Shown: positions 1-64,000 of the stretch, one piece after another | How the letters are laid out: each line of letters starts with the position of its first letter | Numbering within the stretch: position 1 is the first letter of the stretch | Assembly (NCBI RefSeq): GCF_040267705.1 | Contig: NZ_CP158374.1 | Span: 1,736,001 to 1,800,000, forward strand | From: Agromyces sp. G08B096 | GTDB taxonomy: Bacteria > Actinomycetota > Actinomycetes > Actinomycetales > Microbacteriaceae | DNA length: 64,000 nucleotides | Reading direction: 5' to 3' | The notes under the pieces: generated by a model | The model's input: only the letters and a program-made list of their open reading frames with translations | Databases searched by the model: none | What the model was told of the DNA's origin: nothing | Program-made: the position numbers and the translations under genes

Positions 1-2009
1 AGGTCGTAGAACCGGCGCGGCTTCAACCGCGGCAGCGTGCCCATCTGCGCCCGCGACTCGACCTGGAACACGCCGATCGAATCGGCCCGGCAGAGCATGT
101 CGTAGACCGCGGCTTCCTCCTTCGGCAGGTTCGCGAGCTCCCAGTCCTCGCCGGTCGTCTCGCGGATGAGGTCGAAGGTGTACTGCAGGGCGGCGAGCAT
201 GCCGAGCCCGAGCAGGTCGAACTTCACCAGCCCCATCCAGGCGCAGTCGTCCTTGTCCCATTGCAGGACGGTCCGGTGCTCCATGCGCGCATGTTCGATG
301 GGCACCACCTCGCCCACCGGGCGGTCGGTCAGCACCATGCCGCCCGAGTGGATGCCGAGGTGGCGCGGGAAGGTGAGCACCTGCTCGGCGAGCTCGACGA
401 CGGGCGCGGGGATGTCGTGGTCGTCGGTCTCGACCACCGCCCCCCAGCGTTCGACCTGACGCGACCAGGCATCCTGCTGACCCGCGGAGTAGCCGAGCGC
501 CTTCGCCATGTCGCGCACCGCGGCCTTCGGCCGGTAGCTGATGACGTTCGCGACCTGCGCGGCATTCTGGCGGCCGTACTTGGCGTAGACGTACTGGATG
601 ATCTCCTCGCGGCGGTCGGAATCGAAGTCGACGTCGATGTCGGGCTCCTCGTCGCGGAGGGCCGACAGGAACCGTTCGAACGGCAGCCGGTAGAAGATCG
701 AGTCGACCGCGGTGATGCGCAGCACGTAGCAGACCGCCGAGTTCGCGGCCGAGCCCCGACCCTGGCAGAGGATGCCTCGCCGCCTGGCCTCGTGCACGAG
801 GTCGTGGACGATGAGGAAATAGCCGGGGAAGTCCTTCTGCTCGATGACGTCGAGCTCCTGCTGGAGGCGCTCCCTGACGTGATCGGGCACGCCGGGGTAG
901 AGCTCGTCGGCGCCCCGCCAGACGAGCTCGCGCAGCCAGCTCATGGGCGTGTGCCCCTCGGGCACCTGCTGCCTGGGCAGCTTCGGCCTCGCGCTGCGCA
1001 GCCGGAACCCGAGGTCGGCCGCGAGGTCGACCGTGCGCGACACGGCGCCGGGGTAGCGGGCGAAGCGGGCCGCCATCTCGGCGCCCGAGCGCAGGTGGAG
1101 CCCGTCGGAGGCGGGCAGCCAGCCGTCGAGCTCGTCGAGGCTGCGGCGGGCGCGCACCGCGGCGAGCGCCTGCGCGAGCCGGTGCTCGGGCGGCGTCGCG
1201 TAGTGCACGGCGTTCGTCGCGATGACGGGCAGCCCCGCGCGGGCGGCGAGGTCGGCGAGGAGGTCGTTGGCCGGCTGATCGCCGGGGTGGCCGTGGTCGA
1301 ACAGCTCGACGGCCACCTGCTCGGGGCCGAACACGGCGGTCAGGCGGTCGAGCTCACGCCTGGCGCCGTCGGCGCCCTCCGCGGCGAGCGCCCGGCGCAC
1401 CGCGCCCTTCCGGCAGCCGGTCGGCACGAGCCAGTGCCCGCCAGCCCGTTCGGCGAGCTCCTCGAGGTCGTACACCGGGCGCCCTTTCTCGCCGCCCGCG
1501 AGCTGGCCGGCGGTGATCGCCGCCGCGAGGCGGTGGTATCCCTCCTCCTGCCTGGCGAGGACGAGCAGGTGGTCGCCTTCGGGGTCGGCCTCGCCCATCT
1601 GGGGCCGGCTGAGCCCGAGCGAGAGCTCGGCGCCGAAGACCGTGGCGAGCTCGGGGAAGCTCTCGGCGGCCTCGGCGAAGCGCACGATGCCGTAGAAACC
1701 GTCGTGGTCGGTGATCGCGAGCCCGGTGAGGCCGAGGCGGTGCGCCTCCTCGACGAGCTGCTCGGGCATCGAGGCTCCGTCGAGGAAGCTGAACGCCGAG
1801 TGCGCGTGCAGTTCGGCGTAGGGGACGACCGGGCCTTCGACCGGCGGCAGGTCGGCCGACGGCTTGTACGGGTGGCGCTTCCGGCTCCAGGCCGGGCTGT
1901 CCCCGCCGTCGGCGATGAGCCGGCCGCCCGGTCCCACGTCGGGCCGGCGGCGGTCGGAGAGCTGGCGTTCGAGCTCCGACCACGGGATCTCGGGGTTGTT
2001 CCATCCCAT
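1..2009 (-). CDS. dnaE2: error-prone DNA polymerase III alpha subunit DnaE2 (partial, 3' end outside window)
   Basis: This is a C-family DNA polymerase of the DnaE2/ImuC type, the catalytic subunit of the SOS mutasome that synthesises DNA across lesions. The visible 669 residues begin MGWNNPEIPW. A PHP domain follows (AELHAHSAFSFLDG near residue 50, AITDHDGFYG after it). The palm carries the acidic catalytic motif PDIDVDFDSDRRE at about residues 450-465. The reading frame runs off the left edge at FQVESRAQMGTLPRLKP, so roughly the last 400 residues of the usual ~1,050-1,100 are missing. The start is an ATG at 2009 behind GGGAGG, 16 bp after the imuB stop, so it is the last visible gene of the imuA'-imuB-dnaE2 operon. 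Replicative DnaE1 is excluded by operon context and by the DnaE2-like motif wording. Confidence 0.93.
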   Translation of the reverse strand, partial: MGWNNPEIPWSELERQLSDRRRPDVGPGGRLIADGGDSPAWSRKRHPYKPSADLPPVEGPVVPYAELHAHSAFSFLDGASMPEQLVEEAHRLGLTGLAITDHDGFYGIVRFAEAAESFPELATVFGAELSLGLSRPQMGEADPEGDHLLVLARQEEGYHRLAAAITAGQLAGGEKGRPVYDLEELAERAGGHWLVPTGCRKGAVRRALAAEGADGARRELDRLTAVFGPEQVAVELFDHGHPGDQPANDLLADLAARAGLPVIATNAVHYATPPEHRLAQALAAVRARRSLDELDGWLPASDGLHLRSGAEMAARFARYPGAVSRTVDLAADLGFRLRSARPKLPRQQVPEGHTPMSWLRELVWRGADELYPGVPDHVRERLQQELDVIEQKDFPGYFLIVHDLVHEARRRGILCQGRGSAANSAVCYVLRITAVDSIFYRLPFERFLSALRDEEPDIDVDFDSDRREEIIQYVYAKYGRQNAAQVANVISYRPKAAVRDMAKALGYSAGQQDAWSRQVERWGAVVETDDHDIPAPVVELAEQVLTFPRHLGIHSGGMVLTDRPVGEVVPIEHARMEHRTVLQWDKDDCAWMGLVKFDLLGLGMLAALQYTFDLIRETTGEDWELANLPKEEAAVYDMLCRADSIGVFQVESRAQMGTLPRLKPRRFYD

Positions 2010-2025
2010 CAGCGCGTCCCTCCCA

Positions 2026-3564
2026 TCAGTCGTACTTCGCCTCCGCCTGCCACCCGTCGGCGTCGCGCACGAGCAGCCAGGCGACGCCGTCGGCGTCGAT
2101 GATCTGGAACCGGTGCACGCGGCGGGCCCGATCGGCGTCCCACCAGTGCTCGACGACCGGCCAGGGCCCCGCCCAGGCCTGCACGGGCCGCGGTCGCCCG
2201 CCGGCGAGGGCGAACCCGGCGGGTGCCGCGGAGACGGTGCCGCGTTCGTCGATCGCGACCGCCGTGCCGGCGTCGTCGACGAGGAGCACGGCGGGCCGGT
2301 CGCGGAACACGCTCGCCGGCGCGAGCGCGGGCAGGCTGCCCGGCCACGGCGCCTCGACCCGGTCGGGTGCCCGGTCGCCCCACGGCACGAGCACCTGCCG
2401 GTCGGCGAGGAGGCGCCCGCCGCCGACGGCGGGGGTGACGACCGCGTCGTGGCCGAGCATGCTCTGCACGCGGGTGAGGCCGTGGTGCACGCGTTCGTCG
2501 GGGCCGCCGCCCCAGAGGCCCTCCTCGTGGTTGCCGGTGGAGTCGAGCCGTTCGGGCACCACCCGTACGCGCACCACCGGCGAGGCGAGACCCGCATCGG
2601 CCGTGCCGGTGCCCTGCAGCTGCCACCGGATCCGGTCGACCACGTCGGCGACGGTGAACCAGCGGGGGTGCAGCCAGGCCCGGCTGGAGTGTCCGCCCCG
2701 TTCGTCGTCGAGTTCGACGCGGATCGCGGTGCAGACCAGGCGGACGTTCCGCATGCGGTCGATGAACTCCTCCGCGCGGACGCGGAACGCGAACGCGAGC
2801 TGGTCGACGCGGTCGATCGGCGGCTCGAACTCCTGCTCGACCGCGAACTCGGGCGGCGGTGTGCGCGGAGCCACCCGGGTGGCCTCGCGCCCGGAGGCGA
2901 GGTCGTGCGCGAACGCGCCGGCCGCCCCGAACCGGCGGCGGACGTCGGCCTCCGGCAGCGCCGCGAACTCGCCGAGGGTGGCGACGCCGAGCCGCTTCAA
3001 CAGGGTCGCCGTGCGCGGATCGACCACCAGCCGCACCGGCAGCGGCGCGAGGAATGCGGCGGATGCGCCGTCGGGCACGATGCCGATGGGGGAGCCCTTG
3101 GTGCCCCGTGCGGCCTGCTCGGCGGCGAACGGGCCGTCGGCGATGCCCACCCGGGCCTGCGGGACTCCGGCCGCCGCGGCGGTCTCGAGCAGCGCCGCGG
3201 CGGCCGCCTGCTCGCCGCCGTAGTACCGCACGGGACCCCGGGCGCGCATGGCGAGCGTGCCCGGCCGAATGAGCTGCAGCCCGGGCACCGCCTCTTCGAT
3301 GCGGCGCACCACGGGTTCGAACGCGCGCGCGTCGAGGGCGGCGTCGTAGGCCAGCACGACGAGGGCCGGGCAGCGCAGCTGCGCCTCCCGGAGCCTCAGC
3401 CCTCGTGCGACGCCGTCGCGGCGGGCCGCGGCGGAACAGGCGAAGACGAGACCGCCGTCGGTGAGCGCTACGGGGGCGTCGTCCTCGAGGCCGTGTTCGC
3501 GCATGGCGGCGAACACGGGCCAGTCGGGACACCACAGCACGATGGTGCGGGTCGGCGCGGTCAT
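2026..3564 (-). CDS. imuB: Y-family polymerase-like mutasome adaptor ImuB
   Basis: This 512-residue UmuC/DinB-like protein is the adaptor that, in mycobacteria, links DnaE2 and ImuA' to the beta clamp. The N-terminus reads IVLWCPDWPVFAA where active Y-family enzymes have a D-x-D-x-FF motif, and no S-x-DE motif is seen at the second acidic site. It therefore appears catalytically dead, as known for ImuB. A sequence HEEGLWG at about residue 350 resembles the QLPLWG-type clamp-binding motif. The ATG at 3564 overlaps the imuA' stop by four bases (ATGA), which implies translational coupling. Regulation is presumably by the LexA box upstream of imuA'. Confidence 0.9.
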   Translation of the reverse strand: MTAPTRTIVLWCPDWPVFAAMREHGLEDDAPVALTDGGLVFACSAAARRDGVARGLRLREAQLRCPALVVLAYDAALDARAFEPVVRRIEEAVPGLQLIRPGTLAMRARGPVRYYGGEQAAAAALLETAAAAGVPQARVGIADGPFAAEQAARGTKGSPIGIVPDGASAAFLAPLPVRLVVDPRTATLLKRLGVATLGEFAALPEADVRRRFGAAGAFAHDLASGREATRVAPRTPPPEFAVEQEFEPPIDRVDQLAFAFRVRAEEFIDRMRNVRLVCTAIRVELDDERGGHSSRAWLHPRWFTVADVVDRIRWQLQGTGTADAGLASPVVRVRVVPERLDSTGNHEEGLWGGGPDERVHHGLTRVQSMLGHDAVVTPAVGGGRLLADRQVLVPWGDRAPDRVEAPWPGSLPALAPASVFRDRPAVLLVDDAGTAVAIDERGTVSAAPAGFALAGGRPRPVQAWAGPWPVVEHWWDADRARRVHRFQIIDADGVAWLLVRDADGWQAEAKYD

Positions 3565-4280
3565 CCGGCCCGCCGGAAGTCGACGTGCCGCACCTCGCCG
3601 AGCGGGGCGGCGGTCGGGTCTGGGGCGACCGAGGCCCCGAGGGCGCGGTCGGGCAGCCTGAGCCGGGCCCGCATGACCCGCCCGAGCCCGCCGTGGCCGC
3701 CGGCGCTGACGAGCACCTCGCGTTCGGCGAGGGCGCCGTGCCCGCGATCGAGCCCGCTCCAGGAGCTCTCGCCCACCTCGAGCACGGTATCGGCGCCCGG
3801 CCATGGGCCGGTGGAGACGAGCACGGTGCCGCGCTGGCGCAGCCGCGCCTGGAACCGGGATGCCTCGGCCGGCGCCAGCCGGCCCGCCGGCCGCACCGCG
3901 ACGACGGGGATGACGTCGGCGAGGGCGGCGGCGACGGTGAGCCACTGCCGGCCCGGGTCTGGCACGAGCACGAGCCGGTCGAGGTCGATGCCGAGCCGGG
4001 CGGCCGCTTCGACGCCGAACTCGGGGATGCCGACCACCGCGACCCAGCGTCCGGCCGCGGACGGGCCGGCCAGCAGCGCCATGACGAGGCTCGTCGATCC
4101 GGCGGCCTGGACGACGGTGCCTTCGCGGAGGCTGCCGCCGGGCAGCACCGCGGTGAGCGCCGGATGCGTGGGGACGGCCCGGCTGTCGAGGCGTCTGGCC
4201 TCCATGCCGCGGATCCGCGACTGCAGCTCGCCCACCCGGTCGGACCGGGTCTCGGGGGAGTGCGGGGCGGTGAGCGTCAC
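3561..4280 (-). CDS. imuA': mutasome protein ImuA' (RecA-like)
   Basis: This 239-residue protein is the first gene of the SOS mutasome operon. Its family is a short RecA-like protein needed for DnaE2-dependent mutagenesis. Visible features are a degenerate P-loop region (VLPGGSLREGTVVQAAGSTS) and the RecA-like strand AGRWVAVVGIPEFGVEAAARLGID. I chose the GTG at 4280 because it lies 6 nt after a -10-like GAAACT and just downstream of the LexA box. The frame stays open upstream to 4451, but that would run through the operator and terminator. An ATG at 4208 is a less likely alternative. The stop overlaps the imuB start. Confidence 0.82.
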   Translation of the reverse strand: MTLTAPHSPETRSDRVGELQSRIRGMEARRLDSRAVPTHPALTAVLPGGSLREGTVVQAAGSTSLVMALLAGPSAAGRWVAVVGIPEFGVEAAARLGIDLDRLVLVPDPGRQWLTVAAALADVIPVVAVRPAGRLAPAEASRFQARLRQRGTVLVSTGPWPGADTVLEVGESSWSGLDRGHGALAEREVLVSAGGHGGLGRVMRARLRLPDRALGASVAPDPTAAPLGEVRHVDFRRAG

Positions 4281-4286
4281 CGTTCC

Positions 4287-4315
4287 AGTTTCGAACACAT
4301 GTTCGAATGCGGCAA
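4287..4315 (-). promoter_or_regulatory. LexA (SOS) box inside the imuA' promoter
   Basis: Positions 4291-4306 read TCGAACACATGTTCGA, a perfect 16-bp palindrome matching the actinobacterial and Bacillus-type LexA operator (TCGAAC-N4-GTTCGA). On the minus strand it sits between a -35-like TTGCCG (4315-4310) and a -10-like GAAACT (4292-4287) with a 17-bp spacer, so LexA would cover the promoter core. The predicted start of transcription falls on the GTG start codon at 4280, giving a leaderless mRNA. Confidence 0.88.
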
Positions 4316-4415
4316 GTCCGGTGCGCCATCCGTCCGGCGGGCGCCCGCAGGTCGACGAGGGTCTGCGACCTGCGACGACGACGGATGCCTCCGCCCCGAA
4401 CCACCCCGGAAAACA

Positions 4416-4447
4416 CGAAAGGCCGGATCTTCCGATCCGGCCTTTCG
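4416..4447 (-). terminator. intrinsic terminator of tRNA-Leu
   Basis: A perfect 14-bp stem (4416-4429 with 4434-4447) closes a TTCC loop. It begins 8 nt after the tRNA 3' end. It has no U-tract, as is common in high-GC actinobacteria, and it separates the tRNA from the imuA' promoter. Confidence 0.8.
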
Positions 4448-4455
4448 ACACATCG

Positions 4456-4540
4456 TGCGCGAGGGGGGACTTGAACCCCCACGCCCTATACGGGCACTAG
4501 CACCTCAAGCTAGCGCGTCTGCCAATTCCGCCACCCGCGC
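4456..4540 (-). tRNA. tRNA-Leu, anticodon GAG
   Basis: The 85-nt gene folds as a class II tRNA. The acceptor GCGCGGG pairs with CTCGCGC (one G-U) and A is the discriminator. The anticodon stem CTAGC/GCTAG carries loop TTGAGGT, so the anticodon is GAG, reading CUC and CUU leucine codons. A long variable arm and the T-arm GGGGG-TTCAAGT-CCCCC follow. The 3' CCA is not encoded (the genome has CGA). It is followed directly by a terminator hairpin. Confidence 0.95.
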
Positions 4541-4645
4541 GTGTGTCCGCCGCTGATCTCTCAGCGGCCGTAGAAGACATTAGCACGGTTTCGGAGGGGG
4601 TTTTGACCACTCGGGGCGCCCGGCCCCCGCGCTACCGTGGAGGCC

Positions 4646-5968
4646 ATGGCCGAGGCATCCGTCACCCCCGACCCGACCGCGCTCGAGGAGACGGCGGCCA
4701 TCGCCAGAGACCTCATCCGCATGGACACCACGAACTTCGGGGAGGGCCGCTCCAACGGCGAGCGGGAGGCCGCCGAGTACGTCGAGGCGCGGCTGCGCGG
4801 CCTCGGCCTCGAGCCCCGGATCTTCGAATCGGAGCCGGGCCGGGCGAGCGTCGTCGCCAGGGTTCCGGGGCGGAACCCGGCGAAGCCCGCGCTCGTGCTG
4901 CACGGTCATCTCGACGTCGTGCCGGCCGATGCCAGGAACTGGAGCGTCGACCCCTTCGGCGGCGAGATCCGCGACGGCATGCTCTGGGGCCGCGGCGCGG
5001 TCGACATGAAGGACATGGACGCCATGATCCTCACCGCGCTGGGCGACATCCTGGGGGAGGGGCGGCTGCCGGAACGCGAGCTCGTCGTGGCGTACTTCGC
5101 CGACGAGGAGGCGGGCGGCGTATACGGCGCGAGCCACCTCGTCGACCGGCATCCCGAGCTCTTCGCCGGCGCGACCGAGGCGATCAGCGAGGTCGGCGGC
5201 TACTCGATCACGGTCGGCGGACAGCGCGCCTACCTGCTGCAGACGGGGGAGAAGACCCTCATCTGGATCCGGCTCATCGCGCGCGGGGTCGCCGCCCACG
5301 GGTCCCGGCTCATCCGCGACAACGCGGTGACCCGCCTCGCCGCCGCCGTCGCGCGCCTCGGCGAGGTCGAGTGGCCCGTCCGGCTCACCGACACGACGGA
5401 GGAGCTGCTTCGCGAGATCGCCCGGGTCACGGGCGCCGACCCGACCGAGACCTCGCCCGACGAGCTCGCGCTCGCGACCGGCTCGGCGTCGGGCTTCATC
5501 ACCGCCACGCTGCGAACCACGACGAACCCGACCGGACTCACCGCCGGCTACAAGCACAACGTCATCCCCGACCGGGCGGAGGCGCTCGTCGACATCCGGA
5601 CCCTCCCCGGGGAGGAGGATGCCGTGCTCGACCAGGTGCGACGCCTCGTCGGCGAGGACGTCGAGATCGAGATCGTGCACCGCGACGTGGGGCTCGAGTC
5701 GCCCACGCCGGGGCCCCTCGTCGACGCCGTCCGGCGGAGCCTCGCGGCCCACGACCCCGGCGCACCGGTGTTCCCCTACCTGCTCTCCGGAGGCACCGAC
5801 AACAAGTCGCTCAGCCGCCTCGGCATCCGCGGCTACGGCTTCGCGCCGCTGCGGCTGCCCGACCACCTCGACTTCCCGGCGATGTTCCACGGCGTGGACG
5901 AGCGGGTACCGCTGGACGCACTAGTCTTCGGAAGGCGGGTCCTGCGCGACCTGCTCCTCGACTACTGA
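4646..5968 (+). CDS. M20 family zinc metallopeptidase
   Basis: This 440-residue cytosolic metallo-hydrolase of the M20/ArgE/DapE family probably removes an N-acyl group or cleaves a small peptide; the substrate cannot be told from sequence. Zinc-site motifs are visible: HGHLDVVPAD near residue 90, GRGAVDMKD near 115 and ADEEAGG near 150. A dimerisation or lid insert lies in the middle. I chose the ATG at 4646, which lies 7 nt after a -10-like TACCGT (4633-4638), consistent with a leaderless transcript. A GTG at 4637 is the longer alternative. It is followed 69 bp later by uppP on the same strand. Confidence 0.85.
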   Translation: MAEASVTPDPTALEETAAIARDLIRMDTTNFGEGRSNGEREAAEYVEARLRGLGLEPRIFESEPGRASVVARVPGRNPAKPALVLHGHLDVVPADARNWSVDPFGGEIRDGMLWGRGAVDMKDMDAMILTALGDILGEGRLPERELVVAYFADEEAGGVYGASHLVDRHPELFAGATEAISEVGGYSITVGGQRAYLLQTGEKTLIWIRLIARGVAAHGSRLIRDNAVTRLAAAVARLGEVEWPVRLTDTTEELLREIARVTGADPTETSPDELALATGSASGFITATLRTTTNPTGLTAGYKHNVIPDRAEALVDIRTLPGEEDAVLDQVRRLVGEDVEIEIVHRDVGLESPTPGPLVDAVRRSLAAHDPGAPVFPYLLSGGTDNKSLSRLGIRGYGFAPLRLPDHLDFPAMFHGVDERVPLDALVFGRRVLRDLLLDY

Positions 5969-6037
5969 TCGCCCAGGCCGCGCTCGCGGCCGAGAGCGCC
6001 CTCCGCCGCGGCGGAGGCGGAAGGCGGAAGCTGCACC

Positions 6038-6856
6038 GTGATCGAAGCCCTCATCCTCGGCCTCGTCCAGGGACTCACCGAGTTCCTCCCGATCTCCTCG
6101 AGCGCCCACCTGCGCATCCTCGGGGAGTTCCTGCCGGGCGCGGAGGACCCGGGTGCGGCGTTCACGGCGATCACGCAGATCGGCACCGAAGCGGCGGTCG
6201 TCGTCTTCTTCTGGCGCGACATCGTGCGGATCATCTCGCACTGGTTCGGGTCGTTCACCGGCCGCGTGCCGCGCAACGACCCCGACGCCCGAATGGGCTG
6301 GCTGATCATCGTGGGCTCGATCCCGATCGTGGTGCTCGGCATCCTCTTCCAGGACCAGATCGAGACGACGTTCCGCTCGCTCTGGATCGTCGCGACGATG
6401 CTGATCGTCTTCGGCATCATCCTGGGCCTCGCCGACTGGGCCGGCAGCAAGGTCCGCACCCTCGACCAGCTCACGGTCGGCCACGGCGTCGTGTTCGGAT
6501 TCGCGCAGGCGCTCGCGCTCATCCCGGGCGTCTCGCGGTCGGGCGGCTCGATCACCGCCGGGCTCCTGCTCGGGTACGAGCGGGCCGCGGCGGCGCGCTA
6601 CGCGTTCCTGCTCGCCATCCCCGCCGTGTTCGGCTCGGGGTTCTACCAGCTGTTCAAGAGCTGGGGTGAGCCCTCGGTGTACGGCCCGCTGGAGACCGGC
6701 GCGGCGACACTGGTCGCGTTCGTCGTCGCGCTGCTCGTGATCGCGTTCTTCATGAGCTACATCTCGAAGCGCAGCTTCCTGCCCTTCGTGATCTACCGCA
6801 TCGCGCTCGGCGGCCTCATCATGTGGCTGCTTGCCACGGGGGCCATCCAGCCGTAG
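6038..6856 (+). CDS. uppP: undecaprenyl-diphosphatase UppP (BacA)
   Basis: This integral membrane enzyme dephosphorylates undecaprenyl pyrophosphate to recycle the lipid carrier of peptidoglycan synthesis, and it can confer bacitracin tolerance. The 272 residues show the family signatures [14 protein letters not shown] (residues 12-25) and [10 protein letters not shown] in the middle. About seven hydrophobic segments are visible, the last being [10 protein letters not shown]. The start is a GTG at 6038 behind a GGAAG-type ribosome binding site. The gene converges on the PAC2 gene with a 69-bp gap. Confidence 0.96.
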
Positions 6857-6925
6857 GTCTGCGGCGCGGCCGCCACGGTCGGGACGCCCCGCAGGCGCGG
6901 CACCGGCAGATGGGATGCCGCGCGC

Positions 6926-7867
6926 TCAGCTCTCCCGCGGGCGCCACGGCTCGTCGCCGCCCGGCCCAGGGCGGCCGTCGGCACGCCCGTCGCCCGGCCG
7001 CCCGTCGCCGCGCCGGCGGAGGTAGCGCTCGAACTCGCGGGCGATGGCCTCGCCGCTGGCCTCGGGCGCGTCGACCGCGTCGCGCGCCTGCTCGAGCTGG
7101 GTGATGTACCCCGCCATCTCGTCGTCGTCGGCGGCGAGGGCGTCGACCCCGGCCTCCCACGCGGCGGCGTCGACCTCGAGGCTGCCCCGCGGGATGGAGA
7201 GGCCTGTGAGCTCCTCGAGCTTCGCGAGCAGCGCGAGCACCGCCTTCGGCGACGGCGCGTTGTGCACGTAATGCGGCACCGAGGCCCAGAGCGAGACCGT
7301 CGGGATGCCGGCGCGCTCGGCCTGGTCGGCCAGGACGCTGAGGATGCCGACGGGACCCTCGTAGGTCGATCGTTCGACGCCGAGCCCGTGGCGCACGTCG
7401 GGGTTGTCGCTCGAGGCGAACACCATCAGCGGCCGCGTGTGCGGCGCGTCGGCGAGCATGGCGCCGAGGAACACGATCGCCTGGATGTCGGCGGCGAGCG
7501 CCGCGTCGATGAGCTCGGCCGCGAACGACTTCCAGCTGCGCGCGGGCTCGGCGCCGAGGAGGACGTGCAGGCCGGGCGCACCGGGGCCGGTGACCGAGTC
7601 GGGGCCGTCGGGCGACGCGGGGCCCGGGCCGAGCAGGGCCGCGCCGGGCCATTCGATGCGGCGAGCGCCGTCGTCGCCCGTGACGACGGTCGGGCGGTTG
7701 AACTGGTAGTCGTAGTACAGCTCGGGGTCGATCGCCATGATCTCGACGAGGTCGAGCCGTTCGGCGAGCAGGCGTGCGGCGCTGGAGGCCGCCTCTCCGG
7801 CATCGTTCCAGCCTTCGAAGGCGACGACGAGGAGCCTGCCGCTCCCGAACCCGGTCGGCTGTTGCAC
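6926..7867 (-). CDS. PAC2 family protein (first copy)
   Basis: This 313-residue protein belongs to the PAC2 family, named after a eukaryotic proteasome-assembly chaperone; bacterial members have no settled function. Typical blocks are LLVVAFEGWNDAGEAA at the N-terminus, DPELYYDYQFNRPTV, and SLWASVPHYVHNAPSPKA. The tail is rich in Arg, Gly, Asp and Pro and looks disordered. I chose the GTG at 7867. It is divergent from the HAD gene with a 76-bp shared promoter region that includes TATTGT on the minus strand. A second PAC2 gene lies at 61336. The pairing with trmI is typical of the actinobacterial proteasome neighbourhood. Confidence 0.85.
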   Translation of the reverse strand: MQQPTGFGSGRLLVVAFEGWNDAGEAASSAARLLAERLDLVEIMAIDPELYYDYQFNRPTVVTGDDGARRIEWPGAALLGPGPASPDGPDSVTGPGAPGLHVLLGAEPARSWKSFAAELIDAALAADIQAIVFLGAMLADAPHTRPLMVFASSDNPDVRHGLGVERSTYEGPVGILSVLADQAERAGIPTVSLWASVPHYVHNAPSPKAVLALLAKLEELTGLSIPRGSLEVDAAAWEAGVDALAADDDEMAGYITQLEQARDAVDAPEASGEAIAREFERYLRRRGDGRPGDGRADGRPGPGGDEPWRPRES

Positions 7868-7943
7868 GCCCTGCCCTGCTTCCCGCCCCGGGGCATCCGG
7901 GGTCTCCTCCCCACAATAGGCGGTGCCCGTAGACTTGCCCGTT

Positions 7944-9700
<1,757 letters not shown>

Positions 9701-9730
9701 GCTTTCATCGCCCGTTCCGCGTCCCCGCTC

Positions 9731-10690
9731 ATGAATCGAGGATCAGTGCGTTCGTCTCTCGCGCTCATCGCCACCGCAGGCCTCGTGGCCGTCGCCCTGA
9801 CGGGCTGCGCCCAGACCCCCGCGCCTGAGGCGGCGTCCGGCGGCTCCTCAGACGTCATCGAGGTGTCAGGCGACTTCGGCAAGACGCCTCGCGTGGACTT
9901 CCCGACCCCGGTGTCGCCCGAGGAGACGCAGTGCACCGAGATCATCGCGGGGGAGGGCGACCGCGTCGTCGCCGGTCAGCAGACCCTCGTCGGGTACGCC
10001 GTCTACAACGGCGCCACCGGAGACAAGATCCAGGCGACCGGCTTCGGCGACGAAGACCCCGTGCCGCTGCTCGTCAGCGATAAGACTCTGCCCGGTCTCG
10101 CGAAGGGGCTCACCTGCGCCCGTGAAGGCTCGCGGGTCGCCGTCGTGGTGCCGCCGGCCGACGCTTTCGGTGACGAGGGCAACGCGGCGCTCGGCGTCGA
10201 CGGCGACACGAGCCTCGTCTTCGTCGTCGACGTGCAGCGCACGTTCCCGCTCCGCGCGGACGGCGCACCGCGGCTGACTCGCGACGGATTCCCGGCGGTC
10301 GTGCTCGCGCCCGACGGCCGGCCCGGCATCACGGTGCCGAAGGCGGAGCCGTCGGGCCAGACCGAGGTCGAGGTGCTGCGCGAGGGCTCGGGCGAAGTCG
10401 TCGAGTCGGGCGACCAGGTCGTCGTGCACTACACGGGCGTCCTCTGGGAGGACGGCACTGTCTTCGACTCGTCCTGGGAGAAGGGCGGGCCGACCAGTTT
10501 CATCGTCGCCGACGGCGAAGGCTCCCAGGTCGTCCCGGGCTTCTCCAAGGCGATCATCGGTCAGAAGGTCGGTTCGCAGGTCGGCGTCATCGTCGCCCCC
10601 GAAGACGGCTACGGCGCCGACGGCAACGGTTCGACGATCCGGGGTGACGCCACCCTGTTCTTCGTCATCGACATCCTGGGCGTGCTCTGA
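9731..10690 (+). CDS. FKBP-type peptidyl-prolyl cis-trans isomerase lipoprotein
   Basis: This is a 319-residue exported lipoprotein with two FKBP domains. The signal peptide ends in the lipobox LTGC (Cys26). The first FKBP-like domain (about 75-172) is degenerate. The second (about 215-319) carries DQVVVHYTGVLWEDGTVFDSSW and the FSKAIIGQKVGS and PEDGYG blocks of an active isomerase. It probably assists folding outside the membrane. A TAGGCT -10 box near 9697 gives it a short leader. In related Micrococcales this gene sits between pafA and pafB. Confidence 0.9.
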   Translation: MNRGSVRSSLALIATAGLVAVALTGCAQTPAPEAASGGSSDVIEVSGDFGKTPRVDFPTPVSPEETQCTEIIAGEGDRVVAGQQTLVGYAVYNGATGDKIQATGFGDEDPVPLLVSDKTLPGLAKGLTCAREGSRVAVVVPPADAFGDEGNAALGVDGDTSLVFVVDVQRTFPLRADGAPRLTRDGFPAVVLAPDGRPGITVPKAEPSGQTEVEVLREGSGEVVESGDQVVVHYTGVLWEDGTVFDSSWEKGGPTSFIVADGEGSQVVPGFSKAIIGQKVGSQVGVIVAPEDGYGADGNGSTIRGDATLFFVIDILGVL

Positions 10691-10770
10691 CCGCCGGCCC
10701 CCGGGCCGGGGCGACGACCGGCGGACGACGCGGCGCAGCGCCCACCCCGGCGCGCACTAGGATCGCACCT

Positions 10771-11799
10771 GTGGGTGAGGGCGGGGAGCAGCCGGAGCGC
10801 CGGGCGAAGCCGGTGCCGGCCGTCGACCGGCAGTTCAGCCTCGTCCTGGCGCTGCTGGCCACCGAGGCCGGTCTGCTGAAGAGCGAGATCCTCTCGAGCG
10901 TGCGCGGGTACGCCGAGAAGTACGTCGAGGGCGGCCGCAACGACAACCTCGAGCGGCAGTTCGAACGCGACAAGGACGCGATCCGCGACCGCGGCATCCC
11001 GCTCGAGACGATCGAGTCGCCCGACCGTCCGGGCGACAACCAGTCGCTGCGCTACCGCATCCCGAAGGGGCGGTATGAGCTGCCCGAGTCGGTGCGGTTC
11101 ACTCCCGACGAGCTCGCGCTGCTGGGTCTCGCGGCTGAGGTGTGGCGCGAGGCATCCCTCTCCGACGACTCGCAGCGCGCCCTGACGAAGCTCCGCGGAC
11201 TCGGCATCGAGCCGCGCGAGCCCGTCATCGGCTACGCGCCGCGGCTGCGGGTGCGCGACGCCGCCTTCGAGCCGCTGCGTCGCGCACTCGACCGCCGTCA
11301 GACGGTGCGCTTCCGCTACTTCAAGCCGGGCTCGGCCGAGCCGCGTCCTCGCACCGTGGACCCCTACGCCGTGGTGCTGCACGAGGGGCGCTGGCACGTG
11401 CACGGCTACGACCACGGCGTCGCGGCCCCCCGCACCTTCCTGCTCTCCCGGATCACCGGCCCCGTCGAGCCCGTCGCCGGATCGACGTTCGACGCGCCCG
11501 AGGCGGGCATCCAAGACCGCGTGCTCGCCGACCTCGAGGCGCTCAGGCTGGCGAACGCGGCCGACCTGGCCGTCAGCGCGGGCAGCGACGCCGAGGTGCG
11601 TCTCGGGCGGCGCGCGGTGCTGCGCGACGAGGACGCGGGCGTCATCCGCCTGCACTACACGGATGCCGCGGTCTTCGCCGACGAGCTCGCCGGCTTCGGC
11701 CCGGAGGTCCGCGTGCTCGCGCCGGCGTCGCTCGCCGACGCGGTGCGCGAGCGACTGGCCCGCGTCGTCGCGGCGCACTGCGACGGGAGCGTGGACTGA
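10771..11799 (+). CDS. pafB: WYL-domain DNA-damage regulator PafB
   Basis: This 342-residue protein has an N-terminal winged helix-turn-helix (QFSLVLALLATEAGLLKSEI) and a WYL domain (TVRFRYF, then GRWHVHGYDHG). It forms with PafC the heteromeric activator of the LexA-independent DNA-damage response in mycobacteria. The name refers to clustering with the Pup ligase gene pafA, which is absent here. The start GTG lies 7 nt after TAGGAT (10758-10763) and is probably leaderless. Its stop overlaps the pafC start by one base (TGATG). Confidence 0.92.
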   Translation: MGEGGEQPERRAKPVPAVDRQFSLVLALLATEAGLLKSEILSSVRGYAEKYVEGGRNDNLERQFERDKDAIRDRGIPLETIESPDRPGDNQSLRYRIPKGRYELPESVRFTPDELALLGLAAEVWREASLSDDSQRALTKLRGLGIEPREPVIGYAPRLRVRDAAFEPLRRALDRRQTVRFRYFKPGSAEPRPRTVDPYAVVLHEGRWHVHGYDHGVAAPRTFLLSRITGPVEPVAGSTFDAPEAGIQDRVLADLEALRLANAADLAVSAGSDAEVRLGRRAVLRDEDAGVIRLHYTDAAVFADELAGFGPEVRVLAPASLADAVRERLARVVAAHCDGSVD

Positions 11800-12788
11800 T
11801 GGCCCAGCAGCGCGGACGCGCGCCCGACCAGCTCGTCTTCCTCCTCTCGCTCGTGCCCTACCTGCTCGAGCAGCGGGTCGTGGATGTGCCGACGGCGGCG
11901 GCGCACTTCGGCGTCGCGGAATCCGAGCTGCGCGACGCCGTGCGGCTCATCGCGACGTCGGGTCTGCCAGGCGCCACCGGCACGTACCAGGCCAACGACC
12001 TGTTCGACATCGACTGGGACGCGTTCGACGACGACGATGTGATCGTGATCGTGCACCACGTCGCGATCGACGACGCACCGCGGTTGTCGTCGCGCGAGGC
12101 CGCCGCGCTCATCGCCGGGTTGCAGTACCTGTCGTCGACGCCCGAGAACGCGGGCCGGGCGCAGCTGGACGCGCTGCTCGCGAAGCTCACCGCCGGCGCC
12201 TCGGCGACGCCGATCAGGCTCGCGGTCGCCGAGACCGAATCGGATGCCGCGCTCACCGTCGCCCGCCGTGCGGTCACCGAGGGTCGTCAGCTCGAGTTCG
12301 ACTACCGCAACGCGCTGGGGGAGCGGAGCCGTCGCCGGGTCGATCCCCTGCGGATCGCCTCGCTCGGCGCGGACTGGTATCTGCAGGCGTACGACCACCT
12401 GCGCGAGGACTTCCGCAACTTCCGCGTCGACCGGATGAGCGACCTCGTCGTGAGCGAGCAGCCCATCGACGACCACAGCGACCGCGAGGTTCCCGAGGCG
12501 CTGTTCCACGGTTCCGAGACCGACCTCGACGTCGTCGTCGATGTCGCGCCCGACGCCCTGCCCCTCATCGCCGACTACCTCGCCGACTCCAGCCAGGAGG
12601 AGGTCGACGGACGGCTCCGGGTGACGCTCAGGGTCGCGCACTTCCACGGACTCAAGCGGCTCGTCGCCGGGCTGCCCGGGCTCGTGACCGTCGTGGCGCC
12701 GGCTGAGGCGCGAGCCGTCGTCGCCGACTGGGCGCAGGCCGGGCTCGAGGGCTACGGCGACGGCGAGGCATCCGTCCCGGGGCGCTGA
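11799..12788 (+). CDS. pafC: WYL-domain DNA-damage regulator PafC
   Basis: The 329-residue partner of PafB has an N-terminal DNA-binding domain (PDQLVFLLSLVPYLLEQR) and a WYL domain (LEFDYRNALGERSRRRVDP, then DWYLQAYDH). A WCX-type C-terminal extension follows. In mycobacteria PafB and PafC act together and respond to single-stranded DNA through the WYL domains. The ATG at 11799 overlaps the pafB stop, so the two are translated from one message. The gene is followed by tatA. Confidence 0.92.
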   Translation: MAQQRGRAPDQLVFLLSLVPYLLEQRVVDVPTAAAHFGVAESELRDAVRLIATSGLPGATGTYQANDLFDIDWDAFDDDDVIVIVHHVAIDDAPRLSSREAAALIAGLQYLSSTPENAGRAQLDALLAKLTAGASATPIRLAVAETESDAALTVARRAVTEGRQLEFDYRNALGERSRRRVDPLRIASLGADWYLQAYDHLREDFRNFRVDRMSDLVVSEQPIDDHSDREVPEALFHGSETDLDVVVDVAPDALPLIADYLADSSQEEVDGRLRVTLRVAHFHGLKRLVAGLPGLVTVVAPAEARAVVADWAQAGLEGYGDGEASVPGR

Positions 12789-12852
12789 GTCGCGACCCGG
12801 GCGACCGGCTAGACTGTGGTCACCATCCCCACTGAGCATTGGACGAATACCC

Positions 12853-13107
12853 ATGTGGCAAGGCTTCACCGGTTGGCATGCGCTGATCATCCTCGTGGTC
12901 ATCCTGCTGCTGTTCGGCGCGCCGAAGCTCCCCGCCCTTGCGCGCAGCCTCGGCCAGTCGATGAAGATCCTGAAGACCGAGGTCCGCTCCGACAAGGGCG
13001 ACGGCGACACCGGTGACGACACGGCCGCGGGCAAGGGCGCTGCGACGGTCTCGTCCGAGGAGAAGCCGAAGACGGCCGGGAGCACGGACTCCGGCACGAA
13101 CGCCTGA
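12853..13107 (+). CDS. tatA: Sec-independent translocase subunit TatA
   Basis: This 84-residue protein is the pore-forming subunit of the twin-arginine translocon. A single N-terminal membrane helix (HALIILVVILLLFG) is followed by the family motif FGAPKLPALARSLG, an amphipathic helix, and a charged, Gly-rich tail. A TAGACT -10 box at about 12811 precedes a leader of some 35 nt. tatC follows 5 bp after the stop. Confidence 0.95.
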   Translation: MWQGFTGWHALIILVVILLLFGAPKLPALARSLGQSMKILKTEVRSDKGDGDTGDDTAAGKGAATVSSEEKPKTAGSTDSGTNA

Positions 13108-13112
13108 CCGGC

Positions 13113-13919
13113 GTGACCGCGGTGAAGGATCGCGGTGAGAAGAACCGCGAGAAGCGGATGTCGCTCGCCGCGCACCTGCTCGAGCTGCGCAACCGGCTCT
13201 TCATCTCGGCGACGGCCATCGTCGTCGGCATGGTCGTGGGCTGGATCCTGACGGACCTCTTCGTCTGGGAGGCCATTCAGGAGCCGGTGCAGCGGGTCGC
13301 CGAGGCGCGCGGCGACGATGTCGAGACGGCGATCGTCTTCCCGACGATCGCCAGTGCGTTCGACCTGCGCCTGCAGATCGCGTTCACGCTCGGCATCGTC
13401 ATCTCCGCGCCGGTGTGGCTCTACCAGATCTTCGCGTTCCTGGTGCCGGGGCTGAACCAGCGCGAGCGCAAGTTCACGCTCGGGTTCTTCCTGTCCGCCA
13501 TCCCGCTGTTCTTCGCCGGCTGTGCAGCGGGCTGGTTCGTGCTGCCGAACATCGTCAAGCTGCTGACGTCGTTCGTGCCCGAGGGGGCGATGTCGCTGCT
13601 GACCGCTCGCGAGTACATCGACTTCGTGCTGAAGCTCGTCCTCGCCATCGGCATCGCATTCGTGGTGCCCGTGTTCATCGTCCTGCTGAACTTCGCGGGC
13701 GTCCTCAGCGCGGCGTCGATCATCAAGAGCTGGCGGGTCGCGATCCTCGTGATCGTGCTGTTCACCGCGCTGGCCACGCCGTCGGCCGACGTCGTCTCGA
13801 TGTTCATCCTCGCCATCCCCATGATCGGGTTGTACTTCGCCGCCTGGGGGGTCGCTGTCCTGCACGACCGTCGCCTCGAGCGCCGCCAGCGCGAGGAGTT
13901 CGGCGCGGCGCTGACCTGA
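13113..13919 (+). CDS. tatC: Sec-independent translocase subunit TatC
   Basis: The 268-residue receptor subunit of the Tat translocon has six membrane segments. It recognises twin-arginine signal peptides. The conserved N-terminal block is MSLAAHLLELRNRLF, and conserved loop and helix segments include FVVPVFIVLLNFAGV and LFTALATPSADVVSMFILAIPM. I chose the GTG at 13113; a GTG slightly downstream (VKDRGEK) is possible. TatA is adjacent; no tatB is seen here. Confidence 0.95.
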   Translation: MTAVKDRGEKNREKRMSLAAHLLELRNRLFISATAIVVGMVVGWILTDLFVWEAIQEPVQRVAEARGDDVETAIVFPTIASAFDLRLQIAFTLGIVISAPVWLYQIFAFLVPGLNQRERKFTLGFFLSAIPLFFAGCAAGWFVLPNIVKLLTSFVPEGAMSLLTAREYIDFVLKLVLAIGIAFVVPVFIVLLNFAGVLSAASIIKSWRVAILVIVLFTALATPSADVVSMFILAIPMIGLYFAAWGVAVLHDRRLERRQREEFGAALT

Positions 13920-13957
13920 TGGGCGGCGCCCGCGCCACCGCTGTCTAGGCTGGGGAC

Positions 13958-16384
13958 ATGAGCCTCAGTCCGGCGGAACGTTATGCGCTCTCCCGTCAGC
14001 AGCGCCGGCAGCCGAGACTCGCGGAGTTCGCCGCCGAGCAGCGGTTCGACCTCGACGAGTTCCAGCGGGCGGCCTGCGCGTCGCTCGACGAGGGCCGGAG
14101 CGTGCTCGTGGCCGCCCCCACGGGCGCCGGCAAGACCGTCGTCGCCGAGTTCGCGGTGTATCTCGCGATGCAGTCGGCCGGCGACAAGGTCTTCTACACG
14201 ACCCCGATCAAGGCGCTGTCGAACCAGAAATACCAGGAGTTCGCCGACCGGTGGGGCGCCGACCAGGTGGGCCTGCTCACCGGCGACACGAACATCAACT
14301 CGGGCGCCCGCATCGTCGTGATGACCACCGAGGTGCTGCGGAACATGCTCTACGCCGACTCCCCGCTCCTCGATCGGCTCGCCGTCGTCGTGATGGACGA
14401 GGTGCACTACCTCGCCGACCGCTTCCGCGGTGCGGTCTGGGAGGAGGTCATCATCCACCTTCCCGAGGCCGTGCGGCTGGTGTCGCTGTCCGCGACGGTG
14501 TCGAACGCCGAGGAGTTCGGCGACTGGCTCCAGGCCGTCCGCGGCGACACCGACGTCATCGTGTCCGAGGAGCGCCCGGTGCCGCTCGAGCAGCACGTCC
14601 TCGTCCGGCAGAAGCTCATCGACCTGTTCGACTCGAGCGGCCAGGCCGCGACCCACCGGGTCAACCCTGAGCTGCAGCAGCTCGCACGCTCGGGTGCCCG
14701 CTCCCTCGGGACGAGGTCGCAGCGCGGTCGCCGCGGCGGCGACCGGGGGCGGTACCACCGCGCCGATCAGGGCGCGCGGATGGATCGCCCTGAGGTGATC
14801 GCGATGCTGCAGGCCAAACACCTCCTGCCCGCGATCGTCTTCATCTTCTCCCGGGCGGGCTGCGACCAGGCGGTCCGCCAGGTGCTGCGCAGCGGCATCC
14901 GCCTCACCGACGCGGTGGAGCGCGAGGAGATCCGGCAGGTCGTCGAAGCCCGGGCCCGACTGCTCCGCGACGAGGATCTCGCGGTGCTCGGTTACTGGGA
15001 GTGGCTCGAGGGACTCGAGCGGGGCGTCGCCGCCCACCACGCGGGCATGCTTCCGGCCTTCAAGGAGATCGTCGAGGAGCTCTTCCAGGCGAAGCTGCTG
15101 AAGGTGGTCTTCGCGACCGAGACGCTCGCGCTCGGCGTCAACATGCCCGCGCGCTCGGTCGTGCTGGAGAAACTGGAGAAGTTCAACGGCGAGGCACGCG
15201 TGCCGATCACGCCGGGGGAGTACACGCAGCTCACCGGTCGCGCGGGCCGTCGCGGGATCGATGTCGAGGGGCACTCGGTGATCGCCTGGGCCGACGGCCT
15301 CGACCCCGAAGCGGTCGCCTCGCTCGCCTCCCGCCGGAGCTACCCGCTGAACTCGAGCTTCAAGCCGACCTACAACATGGCGGTGAACCTCATCGACCAG
15401 TTCGGGCGCGAGCGCACCCGCCAGGTGCTGGAGCTCTCGTTCGCCCAGTTCCAGGCAGACCGCGCCGTCGTCGATCTCGCCCGCACCCTGCGGAAGCAGG
15501 AGGACTCGATGGCCGGCTACGAGCAGTCGATGCAGTGCCACCTCGGCGATTTCGGCGAGTACTTCGGGCTGCGCCGGCGGATCGCCGACCTCGAGCGCCA
15601 GATGGCGAAAGGCAACCCGCCCCACGGACAGCGGGAGCGCCTGCAACGCGAGCTGAACGGCGTGCGGAAAGCGATGCGCGCGCACCCCTGCCACGGCTGC
15701 GCCGAGCGGGAGGCGCATGCCCGGTGGGCCGAGCGCTGGTGGCGGCTGAAGAAGGAGCACGACCAGCTGCAAGGCCAGATCCGGAGCCGGACCGGCCAGG
15801 TCGCGAAGCGGTTCGACCGGGTCACCGAGGTGCTCGAGCAGCTCGGCTACCTCGAGCGCGACGACCGCGGCGAGCTCGTCTCGAGCTCGGCTGGGCGCAT
15901 CCTGAAGCGGATCTACGGGGAACGTGACCTGCTGGTGGCCGAATGCCTCCGCCGGGGCATGTGGGAGGGCCTCGACTCGGCCGGGCTCGCCGCCATGGCG
16001 GCCGCGCTGGTCTACGAACCCCGCCGCGACGACCGCGGGGTCGAGTACCGGCTCCCGAAGGGACGCTTCCGCTCCGCGCTCGAACGGACGACCGATGCGT
16101 GGGCGGTGCTCGACGACCTCGAGCGCGACCACCGGCTCGCGGGCAGCGAGGCTCCGTCACCCGCGCTCGCGCAGGCCATGTGGTCGTGGGCCCGCGGCGC
16201 GGGCCTCGGCACCGTGCTCGACGACACCGACCTCGCCGCGGGCGACTTCGTGCGCCTGACGAAGCAGGTCATCGATCTGCTCGACCAGATCTCGATCGTC
16301 GCCGACGCCGAGCTGAGTGCGACCGCGCGCGCCGCGATCGACGGAGTGCGTCGCGGCGTCGTGATCGACGGCGCGGTGGCCTGA
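13958..16384 (+). CDS. helY: DEAD/DEAH-box RNA helicase HelY
   Basis: This 808-residue Ski2/Mtr4-like superfamily 2 helicase has Walker A APTGAGKTVVAEFAV near residue 50, the DEVH box VVMDEVHYLADRF, motif III SLSATVSN, and motif VI QLTGRAGRRGID. A C-terminal DSHCT domain contains a Cys pair (CHGCAERE) and a coiled segment. The biochemical role in actinobacteria is not settled; RNA turnover is inferred from the Ski2 family. The ATG lies 6 nt after TAGGCT (13946-13951), so it is probably leaderless. The position after tatC matches the conserved pafBC-tatAC-helY block. Confidence 0.93.
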   Translation: MSLSPAERYALSRQQRRQPRLAEFAAEQRFDLDEFQRAACASLDEGRSVLVAAPTGAGKTVVAEFAVYLAMQSAGDKVFYTTPIKALSNQKYQEFADRWGADQVGLLTGDTNINSGARIVVMTTEVLRNMLYADSPLLDRLAVVVMDEVHYLADRFRGAVWEEVIIHLPEAVRLVSLSATVSNAEEFGDWLQAVRGDTDVIVSEERPVPLEQHVLVRQKLIDLFDSSGQAATHRVNPELQQLARSGARSLGTRSQRGRRGGDRGRYHRADQGARMDRPEVIAMLQAKHLLPAIVFIFSRAGCDQAVRQVLRSGIRLTDAVEREEIRQVVEARARLLRDEDLAVLGYWEWLEGLERGVAAHHAGMLPAFKEIVEELFQAKLLKVVFATETLALGVNMPARSVVLEKLEKFNGEARVPITPGEYTQLTGRAGRRGIDVEGHSVIAWADGLDPEAVASLASRRSYPLNSSFKPTYNMAVNLIDQFGRERTRQVLELSFAQFQADRAVVDLARTLRKQEDSMAGYEQSMQCHLGDFGEYFGLRRRIADLERQMAKGNPPHGQRERLQRELNGVRKAMRAHPCHGCAEREAHARWAERWWRLKKEHDQLQGQIRSRTGQVAKRFDRVTEVLEQLGYLERDDRGELVSSSAGRILKRIYGERDLLVAECLRRGMWEGLDSAGLAAMAAALVYEPRRDDRGVEYRLPKGRFRSALERTTDAWAVLDDLERDHRLAGSEAPSPALAQAMWSWARGAGLGTVLDDTDLAAGDFVRLTKQVIDLLDQISIVADAELSATARAAIDGVRRGVVIDGAVA

Positions 16385-16441
16385 GTCGCTCGTGCGGCCA
16401 CGCGTGCGGCGGCGCTGCCGACCTCGCTTAGGCTGAACGTC

Positions 16442-18010
16442 GTGCCCGAGTACCCCCGCCCTCTTCTGCCGTGGTGGGCCGCCGCCCCGGTCGCCGTGCT
16501 CGCCGGGTTCGTCTACGACTGGGGCTTTCCCGACATCGGCATCTGGCCCTTCGCGTTCGCCGGCATCGCGCTCGTGCTGCTCGCCCAGATCGGCCGCTCG
16601 GCCTGGGGCGGGCTCCTCATCGGCTACCTGTTCGGCGCGACGTTCTACCTCGTGCACGTCGAGTGGACGAGCCGGTACCTCGGTCCGGTGCCGTGGCTCG
16701 CGCTCTCGCTCTTCGAAGCGGTGTTCGTCGCGCTCGGGGGGCTCGCCATCACCCTGGCCTACCGGTGGCTTCCCCGCGCCGCGAGCGGACGCTGGATGCG
16801 GCTCGTGGCACTGCCCGCCCTCGTCGCCGGCCTCTGGACCACTCGTGAGCTCGCGATCGGCACGGTGCCCTACGGCGGCTTTCCGTGGGCGCGAGCGGCG
16901 CACAGCCAGTCGCTGAGCCCGTTCGCGGAGACCGTGTCGTGGGTGGGGCAGCTCGGGCTCAGCTTCCTGATGGTCTTCATCGCCGCGGCCCTCATCGAGT
17001 GGGCCCGCGTCGGCGCGTGGCGTGACCTCAGGACCGCGCTTCCCGCCCTCCTCGCGATCGTCGTCGGCATGGTCCTGCCCGCGTGGCCGACGAGCGCGGG
17101 CGAAAACCTCCGCGTCGCTAGCGTGCAGGGGAACGGCCCGGCCGGCTACTTCGACGAGCGCGAGCGCGGCGATGTCCTGCGCAGCCAGCTCGAGGCGACC
17201 GCCCCTGTCCTCGACGAGGACGGCATCGACGTGCTGCTGTGGCCCGAGGGCTCCGTCGACATCGACCCGACGCGCGACCCGGCCACTGCCGCCACGCTCG
17301 ACCGGCTCGCGGGCCGGCTCGACGGGGCGCCGCTCGTGGTGAACACCGTGACGGTCGACGGCGATGACGAAGACGCCCGCTTCTACAACACCTCGCTCCT
17401 CTGGGAGGAAGGCGAGGGGGCGGTCGACCGCTATTCGAAGCGGCATCCGGTGCCGTTCGGCGAGTACATCCCCGACCGCGACTTCTACATGCTCTTCGCC
17501 CCCGACCTGATCTCGCTCGTGCAGCGCGGATACTCACCGGGCACCGACGCGCCCGTCTTCGACCTCGGCGACGCGATCGCCGGACTCGCCATCTGCTTCG
17601 ACGTCATCTACGACGACGTCATCTGGCAGGGCGCGCGCGAGGGAGCCGAGGTCTACCTCCTGCAGACCAACAACGCCGACTTCCGGAACACGGACGAAAA
17701 CCTCCAGCAGCTCGCGATCGCGCGACTCCGGGCGATCGAGACCGGGCGGTCGGTGGTGAACATCTCGACGGTCGGCACGAGCCAGGTCATCGAGGCCGAC
17801 GGACGCACGATCGACGCGCTGCCCGCCGACGAGCCCGGCGCCATGGTGACGGACGTGACGCTCCGCACCGGCCTCACCCCGGCGGTCGTGCTGGGGGAGT
17901 GGATCCCGGGGGTCATCGCGTCGGGGTCACTGGCGGGCCTGGTGCTCTGCGGCGTGCTGGCGCGGCGCCGGCGGACCGCAGTGTCCGCGGACGAGGCCCC
18001 CACGGTCTGA
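16442..18010 (+). CDS. lnt: apolipoprotein N-acyltransferase Lnt
   Basis: This 522-residue membrane enzyme adds the third acyl chain to the N-terminal Cys of lipoproteins. About six to seven N-terminal helices precede a periplasmic-side nitrilase-fold domain. The Glu-Lys-Cys catalytic triad appears as WPEGSVD, YSKRHPVPFGEY and AICFDVIYDD. A C-terminal helix closes the protein. The GTG start lies 7 nt after TAGGCT (16429-16434). In mycobacteria the equivalent gene is fused to a polyprenol-phosphate-mannose synthase next to rbpA; here no mannose synthase gene separates lnt from rbpA. Confidence 0.92.
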   Translation: MPEYPRPLLPWWAAAPVAVLAGFVYDWGFPDIGIWPFAFAGIALVLLAQIGRSAWGGLLIGYLFGATFYLVHVEWTSRYLGPVPWLALSLFEAVFVALGGLAITLAYRWLPRAASGRWMRLVALPALVAGLWTTRELAIGTVPYGGFPWARAAHSQSLSPFAETVSWVGQLGLSFLMVFIAAALIEWARVGAWRDLRTALPALLAIVVGMVLPAWPTSAGENLRVASVQGNGPAGYFDERERGDVLRSQLEATAPVLDEDGIDVLLWPEGSVDIDPTRDPATAATLDRLAGRLDGAPLVVNTVTVDGDDEDARFYNTSLLWEEGEGAVDRYSKRHPVPFGEYIPDRDFYMLFAPDLISLVQRGYSPGTDAPVFDLGDAIAGLAICFDVIYDDVIWQGAREGAEVYLLQTNNADFRNTDENLQQLAIARLRAIETGRSVVNISTVGTSQVIEADGRTIDALPADEPGAMVTDVTLRTGLTPAVVLGEWIPGVIASGSLAGLVLCGVLARRRRTAVSADEAPTV

Positions 18011-18049
18011 CGCCTCCGTCGTCCGAGGTCATCGCCGACGGCGACAAGA

Positions 18050-18078
18050 ACGCCGGCTCGGAGCATCCGAGCCGGCGT
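18050..18078. terminator. bidirectional terminator between lnt and rbpA
   Basis: A perfect 12-bp stem (18050-18061 with 18067-18078) closes the loop AGCAT. It lies between the convergent lnt and rbpA stops and can serve both. Confidence 0.8.
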
Positions 18079-18094
18079 CGACGGTGGGCGTGGG

Positions 18095-18460
18095 TCAGGC
18101 GGACTTCTGCGTCTGTCCCCGGCGCGCCCGCAGCCACTGCAGGCGCTCCTCGAGGAGCTCCTCGAGCTCGGGGATGGTGCGACGCTCGAGCAGCATGTCC
18201 CAGTGGGTGCGCGCGACCTTCTCACCCGAACGGTCGACCTCGACTGGCTTCTGGTCGACCAGCAGGGTCGCGTTGTGACCGCAGAAGCGGCACTCCCAGG
18301 TGTCGGGGATCTCGGCCTCGGTCGAGAAGGTCATCACGGTGTCGCGGCCGCAGTCGGCACAGCGGTAGGTGTACTCCGCGCGATCCGCGAACACCACGCC
18401 GTCTTCGCTCTGCAGGCTCTGCGCCCCGATTCGCATTCCGCGAAGGCTTCGGTCTGCCAT
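18095..18460 (-). CDS. rbpA: RNA polymerase-binding protein RbpA
   Basis: This 121-residue actinobacteria-specific transcription factor binds RNA polymerase and the primary sigma factor and stabilises open complexes. The N-terminus MADRSLRGMRIGAQSLQSE matches the family's sigma-interacting tail. The core zinc-type fold has CADCGRD and CRFCGHN, and the C-terminal sigma-interaction domain reads HWDMLLERRTIPELEELL. The ATG at 18460 follows AGGAG with good spacing. TATACC and TAGACG lie upstream on the minus strand as candidate -10 boxes. Confidence 0.97.
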   Translation of the reverse strand: MADRSLRGMRIGAQSLQSEDGVVFADRAEYTYRCADCGRDTVMTFSTEAEIPDTWECRFCGHNATLLVDQKPVEVDRSGEKVARTHWDMLLERRTIPELEELLEERLQWLRARRGQTQKSA

Positions 18461-18544
18461 AACGGCTCCTCTCGATCGTCTACAGGTATAAACGATCAAG
18501 CTGGACATTCCCTTGCCGCCCGCTGATGGTTTCGCGGGGGATTC

Positions 18545-19300
18545 TCAGCTTCGTGCTCGGATGAGCGGAAGTGCGAGGTCGGCGCGATCGGTGACGAGGC
18601 CGTCGACGCCGAGCGCGAGCAGGCGACGCATGTCGTCGGGGTCGTTCACCGTCCACACGTGCACCTCGGCACCGGCCGCGTGCGCCAGAGCGATGAGCGG
18701 GGGAGTGACCACGCGCAGTGCGCCGGCACGCTCGGGCACCTGCAGCGCCTGTGCACCCGCCAACGCCCGGACCATGGCGCCCTTCCGACCGAGCGGTGCC
18801 GCGAACACGGCCCGGACCACGCCGCCACGACCGGCCGAGGTCGCGACGCCAGGAACCGCAGTCGCGAGTCGCCGGCGTCGTCGGTCGGAGAAGCTCGTGA
18901 GCAGGACCCGCCCGGCGGACCCGGTACGCCGCACCGCGGCGACCGTGGCCTCGACGGCCGCCTCCACCTTGACGTCGATGTTGAACCGCAGCGTCGGGAA
19001 CGCGTCGAGGGCCTCCTCGAGCGTCGCGAAGCCGGCTCCCGCCCCCAGGTCGACCGCCCGGAGCTCATCCATCGTGAGTGCGCTCACCGGCACCTCGTCT
19101 CCGGCGACTCGCGCCAGCGTGGGGTCATGCGCGATCGCCGCCACGCCGTCACGACTGAGATGCACGTCGGTCTCGACGTACTCGGCGCCCACGGCACGTG
19201 CCGCCTCGAACGCGGGCAGGGTGTTCTCGGGCGCCTCGAGCGCCAGTCCGCGATGCGCGAGCACTCGCGGGGACGCCGGCTCGAAGTACCCCGATGCCAC
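18545..19300 (-). CDS. glycerophosphodiester phosphodiesterase
   Basis: This 251-residue GDPD-family TIM-barrel enzyme hydrolyses glycerophosphodiesters to glycerol 3-phosphate and an alcohol. The signature residues are HRG in LAHRGLALEAPENT, E-T-D in YVETDVHLSRDG, and H in AIAHDPTLAR. VWTVNDPDDMRRLLALGVDGLVTDRADL is the usual C-terminal strand set. No signal peptide is seen, so it is probably cytosolic. It lies 7 bp after the SPFH gene on the same strand and may be part of the nfeD-SPFH-GDPD operon. Confidence 0.92.
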   Translation of the reverse strand: MASGYFEPASPRVLAHRGLALEAPENTLPAFEAARAVGAEYVETDVHLSRDGVAAIAHDPTLARVAGDEVPVSALTMDELRAVDLGAGAGFATLEEALDAFPTLRFNIDVKVEAAVEATVAAVRRTGSAGRVLLTSFSDRRRRRLATAVPGVATSAGRGGVVRAVFAAPLGRKGAMVRALAGAQALQVPERAGALRVVTPPLIALAHAAGAEVHVWTVNDPDDMRRLLALGVDGLVTDRADLALPLIRARS

Positions 19301-19307
19301 GGGATCT

Positions 19308-20276
19308 CTACGCCGACGGCCGCTCGCCGCCCGGCGCCTCAGTGGCGTTCGGACCCGAAGCCGTCGCCGAGCCCGGCGCCGCCCTCGGAACCGGGCCGGG
19401 CGTGAACGCGCGGCCGATGCCCTTCAGCGCCTCCGTCAGCTCGCTCGGCACGATCCACAGCTTGTTGGCCTGACCCTGCGCGAGCTGCGGAAGCGTCTGC
19501 AGATACTGGTACGCGAGCAGCTTCGGGTCGGCGTCGCCCTCGTGGATGGCGCGGAACACGGTCTGAATCGCCTCCGCCTCGCCCTGGGCGCGGAGCACCG
19601 CCGCCTTCGCGTCGCCCTCCGCGCGGAGGATCTCGGCCTGCCGGAGGCCCTCGGCTTCGAGGATCGCCGACTGCTTGGTGCCCTCCGCGGTGAGGATCGC
19701 GGCGCGGCGGTCCCGCTCGGCGCGCATCTGCTTCTCCATCGAGTCCTGGATGGACACGGGCGGATCGATCGCCTTGAGCTCGACCCGCGAGACGCGGATG
19801 CCCCACTTGCCGGTGGCCTCATCGAGCACGATGCGGAGCTGTCCGTTGATGTTGTCGCGGCTCGTGAGCGCCTCTTCGAGGTTCAGCCCGCCCACGACGT
19901 TGCGGAGCGTCGTCGTGGTCAGCTGCTCCACCGCGCCCAGGTAGTTCGCGATCTCGTAGGTCGCCGCGCGGGCGTCGGTGACCTGGAAGTAGACGACGGT
20001 GTCGATCGAGACGACGAGGTTGTCTTCGGTGATCACCGGCTGCGGCGGGAAGGACACCACCTGCTCGCGCATGTCGACGAGCGGACGGAGCCGGTCGATG
20101 AAGGGCACGAGCACGTTCAGACCCGGCGTGAGCGTCTTGTGATAGCGGCCGAGCCGCTCCACGACGCCCGAGTACGCCTGGGGGATGATCCGGATCGACC
20201 GCGCCAGGACGACGATGACGAAGATGACGATCGCGATGACGACGATCGTCACGATGATCGTGGACAGGTCGATCAC
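19308..20276 (-). CDS. SPFH/Band 7 membrane protein (stomatin/QmcA-like)
   Basis: The 322-residue protein has an N-terminal membrane anchor (IIVTIVVIAIVIFVIVVLA) and an SPFH domain (AYSGVVERLGRYHKTLTPGLNVLVPFID). A long Ala/Glu-rich coiled coil (AAILTAEGTKQSAILEAEGL) follows, then a Pro/Ala-rich tail. Family members organise membrane microdomains and work with NfeD proteins. Its ATG overlaps the nfeD-like stop by four bases, so the two are coupled. Confidence 0.93.
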   Translation of the reverse strand: MIDLSTIIVTIVVIAIVIFVIVVLARSIRIIPQAYSGVVERLGRYHKTLTPGLNVLVPFIDRLRPLVDMREQVVSFPPQPVITEDNLVVSIDTVVYFQVTDARAATYEIANYLGAVEQLTTTTLRNVVGGLNLEEALTSRDNINGQLRIVLDEATGKWGIRVSRVELKAIDPPVSIQDSMEKQMRAERDRRAAILTAEGTKQSAILEAEGLRQAEILRAEGDAKAAVLRAQGEAEAIQTVFRAIHEGDADPKLLAYQYLQTLPQLAQGQANKLWIVPSELTEALKGIGRAFTPGPVPRAAPGSATASGPNATEAPGGERPSA

Positions 20277-20746
20277 TGGGGAGTGCTCCTCTCAACCGGA
20301 ACGACGACGGCCGTCGCCCCGTCGATGCCCGTGACGAGGACCTTCTCGCCGACCGCGACATCCGCCTGTTCGGTGATGGGGGAGAGCCTGGCCGTCCAGA
20401 CGTCCCCGTTCTGCAATTTCACCTGACCGCCCGCGCCGGTGACGGTCCGCACGACCTGGCCGTCGATGCCGATGAGCGCGTCGATGTTGCTGCGAGCCGG
20501 ATCGCCCCCGCGCCTGAGCCTTCGGAGCAGCGGCGGTCGCAGGACCAGGATCAGCGCGACGGCGACGAGCGCGGCGATGACGAACTGCGCGTACCACGGG
20601 ATGCCGAACAGACCCGAGAGCAACCCGGCGACACTGCCGAGCGCGAGCATCAGGAACGTCATCTCGAGCGTGAACACCTCGATCGTCGCGAACGCGAGGA
20701 TCAGCACCAGCCAGACGATCCAGGCGTACTGGGTCAGCACATCCAA
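20273..20746 (-). CDS. NfeD-like membrane protein
   Basis: This 157-residue protein has three hydrophobic segments (WIVWLVLILAFATIEVFTL, then an Ala/Gly-rich segment, then FVIAALVAVALILVL). A C-terminal OB-fold domain of the NfeD type follows (GIDGQVVRTVTGAGGQVKLQNGDVW). NfeD proteins pair with SPFH proteins in membrane organisation. I chose TTG at 20746 because GGAG lies 7 nt before it; GTG at 20740 is possible. A TAGGTT box upstream on the minus strand is a candidate -10. Confidence 0.85.
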   Translation of the reverse strand: MDVLTQYAWIVWLVLILAFATIEVFTLEMTFLMLALGSVAGLLSGLFGIPWYAQFVIAALVAVALILVLRPPLLRRLRRGGDPARSNIDALIGIDGQVVRTVTGAGGQVKLQNGDVWTARLSPITEQADVAVGEKVLVTGIDGATAVVVPVERSTPQ

Positions 20747-20876
20747 TATCCGTCTCCTTCGAACGCGCCCCCTTTCGAACCTAGCAGTGCAAGGCCCGTC
20801 CGCGGGAGGTTGATAGGGTCGGTTGGTCATCGGCCCGGCGCCCGGCCGCGGCCTCCACGCAACGAGGAGCACCATC

Positions 20877-21650
20877 GTGACCACCCCACTCGCCCCCGGT
20901 TCGCTCGCCGGCCGCGTCGCCCTCGTCACGGGGTCCTCGCGCGGCATCGGCGCGGACACCGCCCGGTACCTCGCCGGAGCGGGCGCCGCCGTCGTCATCA
21001 ACTACCGCAGCAAGGCGCCCCGCGCCGAGAAGGTCGTCGCCGAGATCGAGGCTGCGGGCGGGCGCGCGATCGCCGTGGGCGCCGACCTCACCGACCCGGC
21101 CTCGGTCGCGGAGATGTTCGCGCGTGCCGAGCAGGAGTTCGGCAAGCTCGACCTCCTCGTGCTGAACGCCTCGGGCGGCATGGAGACCGGCATGGGCGAG
21201 GACTACGCCATGCGCCTGAACCGCGACGCGCAGGTGAACGTCGTCGACGGGGCACTCCCGCACCTCGCGCAGGGCGCACGCATCGTCTTCGTCACGAGCC
21301 ATCAGGCGCACTTCATCCGCACGACGCCGACGATGCCCGAATACGAGCCGGTCGCGCTGTCCAAGCGCGCGGGCGAGGACGCGCTGCGCGAACGGCTGCC
21401 CGAGTTGGAGGCCGCCGGCGTCGAGTTCGTGGTGGTCTCAGGTGACATGATCGAGGGCACCATCACGGCGACCCTGCTCGAGCGCGCGAACCCCGGCGCG
21501 ATCGAGGCGCGCAAGCAGGACGCCGGCCGCCTCTACAACGTGGCCGAGTTCGCCGCGGAGGTCGCTCTGGCCGCCGTCGAGCCGGTGCCGGCCGACCACA
21601 CCCGCTACGTGGGCGACATCTCGGGCTTCCGCCCGGCGTCGCTCGACTGA
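20877..21650 (+). CDS. short-chain dehydrogenase/reductase family protein, atypical active site
   Basis: The 257-residue Rossmann protein has the cofactor motif TGSSRGIG near residue 18. NNAG is replaced by NASGG. The catalytic Y-x3-K is not present: the segment reads YEPVALSKRAGED, so Val occupies the position four residues before Lys. The usual Ser site reads VTSHQAH. It may therefore bind NAD(P) without typical SDR catalysis, or use another residue. The GTG at 20877 follows GAGGAG. TAGGGT at about 20814 is a candidate -10. Confidence 0.8.
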   Translation: MTTPLAPGSLAGRVALVTGSSRGIGADTARYLAGAGAAVVINYRSKAPRAEKVVAEIEAAGGRAIAVGADLTDPASVAEMFARAEQEFGKLDLLVLNASGGMETGMGEDYAMRLNRDAQVNVVDGALPHLAQGARIVFVTSHQAHFIRTTPTMPEYEPVALSKRAGEDALRERLPELEAAGVEFVVVSGDMIEGTITATLLERANPGAIEARKQDAGRLYNVAEFAAEVALAAVEPVPADHTRYVGDISGFRPASLD

Positions 21651-21678
21651 CCTCCGTACGAGCAGCCCCGCAGACGAC

Positions 21679-21712
21679 GCGGCCGGTGGGAGCGGATGCT
21701 CCCACCGGCCGC
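21679..21712. terminator. bidirectional terminator between SDR and HdeD-like genes
   Basis: A perfect 15-bp stem (21679-21693 with 21698-21712) closes a GGAT loop between two convergent genes. Confidence 0.85.
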
Positions 21713-21734
21713 GTTCGTCGCAGAAGCGGGCCGA

Positions 21735-22340
21735 TCAGGCGGTCGCGGCCTTCTTGCCGAAGGTGAACGCGCGCACGATCTGGACGATGCCGAGCACGAT
21801 CAGCGCGATGCCGGCGAACCAGAACAGGAAGATCGCGCCCCAGAGCGGCGAGAACAGCAGCACGAGGCCTGCCACGACGCTCAGGATGCCGAAGAAGATC
21901 GCCCACCCCTTCGACGCGGCGTCACCCGACTGCACGAGCGCCACGACCCCCTCGACGATCCACAGGATGCCGACGAAGACGCCGAGGAAGATGCCGAGGA
22001 ACACCGCCGACTCCGATGGGTTCGCCAGCACGATGATGCCCGCGATGACGAACAGCACGCCGAGGATGATGTCGAGCGCCCTCGCTCCGCCGGAGATCCC
22101 CTTGGAGAAGATGCCGAGGCCGACGTACGCGATTCCGGCGATCAGGAAGTAGAGCCCGAAGATCCACGCCAGCGCGACGGCGGACTTCTCCGGCGCGAAC
22201 GTGATGAACAGGCCGACGATCAGCGAGACGACGCCCGAGATGCCGAGCGTCGCGCGGACGGTGTTGATGGCCGACTTGGAGAGGTCCGCCGCGTCGAGCG
22301 AGAACGTGGCGAAGAACGAGTCGGACTGCGGACTGGACAT
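21735..22340 (-). CDS. HdeD-like membrane protein (DUF308)
   Basis: The 201-residue protein has six hydrophobic helices arranged as three similar pairs, each with a Gly-rich turn (VSLIVGLFITFAPEKSA, LFVIAGIIVLANPSESA, LSVVAGLVLLFSPLWGA). This internal repetition is typical of HdeD/DUF308 proteins, named after an acid-resistance protein of E. coli; the role here is unknown. The ATG at 22340 follows AAGGGGG. The longer upstream open frame lacks a better start. Confidence 0.85.
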   Translation of the reverse strand: MSSPQSDSFFATFSLDAADLSKSAINTVRATLGISGVVSLIVGLFITFAPEKSAVALAWIFGLYFLIAGIAYVGLGIFSKGISGGARALDIILGVLFVIAGIIVLANPSESAVFLGIFLGVFVGILWIVEGVVALVQSGDAASKGWAIFFGILSVVAGLVLLFSPLWGAIFLFWFAGIALIVLGIVQIVRAFTFGKKAATA

Positions 22341-22502
22341 GGAAGTACCCCCTTCGATGCGACGACACGGGTCGCGCACGCTCAGGCTATGGCTCGGCGG
22401 AGGCTGCGTGTCGGATGTGAACGCGCGAGTCGTGCGCGTCGGCAGACCTCCGTGCGCTACCACCCGTGACGGTGGTCGGACGCCGGTCGTAGCATGACGC
22501 GC

Positions 22503-23054
22503 ATGGGGATGACTCGTCGGCGAGGGGCCCGGGCGGCGGCCGCCTTCGTCGTACTGGCTGCCACCGGGTGCACGACCACCGCGCCGGGGCCGGCCGAGAC
22601 CACCCCCGGCCCGGCGACGTCGCCGACATCGGCGAGCTCGACACCGCAGGCCTGGGATCCGGGCGACATCCCCGACCCATCGTCGGCGCTCGAGGTGCTG
22701 CCGGCGCAGCGCGGCGACTGCCCGGTCGACCCCGGCGCAGCCGACGTGATCGCGTTCGTGGTCACCTCCGAGGACGACACCGCGCCGGTGGAGCTCACCT
22801 ATCCGGTCTTCCGCAGCGACGGCACGCAGCTCGTCCGCCGCATGCGGCAGCCCGGCCCGGTGCTCGTCGTGCTGCAGTCCGACTGCACCGGGGGAGCGGC
22901 ATCCGACCTCTGGCATTTCCTCGCCGCGAGCGAGGGCACCGGGACGTTGGCCTGCTCCCTCTTCATCGCGGGCCGGCACGTCGCGAGCGCCACCGGCGTC
23001 GCCGAGGGAGGGGCGGGTGCGCGCGCCGACTGCTCGGGCGCGCCCGGGTCCTGA
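22503..23054 (+). CDS. putative lipoprotein of unknown function
   Basis: The 183-residue protein has a signal peptide ending in the lipobox LAATGC. A Thr/Pro/Ser-rich linker (about residues 25-50) follows, then a globular part with four Cys (GDCPVD, QSDCTGG, LACSLF, ADCSG) that could form two disulfides outside the cell. I do not recognise the family. The ATG at 22503 lies 7 nt after TAGCAT (22490-22495), so the start is probably leaderless. The upstream ATG at 22494 overlaps that box. Confidence 0.7.
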   Translation: MGMTRRRGARAAAAFVVLAATGCTTTAPGPAETTPGPATSPTSASSTPQAWDPGDIPDPSSALEVLPAQRGDCPVDPGAADVIAFVVTSEDDTAPVELTYPVFRSDGTQLVRRMRQPGPVLVVLQSDCTGGAASDLWHFLAASEGTGTLACSLFIAGRHVASATGVAEGGAGARADCSGAPGS

Positions 23055-23095
23055 CCGCCGTCAGCGCCTCCCAGGCGCCGACCGGTTTCCGCTGC

Positions 23096-23217
23096 TAGCC
23101 TGTCGGACGTGTTCATGACGGTCGGTCTGCCCTCGGGGCGGCAGGAGGTCGCCGGCGTCCGCGCCGGCGGCAGATAGCGCGTCCCCGGATGCCCCGTGCC
23201 CGCACGGAGCGGCATCC
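23096..23217 (+). promoter_or_regulatory. candidate leader: leaderless 22-codon uORF plus hairpin before the FBP gene
   Basis: TAGCCT (23096-23101) is followed after 7 nt by a GTG opening a 22-codon frame (23109-23177) ending at TAG. Ten bases later a strong hairpin starts: GGATGCC (23187-23193) pairs with GGCATCC (23211-23217), and inside it CCGTGC pairs with GCACGG. The FBP-domain gene begins about 78 bases later. The layout resembles an attenuator, but no regulatory amino-acid run is visible in the peptide. Confidence 0.4.
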
Positions 23218-23294
23218 ACGCGTTCTCCCACCGAACCCAGCCGACCCCGGCGCCTCTGACGCGCGCCACGGCGGTCGGCGCACCCCAGAACGGC

Positions 23295-23798
23295 ATGACC
23301 ATGACCCCCATCACCGAAGCCCAGATTCGGGCCTCCTTCGTGAACGCCTCCCGCAAGGAGGTCAGCGACCTCTCCCTGCCCGCCGGATTCGCCGAGATCG
23401 ACTGGGACCGCCTCGAGTTCCTCGGCTGGCGCGACCGGAAGCTCCCGCAGCGCAGCTACGTCGTCACGACAGTGGGCGAGCGCCTCGTCGGCGTGCTGCT
23501 GAAGCGAGCGGATGCCACGCCCCGCAGCCGCGCGCAGTGCACGTGGTGCCAGGACGTCGAGCTCGCCGATGACGTCGTCTTCTACTCGGCACGGCTCGCC
23601 GGTGCGGCAGGCCGGAAGGGCGACACCATCGGCACGCTCTGCTGCGCCGATTTCGGCTGCTCGTTCAATGCCAGGAAGCGCCCGCCGGCCGTCTACCTCG
23701 GGTTCGACGTGGAGGCGGCCAGGCAGCAGCGCATCGCCGGACTCCGGGAGCGGGTCAGCGGCTTCGCCGCGGCCGTCCTCGGCGACACCGACGGGTAG
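23295..23798 (+). CDS. FBP-domain (treble-clef zinc finger) protein
   Basis: The 167-residue protein matches the FBP C-terminal treble-clef family. The N-terminal part reads TEAQIRASFVNASRKEV, then WDRLEFLGWRDRK. The zinc ligands are CTWC and LCCADFGC, followed by SFNARKRPP. The family is often annotated as elongation factor G-binding or fibronectin-binding-like; the function is not established. Starts at 23295 and 23301 are equally possible, and no clear ribosome binding site is seen. It is preceded by a candidate leader ORF and hairpin. Confidence 0.75.
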   Translation: MTMTPITEAQIRASFVNASRKEVSDLSLPAGFAEIDWDRLEFLGWRDRKLPQRSYVVTTVGERLVGVLLKRADATPRSRAQCTWCQDVELADDVVFYSARLAGAAGRKGDTIGTLCCADFGCSFNARKRPPAVYLGFDVEAARQQRIAGLRERVSGFAAAVLGDTDG

Positions 23799-23855
23799 CG
23801 GTACCGCCGGCGGGCTCGCTGGACATCCCGCGGCGTGCGTGGCACGATCGCGCAG

Positions 23856-24323
<468 letters not shown>

Positions 24324-24332
24324 CGTGACGGT

Positions 24333-24743
24333 ATGGACATCACGATTCAGTACGCGTTCCTCCCGCACACCGATCCGGAGGCCTCGCTCGCGTTCTACCG
24401 GGACGCCCTCGGCTTCGAGGTCCGGAAGGACGTCGGCTACGAGGGGATGCGGTGGATCACCGTCGGCCCGGCGGGCGAGGATGGCACGGCCCTCGTGCTG
24501 TATCCGCCGACCGCGGACCCCGGGGTCACCGAGGAGGAGGCGCGCACGATCGCCGAGATGATGGCGAAGGGCACGTTCGCGAGCGTCGTCCTCGCCACGC
24601 CCGACGTGGACGCCGCGTTCGACCGCGTGCAGGCCACCGGCGCCGAGGTCGCGCAGGAGCCGATCGACCAGCCCTACGGGGTCCGCGACTGCGCGTTCCG
24701 CGACCCGGCGGGCAACATGGTCCGCATCCAGGAACCCCGCTGA
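24333..24743 (+). CDS. VOC family (glyoxalase/bleomycin-resistance fold) protein
   Basis: This 136-residue protein has the two beta-alpha-beta-beta-beta modules of the vicinal-oxygen-chelate fold. The first contains SLAFYRDALGFEVRKDV, the second ASVVLATPDVDAAFDRVQATG and FRDPAGNMVRIQEP. Glu in RIQEP is the usual metal-ligand position. The substrate is unknown; antibiotic binding or detoxification is plausible given the neighbouring UvrA paralogue. The ATG lies 6 nt after TAGCGT (24321-24326). Confidence 0.88.
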   Translation: MDITIQYAFLPHTDPEASLAFYRDALGFEVRKDVGYEGMRWITVGPAGEDGTALVLYPPTADPGVTEEEARTIAEMMAKGTFASVVLATPDVDAAFDRVQATGAEVAQEPIDQPYGVRDCAFRDPAGNMVRIQEPR

Positions 24744-24815
24744 CGAGGCATCCGACCACCGCACGCTCGCCCGGCACCGACCGGGCGACGCCCCGACGAG
24801 ATTGATGGAGATCGC

Positions 24816-27185
24816 ATGAGCGACGCGCCCGCGACCACCGACCACCCCGCCGACCGCCACGACCTCATCCGCGTGCGCGGCGCGCGCGAGAACAACCTCA
24901 AGGACGTCAGCCTCGACCTGCCGAAGCGCCGCCTGACGGTCTTCACCGGCGTCTCCGGCTCCGGCAAGAGCTCGCTCGTGTTCGACACCATCGCAGCCGA
25001 GTCGCGGCGCCTCATCGACGAGACCTACAGCGCCTTCGTGCAGGGGTTCATGCCGTCGGTGCCGCGGCCCGACGTCGATGTGCTCGACGGGCTCACCACC
25101 GCGATCCTCGTCGACCAGGAGCGGATGGGGGCGAACCCGCGCTCGACGGTCGGCACCGTCACCGACGCCAACGCGATGCTGCGGATCCTGTTCAGCCGGC
25201 TGGGGGAGCCGTACATCGGCGGCCCGACCGCGTTCTCGTTCAACATCCCGACGCAGAAGGCGAGCGGGGTCATGACCGGGCCGAGCGGCGAGAAGAAGAT
25301 CGTCAAGGATGCGATCTACCTGGGCGGCATGTGCCCACGGTGCGAGGGCCGGGGGCAGGTCTCCGACCTCGACCTGTCGCAGATCGTGGACGAGTCGAAG
25401 TCGCTTGACGAGGGCGCGATCATGGTCCCCGGCTACACGCCAGACGGGTGGATGGTGAAGGGGTTCTCGCAGTCGGGGTTCTATCCCGCCGACAAGCCCA
25501 TCGCCGAGTTCACCGAGAAGCAGCGCCACCTCTTCCTCTACGGCGAGGTCACGAAGGTCAAGATCAGCGGGATCAACATGACCTATGAGGGGCTCATCCC
25601 CAAGATCACGAAGTCGATGCTCTCCAAGGATGTCGACGCCCTGCAGCCGCACATCCGGGCCTTCGTCGAACGCGTCGCCACCTTCGCCACCTGTCCCGAG
25701 TGCGACGGCACACGGCTCACCGAGGGCGCCCGCTCGTCGAAGATCGACGGCATCAGCATCGCCGACGCCTGCCGCATGCAGGTCACCGATCTCGCGGAGT
25801 GGGTGCGCGGTCTCGACCGCCCGGAGGCGGGCCCGCTGTTGGCGGCGCTGAGCGCGAACCTCGACGCGTTCGTCACGCTCGGCCTCGGCTACCTGAGCCT
25901 CGAGCGCCCGTCGGGCACGCTGTCCGGGGGAGAGGCGCAGCGGATCAAGATGCTCCGCCACCTCGGCTCCTCGCTCACCGACGTCACCTACGTCTTCGAC
26001 GAGCCGACGATCGGCCTTCACCCGCACGACATCCAGCGGATGAACTCGCTGCTGCTGCGTCTGCGCGACAAGGGCAACACGGTCCTCGTCGTCGAGCACA
26101 AGCCCGAGGCCATCGCGATCGCCGACCACGTGGTCGACCTCGGTCCCGGCGCGGGCAGCGAGGGCGGACGGATCACCTTCCAGGGAACCGTCGAGGAGCT
26201 CAGGAGGAGCGACACGCTCACGGGGCGTCACCTCGACGACCGGGCGCAGGTGAAGGCCGAGGCGCGCGCTGCGACCGGCGCCATCGAGGTGCGCGGGGCC
26301 TCCTCGAACAACCTTCAGAACGTCGACGTGGACATCCCGCTCGGCGTGCTCACCGTGGTCACCGGTGTGGCGGGGTCGGGCAAGAGCTCGCTGATCCACG
26401 GCTCGGTCGCCGGGCGCGACGGCGTCGTCGCGATCGACCAGGGCGCCATCAAGGGCTCGAGGCGGAGCAATCCCGCCACGTACACGGGCCTGCTCGAACC
26501 GATCCGCAAGGCGTTCGCCAAGGCGAACGGCGTCAAGCCCGCGCTGTTCAGCGCGAACTCCGAGGGTGCGTGCCCCACGTGCAAGGGGTCCGGCGTCATC
26601 ATCACGGAACTCGGGTTCATGGACACGATCGAGACGCCCTGCGAAGACTGCGGGGGAAAGCGTTTTCAGGCAGCCGTGCTGGAGTACAAGCTCGGGGGAC
26701 TGGACATCACCGAGGTGCTCGACCTGCCCGTCGCACGCGCGCGCGAGTTCTTCTCGGCGGGGGAGACCAAGCTGCCCGCGGCCGCCGGCATCCTCGGACG
26801 CCTGGAAGACGTCGGTCTCGGGTACCTGACGCTCGGCCAGCCGCTGTCGACTCTGTCGGGCGGTGAACGCCAGCGCATCAAGCTCGCCATCGCGATGGGG
26901 GAGACGGGGGAGGTCTACGTGCTCGACGAGCCGACGACGGGCCTCCACCTCGCCGACGTCGACAACCTGCTCCGCCTGCTCGACCGACTGGTCGACGCGG
27001 GCAAGACCGTGATCGTCATCGAGCACCACCAGGCGGTCATGGCCCACGCGGACTGGATCATCGACCTCGGCCCTGGCGCCGGGCACGACGGCGGACGCAT
27101 CGTCTTCGAGGGCACGCCCGCCGAGTTGGTCGCCGCGAAGTCGACGTTGACGGGGGAGCACCTCGCGGAGTACGTCGGGGCGTGA
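24816..27185 (+). CDS. UvrA paralogue (class II, short form)
   Basis: This 789-residue twin-ABC ATPase of the UvrA family has two Walker A motifs (GVSGSGKSSL, GVAGSGKSSL) and two signatures (LSGGEAQRIK, LSGGERQRIK). Zinc modules include CPRCEGRG, CPECDGTRL and CPTCKGSG with CEDCGGKRF. At 789 residues it is about 160 shorter than canonical UvrA (~950), consistent with loss of the UvrB-binding/insertion region seen in class II UvrA proteins. Such paralogues are linked to tolerance of DNA-binding drugs rather than core excision repair. The ATG follows GGAG. It lies downstream of AraC and VOC genes. Confidence 0.88.
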   Translation: MSDAPATTDHPADRHDLIRVRGARENNLKDVSLDLPKRRLTVFTGVSGSGKSSLVFDTIAAESRRLIDETYSAFVQGFMPSVPRPDVDVLDGLTTAILVDQERMGANPRSTVGTVTDANAMLRILFSRLGEPYIGGPTAFSFNIPTQKASGVMTGPSGEKKIVKDAIYLGGMCPRCEGRGQVSDLDLSQIVDESKSLDEGAIMVPGYTPDGWMVKGFSQSGFYPADKPIAEFTEKQRHLFLYGEVTKVKISGINMTYEGLIPKITKSMLSKDVDALQPHIRAFVERVATFATCPECDGTRLTEGARSSKIDGISIADACRMQVTDLAEWVRGLDRPEAGPLLAALSANLDAFVTLGLGYLSLERPSGTLSGGEAQRIKMLRHLGSSLTDVTYVFDEPTIGLHPHDIQRMNSLLLRLRDKGNTVLVVEHKPEAIAIADHVVDLGPGAGSEGGRITFQGTVEELRRSDTLTGRHLDDRAQVKAEARAATGAIEVRGASSNNLQNVDVDIPLGVLTVVTGVAGSGKSSLIHGSVAGRDGVVAIDQGAIKGSRRSNPATYTGLLEPIRKAFAKANGVKPALFSANSEGACPTCKGSGVIITELGFMDTIETPCEDCGGKRFQAAVLEYKLGGLDITEVLDLPVARAREFFSAGETKLPAAAGILGRLEDVGLGYLTLGQPLSTLSGGERQRIKLAIAMGETGEVYVLDEPTTGLHLADVDNLLRLLDRLVDAGKTVIVIEHHQAVMAHADWIIDLGPGAGHDGGRIVFEGTPAELVAAKSTLTGEHLAEYVGA

Positions 27186-27370
27186 GCGGCGCGGTCGGGG
27201 TTGGCAGCATGCGGCGCGCGCTGGATGACGACCTGCTCATCGAGACCTACGGGCTGGACGCTTCGGCTGACGAGGTTCTCGCCGTCGCCGCCGCCGTCGA
27301 GCGACTCGACGAGCTCGAGGCGTTCACGCTGGAACGAGCGCAGGCGCCGGGGCGGTCGCTGCCGCGGTGA
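27182..27370 (+). CDS. small hypothetical protein coupled to the UvrA paralogue
   Basis: A 62-codon frame begins at GTG overlapping the UvrA-paralogue stop by four bases. An ATG at 27209 is an alternative start. The sequence is acidic and Ala/Leu-rich (DDDLLIETYGLDASADEVLAVAAAVERLDELEAF split over two helices). Third-position GC and the overlap support coding. I do not recognise a family. Confidence 0.45.
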   Translation: MSGAVGVGSMRRALDDDLLIETYGLDASADEVLAVAAAVERLDELEAFTLERAQAPGRSLPR

Positions 27371-27433
27371 CGCGCCGCCCGGCGCGGTGAACTTGCCTGG
27401 TCGTGGGTGCGGACGGACTGGTACGGTGCCCGA

Positions 27434-27613
27434 ATGGAGTTCCTGGTGATGGGCCTCATCCTCGTCTTCGTGCTCGGCCTGATCAGCATCATCGGCGCGT
27501 TGCGCAGTACGCGGGATGCCGCGGAGCGGGCCGCCGACGCGGCCGAGCGCACCGCAGCGGCGACCGAACGGCTGCTCGCGGGCCACGAGGCTTCTGCGGG
27601 ACACCGACCGTAG
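27434..27613 (+). CDS. small single-pass membrane protein
   Basis: The 59-residue product has one hydrophobic helix (FLVMGLILVFVLGLISIIGA) and then a helical Ala/Arg/Glu-rich segment with AERAADAAERTAAATER heptads. The ATG lies 6 nt after TACGGT (27422-27427), matching the leaderless pattern of neighbouring genes. The family and role are unknown. Confidence 0.5.
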   Translation: MEFLVMGLILVFVLGLISIIGALRSTRDAAERAADAAERTAAATERLLAGHEASAGHRP

Positions 27614-27907
27614 ATCATCCATGCGCCCGACCGGTACGCGAGTCGCCACGCAGTGTGTCGTCGCTTTCCGCCGGTGTGCATCAATCGGCACCGGCGAATC
27701 CTGCCGTATTGCGGGAGCCAGCCCGGGGCTGGTCAGCCGGTTCCCCCGTTAGCCGATAATGCACATTATGTCGGAATGAGTAGGTGTCACCGCCCTCGTA
27801 CTCCACCCCTGACGCCTCGACCGTTTCCCGCCAGCGCCCCGCTCCGCCCGTCTTCAGGATGGAACCCGACCAGCCGGCACGGCGCCGGCGGAAGGGACAT
27901 CCATCAC
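27614..27907. promoter_or_regulatory. 294-bp intergenic region with an AT-rich palindrome (27756-27769)
   Basis: No convincing gene is seen here. ATAATG-CA-CATTAT at 27756-27769 is a perfect 6-bp inverted repeat with a 2-bp centre, unusually AT-rich for this sequence. It lies 138 bp upstream of the SDR gene start and could be an operator of a TetR- or MarR-type repressor. No such regulator is adjacent. Confidence 0.4.
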
Positions 27908-28645
27908 ATGAGCACCATCGCACTGATCACCGGCGGCAACCGCGGTCTCGGGTTCGCGACGGCCGCCGCGCTCGGCCGCGCGGGCGCAACGGTCATCGTC
28001 GCCGGCCGCGATGCGGACGCCGCACAGGCATCGGCGGACGCGCTCGTCGCGCAGGGTCTCGCCGCCGAAGCGCTCGCGATGGATGTCACGTCGCCGGCGA
28101 GCATCGCCGCGGCCGTCGACGCGGTGAGACGGCGCCACGGGCGTCTCGACGTGCTCGTGAACAACGCGGGCGTGCTTCCGGAGGCGACGTCGTCGGGTGG
28201 ACACCAGTTCGTGGACCTCGCCGCGTTCGAACACACCTTCGCGACCAACGTGTTCGGCGTAGCCGCCGTGACCGAGGGGTTCCTCTCGCTGCTGAAGCAG
28301 AGCCCTGCAGGACGGATCGTGAACATCTCCTCCACCATGGGGTCGCTGAGCGATCAGCAGAACCCGGACTCCCCCTACTACGCGAGCGTGGTGCCCGCCT
28401 ACCAGGCGTCCAAGGCCGCGGTGAACAGCCTCACGATCGGTCTCGGCAAGATGCTCGCCGAGACGAAGATCAAGGTCACCTCGGTGTGCCCGGGCTGGGT
28501 GCAGACCGATCTGGCGCCTGGCAATCGCGAGCACGCGCCCACCAGCGCGGACGACGCGGCGCAGATCGTCGTCGCGGCGGCGACGCTTGCGGATGACGCT
28601 CCGTCGGGCACGTTCATCAGCGCGGCCGGTCCCGTGCCCTGGTGA
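27908..28645 (+). CDS. SDR family oxidoreductase
   Basis: This 245-residue NAD(P)-dependent short-chain dehydrogenase has cofactor motif TGGNRGLG (residues 8-15), NNAG (VLVNNAGVLPE), catalytic Ser in NISSTMGS and Y-x3-K in AYQASKAAV. The wording resembles carbonyl-reductase-like SDRs; the substrate is unknown. The ATG at 27908 follows GAAGGGA. It converges on the DHFR-like gene. Confidence 0.9.
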   Translation: MSTIALITGGNRGLGFATAAALGRAGATVIVAGRDADAAQASADALVAQGLAAEALAMDVTSPASIAAAVDAVRRRHGRLDVLVNNAGVLPEATSSGGHQFVDLAAFEHTFATNVFGVAAVTEGFLSLLKQSPAGRIVNISSTMGSLSDQQNPDSPYYASVVPAYQASKAAVNSLTIGLGKMLAETKIKVTSVCPGWVQTDLAPGNREHAPTSADDAAQIVVAAATLADDAPSGTFISAAGPVPW

Positions 28646-28693
28646 GGCGCGCTCCCCCGGGCAAGACTCGAGCCAGATCGCCTCGTTCCCCGG

Positions 28694-29284
28694 TCAGGCG
28701 GGTTCGCGTCGCACGCGGAAGCTCACGTGGAGCACCCGTTCGCCCTGGATGACGACGTGCGGGTCCTCGAGCAGCTGCTGACCGTCGAAGGAGCCGAAGA
28801 ACCGCTTGCCCGAGCCGAAGACCACCGGAGCGACATCCATGCGCACCTCGTCGACCAGGCCCGCGGCAAGCGCCTGACCGCCGACGTCGCCGGCGGCGAC
28901 CTCGACGATGCGCTCCCCCGCCAGTTCTCGAGCCTTCGCCACCGCGGCCTCGACGCCGTCGACGAAGTGGAAGGGCGCCTCCGGGTTCCATCCCTCGGGC
29001 GCCGGCCGGTGCGTCACCACGACCACATGGTCGACCCCGCTCGGCGGCGTGCCGTCCCAGCCGTCGGTGAGGTCGAAGACGCGCCGGCCGGCGATCGTGG
29101 TGCCGACCTGATCCCAGTACGGTCTCGTGTAGTCGTACGAGGCCTGTGAGACCTTCAGCACCCCGCTCTCGTCCAGCGGCACGTCACCGCTCACCAGCCA
29201 GTCGAACAGCGGCCCTGGCTGGTCGTTGTCGTCAGCGATGAAGCCGTCGACGGATACCGTGCCGTACATGACCACCTTGCCCAA
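28694..29284 (-). CDS. dihydrofolate reductase/RibD C-terminal domain protein
   Basis: The 196-residue protein belongs to the DHFR-like RibD C-terminal family. The N-terminus reads VVMYGTVSVDGFIADDNDQPG, then GRRVFDLTDGWDG, VVVVTHRPAPEGW and VAAGDVGGQALAAGLVDE, typical of stand-alone actinobacterial members. Function is not established; reduction of a pterin or flavin-like substrate is the family theme. TTG at 29284 has AGAGGA 7 nt upstream. It is probably transcribed with the YCII gene behind it. Confidence 0.85.
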   Translation of the reverse strand: MGKVVMYGTVSVDGFIADDNDQPGPLFDWLVSGDVPLDESGVLKVSQASYDYTRPYWDQVGTTIAGRRVFDLTDGWDGTPPSGVDHVVVVTHRPAPEGWNPEAPFHFVDGVEAAVAKARELAGERIVEVAAGDVGGQALAAGLVDEVRMDVAPVVFGSGKRFFGSFDGQQLLEDPHVVIQGERVLHVSFRVRREPA

Positions 29285-29347
29285 GGTGCCGTCCTCTCTC
29301 GTGTGTTCGAGCCCGCCGACCCGCAGACCCGCAGGATGCGACCGGCG

Positions 29348-29692
29348 TCAGCTCTCCGGGTCGAAGTGGAAGGGACGCACCTCCTGTGCGCACCGGCAAC
29401 TGGTCGCGATCCTCGCCGCCCACTCGACCGCCGCCTCGCGGCTCGGCACCTCGAGGATGGCGAACCCGCCGTCGAGGTGGGCTCGCTCCGGGTAGGTCCC
29501 GTCGGTCACGGTGCCGTCGCCGGCGACGAGCACCGGAGGGACGCCGGTGTCGATCGCTCCCCCGAAGACCCAAACTCCAGCGGCCTTCGCCTCCTGCACG
29601 ACGGCATGCGACTCCTCGGAGGCCGCCTGCAGTTCGACCTCCGAGAGGTGGTCCATCGCCGAACTCGGGAACGAGATCAGGTACTTCGTCAT
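29348..29692 (-). CDS. YCII-related (DGPF) domain protein
   Basis: This 114-residue protein of the YCII/DGPF family has a ferredoxin-like alpha-beta fold. MTKYLISFPSSAM opens the first strand and DGGFAILEVPSREAAVEWAARI forms the typical helix-strand block. An HFDPES end follows. In other actinobacteria these proteins often accompany ECF sigma factors; none is adjacent here. ATG at 29692 follows GGAGGAG. It is divergent from the AraC/GyrI regulator. Confidence 0.85.
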   Translation of the reverse strand: MTKYLISFPSSAMDHLSEVELQAASEESHAVVQEAKAAGVWVFGGAIDTGVPPVLVAGDGTVTDGTYPERAHLDGGFAILEVPSREAAVEWAARIATSCRCAQEVRPFHFDPES

Positions 29693-29888
29693 CGTCGACT
29701 CCTCCACATGCTGCGAACCGGGATCGCCTCATCTTCGCCCATGCCGCCGACGACGTCGAGCGGTCCGCCGGCGACCTTCGAGCTGCCCGGGACGACGGTC
29801 GGGCGGTCCTGCTGCATGATCGAATCGGACCGCGATGATCGGGCGCGGTCCCGTGCCGGCGGCGAGGCTGGATGTCGAAGGAGGAACC

Positions 29889-30761
29889 GTGATCGGGATG
29901 CTCAACGCGCTCGTCGAGTTCATCGACGATCACCTCGCCGACGAGATCGACGTCGAGGCGCTCGCGCGTGAGCTCGGCACGACCGAGTACCACGCGCGCC
30001 GCATGTTCTCGTCCCTCGCGGGCATGCCGCTGTCGGAGTACATCCGACGGCGCCGCATGACGGTCGCCGCCGCCGAGGTGCTCGGCGACGGCGAGCTGCT
30101 GGGCATCGCCGTCCGGTACGGCTACGGCTCCACGGAGGCGTTCGGCCGGGCGTTCAAGGCGGTGCACGGTGTCGGCCCGGGCGATGTCCGCCGGGCGGGC
30201 GGTCCCCTTCGTACGCAACCGCAACTCAGGTTCCGCCTGACCGTAGAAGGGAACACTCCGATGGACACCCGAATCGTCGACCGATCGAGCTTCCGCCTCA
30301 TCGGGCACGCCGCCCGCGTGCCGCTCATCCACCATGGCGTCAATCCGCACATCCAAGCGCACATCGCCGGCATCCCGGCGACGGAGCACGCCCGTCTCAA
30401 GGAGCTGAGCAGCGCCGAACCGGCCGGTCTGCTGCAGGTGACCGACGACCACGAGCCCGACTCCCCCGAGGGGAGCGAGCTGACGTATCTGCACGGCGTC
30501 GCGGTCGGTGAGGGCACCCCGATGCCGGGCGACCTCGACGCGATCGACGTTCCGGCCGGCACGTGGGCGGTGTTCCGCTCGTCGGGCGCCCACCCCGCCG
30601 CGCTGCAGTCGACCTGGGCGGCGACGGCGACCGAATGGTTCCCCTCGAACCCGTGGCGCCTGCGTCCCGGTCCGTCGATCGTGTCGGTGCTCGACCGCTC
30701 CCCCGATTTCAGTTCGGCGACGTGCGAGCTGTGGCTCCCCGTGGAACGCGGCGAGTCCTAG
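29889..30761 (+). CDS. AraC-type regulator with GyrI-like effector domain
   Basis: The 290-residue protein has an N-terminal AraC helix-turn-helix pair (IDVEALARELGTTEYHARRMFSSLAGMPLSEYIRRRR, and GIAVRYGYGSTEAFGRAFKAVHG). A C-terminal GyrI-like small-molecule-binding domain runs from about residue 120 (RIVDRSSFRLIGHAARVPL to CELWLPVER). Such regulators respond to drugs or lipophilic cations. GTG at 29889 follows AAGGAGG. Its TAG stop shares the CTAG tetranucleotide with the stop of the convergent MFS gene. Confidence 0.88.
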   Translation: MIGMLNALVEFIDDHLADEIDVEALARELGTTEYHARRMFSSLAGMPLSEYIRRRRMTVAAAEVLGDGELLGIAVRYGYGSTEAFGRAFKAVHGVGPGDVRRAGGPLRTQPQLRFRLTVEGNTPMDTRIVDRSSFRLIGHAARVPLIHHGVNPHIQAHIAGIPATEHARLKELSSAEPAGLLQVTDDHEPDSPEGSELTYLHGVAVGEGTPMPGDLDAIDVPAGTWAVFRSSGAHPAALQSTWAATATEWFPSNPWRLRPGPSIVSVLDRSPDFSSATCELWLPVERGES

Positions 30762-32206
30762 CGGGATCTCCGGGATGCCATGACCCCGGAGATCCCCGTT
30801 GCCACACCGACCACCGCCGCGGCGATCGGCACGATGAGCGCGAGACGGGTCGCCTCGATCGGCTCGAGGCCATCCGTCTCCGCCGCCGTGAGCATGGCGC
30901 TCGTGGCAGCCAGCCCGATCGCCGCACCGACCTGGAACGCGGTGTACAGCAGTCCTCCGCTCAGTCCCTGGTCCTCGTCCGGCACGCCGTCGGTCGCCGC
31001 GACGGTCAGCGGCCCGTAGGCGAAGGTGAACGCCAGGCCGAGGGCGAGGAAGCTCGGGAACATCGCGGCGTACGTCGAATCGGCGCCGACCGGAAGGAAC
31101 AGCAGGAACGACACCCCGGCGGCGGCCAGCCCCGTGAGCGTGACCGGCCACAGGCCGAAGCGGGCCACGAGACGCGGGGTCAGCAGGGGGGCGAGGATGG
31201 CGTCGATGCCGAGCACGAGGAGCGCCAACGACGTCGCGAGGCTGTTCCAGCCGAGTTGCTCCTGCAGGTGGAGTACGACGAGGAACTGGAATCCGAGGAA
31301 CCCCGCTGCCAGCGCGGCAGCACCGAGGTACGCGCGGAGCTGGGGCACTCGTCGCAGGAAGGCCAGTCGGACCAGTGGTTCGGCGGCACGGCGTTCGATC
31401 GCGACGAAGGCCGCTAGCAGCAGCGCGCCGACGGCGACGAGCGACCCGGTCACGATGGGGTCCGCGTGCGATGACTGCTCGATGGCGGTGATCAGGGCGA
31501 GGAACGCGGCCGTCACGGTCAGGGCACCGGCGACGTCTGCGCGTCCTCGTGCTGGACGCTCCGCGTCGCGCTGGGGATCGGGCTTGGGCACCAGCGGGAC
31601 CGCGAGTACGAGGATCACGGTCGAGACGATGACCGGGGCGAAGAACACCCACCGCCAGCCGAGCATGGTGAGCAGCCCACCGACCACCAGGCCGATCGAG
31701 AAGCCCGCCGCGCCGATGCCGGCGTAGATGAGCAGGGCGCGCGTGCGCAACGGACCTTCGCGGAAGCCGGTGGTGATGATCGACAAGCCGGCCGGCATCA
31801 TGAAGGCCGCCGCCACACCGGTCGCCGCGCGGGCCACCAGGAGCATCCAGGATTCGCTCGCGAGCCCGCCGAGACCGGAGAAGACCACGAACACTCCGAG
31901 TGAGACGAGGAAGACCCGTCGCCGGCCGAGGAGGTCGGCCGCCCGTCCGCCGAGGAGCATGAATCCGCCGTAGCCGAGGATGTAGGCGCTGACGACCCAC
32001 TGCAGCTCTCCCGTGGCGAGGCCGAGCTCGGCGCGGATCGCGGGCAGCGCGATCCCGAACATCGCGACATCCACGCCCTCGAGGAACGCGGCACCGCACA
32101 GCACGATCAGCAGGCCCAATGCACGGCCTCGGATGCGGTCGCGGGCGACACCGATCGTGTCTCCCCTGGGCGGCTCGATGGGCAATGGTCTCGTATCCGT
32201 CGACAC
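30758..32206 (-). CDS. MFS transporter (drug-efflux-like)
   Basis: This 482-residue permease of the major facilitator superfamily has 12-14 hydrophobic helices. Signature blocks are LQWVVSAYILGYGGFMLLGGRAADLLGRRRVF (helices 2-3 with the loop motif) and GLSIGLVVGGLL-like helix 5 text. These fit DHA-type proton-coupled drug efflux; the substrate is unknown. GTG at 32206 follows AGAGGAG. It is divergent from an HxlR regulator across 62 bp containing an inverted repeat. Confidence 0.88.
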   Translation of the reverse strand: MSTDTRPLPIEPPRGDTIGVARDRIRGRALGLLIVLCGAAFLEGVDVAMFGIALPAIRAELGLATGELQWVVSAYILGYGGFMLLGGRAADLLGRRRVFLVSLGVFVVFSGLGGLASESWMLLVARAATGVAAAFMMPAGLSIITTGFREGPLRTRALLIYAGIGAAGFSIGLVVGGLLTMLGWRWVFFAPVIVSTVILVLAVPLVPKPDPQRDAERPARGRADVAGALTVTAAFLALITAIEQSSHADPIVTGSLVAVGALLLAAFVAIERRAAEPLVRLAFLRRVPQLRAYLGAAALAAGFLGFQFLVVLHLQEQLGWNSLATSLALLVLGIDAILAPLLTPRLVARFGLWPVTLTGLAAAGVSFLLFLPVGADSTYAAMFPSFLALGLAFTFAYGPLTVAATDGVPDEDQGLSGGLLYTAFQVGAAIGLAATSAMLTAAETDGLEPIEATRLALIVPIAAAVVGVATGISGVMASRRSR

Positions 32207-32220
32207 GCGCGCGCTCCTCT

Positions 32221-32245
32221 GGTCAGTTACTTCTTGATACTGACC
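32221..32245. promoter_or_regulatory. inverted repeat between MFS and hxlR genes (candidate HxlR operator)
   Basis: GGTCAGT (32221-32227) and ACTGACC (32239-32245) form a perfect 7-bp inverted repeat with an 11-bp AT-rich centre. It lies midway between divergent start codons, 23 bp before hxlR, where a repressor would block both genes. Confidence 0.6.
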
Positions 32246-32268
32246 ACATCCTGCGTGACCATTGAGGG

Positions 32269-32718
32269 ATGACGGAAGACGGCACTTCGAAGTCACTCGG
32301 TCACCACGAGGGAACCGACTGGAACGACGCGTTCCAATGGGATGTCCGCGAGGACTGCGAGGTGAGGCAGATCCTCGACCGGATCGCCGACAAATGGTCG
32401 CTTCTGGTGATCGCCCTCCTCGACGATCGGACGATGCGATTCACCGAGCTGAAACGCCTGATCGACGGCGTCAGCCAGCGCATGCTCACCGTGACCCTGC
32501 GCCAACTCGAACGCGACGGCATGGTGGAGCGAACGGTGCACCCCGTGGTGCCACCCCGCGTCGACTACGCCCTGACCGAACTCGGCCGCTCACTGCACGC
32601 CACGGTGCAGTCCTTCGTCCTCTGGACCGAGCAGCACCAGGAGGACATCGCCGCAGCGCGCAGTCGCTACGACCGCGACACCGAGCGAGTGCTCGACGTC
32701 ACGGTCGCCGGCCGCTAG
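32269..32718 (+). CDS. HxlR family transcriptional regulator
   Basis: This 149-residue winged-helix regulator of the HxlR/DUF24 family has the family core CEVRQILDRIADKWSLLVI, RFTELKRLIDGVSQRMLTVTLRQLERDGMVERTV and PPRVDYALTELGRSL. The Cys at about residue 30 is the position that senses thiol stress in several HxlR proteins. Divergent placement beside the MFS gene suggests it controls that pump. Its stop shares CTAG with the convergent neighbour. Confidence 0.92.
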   Translation: MTEDGTSKSLGHHEGTDWNDAFQWDVREDCEVRQILDRIADKWSLLVIALLDDRTMRFTELKRLIDGVSQRMLTVTLRQLERDGMVERTVHPVVPPRVDYALTELGRSLHATVQSFVLWTEQHQEDIAAARSRYDRDTERVLDVTVAGR

Positions 32719-33071
32719 TCGTGCCGGTCCGAGCCGGTCGCCCTCATTTGCTCCCGATAGCGCTCCAGCCGCCGGCCGCTCGCCGGCATGCCGAGCTCGT
32801 TGTACGGCCCCTCGACTTCGTGCTCGGGAAGCCGCTCGTCCGTCGGACAGATCAAGATGACGTTGCCGCCGGGCTCGTCGGCGAACCGGTGCTCGAACAT
32901 CGGATGCCCGCACACGGGGCACGGAGCGTCGTCGCGAGCGGACTCGGGCGGCGATTCGCCCGTCGGGGACGGCGCGGACTCGAACACCGGCGTGAGCGCC
33001 CGATCCACCCGGTCGAAGAAGTGCGTGAATGCGTTGCCGTCATTCTGGCGGCCCGCCCGATCGCGTGCCAT
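32715..33071 (-). CDS. hypothetical zinc-ribbon-like protein
   Basis: The 118-residue protein has a central Cys pair CPVCGHPMFEH and a later CPTDE, which may form a partial zinc ribbon. The first 45 residues are polar (FTHFFDRVDRALTPVF). I do not recognise a named family. ATG at 33071 lies 7 nt after TACCAT on the minus strand, suggesting a leaderless transcript. It is divergent from the next SDR gene. Confidence 0.7.
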   Translation of the reverse strand: MARDRAGRQNDGNAFTHFFDRVDRALTPVFESAPSPTGESPPESARDDAPCPVCGHPMFEHRFADEPGGNVILICPTDERLPEHEVEGPYNELGMPASGRRLERYREQMRATGSDRHD

Positions 33072-33163
33072 GACGCCGATGGTACGCCTCGCCGCACGGG
33101 CTGCACCAGCGGCAGACGGCAGATGCGGCTCGCGAGCATCCCGGCGCCCATAGGCTGACATCC

Positions 33164-33937
33164 ATGACGGATGCCTCGACGAGCCCCACCTCCTCCCCCG
33201 CGACCTTGGTCACCGGAGCCAGTCGCGGTATCGGGCGAGCGATCGCGGAGCGGCTGGCGGCCGACGGCCACGACCTCGTGCTGACGTACCGCGAGCGTGC
33301 GGAGGAGGCGGAAGACGTGGCCCGAGCGTGCCGCGCGTCGGGCGTCGAGGTGGCGACGCTGCAGGTCGACTTCGCCGACCTGGACGCTGCGGCGAGGGTC
33401 GTTCCCGACGCCGTGGCGGCGCTCGGCCGCCTCACCGGGCTCGTGAACAACGCCGGCATCACCGGCCGCATCGGCGGATTCCTCGACGCGCCGATCGAGG
33501 AGTCGGAGCTCGTGTTCCGCGTGAACGTCCTCGCGCCCATCGTCGTCACCCGGGCGGCGATCGCGCACATGTCGACGGCTCGCGGCGGGGAGGGCGGGGC
33601 CATCGTGAACATCTCCTCGGGCGCCGCGACGAACGGCTCCCCGCACACGTACGTGCCCTACGCGATGAGCAAGGCGGCGCTGAACATCCTCACGCTCGGC
33701 ACCGCCCGCGAGTTCGCGGCCGACGGCGTGCGCGTGAACACGGTCTCCCCCGGCACCACGTTCACCGAGATCCACGCTGCCGCCGGCCGACCGAACGCCC
33801 CCGAAGAGCGAGCCCCTCGCATCCCGATGGGCCGGGCAGGGTACCCGCACGAGATCGCGGGCGCGGTCGCGTACCTGCTCTCCTCCGACGCGTCGTACAC
33901 GACGGGCGCCGACATCAGGGTCGCCGGCGGCAACTAG
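33164..33937 (+). CDS. SDR family oxidoreductase (FabG-like)
   Basis: This 257-residue NAD(P)-dependent SDR has TGASRGIG near residue 17, NNAG in LVNNAGITGR, Ser in NISSGAATN and Y-x3-K in PYAMSKAAL. The C-terminal block YLLSSDASYTTGADIRVAGG is typical of FabG-like reductases. The substrate is unknown. ATG lies 7 nt after TAGGCT (33151-33156). It converges on dhaM with a 3-bp gap. Confidence 0.9.
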   Translation: MTDASTSPTSSPATLVTGASRGIGRAIAERLAADGHDLVLTYRERAEEAEDVARACRASGVEVATLQVDFADLDAAARVVPDAVAALGRLTGLVNNAGITGRIGGFLDAPIEESELVFRVNVLAPIVVTRAAIAHMSTARGGEGGAIVNISSGAATNGSPHTYVPYAMSKAALNILTLGTAREFAADGVRVNTVSPGTTFTEIHAAAGRPNAPEERAPRIPMGRAGYPHEIAGAVAYLLSSDASYTTGADIRVAGGN

Positions 33938-33940
33938 CGT

Positions 33941-34666
33941 TCACGCTTCGCCGAACCCGGATGCCGCGAGCCCGGCGATCGCCTCGACGGCGTTACCGGC
34001 CGCCGGATCCTCGCTCGCCACCTCGATCTCAGCGCCCTTCGTGAGACCCAGCGCCATGATCGCGAGGAGGCTCTTCGCGTCGACCCCGTTCACGGTCACC
34101 TTCTGCGGGAAGGTCGCGGCGAGCTTCACCAGCTCGGCGGCGGGCCTCGCGTGCAGTCCGTCGTCGTTGATCAGGGTCACGGTTCGTCGCACCCCGGTGA
34201 CCGATCCGCCGGCTGCGGCATCGGCGCCGGCCGGGGCGCTTTCGGATATGCCGTCAGCGGAATGCGTCCCACCGCCCGCTCCCCCGCCGGCGGTTCGCGC
34301 CGCGGCAGCGACCGCCTCCAGATCGTCGCCGGCTTCCGCCGCCACGGCGGCTGCCACACCGCCCTCGACCAGCGGCGCGTCGACGATGCGCACCCGGGAG
34401 CGGGCGTCGTCGTCGAGGAAGTCGAGCGCGGTCTCCGCGGTGAGGATCGCCGATCCGAGGTCGCAGAGCACCACGACGCCGGAGCCGGCGTCTGCTTCGG
34501 CGATGGCCTGGCTCACGCGGTCGAAGCTCGTCCCGATCCGGTCCTCGTCCGTGCCGCCGGCGGCGACGAGCGCCGTGTCGGGCGCCATCTGACGGGCGAG
34601 TTCGACGAGGCCGCGAGCGATCAGCGACGAGTGCGAGACGAAGACGAGGCCGACCCGTTCCGCCAC
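33941..34666 (-). CDS. dhaM: dihydroxyacetone kinase phosphotransfer subunit DhaM (EIIA-HPr fusion)
   Basis: This 241-residue protein relays phosphate from the PTS to DhaL-bound ADP. The N-terminal EIIA-mannose-like domain has the active His in LVFVSHSSLIARGL (about residue 12). After an Ala/Gly-rich linker, an HPr domain carries the active His in NDDGLHARPAAELVKLA. The enzyme I-like third domain of E. coli DhaM is absent, so an external enzyme I is needed and is not in this window. The GTG start lies 1 bp after the dhaL stop. Confidence 0.92.
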   Translation of the reverse strand: MAERVGLVFVSHSSLIARGLVELARQMAPDTALVAAGGTDEDRIGTSFDRVSQAIAEADAGSGVVVLCDLGSAILTAETALDFLDDDARSRVRIVDAPLVEGGVAAAVAAEAGDDLEAVAAAARTAGGGAGGGTHSADGISESAPAGADAAAGGSVTGVRRTVTLINDDGLHARPAAELVKLAATFPQKVTVNGVDAKSLLAIMALGLTKGAEIEVASEDPAAGNAVEAIAGLAASGFGEA

Positions 34667-34667
34667 G

Positions 34668-35314
34668 TCACGCCCCCGCCGCGTCGGCAGCGGCCCGCAA
34701 CAGGCACGCCGTCGACTGGGCGCCTGGGTCGCGGTGCCCGGCCGAGCGCTCGCCGAGGTAGCTCGCCCGGCCCTTCCGCGCGACCAGCGGCTCGGTCGCC
34801 TCGGCGCCCGAGGCGGCGGCGTCGGCCGCGGCCGCGAGCACCGCTGCGGCGGACGCCCCCGCTTCGGAGGCCGCGTCCGCGGCCTCCACGGCGGGACTCC
34901 AGGCATCCACCATGGTCTTGTCCCCCGCCTCCGCCTTGCCCCGCAGCACGATCCCGTCGCGCGCGGCCGTGAGCAGCGCGGTGATAGCCCGTCCGTCGAG
35001 CTCGGACGCGCCCGTGACGGCGCCGGCGGCCTTCAGATAGGCCGTGCCGTAGAGCGGCCCAGCCGCTCCGCCGACCGTCGAGATCAGGGTCGTCGCGACG
35101 AGCTTCAGCACGTCCGCCGGCGTCGCATCCGCCCCGAGGGTGTCGAGCTTGCCGAGCACCGCCTGGAACCCGCGGTCCATGTTCTCGCCGTGATCGCCGT
35201 CGCCGATCTCGCGGTCGAGGGTGATCAGTTCGACCCGGTGCTCGTCGATCGTCGCGGCGCTCCGACGCACCCAGTCCACCGCCCAGTCGCGACCGAGCTT
35301 TCCGTCGCCCGCCA

Positions 35315-35315
<1 letters not shown>
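34668..35315 (-). CDS. dhaL: dihydroxyacetone kinase ADP-binding subunit DhaL
   Basis: This 215-residue helical subunit keeps ADP bound and passes phosphate from DhaM to dihydroxyacetone on DhaK. Metal/ADP-binding Asp residues appear in LDREIGDGDHGENMDRGF, and GAAGPLYGTAYLKA and GDKTMVDAWSPA are family blocks. The ATG overlaps the dhaK stop by one base (TGATG), giving coupled translation in dhaK-dhaL-dhaM. Confidence 0.95.
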
Positions 35316-36316
<1,001 letters not shown>

Positions 36317-36538
36317 GGACGTCCCTTCCCCTTCCGTTGCGAGGGGACGGGATGCCGGTGCACCCGCCCCGCTGCAGCACCTGAGCACAACCTACGCCGG
36401 ACGCGGCGTCGTGGGTAGGTCCAGTGGGCGAACTCGCGGCGTGCCCTTCCGGGCGGGCGGTCGCCGTGAGTATGGTGTGCATCATCCAGGCCGAAGGGGG
36501 CTCTGCCCTGAGGCGCAGAGGAAGGACGGAGTGCCAAA
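36317..36538. promoter_or_regulatory. divergent dhaK/glpF promoter region
   Basis: This 222-bp gap holds no gene. A minus-strand TAGGTT (36394-36389) could be the dhaK -10. It abuts the inverted repeat ACGCCG-GACG-CGGCGT (36394-36409), a possible operator. TATGGT near 36472 could be the glpF -10. glpF has GGAAGGACGGAG upstream of its GTG. Confidence 0.4.
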
Positions 36539-37315
36539 GTGGACAATCTCGGGGTCGTATTCCTATCGGAGCTGGTCGGCACGGCGATGCTGGTGCTGCT
36601 CGGCTGCGGCGTCGTCGCGAACGTCGCGCTCGTGCGCACGAAAGGCTTCAACGGCGGGTTCCTGATGGTGAACTTCGGCTGGGGCCTCGCGGTCTTCGCC
36701 GGTGTCATCGTCTCCTACGCCTCGGGCGCGCACCTGAACCCGGCGGTCACCCTCGGTCTCGTCGCGAACGGCGCCACCGAGTTCGGAAACGCGGCGTTCG
36801 GCACGACCGTCCCGGTCGACTTCCTGAGCGTCATCGCCTACATCGGCGCTCAGCTGATCGGTGCGATCCTCGGTGCCGTGCTCTGCTGGCTCGGCTACAA
36901 GCAGCACTTCGACGAGGAGCCGGAGCCCGCGAACAAGCTCGGCGTGTTCTCGACCGGCCCGGCCATCCGCTCGTACGGGTGGAACCTCGTCACCGAGATC
37001 ATCGGCACGTTCGTGCTGGTCTTCGTCGTCATCGGCTTCGGCGGCGGGCGTCAGGGCGACGCCGGCCTCGCAGCGCTCGGCGCGCTCCCGGTCGCGCTCC
37101 TCGTGGTCGGCATCGGCGCCTCGCTCGGTGGCCCCACGGGCTACGCGATCAACCCGGCCCGTGACCTCGGTCCCCGCATCGCGCACGCCATCCTCCCGAT
37201 CAAGGGCAAGGGCGGCTCCGACTGGTCGTACTCGTGGGTCCCGGTCGTCGGCCCGATCGTCGGCGGCCTGATCGCCGGGTGGCTCGCGATCCCGCTGCTC
37301 CCGCTGCTCGGGTGA
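36539..37315 (+). CDS. glpF: glycerol uptake facilitator GlpF (aquaglyceroporin)
   Basis: This 258-residue MIP-family channel has six helices and two NPA half-helices: HLNPAVTLG (about residue 66) and INPARDLGPR. Asp after the second NPAR is the glycerol-facilitator hallmark that distinguishes it from water-only aquaporins. GTG at 36539 is preceded by a purine-rich ribosome binding site. glpK follows after 151 bp, so the two probably form a glycerol-uptake operon. Confidence 0.95.
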   Translation: MDNLGVVFLSELVGTAMLVLLGCGVVANVALVRTKGFNGGFLMVNFGWGLAVFAGVIVSYASGAHLNPAVTLGLVANGATEFGNAAFGTTVPVDFLSVIAYIGAQLIGAILGAVLCWLGYKQHFDEEPEPANKLGVFSTGPAIRSYGWNLVTEIIGTFVLVFVVIGFGGGRQGDAGLAALGALPVALLVVGIGASLGGPTGYAINPARDLGPRIAHAILPIKGKGGSDWSYSWVPVVGPIVGGLIAGWLAIPLLPLLG

Positions 37316-37319
37316 ACGA

Positions 37320-37351
37320 GACGGGGTCGGTCCGCTCGGGCCGGCCCCGTC
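37320..37351 (+). terminator. hairpin between glpF and glpK (partial terminator?)
   Basis: GACGGGGTCGG (37320-37330) pairs with CCGGCCCCGTC (37341-37351) with one G-U pair and a 10-nt loop. It starts 4 bp after the glpF stop and may stop part of the transcripts before glpK. Confidence 0.55.
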
Positions 37352-37466
37352 CGTTCCCCGCCCACAGGAACGGCACACGTAACCGCACGCAGTGCGACGC
37401 ATGCACTGAGACGACCGGCCGGTCGGAGCCGACGGGCCGGCGAACGAATGGAAGTGAGAGAACGGC

Positions 37467-38981
37467 ATGGCCGACTACATCCTGGCGATCGACCAGGGAA
37501 CCACGAGCACGCGCGCGATCATCTTCGACAAGCAGGGGTCGATCGTCGCGACGGGTCAGCTCGAGCACGAGCAGATCTTCCCGAAGGCGGGCTGGGTCGA
37601 GCACGACCCGATGGAGATCTGGCGCAACACCCGTGAGGTGATCGGCCAGGCCCTCGGCAAGGCCGACCTCACGCGGCACGATATCGCCGCGGTCGGCATC
37701 ACCAACCAGCGTGAGACCGCCGTCGTCTGGGACAAGAACACGGGCGAGCCCGTCTACAACGCGATCGTCTGGCAGGACACCCGCACGCAGCCGATCGTCG
37801 ACCGCCTGGCGGCCGACGGCGGCGTCGAGCGTTTCAAACAGGATGTCGGGCTGCCGCTCGCGACGTACTTCTCGGGGACGAAGATCGTGTGGATCCTCGA
37901 GAACGTCGAGGGCGCGCGCGAGCGCGCCGAGGCGGGCGATCTGCTCTTCGGAACGACCGACTGCTGGGTGCTGTGGAACCTCACCGGCGGTGTCGAGGGC
38001 GGCGTTCACGCGACGGATGTCACGAACGCGAGCCGCACGCTCTTCATGGACCTCGAGACCCTGAGCTGGCGCGACGACATCCTCGAGGCCTTCGGGGTGC
38101 CGCGCTCGATGCTGCCCGAGATCAAGTCCTCCTCCGAGGTCTACGGGACGGTCGAGCCGTCGAGCCTGCTCCGCGAGGTGCCGGTCGCGGGCATCCTCGG
38201 CGACCAGCAGGCCGCGACGTTCGGCCAGGCCGCGTTCGACAAGGGCGAGTCGAAGAACACGTACGGCACGGGCAACTTCCTGATCTTCAACACCGACACC
38301 GAGATCGTCCATTCGAAGAACGGCCTGCTCACGACCCTCGGGTACAAGCTCGGCGACCAGCCGGCGCACTACGCGCTCGAGGGCTCGATCGCGGTCACCG
38401 GGTCGCTGATCCAGTGGCTCCGCGACAACCTGGGCATCATCTCGAGCGCTCCCGAGGTCGAGGAGCTCGCGAAGACGGTCGAGGACAACGGCGGTGCCTA
38501 CTTCGTGCCGGCCTTCTCGGGCCTGTTCGCGCCGTACTGGCGGCCCGACGCACGAGGTGCGCTCGTCGGACTCACCCGCTACGTCAACAAGGGCCACATC
38601 GCGCGGGCGGCGCTCGAGGCGACGGCGTTCCAGACGCGCGAGGTGCTCGACGCCGTGAACGCCGATTCGGGCGTCGACCTCACCGAGCTGAAGGTCGACG
38701 GCGGCATGATCGCCAACAACACGCTCATGCAGTTCCAGGCGGACATCCTGGGCGTGCCCGTCGTCCGGCCCGTCGTCGCCGAGACGACGGCGCTCGGCGC
38801 CGCCTACGCCGCGGGCCTCGCCGTCGGGTTCTGGTCGAACCTCGACGAGCTGCGCGCCAACTGGCAGGAGGACCGCCGCTGGGAGCCGAAGATGGACGCC
38901 TCCGAGCGCGACCGCCAGCTGCGCCTCTGGAAGAAGGCCGTCACGAAGACCTTCGACTGGGTCGACGAGGACGTCAGCTGA
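37467..38981 (+). CDS. glpK: glycerol kinase GlpK
   Basis: This 504-residue FGGY kinase phosphorylates glycerol to glycerol 3-phosphate with ATP. Family motifs are [15 protein letters not shown] at the N-terminus, [39 protein letters not shown] and [19 protein letters not shown]. The length matches the family norm (~500). The ATG follows GTGAGAGAAC with a weak ribosome binding site. It is downstream of glpF and opposite dhaKLM. Confidence 0.97.
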
Positions 38982-39017
38982 CGAGCACTCCGATCGGCCC
39001 AGTGGGTCGGTGATGAT

Positions 39018-39049
39018 CGGATGCCCCGGGCCGACGTCCGGGGCATCCG
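39018..39049. terminator. bidirectional terminator between glpK and trpD
   Basis: CGGATGCCCCGG (39018-39029) pairs perfectly with CCGGGGCATCCG (39038-39049) around an 8-nt loop, between convergent glpK and trpD. Confidence 0.85.
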
Positions 39050-39053
39050 TCGT

Positions 39054-40106
39054 TCAGGCGCGTGTGGCGGCGACCCACTCGTCGAGTTTGCGCGCCGCAG
39101 CGCCGGAGTCGATGGCCTCGGCGGCGACGGCCATCTTCTCGCGGAACCGGTCGAGGATCGTGCGCTGGAACTGGCCGGGGTCCTTCGCGAGCTCGAACGC
39201 GACGAGCCCCGCGGCGGCGTTCAGGATGACGATGTCACGCACCGCGCCTTCGGCCCCGCCGAGCACCTCGTGCACGATCGCGGCGTTGTGCGCGGCGTCC
39301 CCGCCCTGGAGCTCGTCGATCGACGCGCGTCGGAGCCCGAGCTCGCGCGGGTCGAGGTCGTGCTCCTTGACGGTGCCGCCCGAGACCTCCCAGATGTGGC
39401 TGTGCCCCGTCGTCGTGAGCTCGTCGAGTCCGTCGTCACCGCGGAAGACGAGCGCGGTCGCGCCGCGCGTCTGGAACACGCCGACGATGAGCGGCACCCG
39501 GTCGAGGTGCGCGACACCGACCGCGGATGCCTCGGGCCGGGCCGGGTTGCAGAGCGGGCCGAGGAAGTTGAAGACGGTCGGCACGCCGAGCTGCCCGCGC
39601 ACCGCGCCCGCGTGACGGAACCCGGGGTGGAACGCGGATGCGAATGCGAAGCTGATGCCGGTGCGCTCGAACACCTCGGCGACCCGCTCGGGGGTGAGGG
39701 TGAGGTCGACGCCGAGGGCGGCGAGCACGTCGGAGGAGCCGGAGGCCGAGCTCGCCGCCTTGTTCCCGTGCTTCAGCACCGGCACGCCTGCTGCCGCGGC
39801 GACGACCGACGCCATGGTCGACACGTTGACGGTGCCGAAGCGGTCTCCGCCGGTGCCGACGATGTCGAGGGCCATCGGATCGACGGGCAGCGGGAGGGCG
39901 TGCTCGAGGATCGCGTCGCGGAAGCCGACGATCTCGTCGACGGTCTCCCCCTTCAGCCGCAGCGCGACGAGGAAGGCGGCGAGCTGCGCCTCGGTCGCCG
40001 AGCCCGTCATGACCTGCTCCATGCTCCAGGCGGCGTCGGACACGCTCAGATCGTCGCCCTCGAGGAGCGAGGTGAGGATGCCTGGCCAGGTCTGCGCTGC
40101 GGTCAT
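39054..40106 (-). CDS. trpD: anthranilate phosphoribosyltransferase TrpD
   Basis: This 350-residue enzyme joins anthranilate and PRPP in tryptophan synthesis. PRPP-binding block DIVGTGGDRFGTVNVST lies near residues 80-96, followed by KHGNKAASSASGSSDVL and FNFLGPLCNPARP. ATG at 40106 lies 7 nt after TAGGAT on the minus strand and is probably leaderless. Other trp genes are absent; trpD divergent from ctaE is a common actinobacterial arrangement. Confidence 0.97.
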   Translation of the reverse strand: MTAAQTWPGILTSLLEGDDLSVSDAAWSMEQVMTGSATEAQLAAFLVALRLKGETVDEIVGFRDAILEHALPLPVDPMALDIVGTGGDRFGTVNVSTMASVVAAAAGVPVLKHGNKAASSASGSSDVLAALGVDLTLTPERVAEVFERTGISFAFASAFHPGFRHAGAVRGQLGVPTVFNFLGPLCNPARPEASAVGVAHLDRVPLIVGVFQTRGATALVFRGDDGLDELTTTGHSHIWEVSGGTVKEHDLDPRELGLRRASIDELQGGDAAHNAAIVHEVLGGAEGAVRDIVILNAAAGLVAFELAKDPGQFQRTILDRFREKMAVAAEAIDSGAAARKLDEWVAATRA

Positions 40107-40246
40107 GGCGTCGATCCTATCGGCGGGATTCACGGCGGATTCCCGGGCCCATCGCAGCGCGTTTCCGGCTACGCGCGCGCGGAGCAGGGACACGGGATGC
40201 CCGCCTGACGAAAACTCAGCCTCGGTTTCGGCCATAATGGGTGATT

Positions 40247-40882
40247 GTGACGAGCACCTCATTGACTACTCAGGCGAGCGCGCCCCTGATCAAGCGTCCC
40301 AACACCGTCGCGGTTGGCACGATCGTCTGGCTGGGCAGCGAGGTCATGTTCTTCGCCGGCCTCTTCGCGATCTACTTCACGCTCCGCGCGATGTCGCCCG
40401 AGCTGTGGGAGTTCGAGGCCAACCGGCTGAACTTCCCGTTCTCGCTCACGAACACGATCATCCTCGTCGCGTCGAGCTTCACCTGCCAGTTCGGCGTCTT
40501 CGCGGCCGAGCGCCTGCAGCCGTACGCCACCGGCAAGTGGTGGCAGATCGGCAAGTGGGGCATGGTCGAGTGGTTCTTCCTCACCTTCGCCATGGGCGCG
40601 ATCTTCGTCGCCGGCCAGGTCTGGGAGTACGCCTCGCTCGTCTCCGAGGGCATCGCGATCGACTCCAACTCGTACGGGTCGGCGTTCTACCTCACCACGG
40701 GCTTCCACGGCCTGCACGTCACCGGCGGGCTCATCGCCTTCCTCCTCGTCATCGGCCGGGTGTTCGCAGTCAAGCGGTTCGGCCACCGCGAGGCGACGAG
40801 CGCGATCGTCGTCTCCTACTACTGGCACTTCGTCGACGTCGTCTGGATCGGTCTCTTCCTCGTCATCTACGTCCTCAAGTAA
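40247..40882 (+). CDS. ctaE: cytochrome c oxidase subunit III CtaE
   Basis: This 211-residue subunit of the aa3 oxidase has five hydrophobic helices. Conserved blocks are [38 protein letters not shown] and [21 protein letters not shown] at 40247 follows CATAAT after 8 nt; GTG at 40241 is too close to that box. It leads the ctaE-qcrC-qcrA-qcrB operon of the bc1-aa3 supercomplex. Confidence 0.96.
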
Positions 40883-40931
40883 GCCGCGTCAGGAGCGTCA
40901 CCCCAGCATGCCCGTGAACAGGAAGAAGCCA

Positions 40932-41723
40932 ATGAACCGCCAGAAGCGACGCACCGGACGCCGGCACCCGCTCGCCACTGTCGCGCTGCTCGCGCTCGGC
41001 CTCGTCTTCACCGGCGGCGCGTACGCGGCGTTCAGCACCGGTACGGCGCAGGCCGAGGCCGACTCGTCGTCGCAGCAGACCATCGAAGAGGGCAAGAAGC
41101 TCTTCCAGGCCAACTGCGCGACGTGCCACGGCATGGACGCCGAGGGCACCGAGACCGGCCCGAGCCTCATCGGCGTCGGCGCGGCGGCGGTCGACTTCCA
41201 GGTCGGCACGGGCCGCATGCCCATGCAGATGCAGGGCCCGCAGGCTCAGCAGAAGCCGGTGCAGTTCACCGATGAGCAGGTCAAGCAGCTGGCGTACTAC
41301 GTGGGCTCGCTCGGCCCCGGCCCCGACATCCCCGCCGACCACCTGGTCAATGGCGGCGGCGACGCGGCCAACGGCGCCGAGCTCTTCCGGATCAACTGCG
41401 CCATGTGCCACAACGTGGCCGGCGCGGGCGGCGCGCTCACCGAGGGCAAGTTCGCTCCCCCGCTGACGGATGTCTCGGGCGTCCACATCTACGAGGCGAT
41501 GGTCAGCGGCCCGCAGAACATGCCCGTGTTCAACGACCTGAACATCTCGCCCGAAGACAAGCGCGACATCATCACGTACCTCAAGTACGTCCAGGACAAC
41601 CGCTCGCCCGGCGGCTTCGAGCTCGGCTCGATCGGCCCGGTCGCCGAGGGTCTGTTCATCTGGATCTTCGGTCTCGGCGCGATCGTCGCCATCACCGTCT
41701 GGATCACGGCGAAGTCCAACTGA
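40932..41723 (+). CDS. qcrC: cytochrome bc1 diheme cytochrome c subunit QcrC
   Basis: This 263-residue membrane-anchored diheme cytochrome c replaces both cytochrome c1 and soluble cytochrome c in actinobacteria. Haem motifs are CATCH (about residue 62) and CAMCH (about residue 157). An N-terminal signal anchor (ATVALLALGLVFTGGAYAAF) and a C-terminal helix (GLFIWIFGLGAIVAITVWI) bracket the haem domains. ATG at 40932 is chosen for AGGAAG 6 nt upstream; ATG at 40908 is an alternative. Confidence 0.95.
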   Translation: MNRQKRRTGRRHPLATVALLALGLVFTGGAYAAFSTGTAQAEADSSSQQTIEEGKKLFQANCATCHGMDAEGTETGPSLIGVGAAAVDFQVGTGRMPMQMQGPQAQQKPVQFTDEQVKQLAYYVGSLGPGPDIPADHLVNGGGDAANGAELFRINCAMCHNVAGAGGALTEGKFAPPLTDVSGVHIYEAMVSGPQNMPVFNDLNISPEDKRDIITYLKYVQDNRSPGGFELGSIGPVAEGLFIWIFGLGAIVAITVWITAKSN

Positions 41724-41756
41724 CGCCGGTACCGAAGAAGCTCACGAAGGAGAACC

Positions 41757-42827
41757 ATGGCCCAGGACGACACCAGCGGCACGGACATCGTCGCCGCCGA
41801 CTCGTCGCACGCCGCGCCCACCGCTTCGCCGGGTACCGCGGTCATCGCCGCTGACGCGTTCGAGAACCCCGGGTTCCCGCCGCACCGCCCCCGTGTCACC
41901 GACGAGAACCCGCAGCGCCAGAAGCGCGCGCAGCGCACCGTGTACACGCTCTTCTACCTGTCGATCCTCGGCAGCGTCTGGGCGATCGCCGCGTACATGC
42001 TGTTCCCGATCGAGTCGAACGACGTCGGCATGGTCCGCTTGAACAACATGTTCTTCGGCCTCGGCGCCGCGCTCGCGCTCCTCGCGATCGGGTTCGGCGT
42101 CGTGCACTGGGGCAAGGCCGTGATGGTCGACGTCGAACTCGTGGATGAGCGCCACCCGATCGGCGGCTCCCCTGAGACGCAGGCCGCGGCCGCCCAGGTG
42201 TTCGCCGACGCCGACCGCGAGTCGGGCTTCACCCGCCGCACCGCGATCCGCAACAGCCTCATCGGCGCGCTGCTGGTGTTCCCGCTCCCGGCGGTCGTGC
42301 TGTTCCGCGGCTTCGCCCCGCAGGATCAGCTGCCGGTCCCGCTGCTCAGCCACACGATGTGGAAGAAGGGCACGCGCCTCGCGCTCGACCCCTCCGGCGC
42401 CCCCATCCGCGCGGCCGACGTCACCATCGGCAGTGCCTTCCACGTCATCCCAGAGGGTCTGCAGGACCTCGAGCACGGCCGCCTCGAAGAGAAGGCCAAG
42501 GCCGCCGTCCTCCTCATGCGTCTGCAGCCGGATGAGCTGAACGAGCGCGAGGACCGCAAGGACTGGTCCTACGACGGCATCGTCGCCTACTCGAAGATCT
42601 GCACGCACGTCGGATGCCCCGTTGCGCTGTACGAGCAGCACACGCACCACCTGCTCTGCCCCTGCCACCAGTCGCAGTTCGACGTGGCGAACCACTGCGA
42701 GGTCATCTTCGGACCGGCTGCCCGCGCCCTGCCGCAGCTGCCGATCACGGTCGACGACGAGGGCTACCTCGTCGCTCAGAGCGACTTCACCGAACCCGTC
42801 GGCCCGAGCTTCTGGGAGCGTCATTGA
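41757..42827 (+). CDS. qcrA: cytochrome bc1 Rieske iron-sulfur subunit QcrA
   Basis: This 356-residue Rieske protein carries the [2Fe-2S] cluster that takes electrons from menaquinol. Ligand motifs CTHVGCP (about residue 282) and CPCHQSQFD (about 301) are intact. Three membrane helices precede the Rieske domain (TLFYLSILGSVWAIAAYML is the first), as is usual for actinobacteria. ATG follows AAGGAG. Its TGA overlaps the TTG start of qcrB. Confidence 0.97.
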   Translation: MAQDDTSGTDIVAADSSHAAPTASPGTAVIAADAFENPGFPPHRPRVTDENPQRQKRAQRTVYTLFYLSILGSVWAIAAYMLFPIESNDVGMVRLNNMFFGLGAALALLAIGFGVVHWGKAVMVDVELVDERHPIGGSPETQAAAAQVFADADRESGFTRRTAIRNSLIGALLVFPLPAVVLFRGFAPQDQLPVPLLSHTMWKKGTRLALDPSGAPIRAADVTIGSAFHVIPEGLQDLEHGRLEEKAKAAVLLMRLQPDELNEREDRKDWSYDGIVAYSKICTHVGCPVALYEQHTHHLLCPCHQSQFDVANHCEVIFGPAARALPQLPITVDDEGYLVAQSDFTEPVGPSFWERH

Positions 42828-44431
42828 GCACCGCAACCACCAACGCGCCGCAGAAGCGGTCGTTCACGGCGGCAGCGTCCGTCTACGTCAACGAACGCAC
42901 GAGCCTCGCGGGCTTCGTGAAGGAGCTGGGGCGCAAGGCGTTCCCCGACCACTGGTCGTTCCTCCTCGGTGAGGTCGCGCTCTTCAGCTTCGTCGTGGTG
43001 CTCATCTCGGGCACGTTCCTGACGTTCTTCTTCCAGGCCTCGATGGCCGAGGTCCATTACGACGGCTCCTACGTGCCCCTCAAGGGCGTGGAGATGTCGG
43101 TCGCCATGGCCTCGACGCTCGACATCTCGTTCGACATCCGCGGCGGCCTCTTCGTCCGGCAGATGCACCACTGGGCGGCGCTGCTGTTCGTGGCGGCGAT
43201 CGGCCTGCACATGCTCCGGATCTTCTTCACCGGCGCGTTCCGCAAGCCGCGCGAGTTCAACTGGGTCATCGGCTTCGTGCTCTTCATCCTGGCGATGGCC
43301 GAGGGCTTCACGGGTTACTCGCTCCCCGACGACCTGCTCTCCGGCAACGGCCTCGCGATCATCAACGGCATGGTCAAGGGCATCCCGCTCATCGGCACCT
43401 GGACGTCGTTCCTCCTGTTCGGCGGCGAGTTCCCCGGCACGGCGATCGTCGGCCGCCTCTACACGCTGCACATCCTGCTCCTGCCGGCGCTCGTGGTCGC
43501 GCTCATCGCGCTGCACCTCGTGTTCGTCGTCGTGCACAAGCACACGCAGTACGCCGGTCCGGGCAAGACGCCGGGCAACGCCGTGGGCCCGCCCATCCTG
43601 CCGGTGTACGCGGCCAAGGCCGGTGGCTTCTTCTTCATCATCTTCGGTGTCGTGGCGCTCATCGCGTCGCTGTTCACGATCAACCCGATCTGGAACTACG
43701 GCCCGTACGACCCCTCCCCCGTGTCCGCGGGTACTCAGCCCGACTGGTACATCGGCTTCGCCGACGGCGCGCTGCGACTGATCCCGCCAGGCTGGGAGTT
43801 CGTGTGGCTCGACCGCACCTGGTCGTTCAACATCCTCGTCCCGCTCATCGCGATCGGCGTGTTCCTCGTGCTGGTGCTCATGTACCCGTTCATCGAGGCC
43901 TGGATCAAGGGCGACAAGCGCGAGCACCACATCGCCGACCGTCCGCGCAACGCGCCGACGCGCACCGCAATCGGTGCAGCGGGTGTCACGTTCTACGCCG
44001 GCCTGTGGGCGGCCGCGAGCTCCGACATCCTCGCCACGCACTTCTCGCTCACCATGGAGGGCGTGATCCACGCGCTGCAGTTCGTGGTGATCGTCGGCCC
44101 GTTCATCGCGTACTTCATCACCAAGCGTGTCTGCATCGCGCTGCAGAAGAAGGACCGGGAGATCGTGCTGCACGGCTACGAGTCGGGTCGCATCGTGAAG
44201 CTCCCCGGTGGTGAGTTCATCGAGGTGCACCAGCCGCTCGACGAGTACGACCGGTGGCGCCTCGTGAGCTTCGAGTCGTACGAGCCGCTGATGATCCGCC
44301 CGAACGCTCGCGGCAAGATCACCTTCGGTCAGCACCTGCGTGCCGGCCTCTCGCGGTGGTTCTTCGAGGACCGCATCGCGCCCGTCACCCGGGGCGAGCT
44401 CGAGGCCTCGCACCACGACGAGCACCACTGA
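42824..44431 (+). CDS. qcrB: cytochrome bc1 cytochrome b subunit QcrB
   Basis: This 535-residue subunit holds haems bL and bH and the quinol sites. Haem-ligand helices include RQMHHWAALLFVAAIGLHMLRIFFTG and LHILLLPALVVALIALHLVFVVVHKHT. The cytochrome-b signature region reads YSLPDDLLSGNGL. A C-terminal cytoplasmic extension (HGYESGRIVKLPGGEFIEVHQPLDEY) is typical of actinobacterial QcrB. I chose TTG at 42824, which overlaps the qcrA stop and has GGAG 6 nt upstream. Confidence 0.95.
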   Translation: MSTATTNAPQKRSFTAAASVYVNERTSLAGFVKELGRKAFPDHWSFLLGEVALFSFVVVLISGTFLTFFFQASMAEVHYDGSYVPLKGVEMSVAMASTLDISFDIRGGLFVRQMHHWAALLFVAAIGLHMLRIFFTGAFRKPREFNWVIGFVLFILAMAEGFTGYSLPDDLLSGNGLAIINGMVKGIPLIGTWTSFLLFGGEFPGTAIVGRLYTLHILLLPALVVALIALHLVFVVVHKHTQYAGPGKTPGNAVGPPILPVYAAKAGGFFFIIFGVVALIASLFTINPIWNYGPYDPSPVSAGTQPDWYIGFADGALRLIPPGWEFVWLDRTWSFNILVPLIAIGVFLVLVLMYPFIEAWIKGDKREHHIADRPRNAPTRTAIGAAGVTFYAGLWAAASSDILATHFSLTMEGVIHALQFVVIVGPFIAYFITKRVCIALQKKDREIVLHGYESGRIVKLPGGEFIEVHQPLDEYDRWRLVSFESYEPLMIRPNARGKITFGQHLRAGLSRWFFEDRIAPVTRGELEASHHDEHH

Positions 44432-44463
44432 TCCGGCACCACACGATTCGGGCACCGGGCGCC

Positions 44464-45360
44464 ATGTCGGTCGATTCGACCTGGCTCCGGTGCCCGAACT
44501 GTTTCCAGGATCTCGAGTCCGTTTCAGGCCGGACCTACGGGTGCGTCGATGGTCATCGGTTCGACCAGGCGCGCGGCGGGTACCTCACGTTGCTGCCGCC
44601 CCGTGCGCCGCGCACCGTCGGCGACGATCGTGCGATGCTCGAGGCGCGTGCCGAGCTGCTGGACAGCGGTGCGTACACGCCCATCGCGGAAGCGCTGCAA
44701 CGCGCGGGCCGTGATCTGCTCGGCGGCGACACCGAGGTCTCGCTGCTGGATTTGGGGTGCGGAACTGGCCACTACGCCGGCGCCGTGGCCGACGCCGTCC
44801 CCACGCGTCGGATGCTCCTCGCCGACCGCTCCCCCGATGCCGTCCGGATGAGCATGCGGGCGCTCGCCGCCCGAGCGGCCGTGACGGGGGTCGTGCTCGA
44901 CCTCTGGCGTCCGCTGCCGATTCGCGATGCGTCGGCCGACGTCGCGCTCGACGTCTTCGCACCGCGCAATCCTCCGGAGTACGCGCGGGTGCTTCGCTCA
45001 GGAGGACTGCTCCTCATCGTGGTGCCGACCGAGCGACACCTCGCGGAGCTCCGCGCGTCGGGTGACGTGCTCGAGATCCCCGCCGGAAAAGATGCCGCGG
45101 TCCTCGAGCAGTTCACGCCGCACGGGTTCGCCCTCGCCGGGCGTGAGCAGGTCGAGTACGCGATGTCGGCCGACCTGCGCCGGCGGTCGCTGCTCGTGGA
45201 CATGGGGCCGTCCGCGCACCACCGTACGGCCACCGCCGGGACTTCGACCACGCCTGCCACCGAATCCGACTCGGACGTCGCCGGAGTCGTGGACTCCGAC
45301 AGCGGCGCTGACTCGACGGTGACCGTCTCGGTCGACGTCCTCGCACTGCAGAAGCTCTGA
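44464..45360 (+). CDS. RlmA-type 23S rRNA (guanine-N1) methyltransferase
   Basis: This 298-residue SAM-dependent methyltransferase has the RlmA-type N-terminal zinc finger (LRCPNCFQDLE, then YGCVDGHRFDQARGGYLTLL). The SAM motif LLDLGCGTGHYAG lies near residue 95. VALDVFAPRNPPEYARVLRSGGLLLIVVP is the typical later block. Family members methylate G745 or G748 in helix 35 of 23S rRNA; the RlmAII branch gives tylosin resistance, and I cannot say which site applies. A Ser/Asp/Thr-rich stretch before the C-terminus looks like an insertion. It follows qcrB after 32 bp. Confidence 0.82.
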   Translation: MSVDSTWLRCPNCFQDLESVSGRTYGCVDGHRFDQARGGYLTLLPPRAPRTVGDDRAMLEARAELLDSGAYTPIAEALQRAGRDLLGGDTEVSLLDLGCGTGHYAGAVADAVPTRRMLLADRSPDAVRMSMRALAARAAVTGVVLDLWRPLPIRDASADVALDVFAPRNPPEYARVLRSGGLLLIVVPTERHLAELRASGDVLEIPAGKDAAVLEQFTPHGFALAGREQVEYAMSADLRRRSLLVDMGPSAHHRTATAGTSTTPATESDSDVAGVVDSDSGADSTVTVSVDVLALQKL

Positions 45361-45500
45361 GCGCCGACGACGGCGCCGAGCGTCTCGCAGGCTGTCCTAG
45401 GGCTCGCGCTCGCACCAGCTTCCGCACCGACGGCCGCGATCAGACTCCCTAGGCCCGTGCGTTGCGCGCATGGACGCCTCGGGCACTCGCGGCAGACGAA

Positions 45501-45529
45501 AGGGCCCGGCGCGTATCGCGCCGGGCCCT
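45501..45529. terminator. bidirectional terminator after the RlmA-type gene and ctaF
   Basis: AGGGCCCGGCGCG (45501-45513) pairs perfectly with CGCGCCGGGCCCT (45517-45529), with a 3-nt TAT loop. It lies 13 bp past the ctaF stop. Confidence 0.85.
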
Positions 45530-45542
45530 CACCGTCGTGCTC

Positions 45543-45959
45543 TCAGCGGGCGAAGTTCCCGCGGTAGTACTCGTAGACCCAGCCGACGAGGCTGATGACG
45601 CCGAGCGGGATCGCGATGAACGAGATCCAGAACCCGACCCCGAGACCGAGGAACAGCAGCGCCGCAGCTCCGGCGAGCATGATCGGCCACCAGCTCCAGG
45701 GGCTGAAGAAGCCGAGCTCGGGGTCGCCGTCGTCGATGTTCGCGTCGAGGCGGTCTTCAGGCAGCGTGCCGCCCTGGGCGCTGTGCACCCGGCCCAGGTA
45801 GAACGCGATGAACGCGGCCAGGACGGCGCTCAGCGAGATCGCGACCAGACCCACCCACTCGGGCGCACCGGCGTCGATCGTCGTCCAGGCGATGTACACC
45901 GCCGCTGCGAGGGCGAAGAACGCCGCCAGGATCCAGAACAGGATGACGTTCGCGCGCAT
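45543..45959 (-). CDS. ctaF: cytochrome c oxidase subunit IV CtaF (actinobacterial type)
   Basis: This 138-residue small subunit is specific to the actinobacterial aa3 oxidase. Four hydrophobic helices are seen: VILFWILAAFFALAAAVYIAW, GLVAISLSAVLAAFIAFYL, and two between residues 90 and 130. The block DPELGFFSPWSWWPIMLAG is characteristic. Its ATG abuts the ctaD stop, placing it last in ctaC-ctaD-ctaF. Confidence 0.93.
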   Translation of the reverse strand: MRANVILFWILAAFFALAAAVYIAWTTIDAGAPEWVGLVAISLSAVLAAFIAFYLGRVHSAQGGTLPEDRLDANIDDGDPELGFFSPWSWWPIMLAGAAALLFLGLGVGFWISFIAIPLGVISLVGWVYEYYRGNFAR

Positions 45960-47696
45960 CTACTTGACTTCCTTCGTCGCTGCGTCGTACACGGGTGCCT
46001 CGGGCGCATCCTTCGCCGGCCCGATGCCGACGGGGATGCCGGCCTCCGGGTGGTTCAGGTCGAACGCCGGCGCCTCCGAGCGGATGCGCGGGATCGAGGT
46101 GAAGTTGTGGCGAGGCGGCGGGCAGCTGGTCGCCCACTCGAGCGACCGTCCGTAGCCCCACGGGTCGTTGACGGTGACCTTCGGCGCACGACGCGCGGTG
46201 AGGTAGACGTTCAGGAAGAACGGGATCAGCGAGACCGCGAGGATGCCGGCACCGATCGTCGAGACCTGGTTCATCCACGTGATGTTGTCCTCCGGCAGGT
46301 ACGAGTAGTACCGCCGCGGCATGGCGACCACGCCGAGCCAGTGCTGGATCAGGAAGGTCGTGTGGAAGCCGATGAACAGCAGCCAGAAGTGCCACTTGCC
46401 GAGCGTCTCGTTCAGCATCTTGCCGGTCCACTTGGGCCACCAGAAGTAGAAGCCCGCGAACATCGCGAACACGACGGTGCCGAAGACGACGTAGTGGAAG
46501 TGGGCGACGACGAAGTACGTGTCGGAGACATGGAAGTCCAGCGGCGGCGACGCGAGGATGACGCCCGTCAGACCACCGAACACGAACGTGATGAGGAAGC
46601 CGAGCGACCAGATCAGCGGCGTCTCGAACGTGATGGATCCCCGCCACATCGTGCCGATCCAGTTGAAGATCTTCACACCGGTCGGTACGGCGATGAGCAT
46701 GGTCATCAGCGCGAAGAACGGCAGCAGCACCGAGCCGGTGACGTACATGTGGTGCGCCCATACGGTGACCGACAGCGCGGCGATCGCGATCGTGGCGTAG
46801 ATCAGCGTCTTGTATCCGAAGATCGGCTTCCGGCTGAACACGGGGAAGATCTCGGAGACGATGCCGAAGAACGGCAGCGCGATGATGTAGACCTCGGGGT
46901 GTCCGAAGAACCAGAACAGGTGCTGCCACAGGATGACGCCGCCGTTGGCGGGGTCGTAGATGTGAGCGCCGAACACGCGGTCGGCGGCGGCGGCCAGCAT
47001 CGCGGCGGCGAGCACCGGGAACGCCATCAGCACGAGGATCGACGTGACGAGCGTGTTCCAGGTGAAGATCGGCATGCGGAACATGGTCATGCCGGGGGCG
47101 CGCATCGTGATGATCGTCGTGATGAAGTTGACGGCACCGAGGATCGTGCCGAAGCCGGAGAGGCCGAGGCCGAGCATCCAGAGGTTGCCGCCGATTCCCG
47201 GGGAGAACGTGGTCGATGCGAGTGGTTGATACGCGAACCAGCCGAACGAGGCGGCGCCCTGCGGCGTGAAGAACCCGGCGACCGCGATGAGCGAACCGAA
47301 GTTGAACAGCCAGTAGGCGAAGGCGTTCAGGCGCGGGAACGCGACGTCGGGAGCGCCGATCTGCAGCGGCATGAGGACATTCGCGAAGCCCGCGAACAGC
47401 GGCGTCGCGAACATCAGCAGCATGATCGTGCCGTGCATGGTGAACAACTGGTTGTACTGCTCACGCGTCTGCACGATCTCGAGGCCGGGCTCGAACAGCT
47501 GCGCGCGGATGATGAGGGCCATCACGCCGCCGATGCAGAAGTAGATGAACGACGTGATCAGGTACAGGTACCCGATGACCTTGTGGTCGGTCGACGTGAT
47601 CCAGCGGACGAGGATGTTGCCCTTGCGCTCGACCTTCGAGCCGCCGAACGGGACGCTGGCGGCCTGGGGCCGAGCCGGTGCGGTCGTGGTGCTCAT
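45960..47696 (-). CDS. ctaD: cytochrome c oxidase subunit I CtaD
   Basis: This 578-residue catalytic subunit of the aa3 oxidase reduces O2 and pumps protons. The CuB/haem a3 site is marked by [27 protein letters not shown] and [11 protein letters not shown]. The low-spin haem His lies in [22 protein letters not shown] at 47696 overlaps the ctaC stop by four bases. The open frame extends further upstream but without support. Confidence 0.97.
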
Positions 47697-48595
47697 TCGG
47701 CGTCGTGCTCCTCTTTCAGCTCGGGCGCGCCCGTACCGGGCAGGTTCTGGTTGCGGTCGTACTCGTTCGACAGCTGGCCTTCCTGGCCCTTGTCGCGGAG
47801 CGACTCGATGTAGTCGTCGTACTCGGCCTGCGAGACGACCTTCACGTTGAAGAGCATGAGCGAGTGGTACTCGCCGCAGAGCTCGGCGCACTTGCCTTCG
47901 TAGGTGCCCTCGCGCTCGGTCGTGAGCGACATGTAGTTCGTCTTGCCCGGGAACATGTCCTTCTTGTAGAGGAAGTCCACGACCCAGAACGAGTGGATGA
48001 CGTCACGCGACTCGAGCTCGATCTCGACGTTCGCGTTCACCGGCAGGTAGAGCGTGGGGAGCTCGGACTGGACGAGCGAACCCTTGGGCCCCTCTTCGTC
48101 GAGCTGGCCCTGGATGCCGGGCGAGTACACGTCCTCGTTGACATAGTTGAAGTCCCACGCCCACTGCTTGGCGATGACCTCGACCTTGACGTCGATGTCC
48201 TCCTCGGCGAAGCGCTGCTCGATCGCGGCCTGGTCGCGCGCCGTGAAGGCGAAGAACCCGAGCACGAGGATGAGCGGCACGATCGTGTAGAAGACCTCGA
48301 TCGGCATGTTGTACCGCAGCTGCACGGGCAGGCCGGTCTGGCCGCGACGCCGGCGGTACGCGATGACCGCCCAGATCGTGAGGCCCCAGGTGACGATGCC
48401 GACGACCAGCAGCACGATCCACGACGTCACCCAGAGGCCGGAGACTCGCTCGGTGTGGTTCGTGACGGGAGGCTGCCCCTCCTCGAAGCCGGGCAGGAAG
48501 CCGTGCAGCTGGGCCTGCGTGCACCCCGCGAGGACGAGGGTGAGTGTCGCTGCGATCGGAACAGCAGCCCATCGGAGACGGCGAGTGTGGCGCAC
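47693..48595 (-). CDS. ctaC: cytochrome c oxidase subunit II CtaC
   Basis: This 300-residue lipoprotein carries the CuA centre that accepts electrons from QcrC. The signal peptide ends in lipobox LAGC (Cys24). Two membrane helices follow, and the CuA site reads [12 protein letters not shown] with the upstream His in [13 protein letters not shown] at 48595 has AAGG 6 nt upstream. A TAGGCT promoter with a leader hairpin precedes it. Confidence 0.96.
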
Positions 48596-48620
48596 CGGTG
48601 ACCTTTCGGGAGACTCGAAG

Positions 48621-48659
48621 GCGCTTCACAGCGAAGCGCGTTGATCGCTGCCTAGCCTA
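48621..48659 (-). promoter_or_regulatory. ctaC promoter and leader hairpin
   Basis: On the minus strand TAGGCT (48659-48654) is a likely -10 box. The predicted leader of about 50 nt contains GCGCTTC paired with GAAGCGC (48621-48639, 5-nt loop), ending about 25 nt before the ctaC start. Confidence 0.55.
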
Positions 48660-48744
48660 CTCCGACTCCGCCGGTCGGGTGTGCACCCGAACGCGGTGTC
48701 GGCCCTCGGATCGCCCGGAATTCGGCGTCGATCTGGAGAAACAC

Positions 48745-48776
48745 GAAGGGGAGGCCGCATCTGCGGCCTCCCCTTC
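48745..48776 (-). terminator. terminator after the A-type Fe-S carrier gene
   Basis: GAAGGGGAGGCCGCA (48745-48759) pairs with TGCGGCCTCCCCTTC (48762-48776), a 15-bp palindromic stem whose innermost pairs probably open into the loop. It lies 17 bp beyond the stop of the gene at 48794. Confidence 0.85.
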
Positions 48777-48793
48777 TGCGGGTGCGAGACGAG

Positions 48794-49144
48794 TCAGTGG
48801 AACGAGTCGCCGCACGCGCAGCTGCCCTGCGCGTTGGGGTTGTCGATGGTGAACCCCTGCTTCTGGATGGTGTCCTCGAAGTCGATCGAGGCGCCGTCGA
48901 GGTACGGCACGCTCATCTTGTCGACGATCACCTCGACGCCGTCGAAGTCCACGACGGCGTCGCCGTCGAGCATCCGCTCGTCGAAGTACAGCTGGTAGAT
49001 CAGTCCGGAGCATCCGCCCGGCTGCACGGCCACGCGGAGGCGGAGGTCGTCGCGCCCCTCCTGCTCGAGGAGGCTGCGGACCTTGTTCGCCGCGGTGTCG
49101 GACAGGAGCACCCCGTGGGCGCTCTCGGTGATGGTCTGGCTCAT
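48794..49144 (-). CDS. A-type iron-sulfur carrier protein (ErpA/IscA-like)
   Basis: This 116-residue HesB/IscA-family protein delivers Fe-S clusters to target enzymes. The three conserved Cys are in QPGGCSGLIY and GSCACGDSFH. ATG at 49144 has AAGGAG upstream. It lies next to the ctaC operon and close to the Rieske gene, which is a plausible client. Confidence 0.93.
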   Translation of the reverse strand: MSQTITESAHGVLLSDTAANKVRSLLEQEGRDDLRLRVAVQPGGCSGLIYQLYFDERMLDGDAVVDFDGVEVIVDKMSVPYLDGASIDFEDTIQKQGFTIDNPNAQGSCACGDSFH

Positions 49145-49239
49145 CTCACTCCTTCGCAGGATCCGGCCGTCGCCGGTGGTCTGCCGCCATTGTACGCGCC
49201 GAACGCCGGGAACCGGCTGTGCAGCCGACGCATCGCGAC

Positions 49240-50664
49240 CTACGGCCGCGGCTTCGCGTCCAGCCGCGCGAGGAAGAGAGCCTCGGCGAGCAGCGCCTTC
49301 TGGAAGACGCCGAGGTGCAGCGACTCGTTCGGGCTGTGCGCCTTGGAGTCAGGGTCCTCGACGCCGGTCACGAGGATCTGCGCGTCGGGGAACTCGTCGA
49401 CGAGCTCGGCGATGAACGGGATGGACCCGCCGACGCCGATCTCGACCGGCGGCACGCCCCACGCGTCGGCCATGGCGGCGCGGGTCTCCTCGACCGCCCA
49501 GCCGCTCGTGTCGACGAGGAAGGCCTGGCCCGTGTCGACGTCCTCGAAGGTCAGGCGCGCACCGAACGGCGCGTGCGCCTCGAGGTGGGCCTTGATCGCC
49601 GCGTACGCCTCCTCGGCGGGCTGGCCCGGCGCGATGCGCGCGCTGATGCGGACGCGGACGCTCGGGAGGAGCGTGTTGGACGCGTTCGCGACATCCGGCG
49701 CGTCGATGCCGGTGACGGTGATGGCCGGCTCCGACCAGATCCGCGACAGGATCTCGCCCCGGCCGATCGGCGAGACGCCCTCGAGGAGGCCCGTCTCGGC
49801 GCGCAGCTGGCTCTCCTCGTACGCCGGCACCTCGAGGCCGGCGCCACGGAGCCCGTCGACGGCGACCGCGCCGTCGGCGTCCCACAGCGAGTCGAGCGTG
49901 CGGATCGCGGCGAGCATGGCGTCGGGCACCGCTCCCCCGAACATGCCCGAGTGCGACGCGTGCGCCAAGGTGTCGATGCGCAGGTTGAACGCGACGGCCC
50001 CGCGGAGGGCCACGGTGATGGCCGGCGTCGAGACATCCCAGTTGCCCGAGTCGGCGACGATGATTGCGTCGGCGGCGAGGGACTCGCGGTGGGCACGGAG
50101 GAAGTTGCCGAAGGAGCGGGACGTCCGCTCCTCCTCTCCCTCGATGAAGACGGAGAGCCCGAGATCGAAGTCCCCGGCGACCTCGGCCAGCGCGCGGATC
50201 GCGCCGACGTGGGCCATCACCCCGGCCTTGTCGTCCGCGGCGCCACGACCGTGGAGCCGGTCGCCGCGCTGCGTCGGCTCGAAGGGCGGCGTGTCCCAGT
50301 CCTCGTCCTTCCCGGGCGGCTGAACGTCGTGGTGGGCGTAGAGCAGCACGGTGGGGCGCCCCGCTCGGGCCGGCCGGTGGGCGAGCACCGCCGGCTGCCC
50401 GAGCTGGTCGCTGTCCTTCTCGAGCTCCCGGTGGATCTCGACCCGCTCGAACACGCCGGTGCCACGCAGCAGCTCGGCGACCGCCTCGGCGCTCTCAGCG
50501 ACGTGCGCAGGGTCGAAGGCCGGCCAGGACACCGACGGGATGCGGACCAGCCGCGTGAGGTCGGCGATGGTCGTGGGGAATCCGGCCTCGACGGCGGCGC
50601 GGAGCGCCTCGGTGCGGTCGATGGCGGGCTGGTCGTCCGGCTGAACCGGAAGGGCGTCGGTCAT
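49240..50664 (-). CDS. M20 family dipeptidase
   Basis: This 474-residue M20 metallopeptidase is of the dipeptidase subgroup. The motifs are LLYAHHDVQPPG near residue 95, GRGAADDKAGV, FIEGEEERTSRSF, and HSGMFGGAVPDAM in the lid domain. It probably cleaves dipeptides in the cytosol. ATG at 50664 lies 7 nt after TAAGAT on the minus strand and is probably leaderless. It is divergent from the DUF3043 gene with a 37-bp gap. Confidence 0.92.
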   Translation of the reverse strand: MTDALPVQPDDQPAIDRTEALRAAVEAGFPTTIADLTRLVRIPSVSWPAFDPAHVAESAEAVAELLRGTGVFERVEIHRELEKDSDQLGQPAVLAHRPARAGRPTVLLYAHHDVQPPGKDEDWDTPPFEPTQRGDRLHGRGAADDKAGVMAHVGAIRALAEVAGDFDLGLSVFIEGEEERTSRSFGNFLRAHRESLAADAIIVADSGNWDVSTPAITVALRGAVAFNLRIDTLAHASHSGMFGGAVPDAMLAAIRTLDSLWDADGAVAVDGLRGAGLEVPAYEESQLRAETGLLEGVSPIGRGEILSRIWSEPAITVTGIDAPDVANASNTLLPSVRVRISARIAPGQPAEEAYAAIKAHLEAHAPFGARLTFEDVDTGQAFLVDTSGWAVEETRAAMADAWGVPPVEIGVGGSIPFIAELVDEFPDAQILVTGVEDPDSKAHSPNESLHLGVFQKALLAEALFLARLDAKPRP

Positions 50665-50701
50665 GCCGGTAATCTTAAGGTCTACCGATCCGAGGAATCC
50701 C

Positions 50702-51303
50702 GTGGCCAAGCACCCTGAGAACACCCAGCCCACCTCCCCCGCCGCCCCCGACGCCGAGACGCTCGAGGAGACGCAGGCGAGGCTGAAGACCAGCGGCAAG
50801 GGGGCGCCGACGCCCACGCGCGCCGAGCGCGAGCCGCGCGCAAGCGCCCGCTCGTGCCGAACGACCGCAAGGAGGCGGCGCGCCAGGCGAAGGCGAAGGC
50901 CGCCGAGCAGCGCGAGAAGGTGCGCATCGGCATGGCGATGGGCGACGACAAGTACCTGCCCATGCGCGACCGCGGTCCGCAGAAGCGGTTCGTGCGCGAC
51001 TACGTCGACGCCCGGTTCAGCATCGGCGAGGTGCTGATCCCCGTCATGTTCCTCGTGATCCTCCTGACGCTGGTGCCGAGCTACCAGGTGCAGTCCATCG
51101 GCATCCTCGCGCTCTGGGCGTTCTTCATCATCGCGGTGATCGACGTCATCATCCTGGGGGCGATCCTCACGAAGAAGGTGCGCGCGAAGTTCGGCGCCGA
51201 CAAGGCCGAGAAGGTTCGCTGGTACGCCGCGATGCGCGCGCTGCAGCTGCGGCCGCTGCGCCTGCCGAAGCCGCAGGTCAAGTACGGCCAGTTCCCCTCC
51301 TGA
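50702..51303 (+). pseudogene. DUF3043 membrane protein gene with a -1 frameshift
   Basis: The first frame (GTG 50702, GAGGAA upstream) encodes a DUF3043-like N-terminus up to GKGAPTPTRAERE. The matching continuation, PNDRKEAARQAKAKAAEQ, DDKYLPMRDRGPQKRFVRDYVDARFSIGE, and two membrane helices to the stop at 51303, lies in the next frame. The break falls at about 50833-50836, where GAGCC appears to lack one G relative to an expected GAGGCC. Adding one base gives an intact 200-residue protein. It is either a true mutation or a sequencing or assembly error. The downstream part alone could start near 50854. DUF3043 function is unknown. Confidence 0.85.
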
Positions 51304-51326
51304 GCGCGCGGCGATCAGGCTGGATC

Positions 51327-51356
51327 GAGCGGATGTCCCGGCCGGGGCATCCGCTC
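51327..51356. terminator. bidirectional terminator between DUF3043 and phosphatase genes
   Basis: GAGCGGATGTCCC (51327-51339) pairs with GGGGCATCCGCTC (51344-51356) with one G-U pair and a GGCC loop. It overlaps the stop of the convergent gene. Confidence 0.75.
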
Positions 51357-52515
51357 AATTCCTCTGATACGCACCGAACCTGAGGAGCGGGACGCGGCTC
51401 TCCTCGTCGGTGAGCGAGCCGTGCTGGCCGACCATCGTCTCCGCGCTGCGGTCGGACTCGCGCGCGTCGTAGTAGGCGATGCCGGCGCGTGCGGCGACGA
51501 GGACGTCGGCGATGCGGGGACGTACCTCGTCGTCGACCGTGCCGAAGAGACCGGCCTGGATCGCCTCGTCGCGGGTGAGGACCCAGGCGCGTTCGCCCTC
51601 GGCGGCCCGCCATCGCTCGGCCACGGCGGCACGATCGGATGCCTCGAGCCCCGGCTCGAGGTAGAGCGCGAGGCAGCGCGGCTCCCCGCCGACGTGCCGG
51701 ACGCCCTCGAGCAGTTCCGGCGCCCGGTCGATGAAGACGTGCCGCCGTGCCGGCACGTCGACGACGCCGTGGTCCGCGGTGACGAGCAGGCCGGCGCCGC
51801 GAGGCATCCGCGCCGTGAGCGCGCCGACGGCGCCGTCGAGGCGCTCCAGCGCGGCGATCCAGCGCTCGGACTCCCAGCCGTGCGCGTGGGCGAGCTGGTC
51901 GAGTTCGGGCACGTACAGGTAGACGAGCGCGCCGTCGACCGAGTCGACGAGCTCGCGGGCGACGGCGAAGCGGTCCTCGATGCTCGCGGCGGCGTGGTAG
52001 TCGGCTCCGCGGAGGACGGCACGCGTGTAGCCGGAGTCGGCGTAGCGCGCCGCCCCGACCGTGGAGGGCTCGTAGCCCGCCTCGCGGGCCTGCTCGAACA
52101 GGGTGGCGCGGCGCTGCCAGTCCGTGGGAAGCACGCCGGCCTCCCAGCCGTTCAGCTGGTTTGCGAGGCGGTCGCGTTCGGGCACGAGCGTCCGGTACCC
52201 GACGAGACCGTGCTCGCCGGGGTCGGCGCCGGTGGCGAACGATGCGATGGCCGCGGCCGTCGTCGACGGGAAGGTCGTGCGCAGCACGTCGCGGCGCCCG
52301 AAGGCGGCCGAGAGCGTCCGCGCATGCCCGCGGCGGCCGGCGAGGTTGGCGGCGCCCAGCCCGTCGACGAGGACGACGACGGCGGAGCGGGCGGGTTGAA
52401 GTCCCAGCGGACCCGCGGGTTCGCCCTGACGGGCGCCGAGGCTCGCGATGGCACTCGGCAGCACCGCGGCAAGCCGCCGGGCGGAGTCGGCGGGCGCCGG
52501 TAGCATGGCAGGCAT
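51355..52515 (-). CDS. alkaline-phosphatase superfamily (nucleotide pyrophosphatase-like) protein
   Basis: This 386-residue metalloenzyme of the phosphodiesterase/nucleotide pyrophosphatase branch has metal-binding Asp in [13 protein letters not shown], the nucleophile Thr/Ser in [17 protein letters not shown], and later ligands in [16 protein letters not shown] and [11 protein letters not shown]. No signal peptide is visible, so it is probably cytosolic. The substrate is unknown. ATG at 52515 lies 7 nt after CAGACT on the minus strand. It is divergent from parC. Confidence 0.87.
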
Positions 52516-52584
52516 CGCGCTCAGTCTGGCACAGGCGGCGCGCCCCACTCCCCCGCGCGCGGCGCGACGACCCCGAGAAGACGG

Positions 52585-55056
52585 ATGACCCCAGCGAGCC
52601 CCGAGCCCACCGACCCCCAGATCGCAGAACGCATCGAAGACGTCGACGTCGCCGCCGAGATGCAGGGCTCCTTCCTCGAGTACGCCTACTCGGTCATCTA
52701 CTCGCGCGCGCTGCCCGACGCGCGCGACGGCCTGAAGCCGGTGCAGCGCCGCATCCTGTTCGGCATGACCGAGATGGGCCTGCGGCCCGAACGCGGGCAC
52801 GTGAAGAGCTCACGCGTCGTCGGCGAGGTCATGGGCAAGTACCACCCCCACGGCGACTCCGCGATCTACGACGCCCTCGTGCGCCTCGCCCAGCCGTTCA
52901 CCCTCCGGGTGCCGCTCGTCGACGGGCACGGCAACTTCGGCTCGCTCGACGACGGGCCGGCCGCCTCCCGCTACACCGAGGCCCGGCTCGCGCCGCCCGC
53001 CCTCGCCATGGCCGACGGCCTCGACGAAGACGTCGTCGACTTCGTCCCCAACTACGACAACTCCTTCCTGCAGCCCGAGGTGATGCCGTCGGCATTTCCG
53101 AACCTGCTGGTCAACGGGGCATCCGGCATCGCGGTCGGCATGGCGACCAACATGGCGCCGCACAACCTCGTCGAGGTCGCGCACGCCGCCCGCCACCTCA
53201 TCGCCAACCCCGAGGCCACGCTCGACGAGCTGATGGAGTTCGTGCCCGGCCCCGATTTCCCGTCGGGCGGCACGATCGTCGGACTCGACGGTGTCCGCGA
53301 CGCCTACGCCACGGGCCGGGGGTCGTTCAAGACGCGCGCGAAAGTGTCGGTCGAGCAGCTCTCCGCACGGAAGACCGGGCTCGTCGTGACCGAGCTGCCC
53401 TACCTCGTCGGACCCGAAAAGGTCATCGAGAAGATCAAGGACGGCGTCAACGCCAAGAAGATCACCGGGATCTCCGACGTCGCCGACCACACCGACCGCA
53501 AGCGCGGCCTGCGCCTGGTCATCGGCATCAAGACGGGCTTCAACCCGCAGGCCGTCCTCGAGCAGCTCTACCGCCTGACGCCGCTCGAAGACGGGTTCGC
53601 GATCAACAACGTCGCGCTCGTCGACGGCCAGCCGCAGACGCTCGGCCTCCGGGAACTGCTCCAGGTCTATGTCGACCACCGCATCCGCGTCGTCACTCGC
53701 CGTTCCGAGTTCCGCCTCGCACGCAAGCGCGAGCGGCTGCACCTCGTCGAGGGCCTGCTCATCGCGATCCTCGACATCGACGAGGTCATCCAGGTCATCC
53801 GCACGAGCGACGACGCCGATCAGGCGCGATCACGGCTCATGCAGGTCTTCGACCTCAGCCAGATCCAGTCCGACTACATCCTCGAGCTGCGGCTGCGCCG
53901 GCTCACCAAGTTCTCCCGCATCGAGCTCGAGGCGGAGCGCGACGAACTGCTCGCCGAGATCGCGCGGCTCGAGGAGCTCCTCGGCAGCGAGGCGCGCATC
54001 CGCCAGTTGGTCGCCGACGAGCTCGAGGAGGTCGCCGAGCGGTTCGGCACCCCCCGTCGCACGATGCTCACCGAGGGGCGCGCGCTTCCCGCCGCCGCGG
54101 CGAGGAAGGCGGTCGCCGCCTCGCTCGAGCACGCGGATGTCCCGTGCCGGGTCGTGCTCGGAGCGACGGGGCGCATCGCCCGCATCGATCGCCCGGAAGG
54201 CGCCGAGGAACTCGTGATCACCGTGCCGACGCGGCGGAGCAAGCACGATGCGCTCCGCTCGAGCCTGGACACCACCAGCCGGAGCGAGATCGGTGCGGTC
54301 ACGAGTCGCGGGCGCCTGATCCGGTTCTCACCGCTCGACCTGCCCGCGCTGCCCGCGAACGCCCCGCAGCTGGCGGCCGGCGTGCGGGTCGCCGAATACC
54401 TGGGCCTCGCCGATCGCTCCGAGCGGGTCCTCGCGCTCGTGTCGCTCACCGCGGACCGTCCCATCGTCTTGGGCACAGCCCAGGGCGTCGTGAAGCGCGT
54501 GACGCCGGGCGGCTACCCCAACCGTCCCGACTTCGAGGTCATCGCGTTGAAGCCGGGCGACGAGGTCGTCGGCGCCGCCCAGGGCGGCGACGACGACGAA
54601 CTCGTGTTCGTCGCGAGCGACGCCCAGCTGCTGCACTTCCCCGCGTCGTCGGTGCGTCCGCAGGGGTGCGCCGCGGGCGGTATGGCGGGCATCAAGCTCG
54701 CCGACGGCGCACGCGTCATCGACTTCGAGGCGATCGCGCCCGCAGACGTGGAGCGCACGGTGGTCGTGACCATCGCGGCGACGACCGACACGTTGCTCGG
54801 CGCCGACCCCGGGGCAGCCAAGGTGTCGGCGTTCGACGAGTTCCCCGGCAAGGGCCGGGCCACCGGCGGCGTGCGGGCGCAGCGGTTCCTCAAGGGGCAG
54901 GACGCCCTCGCGGTCGCCTGGGTCGGCCCCGGCCCGGCGCACGCGCTCGGCGCCGACGGCTCGGTGCGTCAGCTGCCCGAGCAGCTGGCCAAGCGCGACG
55001 CCTCGGGCACGCCGATCGATGCGCCCGTCGCGACCGTCGGACGCCGGATCGGCTGA
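52585..55056 (+). CDS. parC: DNA topoisomerase IV subunit A (ParC-type)
   Basis: This 823-residue type IIA topoisomerase subunit cuts and rejoins DNA. The quinolone-determining segment reads [21 protein letters not shown] with wild-type Ser and Asp. The catalytic Tyr is in [10 protein letters not shown] at about residue 130. The C-terminal beta-propeller lacks a clear GyrA box (QRRGGKG), which favours ParC over GyrA. ParE lies convergently 89 bp downstream, and the sigma factor gene nearby matches the parE-hrdB linkage of other actinobacteria. Confidence 0.88.
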
Positions 55057-55145
55057 GCCGTGCCGGCGGGCCGCCCGGCTCGCGGGTCGGCCCGTCGGGC
55101 CGGGCGGGCTGGCCGGGCCGGCGAACGGCCTGACGGCCGCCCGGC

Positions 55146-57230
55146 TCAGGCGTCGATGCGGTCCCGGCTGAGCCCGTTGGCGCTGTCGATGATGAACTCC
55201 TTGCGCGGCGCGACCTCGTTGCCCATGAGGAGTTCGAACACGCGGCCCGCCTGCTCGGCGTCGGCCACGCCGACCCGCCTGAGCGTGCGGTGCTTCGGGT
55301 CCATCGTCGTCGTCGCGAGCTGATCGGCGTCCATCTCGCCGAGGCCCTTGTAGCGCTGGATCGGATCCTGGTACTTGCGGCCGCGACGCTTCAGGTCGGC
55401 CAGCACACCCGTGAGCTCGGCCTCGGAGTAGGTGTAGATGACGTCGTTCGGCTTCGAGCCCGGATTCAAGGCGACGACGCGGTGCAGCGGCGGCACCGCG
55501 GCGAACACCCGTCCCTCCTCGATCATCGGGCGCATGTAGCGGAAGAACAGCGTCAGCAGGAGCGTGCGGATGTGCGCCCCGTCGACGTCGGCGTCGCTCA
55601 TGATGATGACCTTGCCGTACCGGGCCTGCGAGATGTCGAACGATCGGCCGGAGCCCGCACCGATGGTCTGGATGATCGCGGCGCACTCGGCGTTGCCCAG
55701 CATGTCGGCGATCGAGGCCTTCTGCACGTTGAGGATCTTGCCGCGGATCGGCAGGAGCGCCTGGTGCTCGCTGTCGCGTGCGAGCTTCGCGGTGCCGAGC
55801 GCGGAATCGCCCTCGACGATGAACAGCTCGCTGTGCGCGACATCCGTCGACCGGCAGTCGGCGAGCTTCGCCGGGAGCGACGACGACTCGAGCGCGTTCT
55901 TGCGGCGCTGGGTCTCTTTGTGCGTGCGCGCGGAGATACGCGCCTTCATCTCGGCGACGACCTTGTCGAGCACGAGGGCGGTCTGCGCCTTGTCGTCGCG
56001 CTTCGTCGAGGCGAAGCGTTCGCCGAGGGCCTTCGTCACCACCGACGAGACGATCGACCTGACGGCGGGCGTGCCGAGCACCTCCTTCGTCTGACCCTCG
56101 AACTGCGGCTCGGCGAGGCGCACCGTCAGCACGACCGTGAGGCCGGCGAGCACGTCATCCTTCTCGAGTTTGTCGGTGCCGACCCTCAGCCGGCGAGCGT
56201 TCTGCTCGACCTGCGCGCGCAGGAACTTCAGCAGTCCCTGCTCGAATCCGGCCTGATGCGTGCCGCCCTTCGGCGTCGCGATGATGTTCACGAAGCTGCG
56301 GAGGATCGTGTCGTAGCCCGTGCCCCAGCGCAGTGCGATGTCGACGTGGCACTGCCGTTCGACCTCGGTCGGCACCATCGCGCCCGTGTCGCTCAGCACC
56401 GGCACCGTCTCGGTGAACCGGCCGTCGCCGGTCAGCCGCCATACGTCGGTGACCGGGCCGTCGACGGCGAGGTGCTCGACGAACTCGGAGATGCCGCCGT
56501 CGAAGGCGAACCGGTGCTCCTCGGGTTCCTCACCGCGCTCGTCGAGGACCGTGATGCCGAGGCCCGGCACGAGGAACGCCGTCTGACGGGCGCGGCCGAG
56601 CAGCTCCTCGACCTGGAACGTCGCACCCTTCGTGAAGATCTGCGGGTCGGCCCAGTAGCGGATGCGCGTGCCGGTCACGCCCTTCGCGACCTTGCCGACG
56701 ACGCGCAGCTCGCTGGCCTCTTCGAACGGCGTGAACGTCGATGCGGGGCTCGGCTCCGCAGCGGACGGGTCGGCGAACCGCCCGGGCTCGCCGCGATGGA
56801 ACGACATCGCCCACGTCTTGCCGCCGCGGTCGACCTCGACGTCGAGGCGCTCGGACAGGGCGTTCACGACGGACGCGCCGACACCGTGCAGACCGCCCGA
56901 GGCGGCATACGAACCCGAGCCGAACTTGCCGCCGGCGTGCAGCTTGGTGAACACGACCTCGACGCCGCTGAGCCCCGTCTTCGGCTCGATGTCGACCGGG
57001 ATGCCTCGGGCGTGGTCGCGCACCTCGACGCTGCCGTCACGGTGCAGGATGACCTCGATCTCAGTGCCGTGGCCGCCGAGCGCCTCGTCGACGGAGTTGT
57101 CGATGATCTCCCACAGGCAGTGCATCAGGCCGCGGGAGTCCGTCGACCCGATGTACATGCCGGGGCGCTTGCGGACGGCCTCGAGGCCCTCGAGCACGGA
57201 GAGATGACGCGCGGAATAGTCGGAGCTCAC
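55146..57230 (-). CDS. parE: DNA topoisomerase IV subunit B (ParE-type)
   Basis: This 694-residue ATPase subunit pairs with ParC. The GHKL ATP site shows EIIDNSVDEAL and GLHGVGASVVNAL. The TOPRIM domain has LFIVEGDSALGTAK and IIMSDADVDGAHIRTLLLT. The C-terminus has QRYKGLGEMDADQL and GNEVAPRKEFI. The GTG at 57230 lies 8 nt after TAGGCT on the minus strand and is probably leaderless. The 55057-55145 gap to parC is extremely GC-rich with nested inverted repeats but no gene. Confidence 0.92.
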   Translation of the reverse strand: MSSDYSARHLSVLEGLEAVRKRPGMYIGSTDSRGLMHCLWEIIDNSVDEALGGHGTEIEVILHRDGSVEVRDHARGIPVDIEPKTGLSGVEVVFTKLHAGGKFGSGSYAASGGLHGVGASVVNALSERLDVEVDRGGKTWAMSFHRGEPGRFADPSAAEPSPASTFTPFEEASELRVVGKVAKGVTGTRIRYWADPQIFTKGATFQVEELLGRARQTAFLVPGLGITVLDERGEEPEEHRFAFDGGISEFVEHLAVDGPVTDVWRLTGDGRFTETVPVLSDTGAMVPTEVERQCHVDIALRWGTGYDTILRSFVNIIATPKGGTHQAGFEQGLLKFLRAQVEQNARRLRVGTDKLEKDDVLAGLTVVLTVRLAEPQFEGQTKEVLGTPAVRSIVSSVVTKALGERFASTKRDDKAQTALVLDKVVAEMKARISARTHKETQRRKNALESSSLPAKLADCRSTDVAHSELFIVEGDSALGTAKLARDSEHQALLPIRGKILNVQKASIADMLGNAECAAIIQTIGAGSGRSFDISQARYGKVIIMSDADVDGAHIRTLLLTLFFRYMRPMIEEGRVFAAVPPLHRVVALNPGSKPNDVIYTYSEAELTGVLADLKRRGRKYQDPIQRYKGLGEMDADQLATTTMDPKHRTLRRVGVADAEQAGRVFELLMGNEVAPRKEFIIDSANGLSRDRIDA

Positions 57231-57374
57231 GTCGCCCAAGCCTACTGACCGCGGACGACACCACCGGTCAGGCACTACGCGCTGAGCGAAATGCCCGTCC
57301 CACGGGACGGAGCGCAGCATCAGGCGTGTTTACATGGATGAACCGAACGGAACGTGAGCGATGGAGGAGGAGCC

Positions 57375-57608
57375 ATGACGCAGTACACCGAGACGACCGG
57401 TGCGGTCGAAGCCGAGGCCCCGTACGAGCTCACGGCGCTCGACCGGTGCGACGCCTGCGGCGCGCAGGCCTACATCCGGGTGACGGTCGCGAACGGCGAG
57501 CTGCTGTTCTGCGCCCACCACGGTCGCAAGCACCAGGAGAAGCTCTCCGAGATCGCGCACAGCTGGCACGACGAGTCGAGCCGTCTGCTCGTCGACTCGC
57601 GCGACTGA
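57375..57608 (+). CDS. small zinc-finger-like protein (DUF7455-type)
   Basis: This 77-residue protein has CDACGAQAYIRVTV and, later, LFCAHHGRKHQEKL, which together can bind one zinc through Cys and His. The form matches a short actinobacterial family of unknown function found beside parE/sigA (DUF7455 in my recollection). ATG at 57375 follows GGAGGAGG. A strong terminator follows the stop. Confidence 0.8.
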   Translation: MTQYTETTGAVEAEAPYELTALDRCDACGAQAYIRVTVANGELLFCAHHGRKHQEKLSEIAHSWHDESSRLLVDSRD

Positions 57609-57622
57609 GCGGTCCCGAAACC

Positions 57623-57654
57623 ACGAACGCCCCGTCTTCGGACGGGGCGTTCGT
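57623..57654. terminator. bidirectional terminator with UUCG tetraloop
   Basis: ACGAACGCCCCGTC (57623-57636) pairs perfectly with GACGGGGCGTTCGT (57641-57654) around TTCG. It lies between the small DUF7455-type gene and gatD, which converge. Confidence 0.9.
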
Positions 57655-57690
57655 CGTATCGGCGGGGCGTCTGCGGCCGGGTCGGCGCGT

Positions 57691-58431
57691 TCAGGCGGGC
57701 AGCGCCACTCCGGCGGCCTTCAGCTGAGCGGCGCGTGCCTCCGCGGCGAATGCGTCGACGACGGCGGTCTGCTCCCCCGGCTCGTACGCGACGCCCGCTC
57801 GCGTCGCCATCTCCGTGAGCATGGCGTCGGCGAGAGCGGGGTTCTTCGCGAGGACGGGACCGTGCAGGTGCGTGCCGAGCACCCAGCCCATGACGACGCC
57901 CTCCTGGCTGGAACCGCGCCCGTTGCCTTCGCCGGCGACGATGCGCCCGAGCGGCGACGCCTCGGCCTGCACGTACTCCCGCGCGTGATTCTCGAACCCG
58001 ACGAGGTGGCCGAAGCGTGGCGAACGCACCACGAGGTCGCCGGTGATCCGTCCGCCCTCCGCGCGCGGCACCGCGCGACCGGGGAGCACGGCCAGTCCCT
58101 CGACGATGCCGCCGTCGGCGGTTTCGATGCCCCAGCTCAGCAGCTCCCAGCCGGTTCCGATGCTCAGGATCGGAACGCCCTCCGTGCCCCACCGGCGCAG
58201 CTCGTCGTGCATCGTCAGCAGCCGCGCGCGAGCCGGCTCGAGCGTCGAGTCGCTACCCGAGCCGACGATCACGGCGTCGACGTGCGCGGGGAGGTCGGCG
58301 GCGTCCTCGACCGCGACGATACGCGCCTCGTGGCCCGCCCAGCGGAGCCGCTGCGCGAGCACGGCCGCGTTCTCGGCGTCGCCGTTCGTGTTCAGCAGAG
58401 ACGGCACCAGGGCCGCGATCGTGAAGGTCAT
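57691..58431 (-). CDS. gatD: GatD-like protein without the glutaminase cysteine
   Basis: This 246-residue protein aligns without gaps to lipid II glutaminyl amidase GatD around the active site. Known GatD has the nucleophile in GLTICGGYQFLG (Cys94 in S. aureus); this one reads ILSIGTGWELLS, putting Gly92 there (codon GGA). No Cys occurs anywhere in the protein. Other GatD features remain: GSGSDSTLE, RITGDLVVRSPRFGHLVGFENHA and GTHLHGPVLAKN with the conserved His190. It therefore cannot make ammonia from glutamine in the usual way. Its ATG overlaps the murT stop by four bases. See the linked finding on group B peptidoglycan. Confidence 0.88.
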   Translation of the reverse strand: MTFTIAALVPSLLNTNGDAENAAVLAQRLRWAGHEARIVAVEDAADLPAHVDAVIVGSGSDSTLEPARARLLTMHDELRRWGTEGVPILSIGTGWELLSWGIETADGGIVEGLAVLPGRAVPRAEGGRITGDLVVRSPRFGHLVGFENHAREYVQAEASPLGRIVAGEGNGRGSSQEGVVMGWVLGTHLHGPVLAKNPALADAMLTEMATRAGVAYEPGEQTAVVDAFAAEARAAQLKAAGVALPA

Positions 58432-59684
58432 TCGGTTCCCGTGAGTCCGAGATGGGCGCGCGTGCGGCGCATGGCGTCGGCGGAGAAGACGATCGTCTTC
58501 ACCCCGGAGGTGGGCGCAGGCGCCGCGAGGAAGTCGTCGACGGCGCGCCCGAGGTCGGGTTCGATCCGGTCGACCGCGACCCCGTCGTAGGCGACCATCA
58601 GCGCGGCCTCGGCCGCCTTCGAGCCGCTCACGATCGCGACGCGCCCGAGCGAAGAGGCATCCGTCGGCCAGAAGTACGACGGATCGCGCACATCGGAGCC
58701 GATCGCGAACAGGATCTGCTCAGTGCCCGCTTCGATGCCGTCGACGTTCAGCTGGTAGCTCGCGGGGTTCTGGACGAGCACGAACTCGACCTCCTGGCCT
58801 CGCACGACCGTGCGCTCGCCGCGCCCGAACACCGCCGGGATCGCGCTCAGCGCCTGCACCGCGACTTGGCGGTCGAACCGCTCCCCGAGGGCCGCTTTCG
58901 CGGTCGCGTACGCCGCCGCTGCGTCGACCGCGTAGTGCGTGCCCCGTGCGGGCAGTCCGACGACGACGGATGCCTCGCCGTCGAGCAGCTCCGCACGACG
59001 ACCGTCGATCGCCTCGACCACCACGCCGTCGCGCGATGCGAGGCGGGTTCCCGAGGTCTCGGTGTGCCCGAGGCCGCGGGGAGCCTGCTCGAGCACCGCC
59101 TGCGAGACGCCGAACCGATGGACGGCGACGCCCGGCCCGACACGCCCGGCGAGGCGCTCGAGGCTCGCGTCGTCGGCGTTCACCACGATCGCCTCCTGCG
59201 CGCGCGCGGCGATGCGCGCCAGCATGCCGACGACCATCTCGGGGTCGTGGAAGCGGTCGATCTGATCGACCATGACGTTCGTCAGCGTGACCATGCGGGC
59301 GTCGACGCCCTGCATGACGAGCGCGCCGTGGCCCTCATCCATCTCGAGCACGGCGACGTCGCCAGGCACGCGGCCGCGCCAGTCGGCCTGTTCGAGCAGC
59401 GCCGAGGTGAGGCCCTGGCTGATGTTGGCGGTCGAAGGGTTCGTGAAGACCTCGACGCCGTGGGCCCGGAGGATCGCCACGAGCATCTTCGTCGTCGTCG
59501 ACTTGCCGCTCGATCCGGAGACCACGAGGAGCCCCTGCGGGAACCCGGAGAGCGTGCGCTTCAGGTATCCCGGCGCGATGCGGTTGACCACGAGGCCGGG
59601 CACAGCCGATCCCCCGCCCGGCTTCCTGAGCCGGGCGAGGAACCGCACGAACCGGCCGACGAGGATCGCCGGCGCGTATCGCAC
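58428..59684 (-). CDS. murT: MurT-like Mur ligase lacking the zinc ribbon
   Basis: This 418-residue Mur-ligase-family protein with a C-terminal DUF1727 domain pairs with GatD. Conserved parts are VVSGSSGKSTTTKML (P-loop, residues 56-66; usual form GTNGKTT), TANISQGLTSALL, VLEMDEGHG, TNVMVDQIDRFHD and VNADDAS. The middle of normal MurT has a four-Cys zinc ribbon; here that region (about residues 185-225) is short, and the whole protein has no Cys. The usual LNDNxADGxD motif is reduced to AIGSDVRDPSYFW, while NPAS is kept. GTG at 59684 lies 7 bp after the rpoD stop, so it may be co-transcribed with rpoD. Confidence 0.88.
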   Translation of the reverse strand: MRYAPAILVGRFVRFLARLRKPGGGSAVPGLVVNRIAPGYLKRTLSGFPQGLLVVSGSSGKSTTTKMLVAILRAHGVEVFTNPSTANISQGLTSALLEQADWRGRVPGDVAVLEMDEGHGALVMQGVDARMVTLTNVMVDQIDRFHDPEMVVGMLARIAARAQEAIVVNADDASLERLAGRVGPGVAVHRFGVSQAVLEQAPRGLGHTETSGTRLASRDGVVVEAIDGRRAELLDGEASVVVGLPARGTHYAVDAAAAYATAKAALGERFDRQVAVQALSAIPAVFGRGERTVVRGQEVEFVLVQNPASYQLNVDGIEAGTEQILFAIGSDVRDPSYFWPTDASSLGRVAIVSGSKAAEAALMVAYDGVAVDRIEPDLGRAVDDFLAAPAPTSGVKTIVFSADAMRRTRAHLGLTGTE

Positions 59685-59691
59685 CTGCGGC

Positions 59692-61041
59692 CTACTCGAG
59701 GTAGTCGCGGAGCGACTGCGAGCGGGACGGGTGGCGCAGCTTCGCCATCGTCTTCGACTCGATCTGGCGGATGCGCTCGCGGGTCACACCGAAGGTGTCG
59801 CCGATCTGGTCGAGCGTCTTCGGCATGCCGTCGCCCAGGCCGAACCGCATGCGGATGACCCCTGCCTCGCGCTCGCTCAGCGAGTCGAGCAGCGACTCGA
59901 GCTGCTTCTGCAGCATCGTGAAGCCGACCGCGTCGGCCGGCACGACCGCCTCGGTGTCCTCGATGAGGTCGCCGAACTCGCTGTCGCCGTCTTCGCCGAG
60001 CGGAGTGTGCAGCGAGATCGGCTCGCGGCCGTACTTCTGCACCTCGATGACCTTCTCAGGGGTCATGTCGAGTTCCTTCGACAGCTCCTCGGGCGTGGGC
60101 TCCCGACCGAGGTCCTGCAGCATCTGGCGCTGCACGCGGGCGAGCTTGTTGATGACCTCGACCATGTGCACCGGGATGCGGATGGTCCGGGCCTGGTCGG
60201 CCATCGCCCGGGTGATCGCCTGACGGATCCACCACGTCGCATACGTCGAGAACTTGAAGCCCTTGGTGTAGTCGAACTTCTCGACCGCACGGATGAGGCC
60301 CAGGTTGCCCTCCTGGATCAGGTCGAGGAACTGCATGCCTCGACCCGTGTAGCGCTTGGCGAGCGAGACCACGAGGCGCAGGTTCGCGCCGAGCAGGTGG
60401 CTCTTGGCGCGCTGGCCGTCCTTCGCGACCCACTGCAGCTCACGGCCGAGCTGCGTGCGCTTCTCGGCGTCGCTCATGTGCGACAGCTTCTCCTCGGCGA
60501 ACAGGCCCGCCTCGATGCGCATCGCGAGCTCGACCTCTTCGGCCGCGTTCAGCAGCGCGACCTTGCCGATCTGCTTCAGGTAGTCCTTGACGGGGTCGGC
60601 CGTGGCACCGGTGATCTGCGCCGAGTAGACCGGGACCTCGTCCTCGTCGTCGGCGGCGCGCAGGACGAGGGCGCCCGTCGGGTGCGGCTCGACCGGGATC
60701 GGTGCGGCGTCCTCCGTCTCCTCCTCGTCGTCGGCGGTCTCACCTTCGACCTCGGCGGTCTCCTCGACGACGACCTCGGCCTCGAGATCGGCCGGGTCGA
60801 TCTCCTCGTCGTCCTCGGGCTCGTCGCCGCCCTTGGCGGCGCCCTTCGCCTTCGTCGCGGTCTTCGCGGTGGCGGTGCGAGGGGTCTTCGACGCCGACGC
60901 GGCCTTGGGCCCGCCCGACTTCGTCGCGGCCTTCGCCTTCGGCGCCGCCTTGGAGGCGGCCGGCTTGCTCGCCGGCTTCGCCGCGGTCTTCGCGGTCGCC
61001 TCGGCGTCGGCCTTGGCTGCCGTCGCGGACTTGGTTGCCAT
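59692..61041 (-). CDS. rpoD: principal RNA polymerase sigma factor (SigA/HrdB)
   Basis: This 449-residue group 1 sigma-70 factor has an N-terminal Lys/Ala-rich stretch (about residues 1-70), an acidic block ([16 protein letters not shown]), then region 1.2 [16 protein letters not shown]. Regions 2.3-2.4 read [22 protein letters not shown] and region 4.2 reads [22 protein letters not shown]. The extended N-terminus is typical of actinobacterial principal sigma factors. ATG at 61041 has GGAGAGG upstream. RbpA, its partner, is encoded at 18095. Confidence 0.96.
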
Positions 61042-61335
61042 GAATTCGACCTCTCCTCGCCGTCGCACGCTCGTCGCCGTGCGGCGCGGCTGCTGCTCCG
61101 GGTCCGGTGTTTTCGGACACTATGAGGACCCATGTCAAGTCCGCCGTGAATCGCGATCGTGATCGCGCGGATCGGACGAGAACGGGTCCTGTAGACAATT
61201 ATACCAGCGCACACCCCCTGAGACGCGCGGGCGCACGGCTCCGGCGCGTGCGTCTTCGGCGCTTCCCCTACCTCAACACGTGCAGCCGCCGAGGCATTCC
61301 CGGCCAGGGAGGCCGGTCAGGGAGGCCGGTCAGGG
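61042..61335. promoter_or_regulatory. rpoD upstream region with a perfect TATAAT box
   Basis: This 294-bp non-coding region contains TATAAT on the minus strand (61203-61198), 157 bp before the rpoD start. No good -35 is seen 16-18 bp upstream. A minus-strand TTGACA lies downstream of it near 61137, with no well-spaced -10. The leader could therefore be long (about 150 nt). The left part holds no other recognisable element. Confidence 0.5.
61307..61332. repeat. 13-bp tandem direct repeat
   Basis: GGGAGGCCGGTCA occurs twice in tandem (61307-61319, 61320-61332), ending just before the stop codon of the convergent-side PAC2 gene. Confidence 0.9.
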
Positions 61336-62265
61336 TCAGTCCCCGAGCGGCGGCGGCTCCTCGTCGCGGCCGCGCCGGAAGGCGAGGAACTTCTCGAGCT
61401 CGGCGGCGATCGCATCCGCGGAGGGCACTTCGCCGTCCTCGTCGGTGAGCGGCGAACGGAGGACGGTGCCTTCCATGTACGAGTCGTGCCGCTGCTCGAG
61501 GGTGCGGACGAGCTTCGCGAGCTCGCCGTTCTCCGCGACCTGCTCGTCGATGCGCGCGACGAAGTCGCGGCCCTGCTCGCGGAGCACGTCGGTCGGGAAG
61601 ATCAGGCCCGTGGCCGAGCTGATCGCCTCGAGCGCCGCGACCGCGGCGGACGGGTACTCGGTGTCGGACAGGTAGTGCGGCACCAGCAGCACGAAGCCGG
61701 CGATCGGATGCTCCTGCGCGTGAAGTCGGTACTCGACGAGGTGCATCGCGTTGGCGGGCGCCTCGGTCGTCGGACGCCAGACCGACATCGCCTCGATCAG
61801 GTCGGACCGGTTGCCGCTGACGGTGAGCGACATCGGCCGGGTGTGCGGCACCGGCATCGGGATCGCGTTGATCCACGTCGTCGAGGCCACGCCGAACTCG
61901 TCGATCAGACCGAGCACCGCGGCGCTGAAGCGCTCCCACTGGAAGTCGGGCTCGTAGCCGGTGAGGAGCAGGAACGAACGCCCGAGCTCGTCGCGCGCCA
62001 GCGCGAGCGACAGCCGCGGCGGGCGGTAGTCGGCGAGGTGGTCGCCGTCGAAGAGGATGATCGGCCGTCGTGCACGGTAGTCGAGCAGTTCGTCGGCGTC
62101 GAAGGTCGCCACGACCGTGCTCTCGAGGGTCGAGAGCAGGTACTCGGTGGTCTGCGCCACCGCGCCGCCCGCATCGGCGAAGCCCGTGAGACCGGCGACG
62201 AGCGGGAGACCGCGGGGCACCGAGACATCCGGGTTCACCTCGTAGAGGGAGCGGGGATCGCGCAT
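61336..62265 (-). CDS. PAC2 family protein (second copy)
   Basis: This 309-residue PAC2-family protein is a paralogue of the one at 6926. Shared blocks are PLVAGLTGFADAGGAVAQ (compare VVAFEGWNDAGEAA), FDADELLDYRARRP, PMPVPHTRPMSLTVSG and LLVPHYLSDTEYPSAAVAALEAIS. Function is unknown. ATG at 62265 lies 6 nt after TACGCT on the minus strand. It is divergent from pepA. Confidence 0.85.
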   Translation of the reverse strand: MRDPRSLYEVNPDVSVPRGLPLVAGLTGFADAGGAVAQTTEYLLSTLESTVVATFDADELLDYRARRPIILFDGDHLADYRPPRLSLALARDELGRSFLLLTGYEPDFQWERFSAAVLGLIDEFGVASTTWINAIPMPVPHTRPMSLTVSGNRSDLIEAMSVWRPTTEAPANAMHLVEYRLHAQEHPIAGFVLLVPHYLSDTEYPSAAVAALEAISSATGLIFPTDVLREQGRDFVARIDEQVAENGELAKLVRTLEQRHDSYMEGTVLRSPLTDEDGEVPSADAIAAELEKFLAFRRGRDEEPPPLGD

Positions 62266-62354
62266 ATCTCCAGCGTACTGAGGGCCGCGGACGGGCCGGG
62301 CAGCACGCCCCCGGCCCAGCGTGTGCCGAGAGCGAACACGTACGATCGGGTGCC

Positions 62355-63836
62355 ATGACGCGACCCCGACTCCAGCTCTCCACCTCTCCCGCTGCCGAAT
62401 CGTCGGCCGCCACAGCCGTCGTGTTCGCCGTCGCCGCGTCCGACGACAGCTCGCCCCGGCTGCTCGACGACGGCGGATTCGACGGCCTCGCGGACGACCT
62501 CGCCGCCGTCGGCGGCACCGGAGCGGCCGAGGAGATCACTCGTCTGCCGGGCCGATCGGGCGGCCCGGCCCGCGTCCTCGTCGCCGGGGTGGGCGCGACG
62601 GCGGATGCCGCATCCCTGCGGCTCGCAGCCGGTGCGGCACTCCGCAGCGTGACGGATGCCTCCGACGTGGCGCTCGCCCTGCGCGGCGTCGACCCCGAGC
62701 TCGCGGCCGCGGCGCTCGAGGGCGCCGGCCTCGGCGCCTACCGCTTCACGAGGTACCGCTCGGAGCCGAAGGCCGGGCCGGAGACCGTCGTCGGTCACAC
62801 GGATGCGGACGACGAGTCGGTCGGCCTCGCGCGTGCGGCGGCGGTCGTCGAGGCCGTCGCGCTCACGAAGGACCTCGTCAACACCGCCCCAGCCGAACTG
62901 ACGCCCGAGGCGATGGCCGAGGTCGCGCGCGAGGCCGCCGAGGAGGTCGGCGTCCGCGTGACCGTGCTGGAGGGCGACGCGCTCCGCGACGGCGGCTTCG
63001 GCGGGCACGTGGCCGTCGGCCAGGGATCGCAGCACGGCCCCCGTCTCGTGCGGCTCGAGTACGCGCCGGCGGATGCCTCGTTCTCGCTGGCCCTCGTCGG
63101 CAAGGGCATCACGTTCGACTCGGGCGGCCTCTCGCTGAAGCCGCCGGCGTCGATGGTCGGGATGAAGACCGACATGGCCGGTGCCGCCGCGGTGCTCCAC
63201 GCGATCGTCGCGCTCGCGAAGCTCGGCGCACCCATCCGCGTCGTCGGATGGCTGTGCCTCGCGGAGAACATGCCCTCGGGTACGGCCGTGCGTCCGACCG
63301 ACGTCATCACCATCAAGGGCGGCACCACCGTCGAAGTACTGAACACCGATGCCGAGGGCCGGCTGGTGCTCGCCGACGCACTCGTCGCCGCGAGCGAGGA
63401 GCAGCCCGACGCGATCGTCGACGTCGCGACGCTGACCGGCGCGCAGATGGTCGCGCTCGGGTCGCGGGTCTCGGGCCTCATGGGCGAGCCGGCCCTCGTG
63501 GACACCGTGCGACACGCCGCAGACGCGGTCGACGAAGCCGTCTGGCCCATGCCGCTGCCCGACCACCTCCGTCCCCTCCTGAAGTCCGACGTCGCCGATC
63601 TCGCGAACACGAAGCTCGGCACCGTGGTGCCGGGGATGTCCCTCGCCGGCGTGTTCCTCCGCGAATTCGTGGGCCGGAAGGACGACGAGGCCGGCGACCG
63701 CATCCCCTGGGCGCACCTCGACTTCGCCGGCCCGTCGAACAACACCGGCGGCGGGTGGGGATTCACCGGTCCGGGCGCGACGGGAGCCATGGTGCGCACC
63801 CTCATCCGCCTGGGCGAGGACCTCGCTGCCAGGTAG
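62355..63836 (+). CDS. pepA: leucyl aminopeptidase PepA (M17)
   Basis: This 493-residue cytosolic aminopeptidase uses two divalent metals. The catalytic domain has GKGITFDSGGLSLKP, MKTDMAGAAAV and the family signature NTDAEGRLVLADAL, with Lys, Asp and Glu metal ligands intact. The N-terminal macro-like domain is more divergent. ATG lies 8 nt after TACGAT (62341-62346), so it is probably leaderless. It precedes lpd. Confidence 0.95.
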   Translation: MTRPRLQLSTSPAAESSAATAVVFAVAASDDSSPRLLDDGGFDGLADDLAAVGGTGAAEEITRLPGRSGGPARVLVAGVGATADAASLRLAAGAALRSVTDASDVALALRGVDPELAAAALEGAGLGAYRFTRYRSEPKAGPETVVGHTDADDESVGLARAAAVVEAVALTKDLVNTAPAELTPEAMAEVAREAAEEVGVRVTVLEGDALRDGGFGGHVAVGQGSQHGPRLVRLEYAPADASFSLALVGKGITFDSGGLSLKPPASMVGMKTDMAGAAAVLHAIVALAKLGAPIRVVGWLCLAENMPSGTAVRPTDVITIKGGTTVEVLNTDAEGRLVLADALVAASEEQPDAIVDVATLTGAQMVALGSRVSGLMGEPALVDTVRHAADAVDEAVWPMPLPDHLRPLLKSDVADLANTKLGTVVPGMSLAGVFLREFVGRKDDEAGDRIPWAHLDFAGPSNNTGGGWGFTGPGATGAMVRTLIRLGEDLAAR

Positions 63837-63863
63837 TAAGGTCGTGGAGGCGAGATCCTCGCC
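63837..63863 (+). promoter_or_regulatory. lpd promoter and leader hairpin
   Basis: TAAGGT (63837-63842) overlaps the pepA stop and is a candidate -10. GGCGAG (63849-63854) pairs with CTCGCC (63858-63863) near the predicted 5' end of the lpd leader. Confidence 0.35.
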
Positions 63864-63933
63864 GAGCAGCCTGCGCCGGGCACGAACCGGCGCGGTCCAT
63901 GCCGCAGAACCGATGCGCAAGGGAGATTTCCGG

Positions 63934-64000
63934 TTGTCCGAGCAGAATTTTGACCTCGTCGTCCTCGGCGGCGGCAGCGGCGGATACGCGGCGGCACTGC
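63934..64000 (+). CDS. lpd: dihydrolipoyl dehydrogenase (partial, 5' end only)
   Basis: The first 22 codons encode an FAD-binding N-terminus (NFDLVVLGGGSGGYAAAL), with the GxGxxG-type dinucleotide motif GGGSGG. The wording matches dihydrolipoyl dehydrogenase, the E3 of 2-oxoacid dehydrogenase complexes, but the visible part cannot exclude another flavin disulfide reductase. TTG at 63934 has AAGGGAG upstream; an in-frame ATG at 63913 is possible. The gene runs off the right edge. Confidence 0.75.
   Translation, partial: MSEQNFDLVVLGGGSGGYAAAL

Follow-up and report, generated by a model that had tools for sequence, protein, structure and literature searches.

What becomes of a lipid II amidotransferase whose glutaminase subunit has lost the catalytic cysteine? 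The question is raised by two overlapping genes of Agromyces sp. G08B096 that resemble murT and gatD and lie in the window (the whole stretch of 64,000 nucleotides analysed here). The original prediction regarded them as a lost glutaminase, possibly repurposed for the cross-bridging of group B peptidoglycan. We found no literature on MurT, GatD and Microbacteriaceae together, and a search of the literature, which was not exhaustive, returned no description of an enzyme by which the bridge amino acid is put onto the D-Glu alpha-carboxyl.

The MurT/GatD-like pair of Agromyces

The relevant features of the window are as follows:
55146..57320, (-) strand: gyrB/parE-type topoisomerase subunit gene ("parE"; Pfam DNA_gyraseB), a frequent edge of the island
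57354..57608, (+) strand: DUF7455 gene, likewise a frequent island edge
57691..58431, (-) strand: gatD, encoding the 246-aa GatD-like subunit (glutaminase fold, catalytic Cys missing)
57862..57864, (-) strand: codon of His190, which aligns with S. aureus GatD His189
58156..58158, (-) strand: Gly92 codon (GGA), position of S. aureus GatD Cys94
58428..59684, (-) strand: murT, MurT-like ligase of 418 aa
58668..58685, (-) strand: DPSYFW, including Asp334, position of S. aureus MurT Asp349
59499..59516, (-) strand: P-loop GSSGKS (canonical GTNGKT)
59692..61068, (-) strand: sigA-type sigma-70 gene (Pfam Sigma70 regions 1.2-4), the upstream neighbour

The GatD-like subunit is related to S. aureus GatD (5n9m, E 2.2e-27), with an alignment that is ungapped around the active site, and to GATase_3 (61 bits). 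As originally claimed, the catalytic cysteine of the MurT/GatD lipid II isoglutaminyl synthase (GatD Cys94) is replaced by Gly92 and neither protein contains a single Cys. The two reading frames are, as also claimed, unbroken; they share 4 bp, and murT starts 7 bp past the sigA stop codon. The other two positions of the proposed triad, GatD His189 and MurT Asp349, are occupied by His190 and Asp334, the Asp349-type residue being the one that faces GatD in the S. aureus complex, according to an excerpt of the structure paper (PMC6113224). The same excerpt reports that S. aureus GatD variants C94S and C94G had no activity in vitro, so Cys-less GatDs are not expected to hydrolyse glutamine. The AlphaFold model of GatD (pLDDT 96.2) has 6gs2_A (TM 0.82) and 5n9m_A (TM 0.89) as the best PDB matches (S. 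aureus GatD chains: TM 0.82-0.90), and the class I glutaminase fold is predicted to be retained.

The MurT-like protein matches Mur_ligase_M and known MurT structures (S. pneumoniae MurT: E 3e-19), with MurT_C near the cut-off. For MurT/GatD, the best scores fall far short of the NCBIfam equivalog cut-offs (118 vs 450 and 77 vs 800). Its AlphaFold model (pLDDT 91.0) resembles MurT (TM 0.50 for S. aureus, 0.64 for S. pyogenes) and other Mur ligases. The alterations that had been noticed in this protein are genuine: the P-loop reads GSSGKS, the loop corresponding to ADGRDxSW of the Cys-type form is 3 residues shorter, and the Cys4 ribbon is absent. Nonetheless, in an alignment of 36 MurT rows (31 Cys-less and 5 Cys-type), Asp334 and the ATP/Mg-site residues G57, G60, K61, T63, E114, D116 and E117 are invariant, and this conservation of the P-loop and the acidic residues, together with the match to the Mur ligase fold, identifies a Mur ligase ATP site. 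The amine-side loops of MurT, near the old contact with GatD, differ from the Cys-type form in all rows read.

Both proteins are under purifying selection, as judged from their coding sequences: Nei-Gojobori dN/dS, computed for the 36 pairwise comparisons among 9 Agromyces loci, has a median of 0.21 for MurT and 0.32 for GatD, with maxima of 0.29 and 0.47, respectively. A separate intact pair elsewhere in the genome would have spoken against the original prediction, and no second pair was found: in the genome, which is complete (a single contig of 3,593,141 bp), no second MurT was detected, either by MurT_C or at E 1e-8. The same genome contains three other GATase_3 matches, all short stretches, two of them above the cut-off. 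The 16S gene assigns the host to Agromyces (98.0% to A. cavernae, 97.3% to A. terreus and A. ramosus). MurT is present in 40/41 Agromyces genomes (one of the 40 has it split over two contigs, and two have a stop inside the matched stretch). The single Agromyces without MurT (G261) carries a CofE-like gene in place of the pair.

A Cys-less clade found only in Microbacteriaceae among the samples searched

In a MurT tree of 125 rows, 81/81 rows whose GatD lacks the Cys fall into a single clade with an SH-aLRT of 99, which includes none of the 44 Cys-His rows; this is a quick LG+G4 tree with warnings for long branches, among them L045, L047, L052 and L020, and it was built with neither the class IV rows (L049-L051, L313, L314; see below) nor the fragment L309. 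As far as they are named or grouped, and with sampling within the order, all rows of the Cys-less clade belong to Microbacteriaceae, including a record titled Planococcus, as its 16S is of the Microbacterium kind. In other families of the order, 24/24 loci read are of the Cys-His type (the best 30 matches of the order-wide search were made into loci, 24 of them from other families, in which 59 genomes had any match).

Two forms can be distinguished within the clade. One, with GSSGKS or GSAGKS, NPSTANI and mostly DVRDPSYFW, comprises the window, Agromyces, Cryobacterium, Glaciibacter, Rathayibacter, Naasia and Leifsonia Root4; the other, with GSNGKS, NPSGxN or similar and GTPDPSW or similar, comprises Clavibacter, other Leifsonia, Herbiconiux, Mycetocola, Curtobacterium, Frigoribacterium and Labedella.

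The 124 Cys-less loci, for which some genomes were met twice, encode 119 distinct GatDs. The nucleophile site of these is Gly in 92, Ala in 19, Ser in 4, Asn in 3 and Thr in 1. The position equivalent to His189 is His in 77/119 and another residue (Gln, Gly, Lys, Asn, Tyr, Arg, Ser or Ala) in 42/119; among the genera, most Dab users have His, whereas Clavibacter has Gly, Curtobacterium Gln and Frigoribacterium Lys. Judging from these sequences, residue 189 may track the identity of the bridge amino acid, but since the genera that differ at this position share ancestry, the correlation is a lead only.

The loss of the zinc ribbon had been coupled to the loss of the Cys in the original prediction, and this coupling does not hold. 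The 24 Cys-type MurTs from other families contain only 1 to 4 Cys in total each, and we dropped ribbon loss as a sign of repurposing. The excerpt of the S. aureus structure paper likewise describes the ribbon as apparently confined to a subset of bacteria (PMC6113224).

The sigA-parE interval

With at least about 1.5 kb of flanking DNA read, sigA was found in the stretch at 122/124 Cys-less loci vs 0/52 Cys-type loci, and DUF7455 and parE were likewise found at 0/52 Cys-type loci. The two Cys-less loci without sigA are L021, which has DUF7455 and parE instead, and L453, which has neither. The latter is the second Cys-less pair of its genome (G111). The single clade and the linkage to sigA indicate that the Cys-free pair is more than a chance occurrence.

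We analysed a panel of 130 Microbacteriaceae genomes (78 genera, at least 90% complete), bearing in mind that absences in draft genomes may be assembly gaps. A Cys-less pair next to sigA or parE is the sole pair in 78/130; 3/130 have a Cys-less pair plus a Cys pair elsewhere, 1/130 has two Cys-less pairs, and 1/130 (G035) has a MurT at a contig end, with the GatD not read. Cys-less pairs thus occur in 83/130 genomes (82 with the GatD read, one cut by the contig end) and are absent from 47/130, namely 12/130 with a Cys pair only, 11/130 with a diverged class IV pair (the aligned site lacks Cys; sigA is in the stretch for 9/11), 18/130 without a pair but with a close CofE-like gene, and 6/130 with no pair, class IV pair or close CofE-like gene. 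In G009 an Ala-His pair adjoins sigA. Both Cys-less and Cys-type pairs were also encountered in Leifsonia aquatica and Leifsonia TF02-11; the absence of a second, intact pair, true of the Agromyces genome, hence does not extend to all its relatives.

The CofE-like gene is present in 18/24 panel genomes without a pair of any class, and it lies behind sigA in the 17 that were read. A close CofE-like gene occurs in 0/94 genomes that carry a pair of the Cys-less type or of class IV vs 18/36 others (Fisher p 2e-12, with genomes treated as independent and kinship ignored), and both states are found within each of five genera (g7, g9, g54, g71 and Agromyces). Beyond these within-genus cases, the associations described here take no account of phylogeny. 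Two class IV genomes (G049, G112) have a distant CofE-like gene (E 2e-44) beside the pair. Among 30 sigA loci, 24 of them from pair-less genomes, 22 have the CofE-like gene, all of these belonging to the 24; of the remaining eight loci, those of Klugiella, Amnibacterium and two Leucobacter show sigA followed by DUF7455 and parE, those of Galbitalea and Schumannella have a class IV pair, and those of two Agrococcus have other genes.

In most pair-less genomes, the ligase of this second cassette, a member of PF01996 (F420_ligase), stands directly behind sigA, mostly with a PF14397 ATP-grasp gene; three CofE-like proteins that were tested score far below the NCBIfam cut-offs for the CofE equivalog. 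In 20 longer stretches (17/18 of the CofE panel genomes, G261, M. lacticum and M. elymi), the sigA-parE interval contains the CofE-like gene in 20/20, ATP-grasp in 18 and a gene of the alanine racemase family in 11, with DUF7455 in 18 and parE in 20. Of 17 further named stretches, 15 have the CofE-like gene, accompanied by ATP-grasp in 14 and by the racemase in 10. A racemase-family gene is also present in the stretch for 26/124 Cys-less pairs vs 0/52 Cys pairs, and a Pfam check of six of these 26 returned Ala_racemase for all six. The 26 loci include a presumed Tropheryma locus.

Murein type and gene content

The Microbacteriaceae, bacteria of soil and plants, have an unusual cell-wall cross-link. 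Knowledge of this group B murein goes back decades, Schleifer and Kandler reportedly having described it in 1972. The bridge contains D-Orn in Curtobacterium and starts with glycine in Microbacterium, and Dab murein is found in Leifsonia, Rathayibacter, Herbiconiux and Glaciibacter. Group B also occurs in Firmicutes (Erysipelothrix, Eubacterium, Acetobacterium), and Micrococcus-type murein has a Gly-substituted D-Glu. For other genera, excerpts of published descriptions give type B2gamma with Dab for Agromyces aureus (PMC5217419), B2gamma with Dab for Cryobacterium, B2beta with D-Lys for Frigoribacterium and B2beta with D-Orn for Homoserinimonas (PMC7033078), and a B-type with Dab for Leucobacter chironomi (PMC4511665). 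In Clavibacter, according to passages of PMC9603630, D-Dab joins D-Glu to D-Ala, and mass spectrometry indicated some amidation of D-Glu. L-Lys has been reported for M. enclense and M. gubbeenense.

Comparison of these types with gene content combines different strains or species, and the type is known for few. Named-genus counts refer to 50 + 49 genomes searched, from at least 118 stretches of the family. Cys-less pairs were found in Clavibacter (2/2 genomes searched, with no other pair in either), Cryobacterium (4/4), Frigoribacterium (2/3), Curtobacterium (7/7) and named Agromyces (7/7, one in two pieces) in addition to the window. Microbacterium has them in 2/35 and lacks them in 33/35. 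All five Leucobacter genomes (5/5) have the Cys form only; this includes L. chironomi, in which the interval between sigA and DUF7455-parE is empty. A single MAG named Homoserinimonas lacks a pair but carries a CofE-like gene, and the genomes searched of Salinibacterium (2), Microcella, Gulosibacter and Klugiella are likewise devoid of a pair. The idea that the racemase is restricted to D-Orn Microbacterium failed: the L-Lys species M. enclense and M. gubbeenense carry a racemase gene.

As to the expectation that Cys loss would follow group B murein, the Cys-less form was seen only in the group B family among the loci of the order that were read, while Leucobacter, most Microbacterium and, overall, 47/130 family genomes do without it. 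The Cys-less pair therefore is not the one group B enzyme, and we rejected such a universal role. As six of the 130 genomes have none of the candidate ligases, these are probably dispensable for the synthesis of group B murein.

Possible function of the Cys-less pair

We are inclined to regard the pair as a former amidotransferase that now ligates the D-diamino acid of the bridge to the D-Glu alpha-carboxyl. What the enzyme acts on, which reaction it catalyses and what GatD contributes we infer as follows. The pair would descend from the MurT/GatD lipid II amidotransferase and would have lost the production of ammonia. The retained Mur ligase core suggests that MurT binds ATP and activates the D-Glu alpha-carboxyl in the lipid-linked precursor; the resulting acyl phosphate would be attacked not by ammonia but by the amino group of a free diamino acid, in Agromyces presumably D-2,4-diaminobutyrate (D-Dab). 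The 2-to-4 cross-bridge of type B2 murein would start from the product, D-Glu-(D-diamino acid). The GatD-like subunit would remain as the partner that shuts the active site on its amine side, and it may bind the amino acid. The idea of a lost glutaminase turned bridge ligase thus finds partial support, with a D-diamino acid rather than glycine as the likely amine. The sigA-parE locus, with the CofE-like, ATP-grasp and racemase genes found there in relatives, is stronger evidence than that on which the original prediction was based. Several observations count against a bridge ligase: Leucobacter is B-type yet has the Cys pair only, the MAG named Homoserinimonas, a genus listed as B2beta with D-Orn, has a CofE-like gene and not the pair, ligases of these kinds are all missing from six genomes of the family, some amidated D-Glu has been reported for Clavibacter, and His190 and Asp334 of the old triad are kept.

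The last two observations would be accommodated if the pair still amidated D-Glu, with free ammonia, the GatD-like subunit serving as a scaffold that completes the amine site. According to an excerpt of PMC6085368, S. aureus MurT takes ammonia at pH 8.5 and still requires GatD, so an ammonia-using Cys-less form is possible. However, an amide at the D-Glu alpha-carboxyl would be expected to block the B-type bridge, the Cys loss is limited to the group B family in the samples searched, the MurT loops by the old GatD contact have changed throughout the rows read, and the pair and the unrelated CofE-like ligase gene exclude each other; we consider continued amidation unlikely. Somewhat less probable still is a ligase for another amine, such as glycine, or for a modification of the D-Glu alpha-carboxyl outside the bridge. 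The same acyl-phosphate chemistry would serve it, and residue 189 is diverse across the Cys-less clade; against it, the pair is carried by genera with Dab and D-Lys and is missing from 33/35 Microbacterium, with their glycine-started bridge, which makes glycine an unlikely amine.

A degenerate relic, or a structural pseudoenzyme without ligase activity, would agree with the lost nucleophile, the faster evolution of GatD relative to MurT and the absence from 47/130 relatives, but hardly with MurT persisting in 40/41 Agromyces, dN/dS values well under 1 and invariant catalytic residues of MurT, and we regard it as very improbable.

The sigA-parE interval could be an exchange site for group B bridge enzymes, an idea that we put forward tentatively. 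It would harbour either the Cys-free MurT/GatD, placing the D-diamino acid directly on D-Glu, or a diverged MurT/GatD of class IV, or else a CofE-like ligase, unrelated by homology, that, with the ATP-grasp and/or alanine-racemase-family gene, makes another (perhaps glycine-started) bridge. The analysis thus provides a concrete candidate enzyme for the group B bridge step and, as a further candidate, a non-homologous cassette, and with two candidates and natural swaps within single genera the question is directly testable. If the proposal is correct, a glutamine amidotransferase has been turned into an amino acid ligase through the loss of its glutaminase.

Comparison with known systems

The closest characterised system is the MurT/GatD lipid II isoglutaminyl synthase, with structures from S. 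aureus (6gs2/7q8e), S. pneumoniae (6fqb) and S. pyogenes (9sq9). The window pair shares with it the overlapping genes, the combination of a Mur ligase with a class I glutaminase fold, the ATP site and the Asp349 position, but differs in the missing Cys94, the GSSGKS P-loop, the short ADGRD loop, the NCBIfam scores far below cut-off and the site behind sigA. The Cys-type actinobacterial MurT/GatD pairs (44 tree rows, e.g. Leucobacter and the second copy of Leifsonia aquatica) are of the same family and have the same gene order, but they retain Cys-His, mostly have GTNGKT and ADGRDxSW, and lack sigA, DUF7455 and parE nearby (0/52).

MurE and MurF have the Mur ligase fold in common with the window MurT and join an amine to a stem-peptide carboxyl at the expense of ATP; however, they act on UDP precursors and other carboxyls and have no GatD partner. 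CofE (F420-0:L-glutamate ligase, PF01996), a carboxylate-amine ligase, and ATPgrasp_ST (PF14397) are not homologous to MurT/GatD, yet it is their homologues that occupy the chromosomal site of the pair when the pair is missing.

Variable contents of the sigA-parE site

The interval between sigA and the gyrB/parE-type gene, which is the usual home of the Cys-less MurT/GatD pair in Microbacteriaceae, is occupied in Agromyces genome G261 (L388, 1644-3680) by a CofE-like ligase (PF01996) and an ATP-grasp gene (PF14397), in the position that MurT/GatD takes in other Agromyces. G261 is the sole member without MurT among the Agromyces genomes searched. At locus L020 (genome G016, 2262-3269) an ATP-grasp gene adjoins the Cys-less pair, and this arrangement is a mixture of the two cassettes. 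Two Agrococcus loci (L406, L407), both from species containing 2,4-diaminobutyrate, reveal different genes between sigA and parE, one of which, judged by eye, looks like a solute-binding protein; bridge enzymes were not found in this interval in either locus.

Class IV comprises diverged MurT/GatD pairs from 11 genomes (L049-L051 and L460-L467). Most of their MurTs exhibit a Cys-rich stretch, and His, Gly or Asn is aligned to the Cys site (Cys94 of S. aureus GatD) in their GatDs. sigA lies within the stretch read for 9 of the 11 loci; an ATP-grasp gene accompanies four of the pairs and a distant CofE-like gene two.

The reduced genome G013 (contig of 927303 bp), which we take to be Tropheryma whipplei, encodes a Cys-less GatD with Ser at the Cys site (L045), and MurT and a racemase-family gene are likewise found at its sigA-parE site. 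Among 35 named Microbacterium genomes searched, only two, RU33B (L302) and 18062 (L303), possess the Cys-less pair. Two record names are doubtful: L236, titled Planococcus sp. APC 4015, has a 16S of the Microbacterium kind and L197, a MAG titled Desulfovibrio, carries the 16S pattern of Microbacteriaceae, so in both cases the title or binning looks wrong.

Finally, Leifsonia aquatica (L267/L286), Leifsonia TF02-11 (L289/L315) and genomes G050, G060 and G113 each contain two pairs, a Cys-less one beside sigA and one of the Cys type at a different place in the genome.
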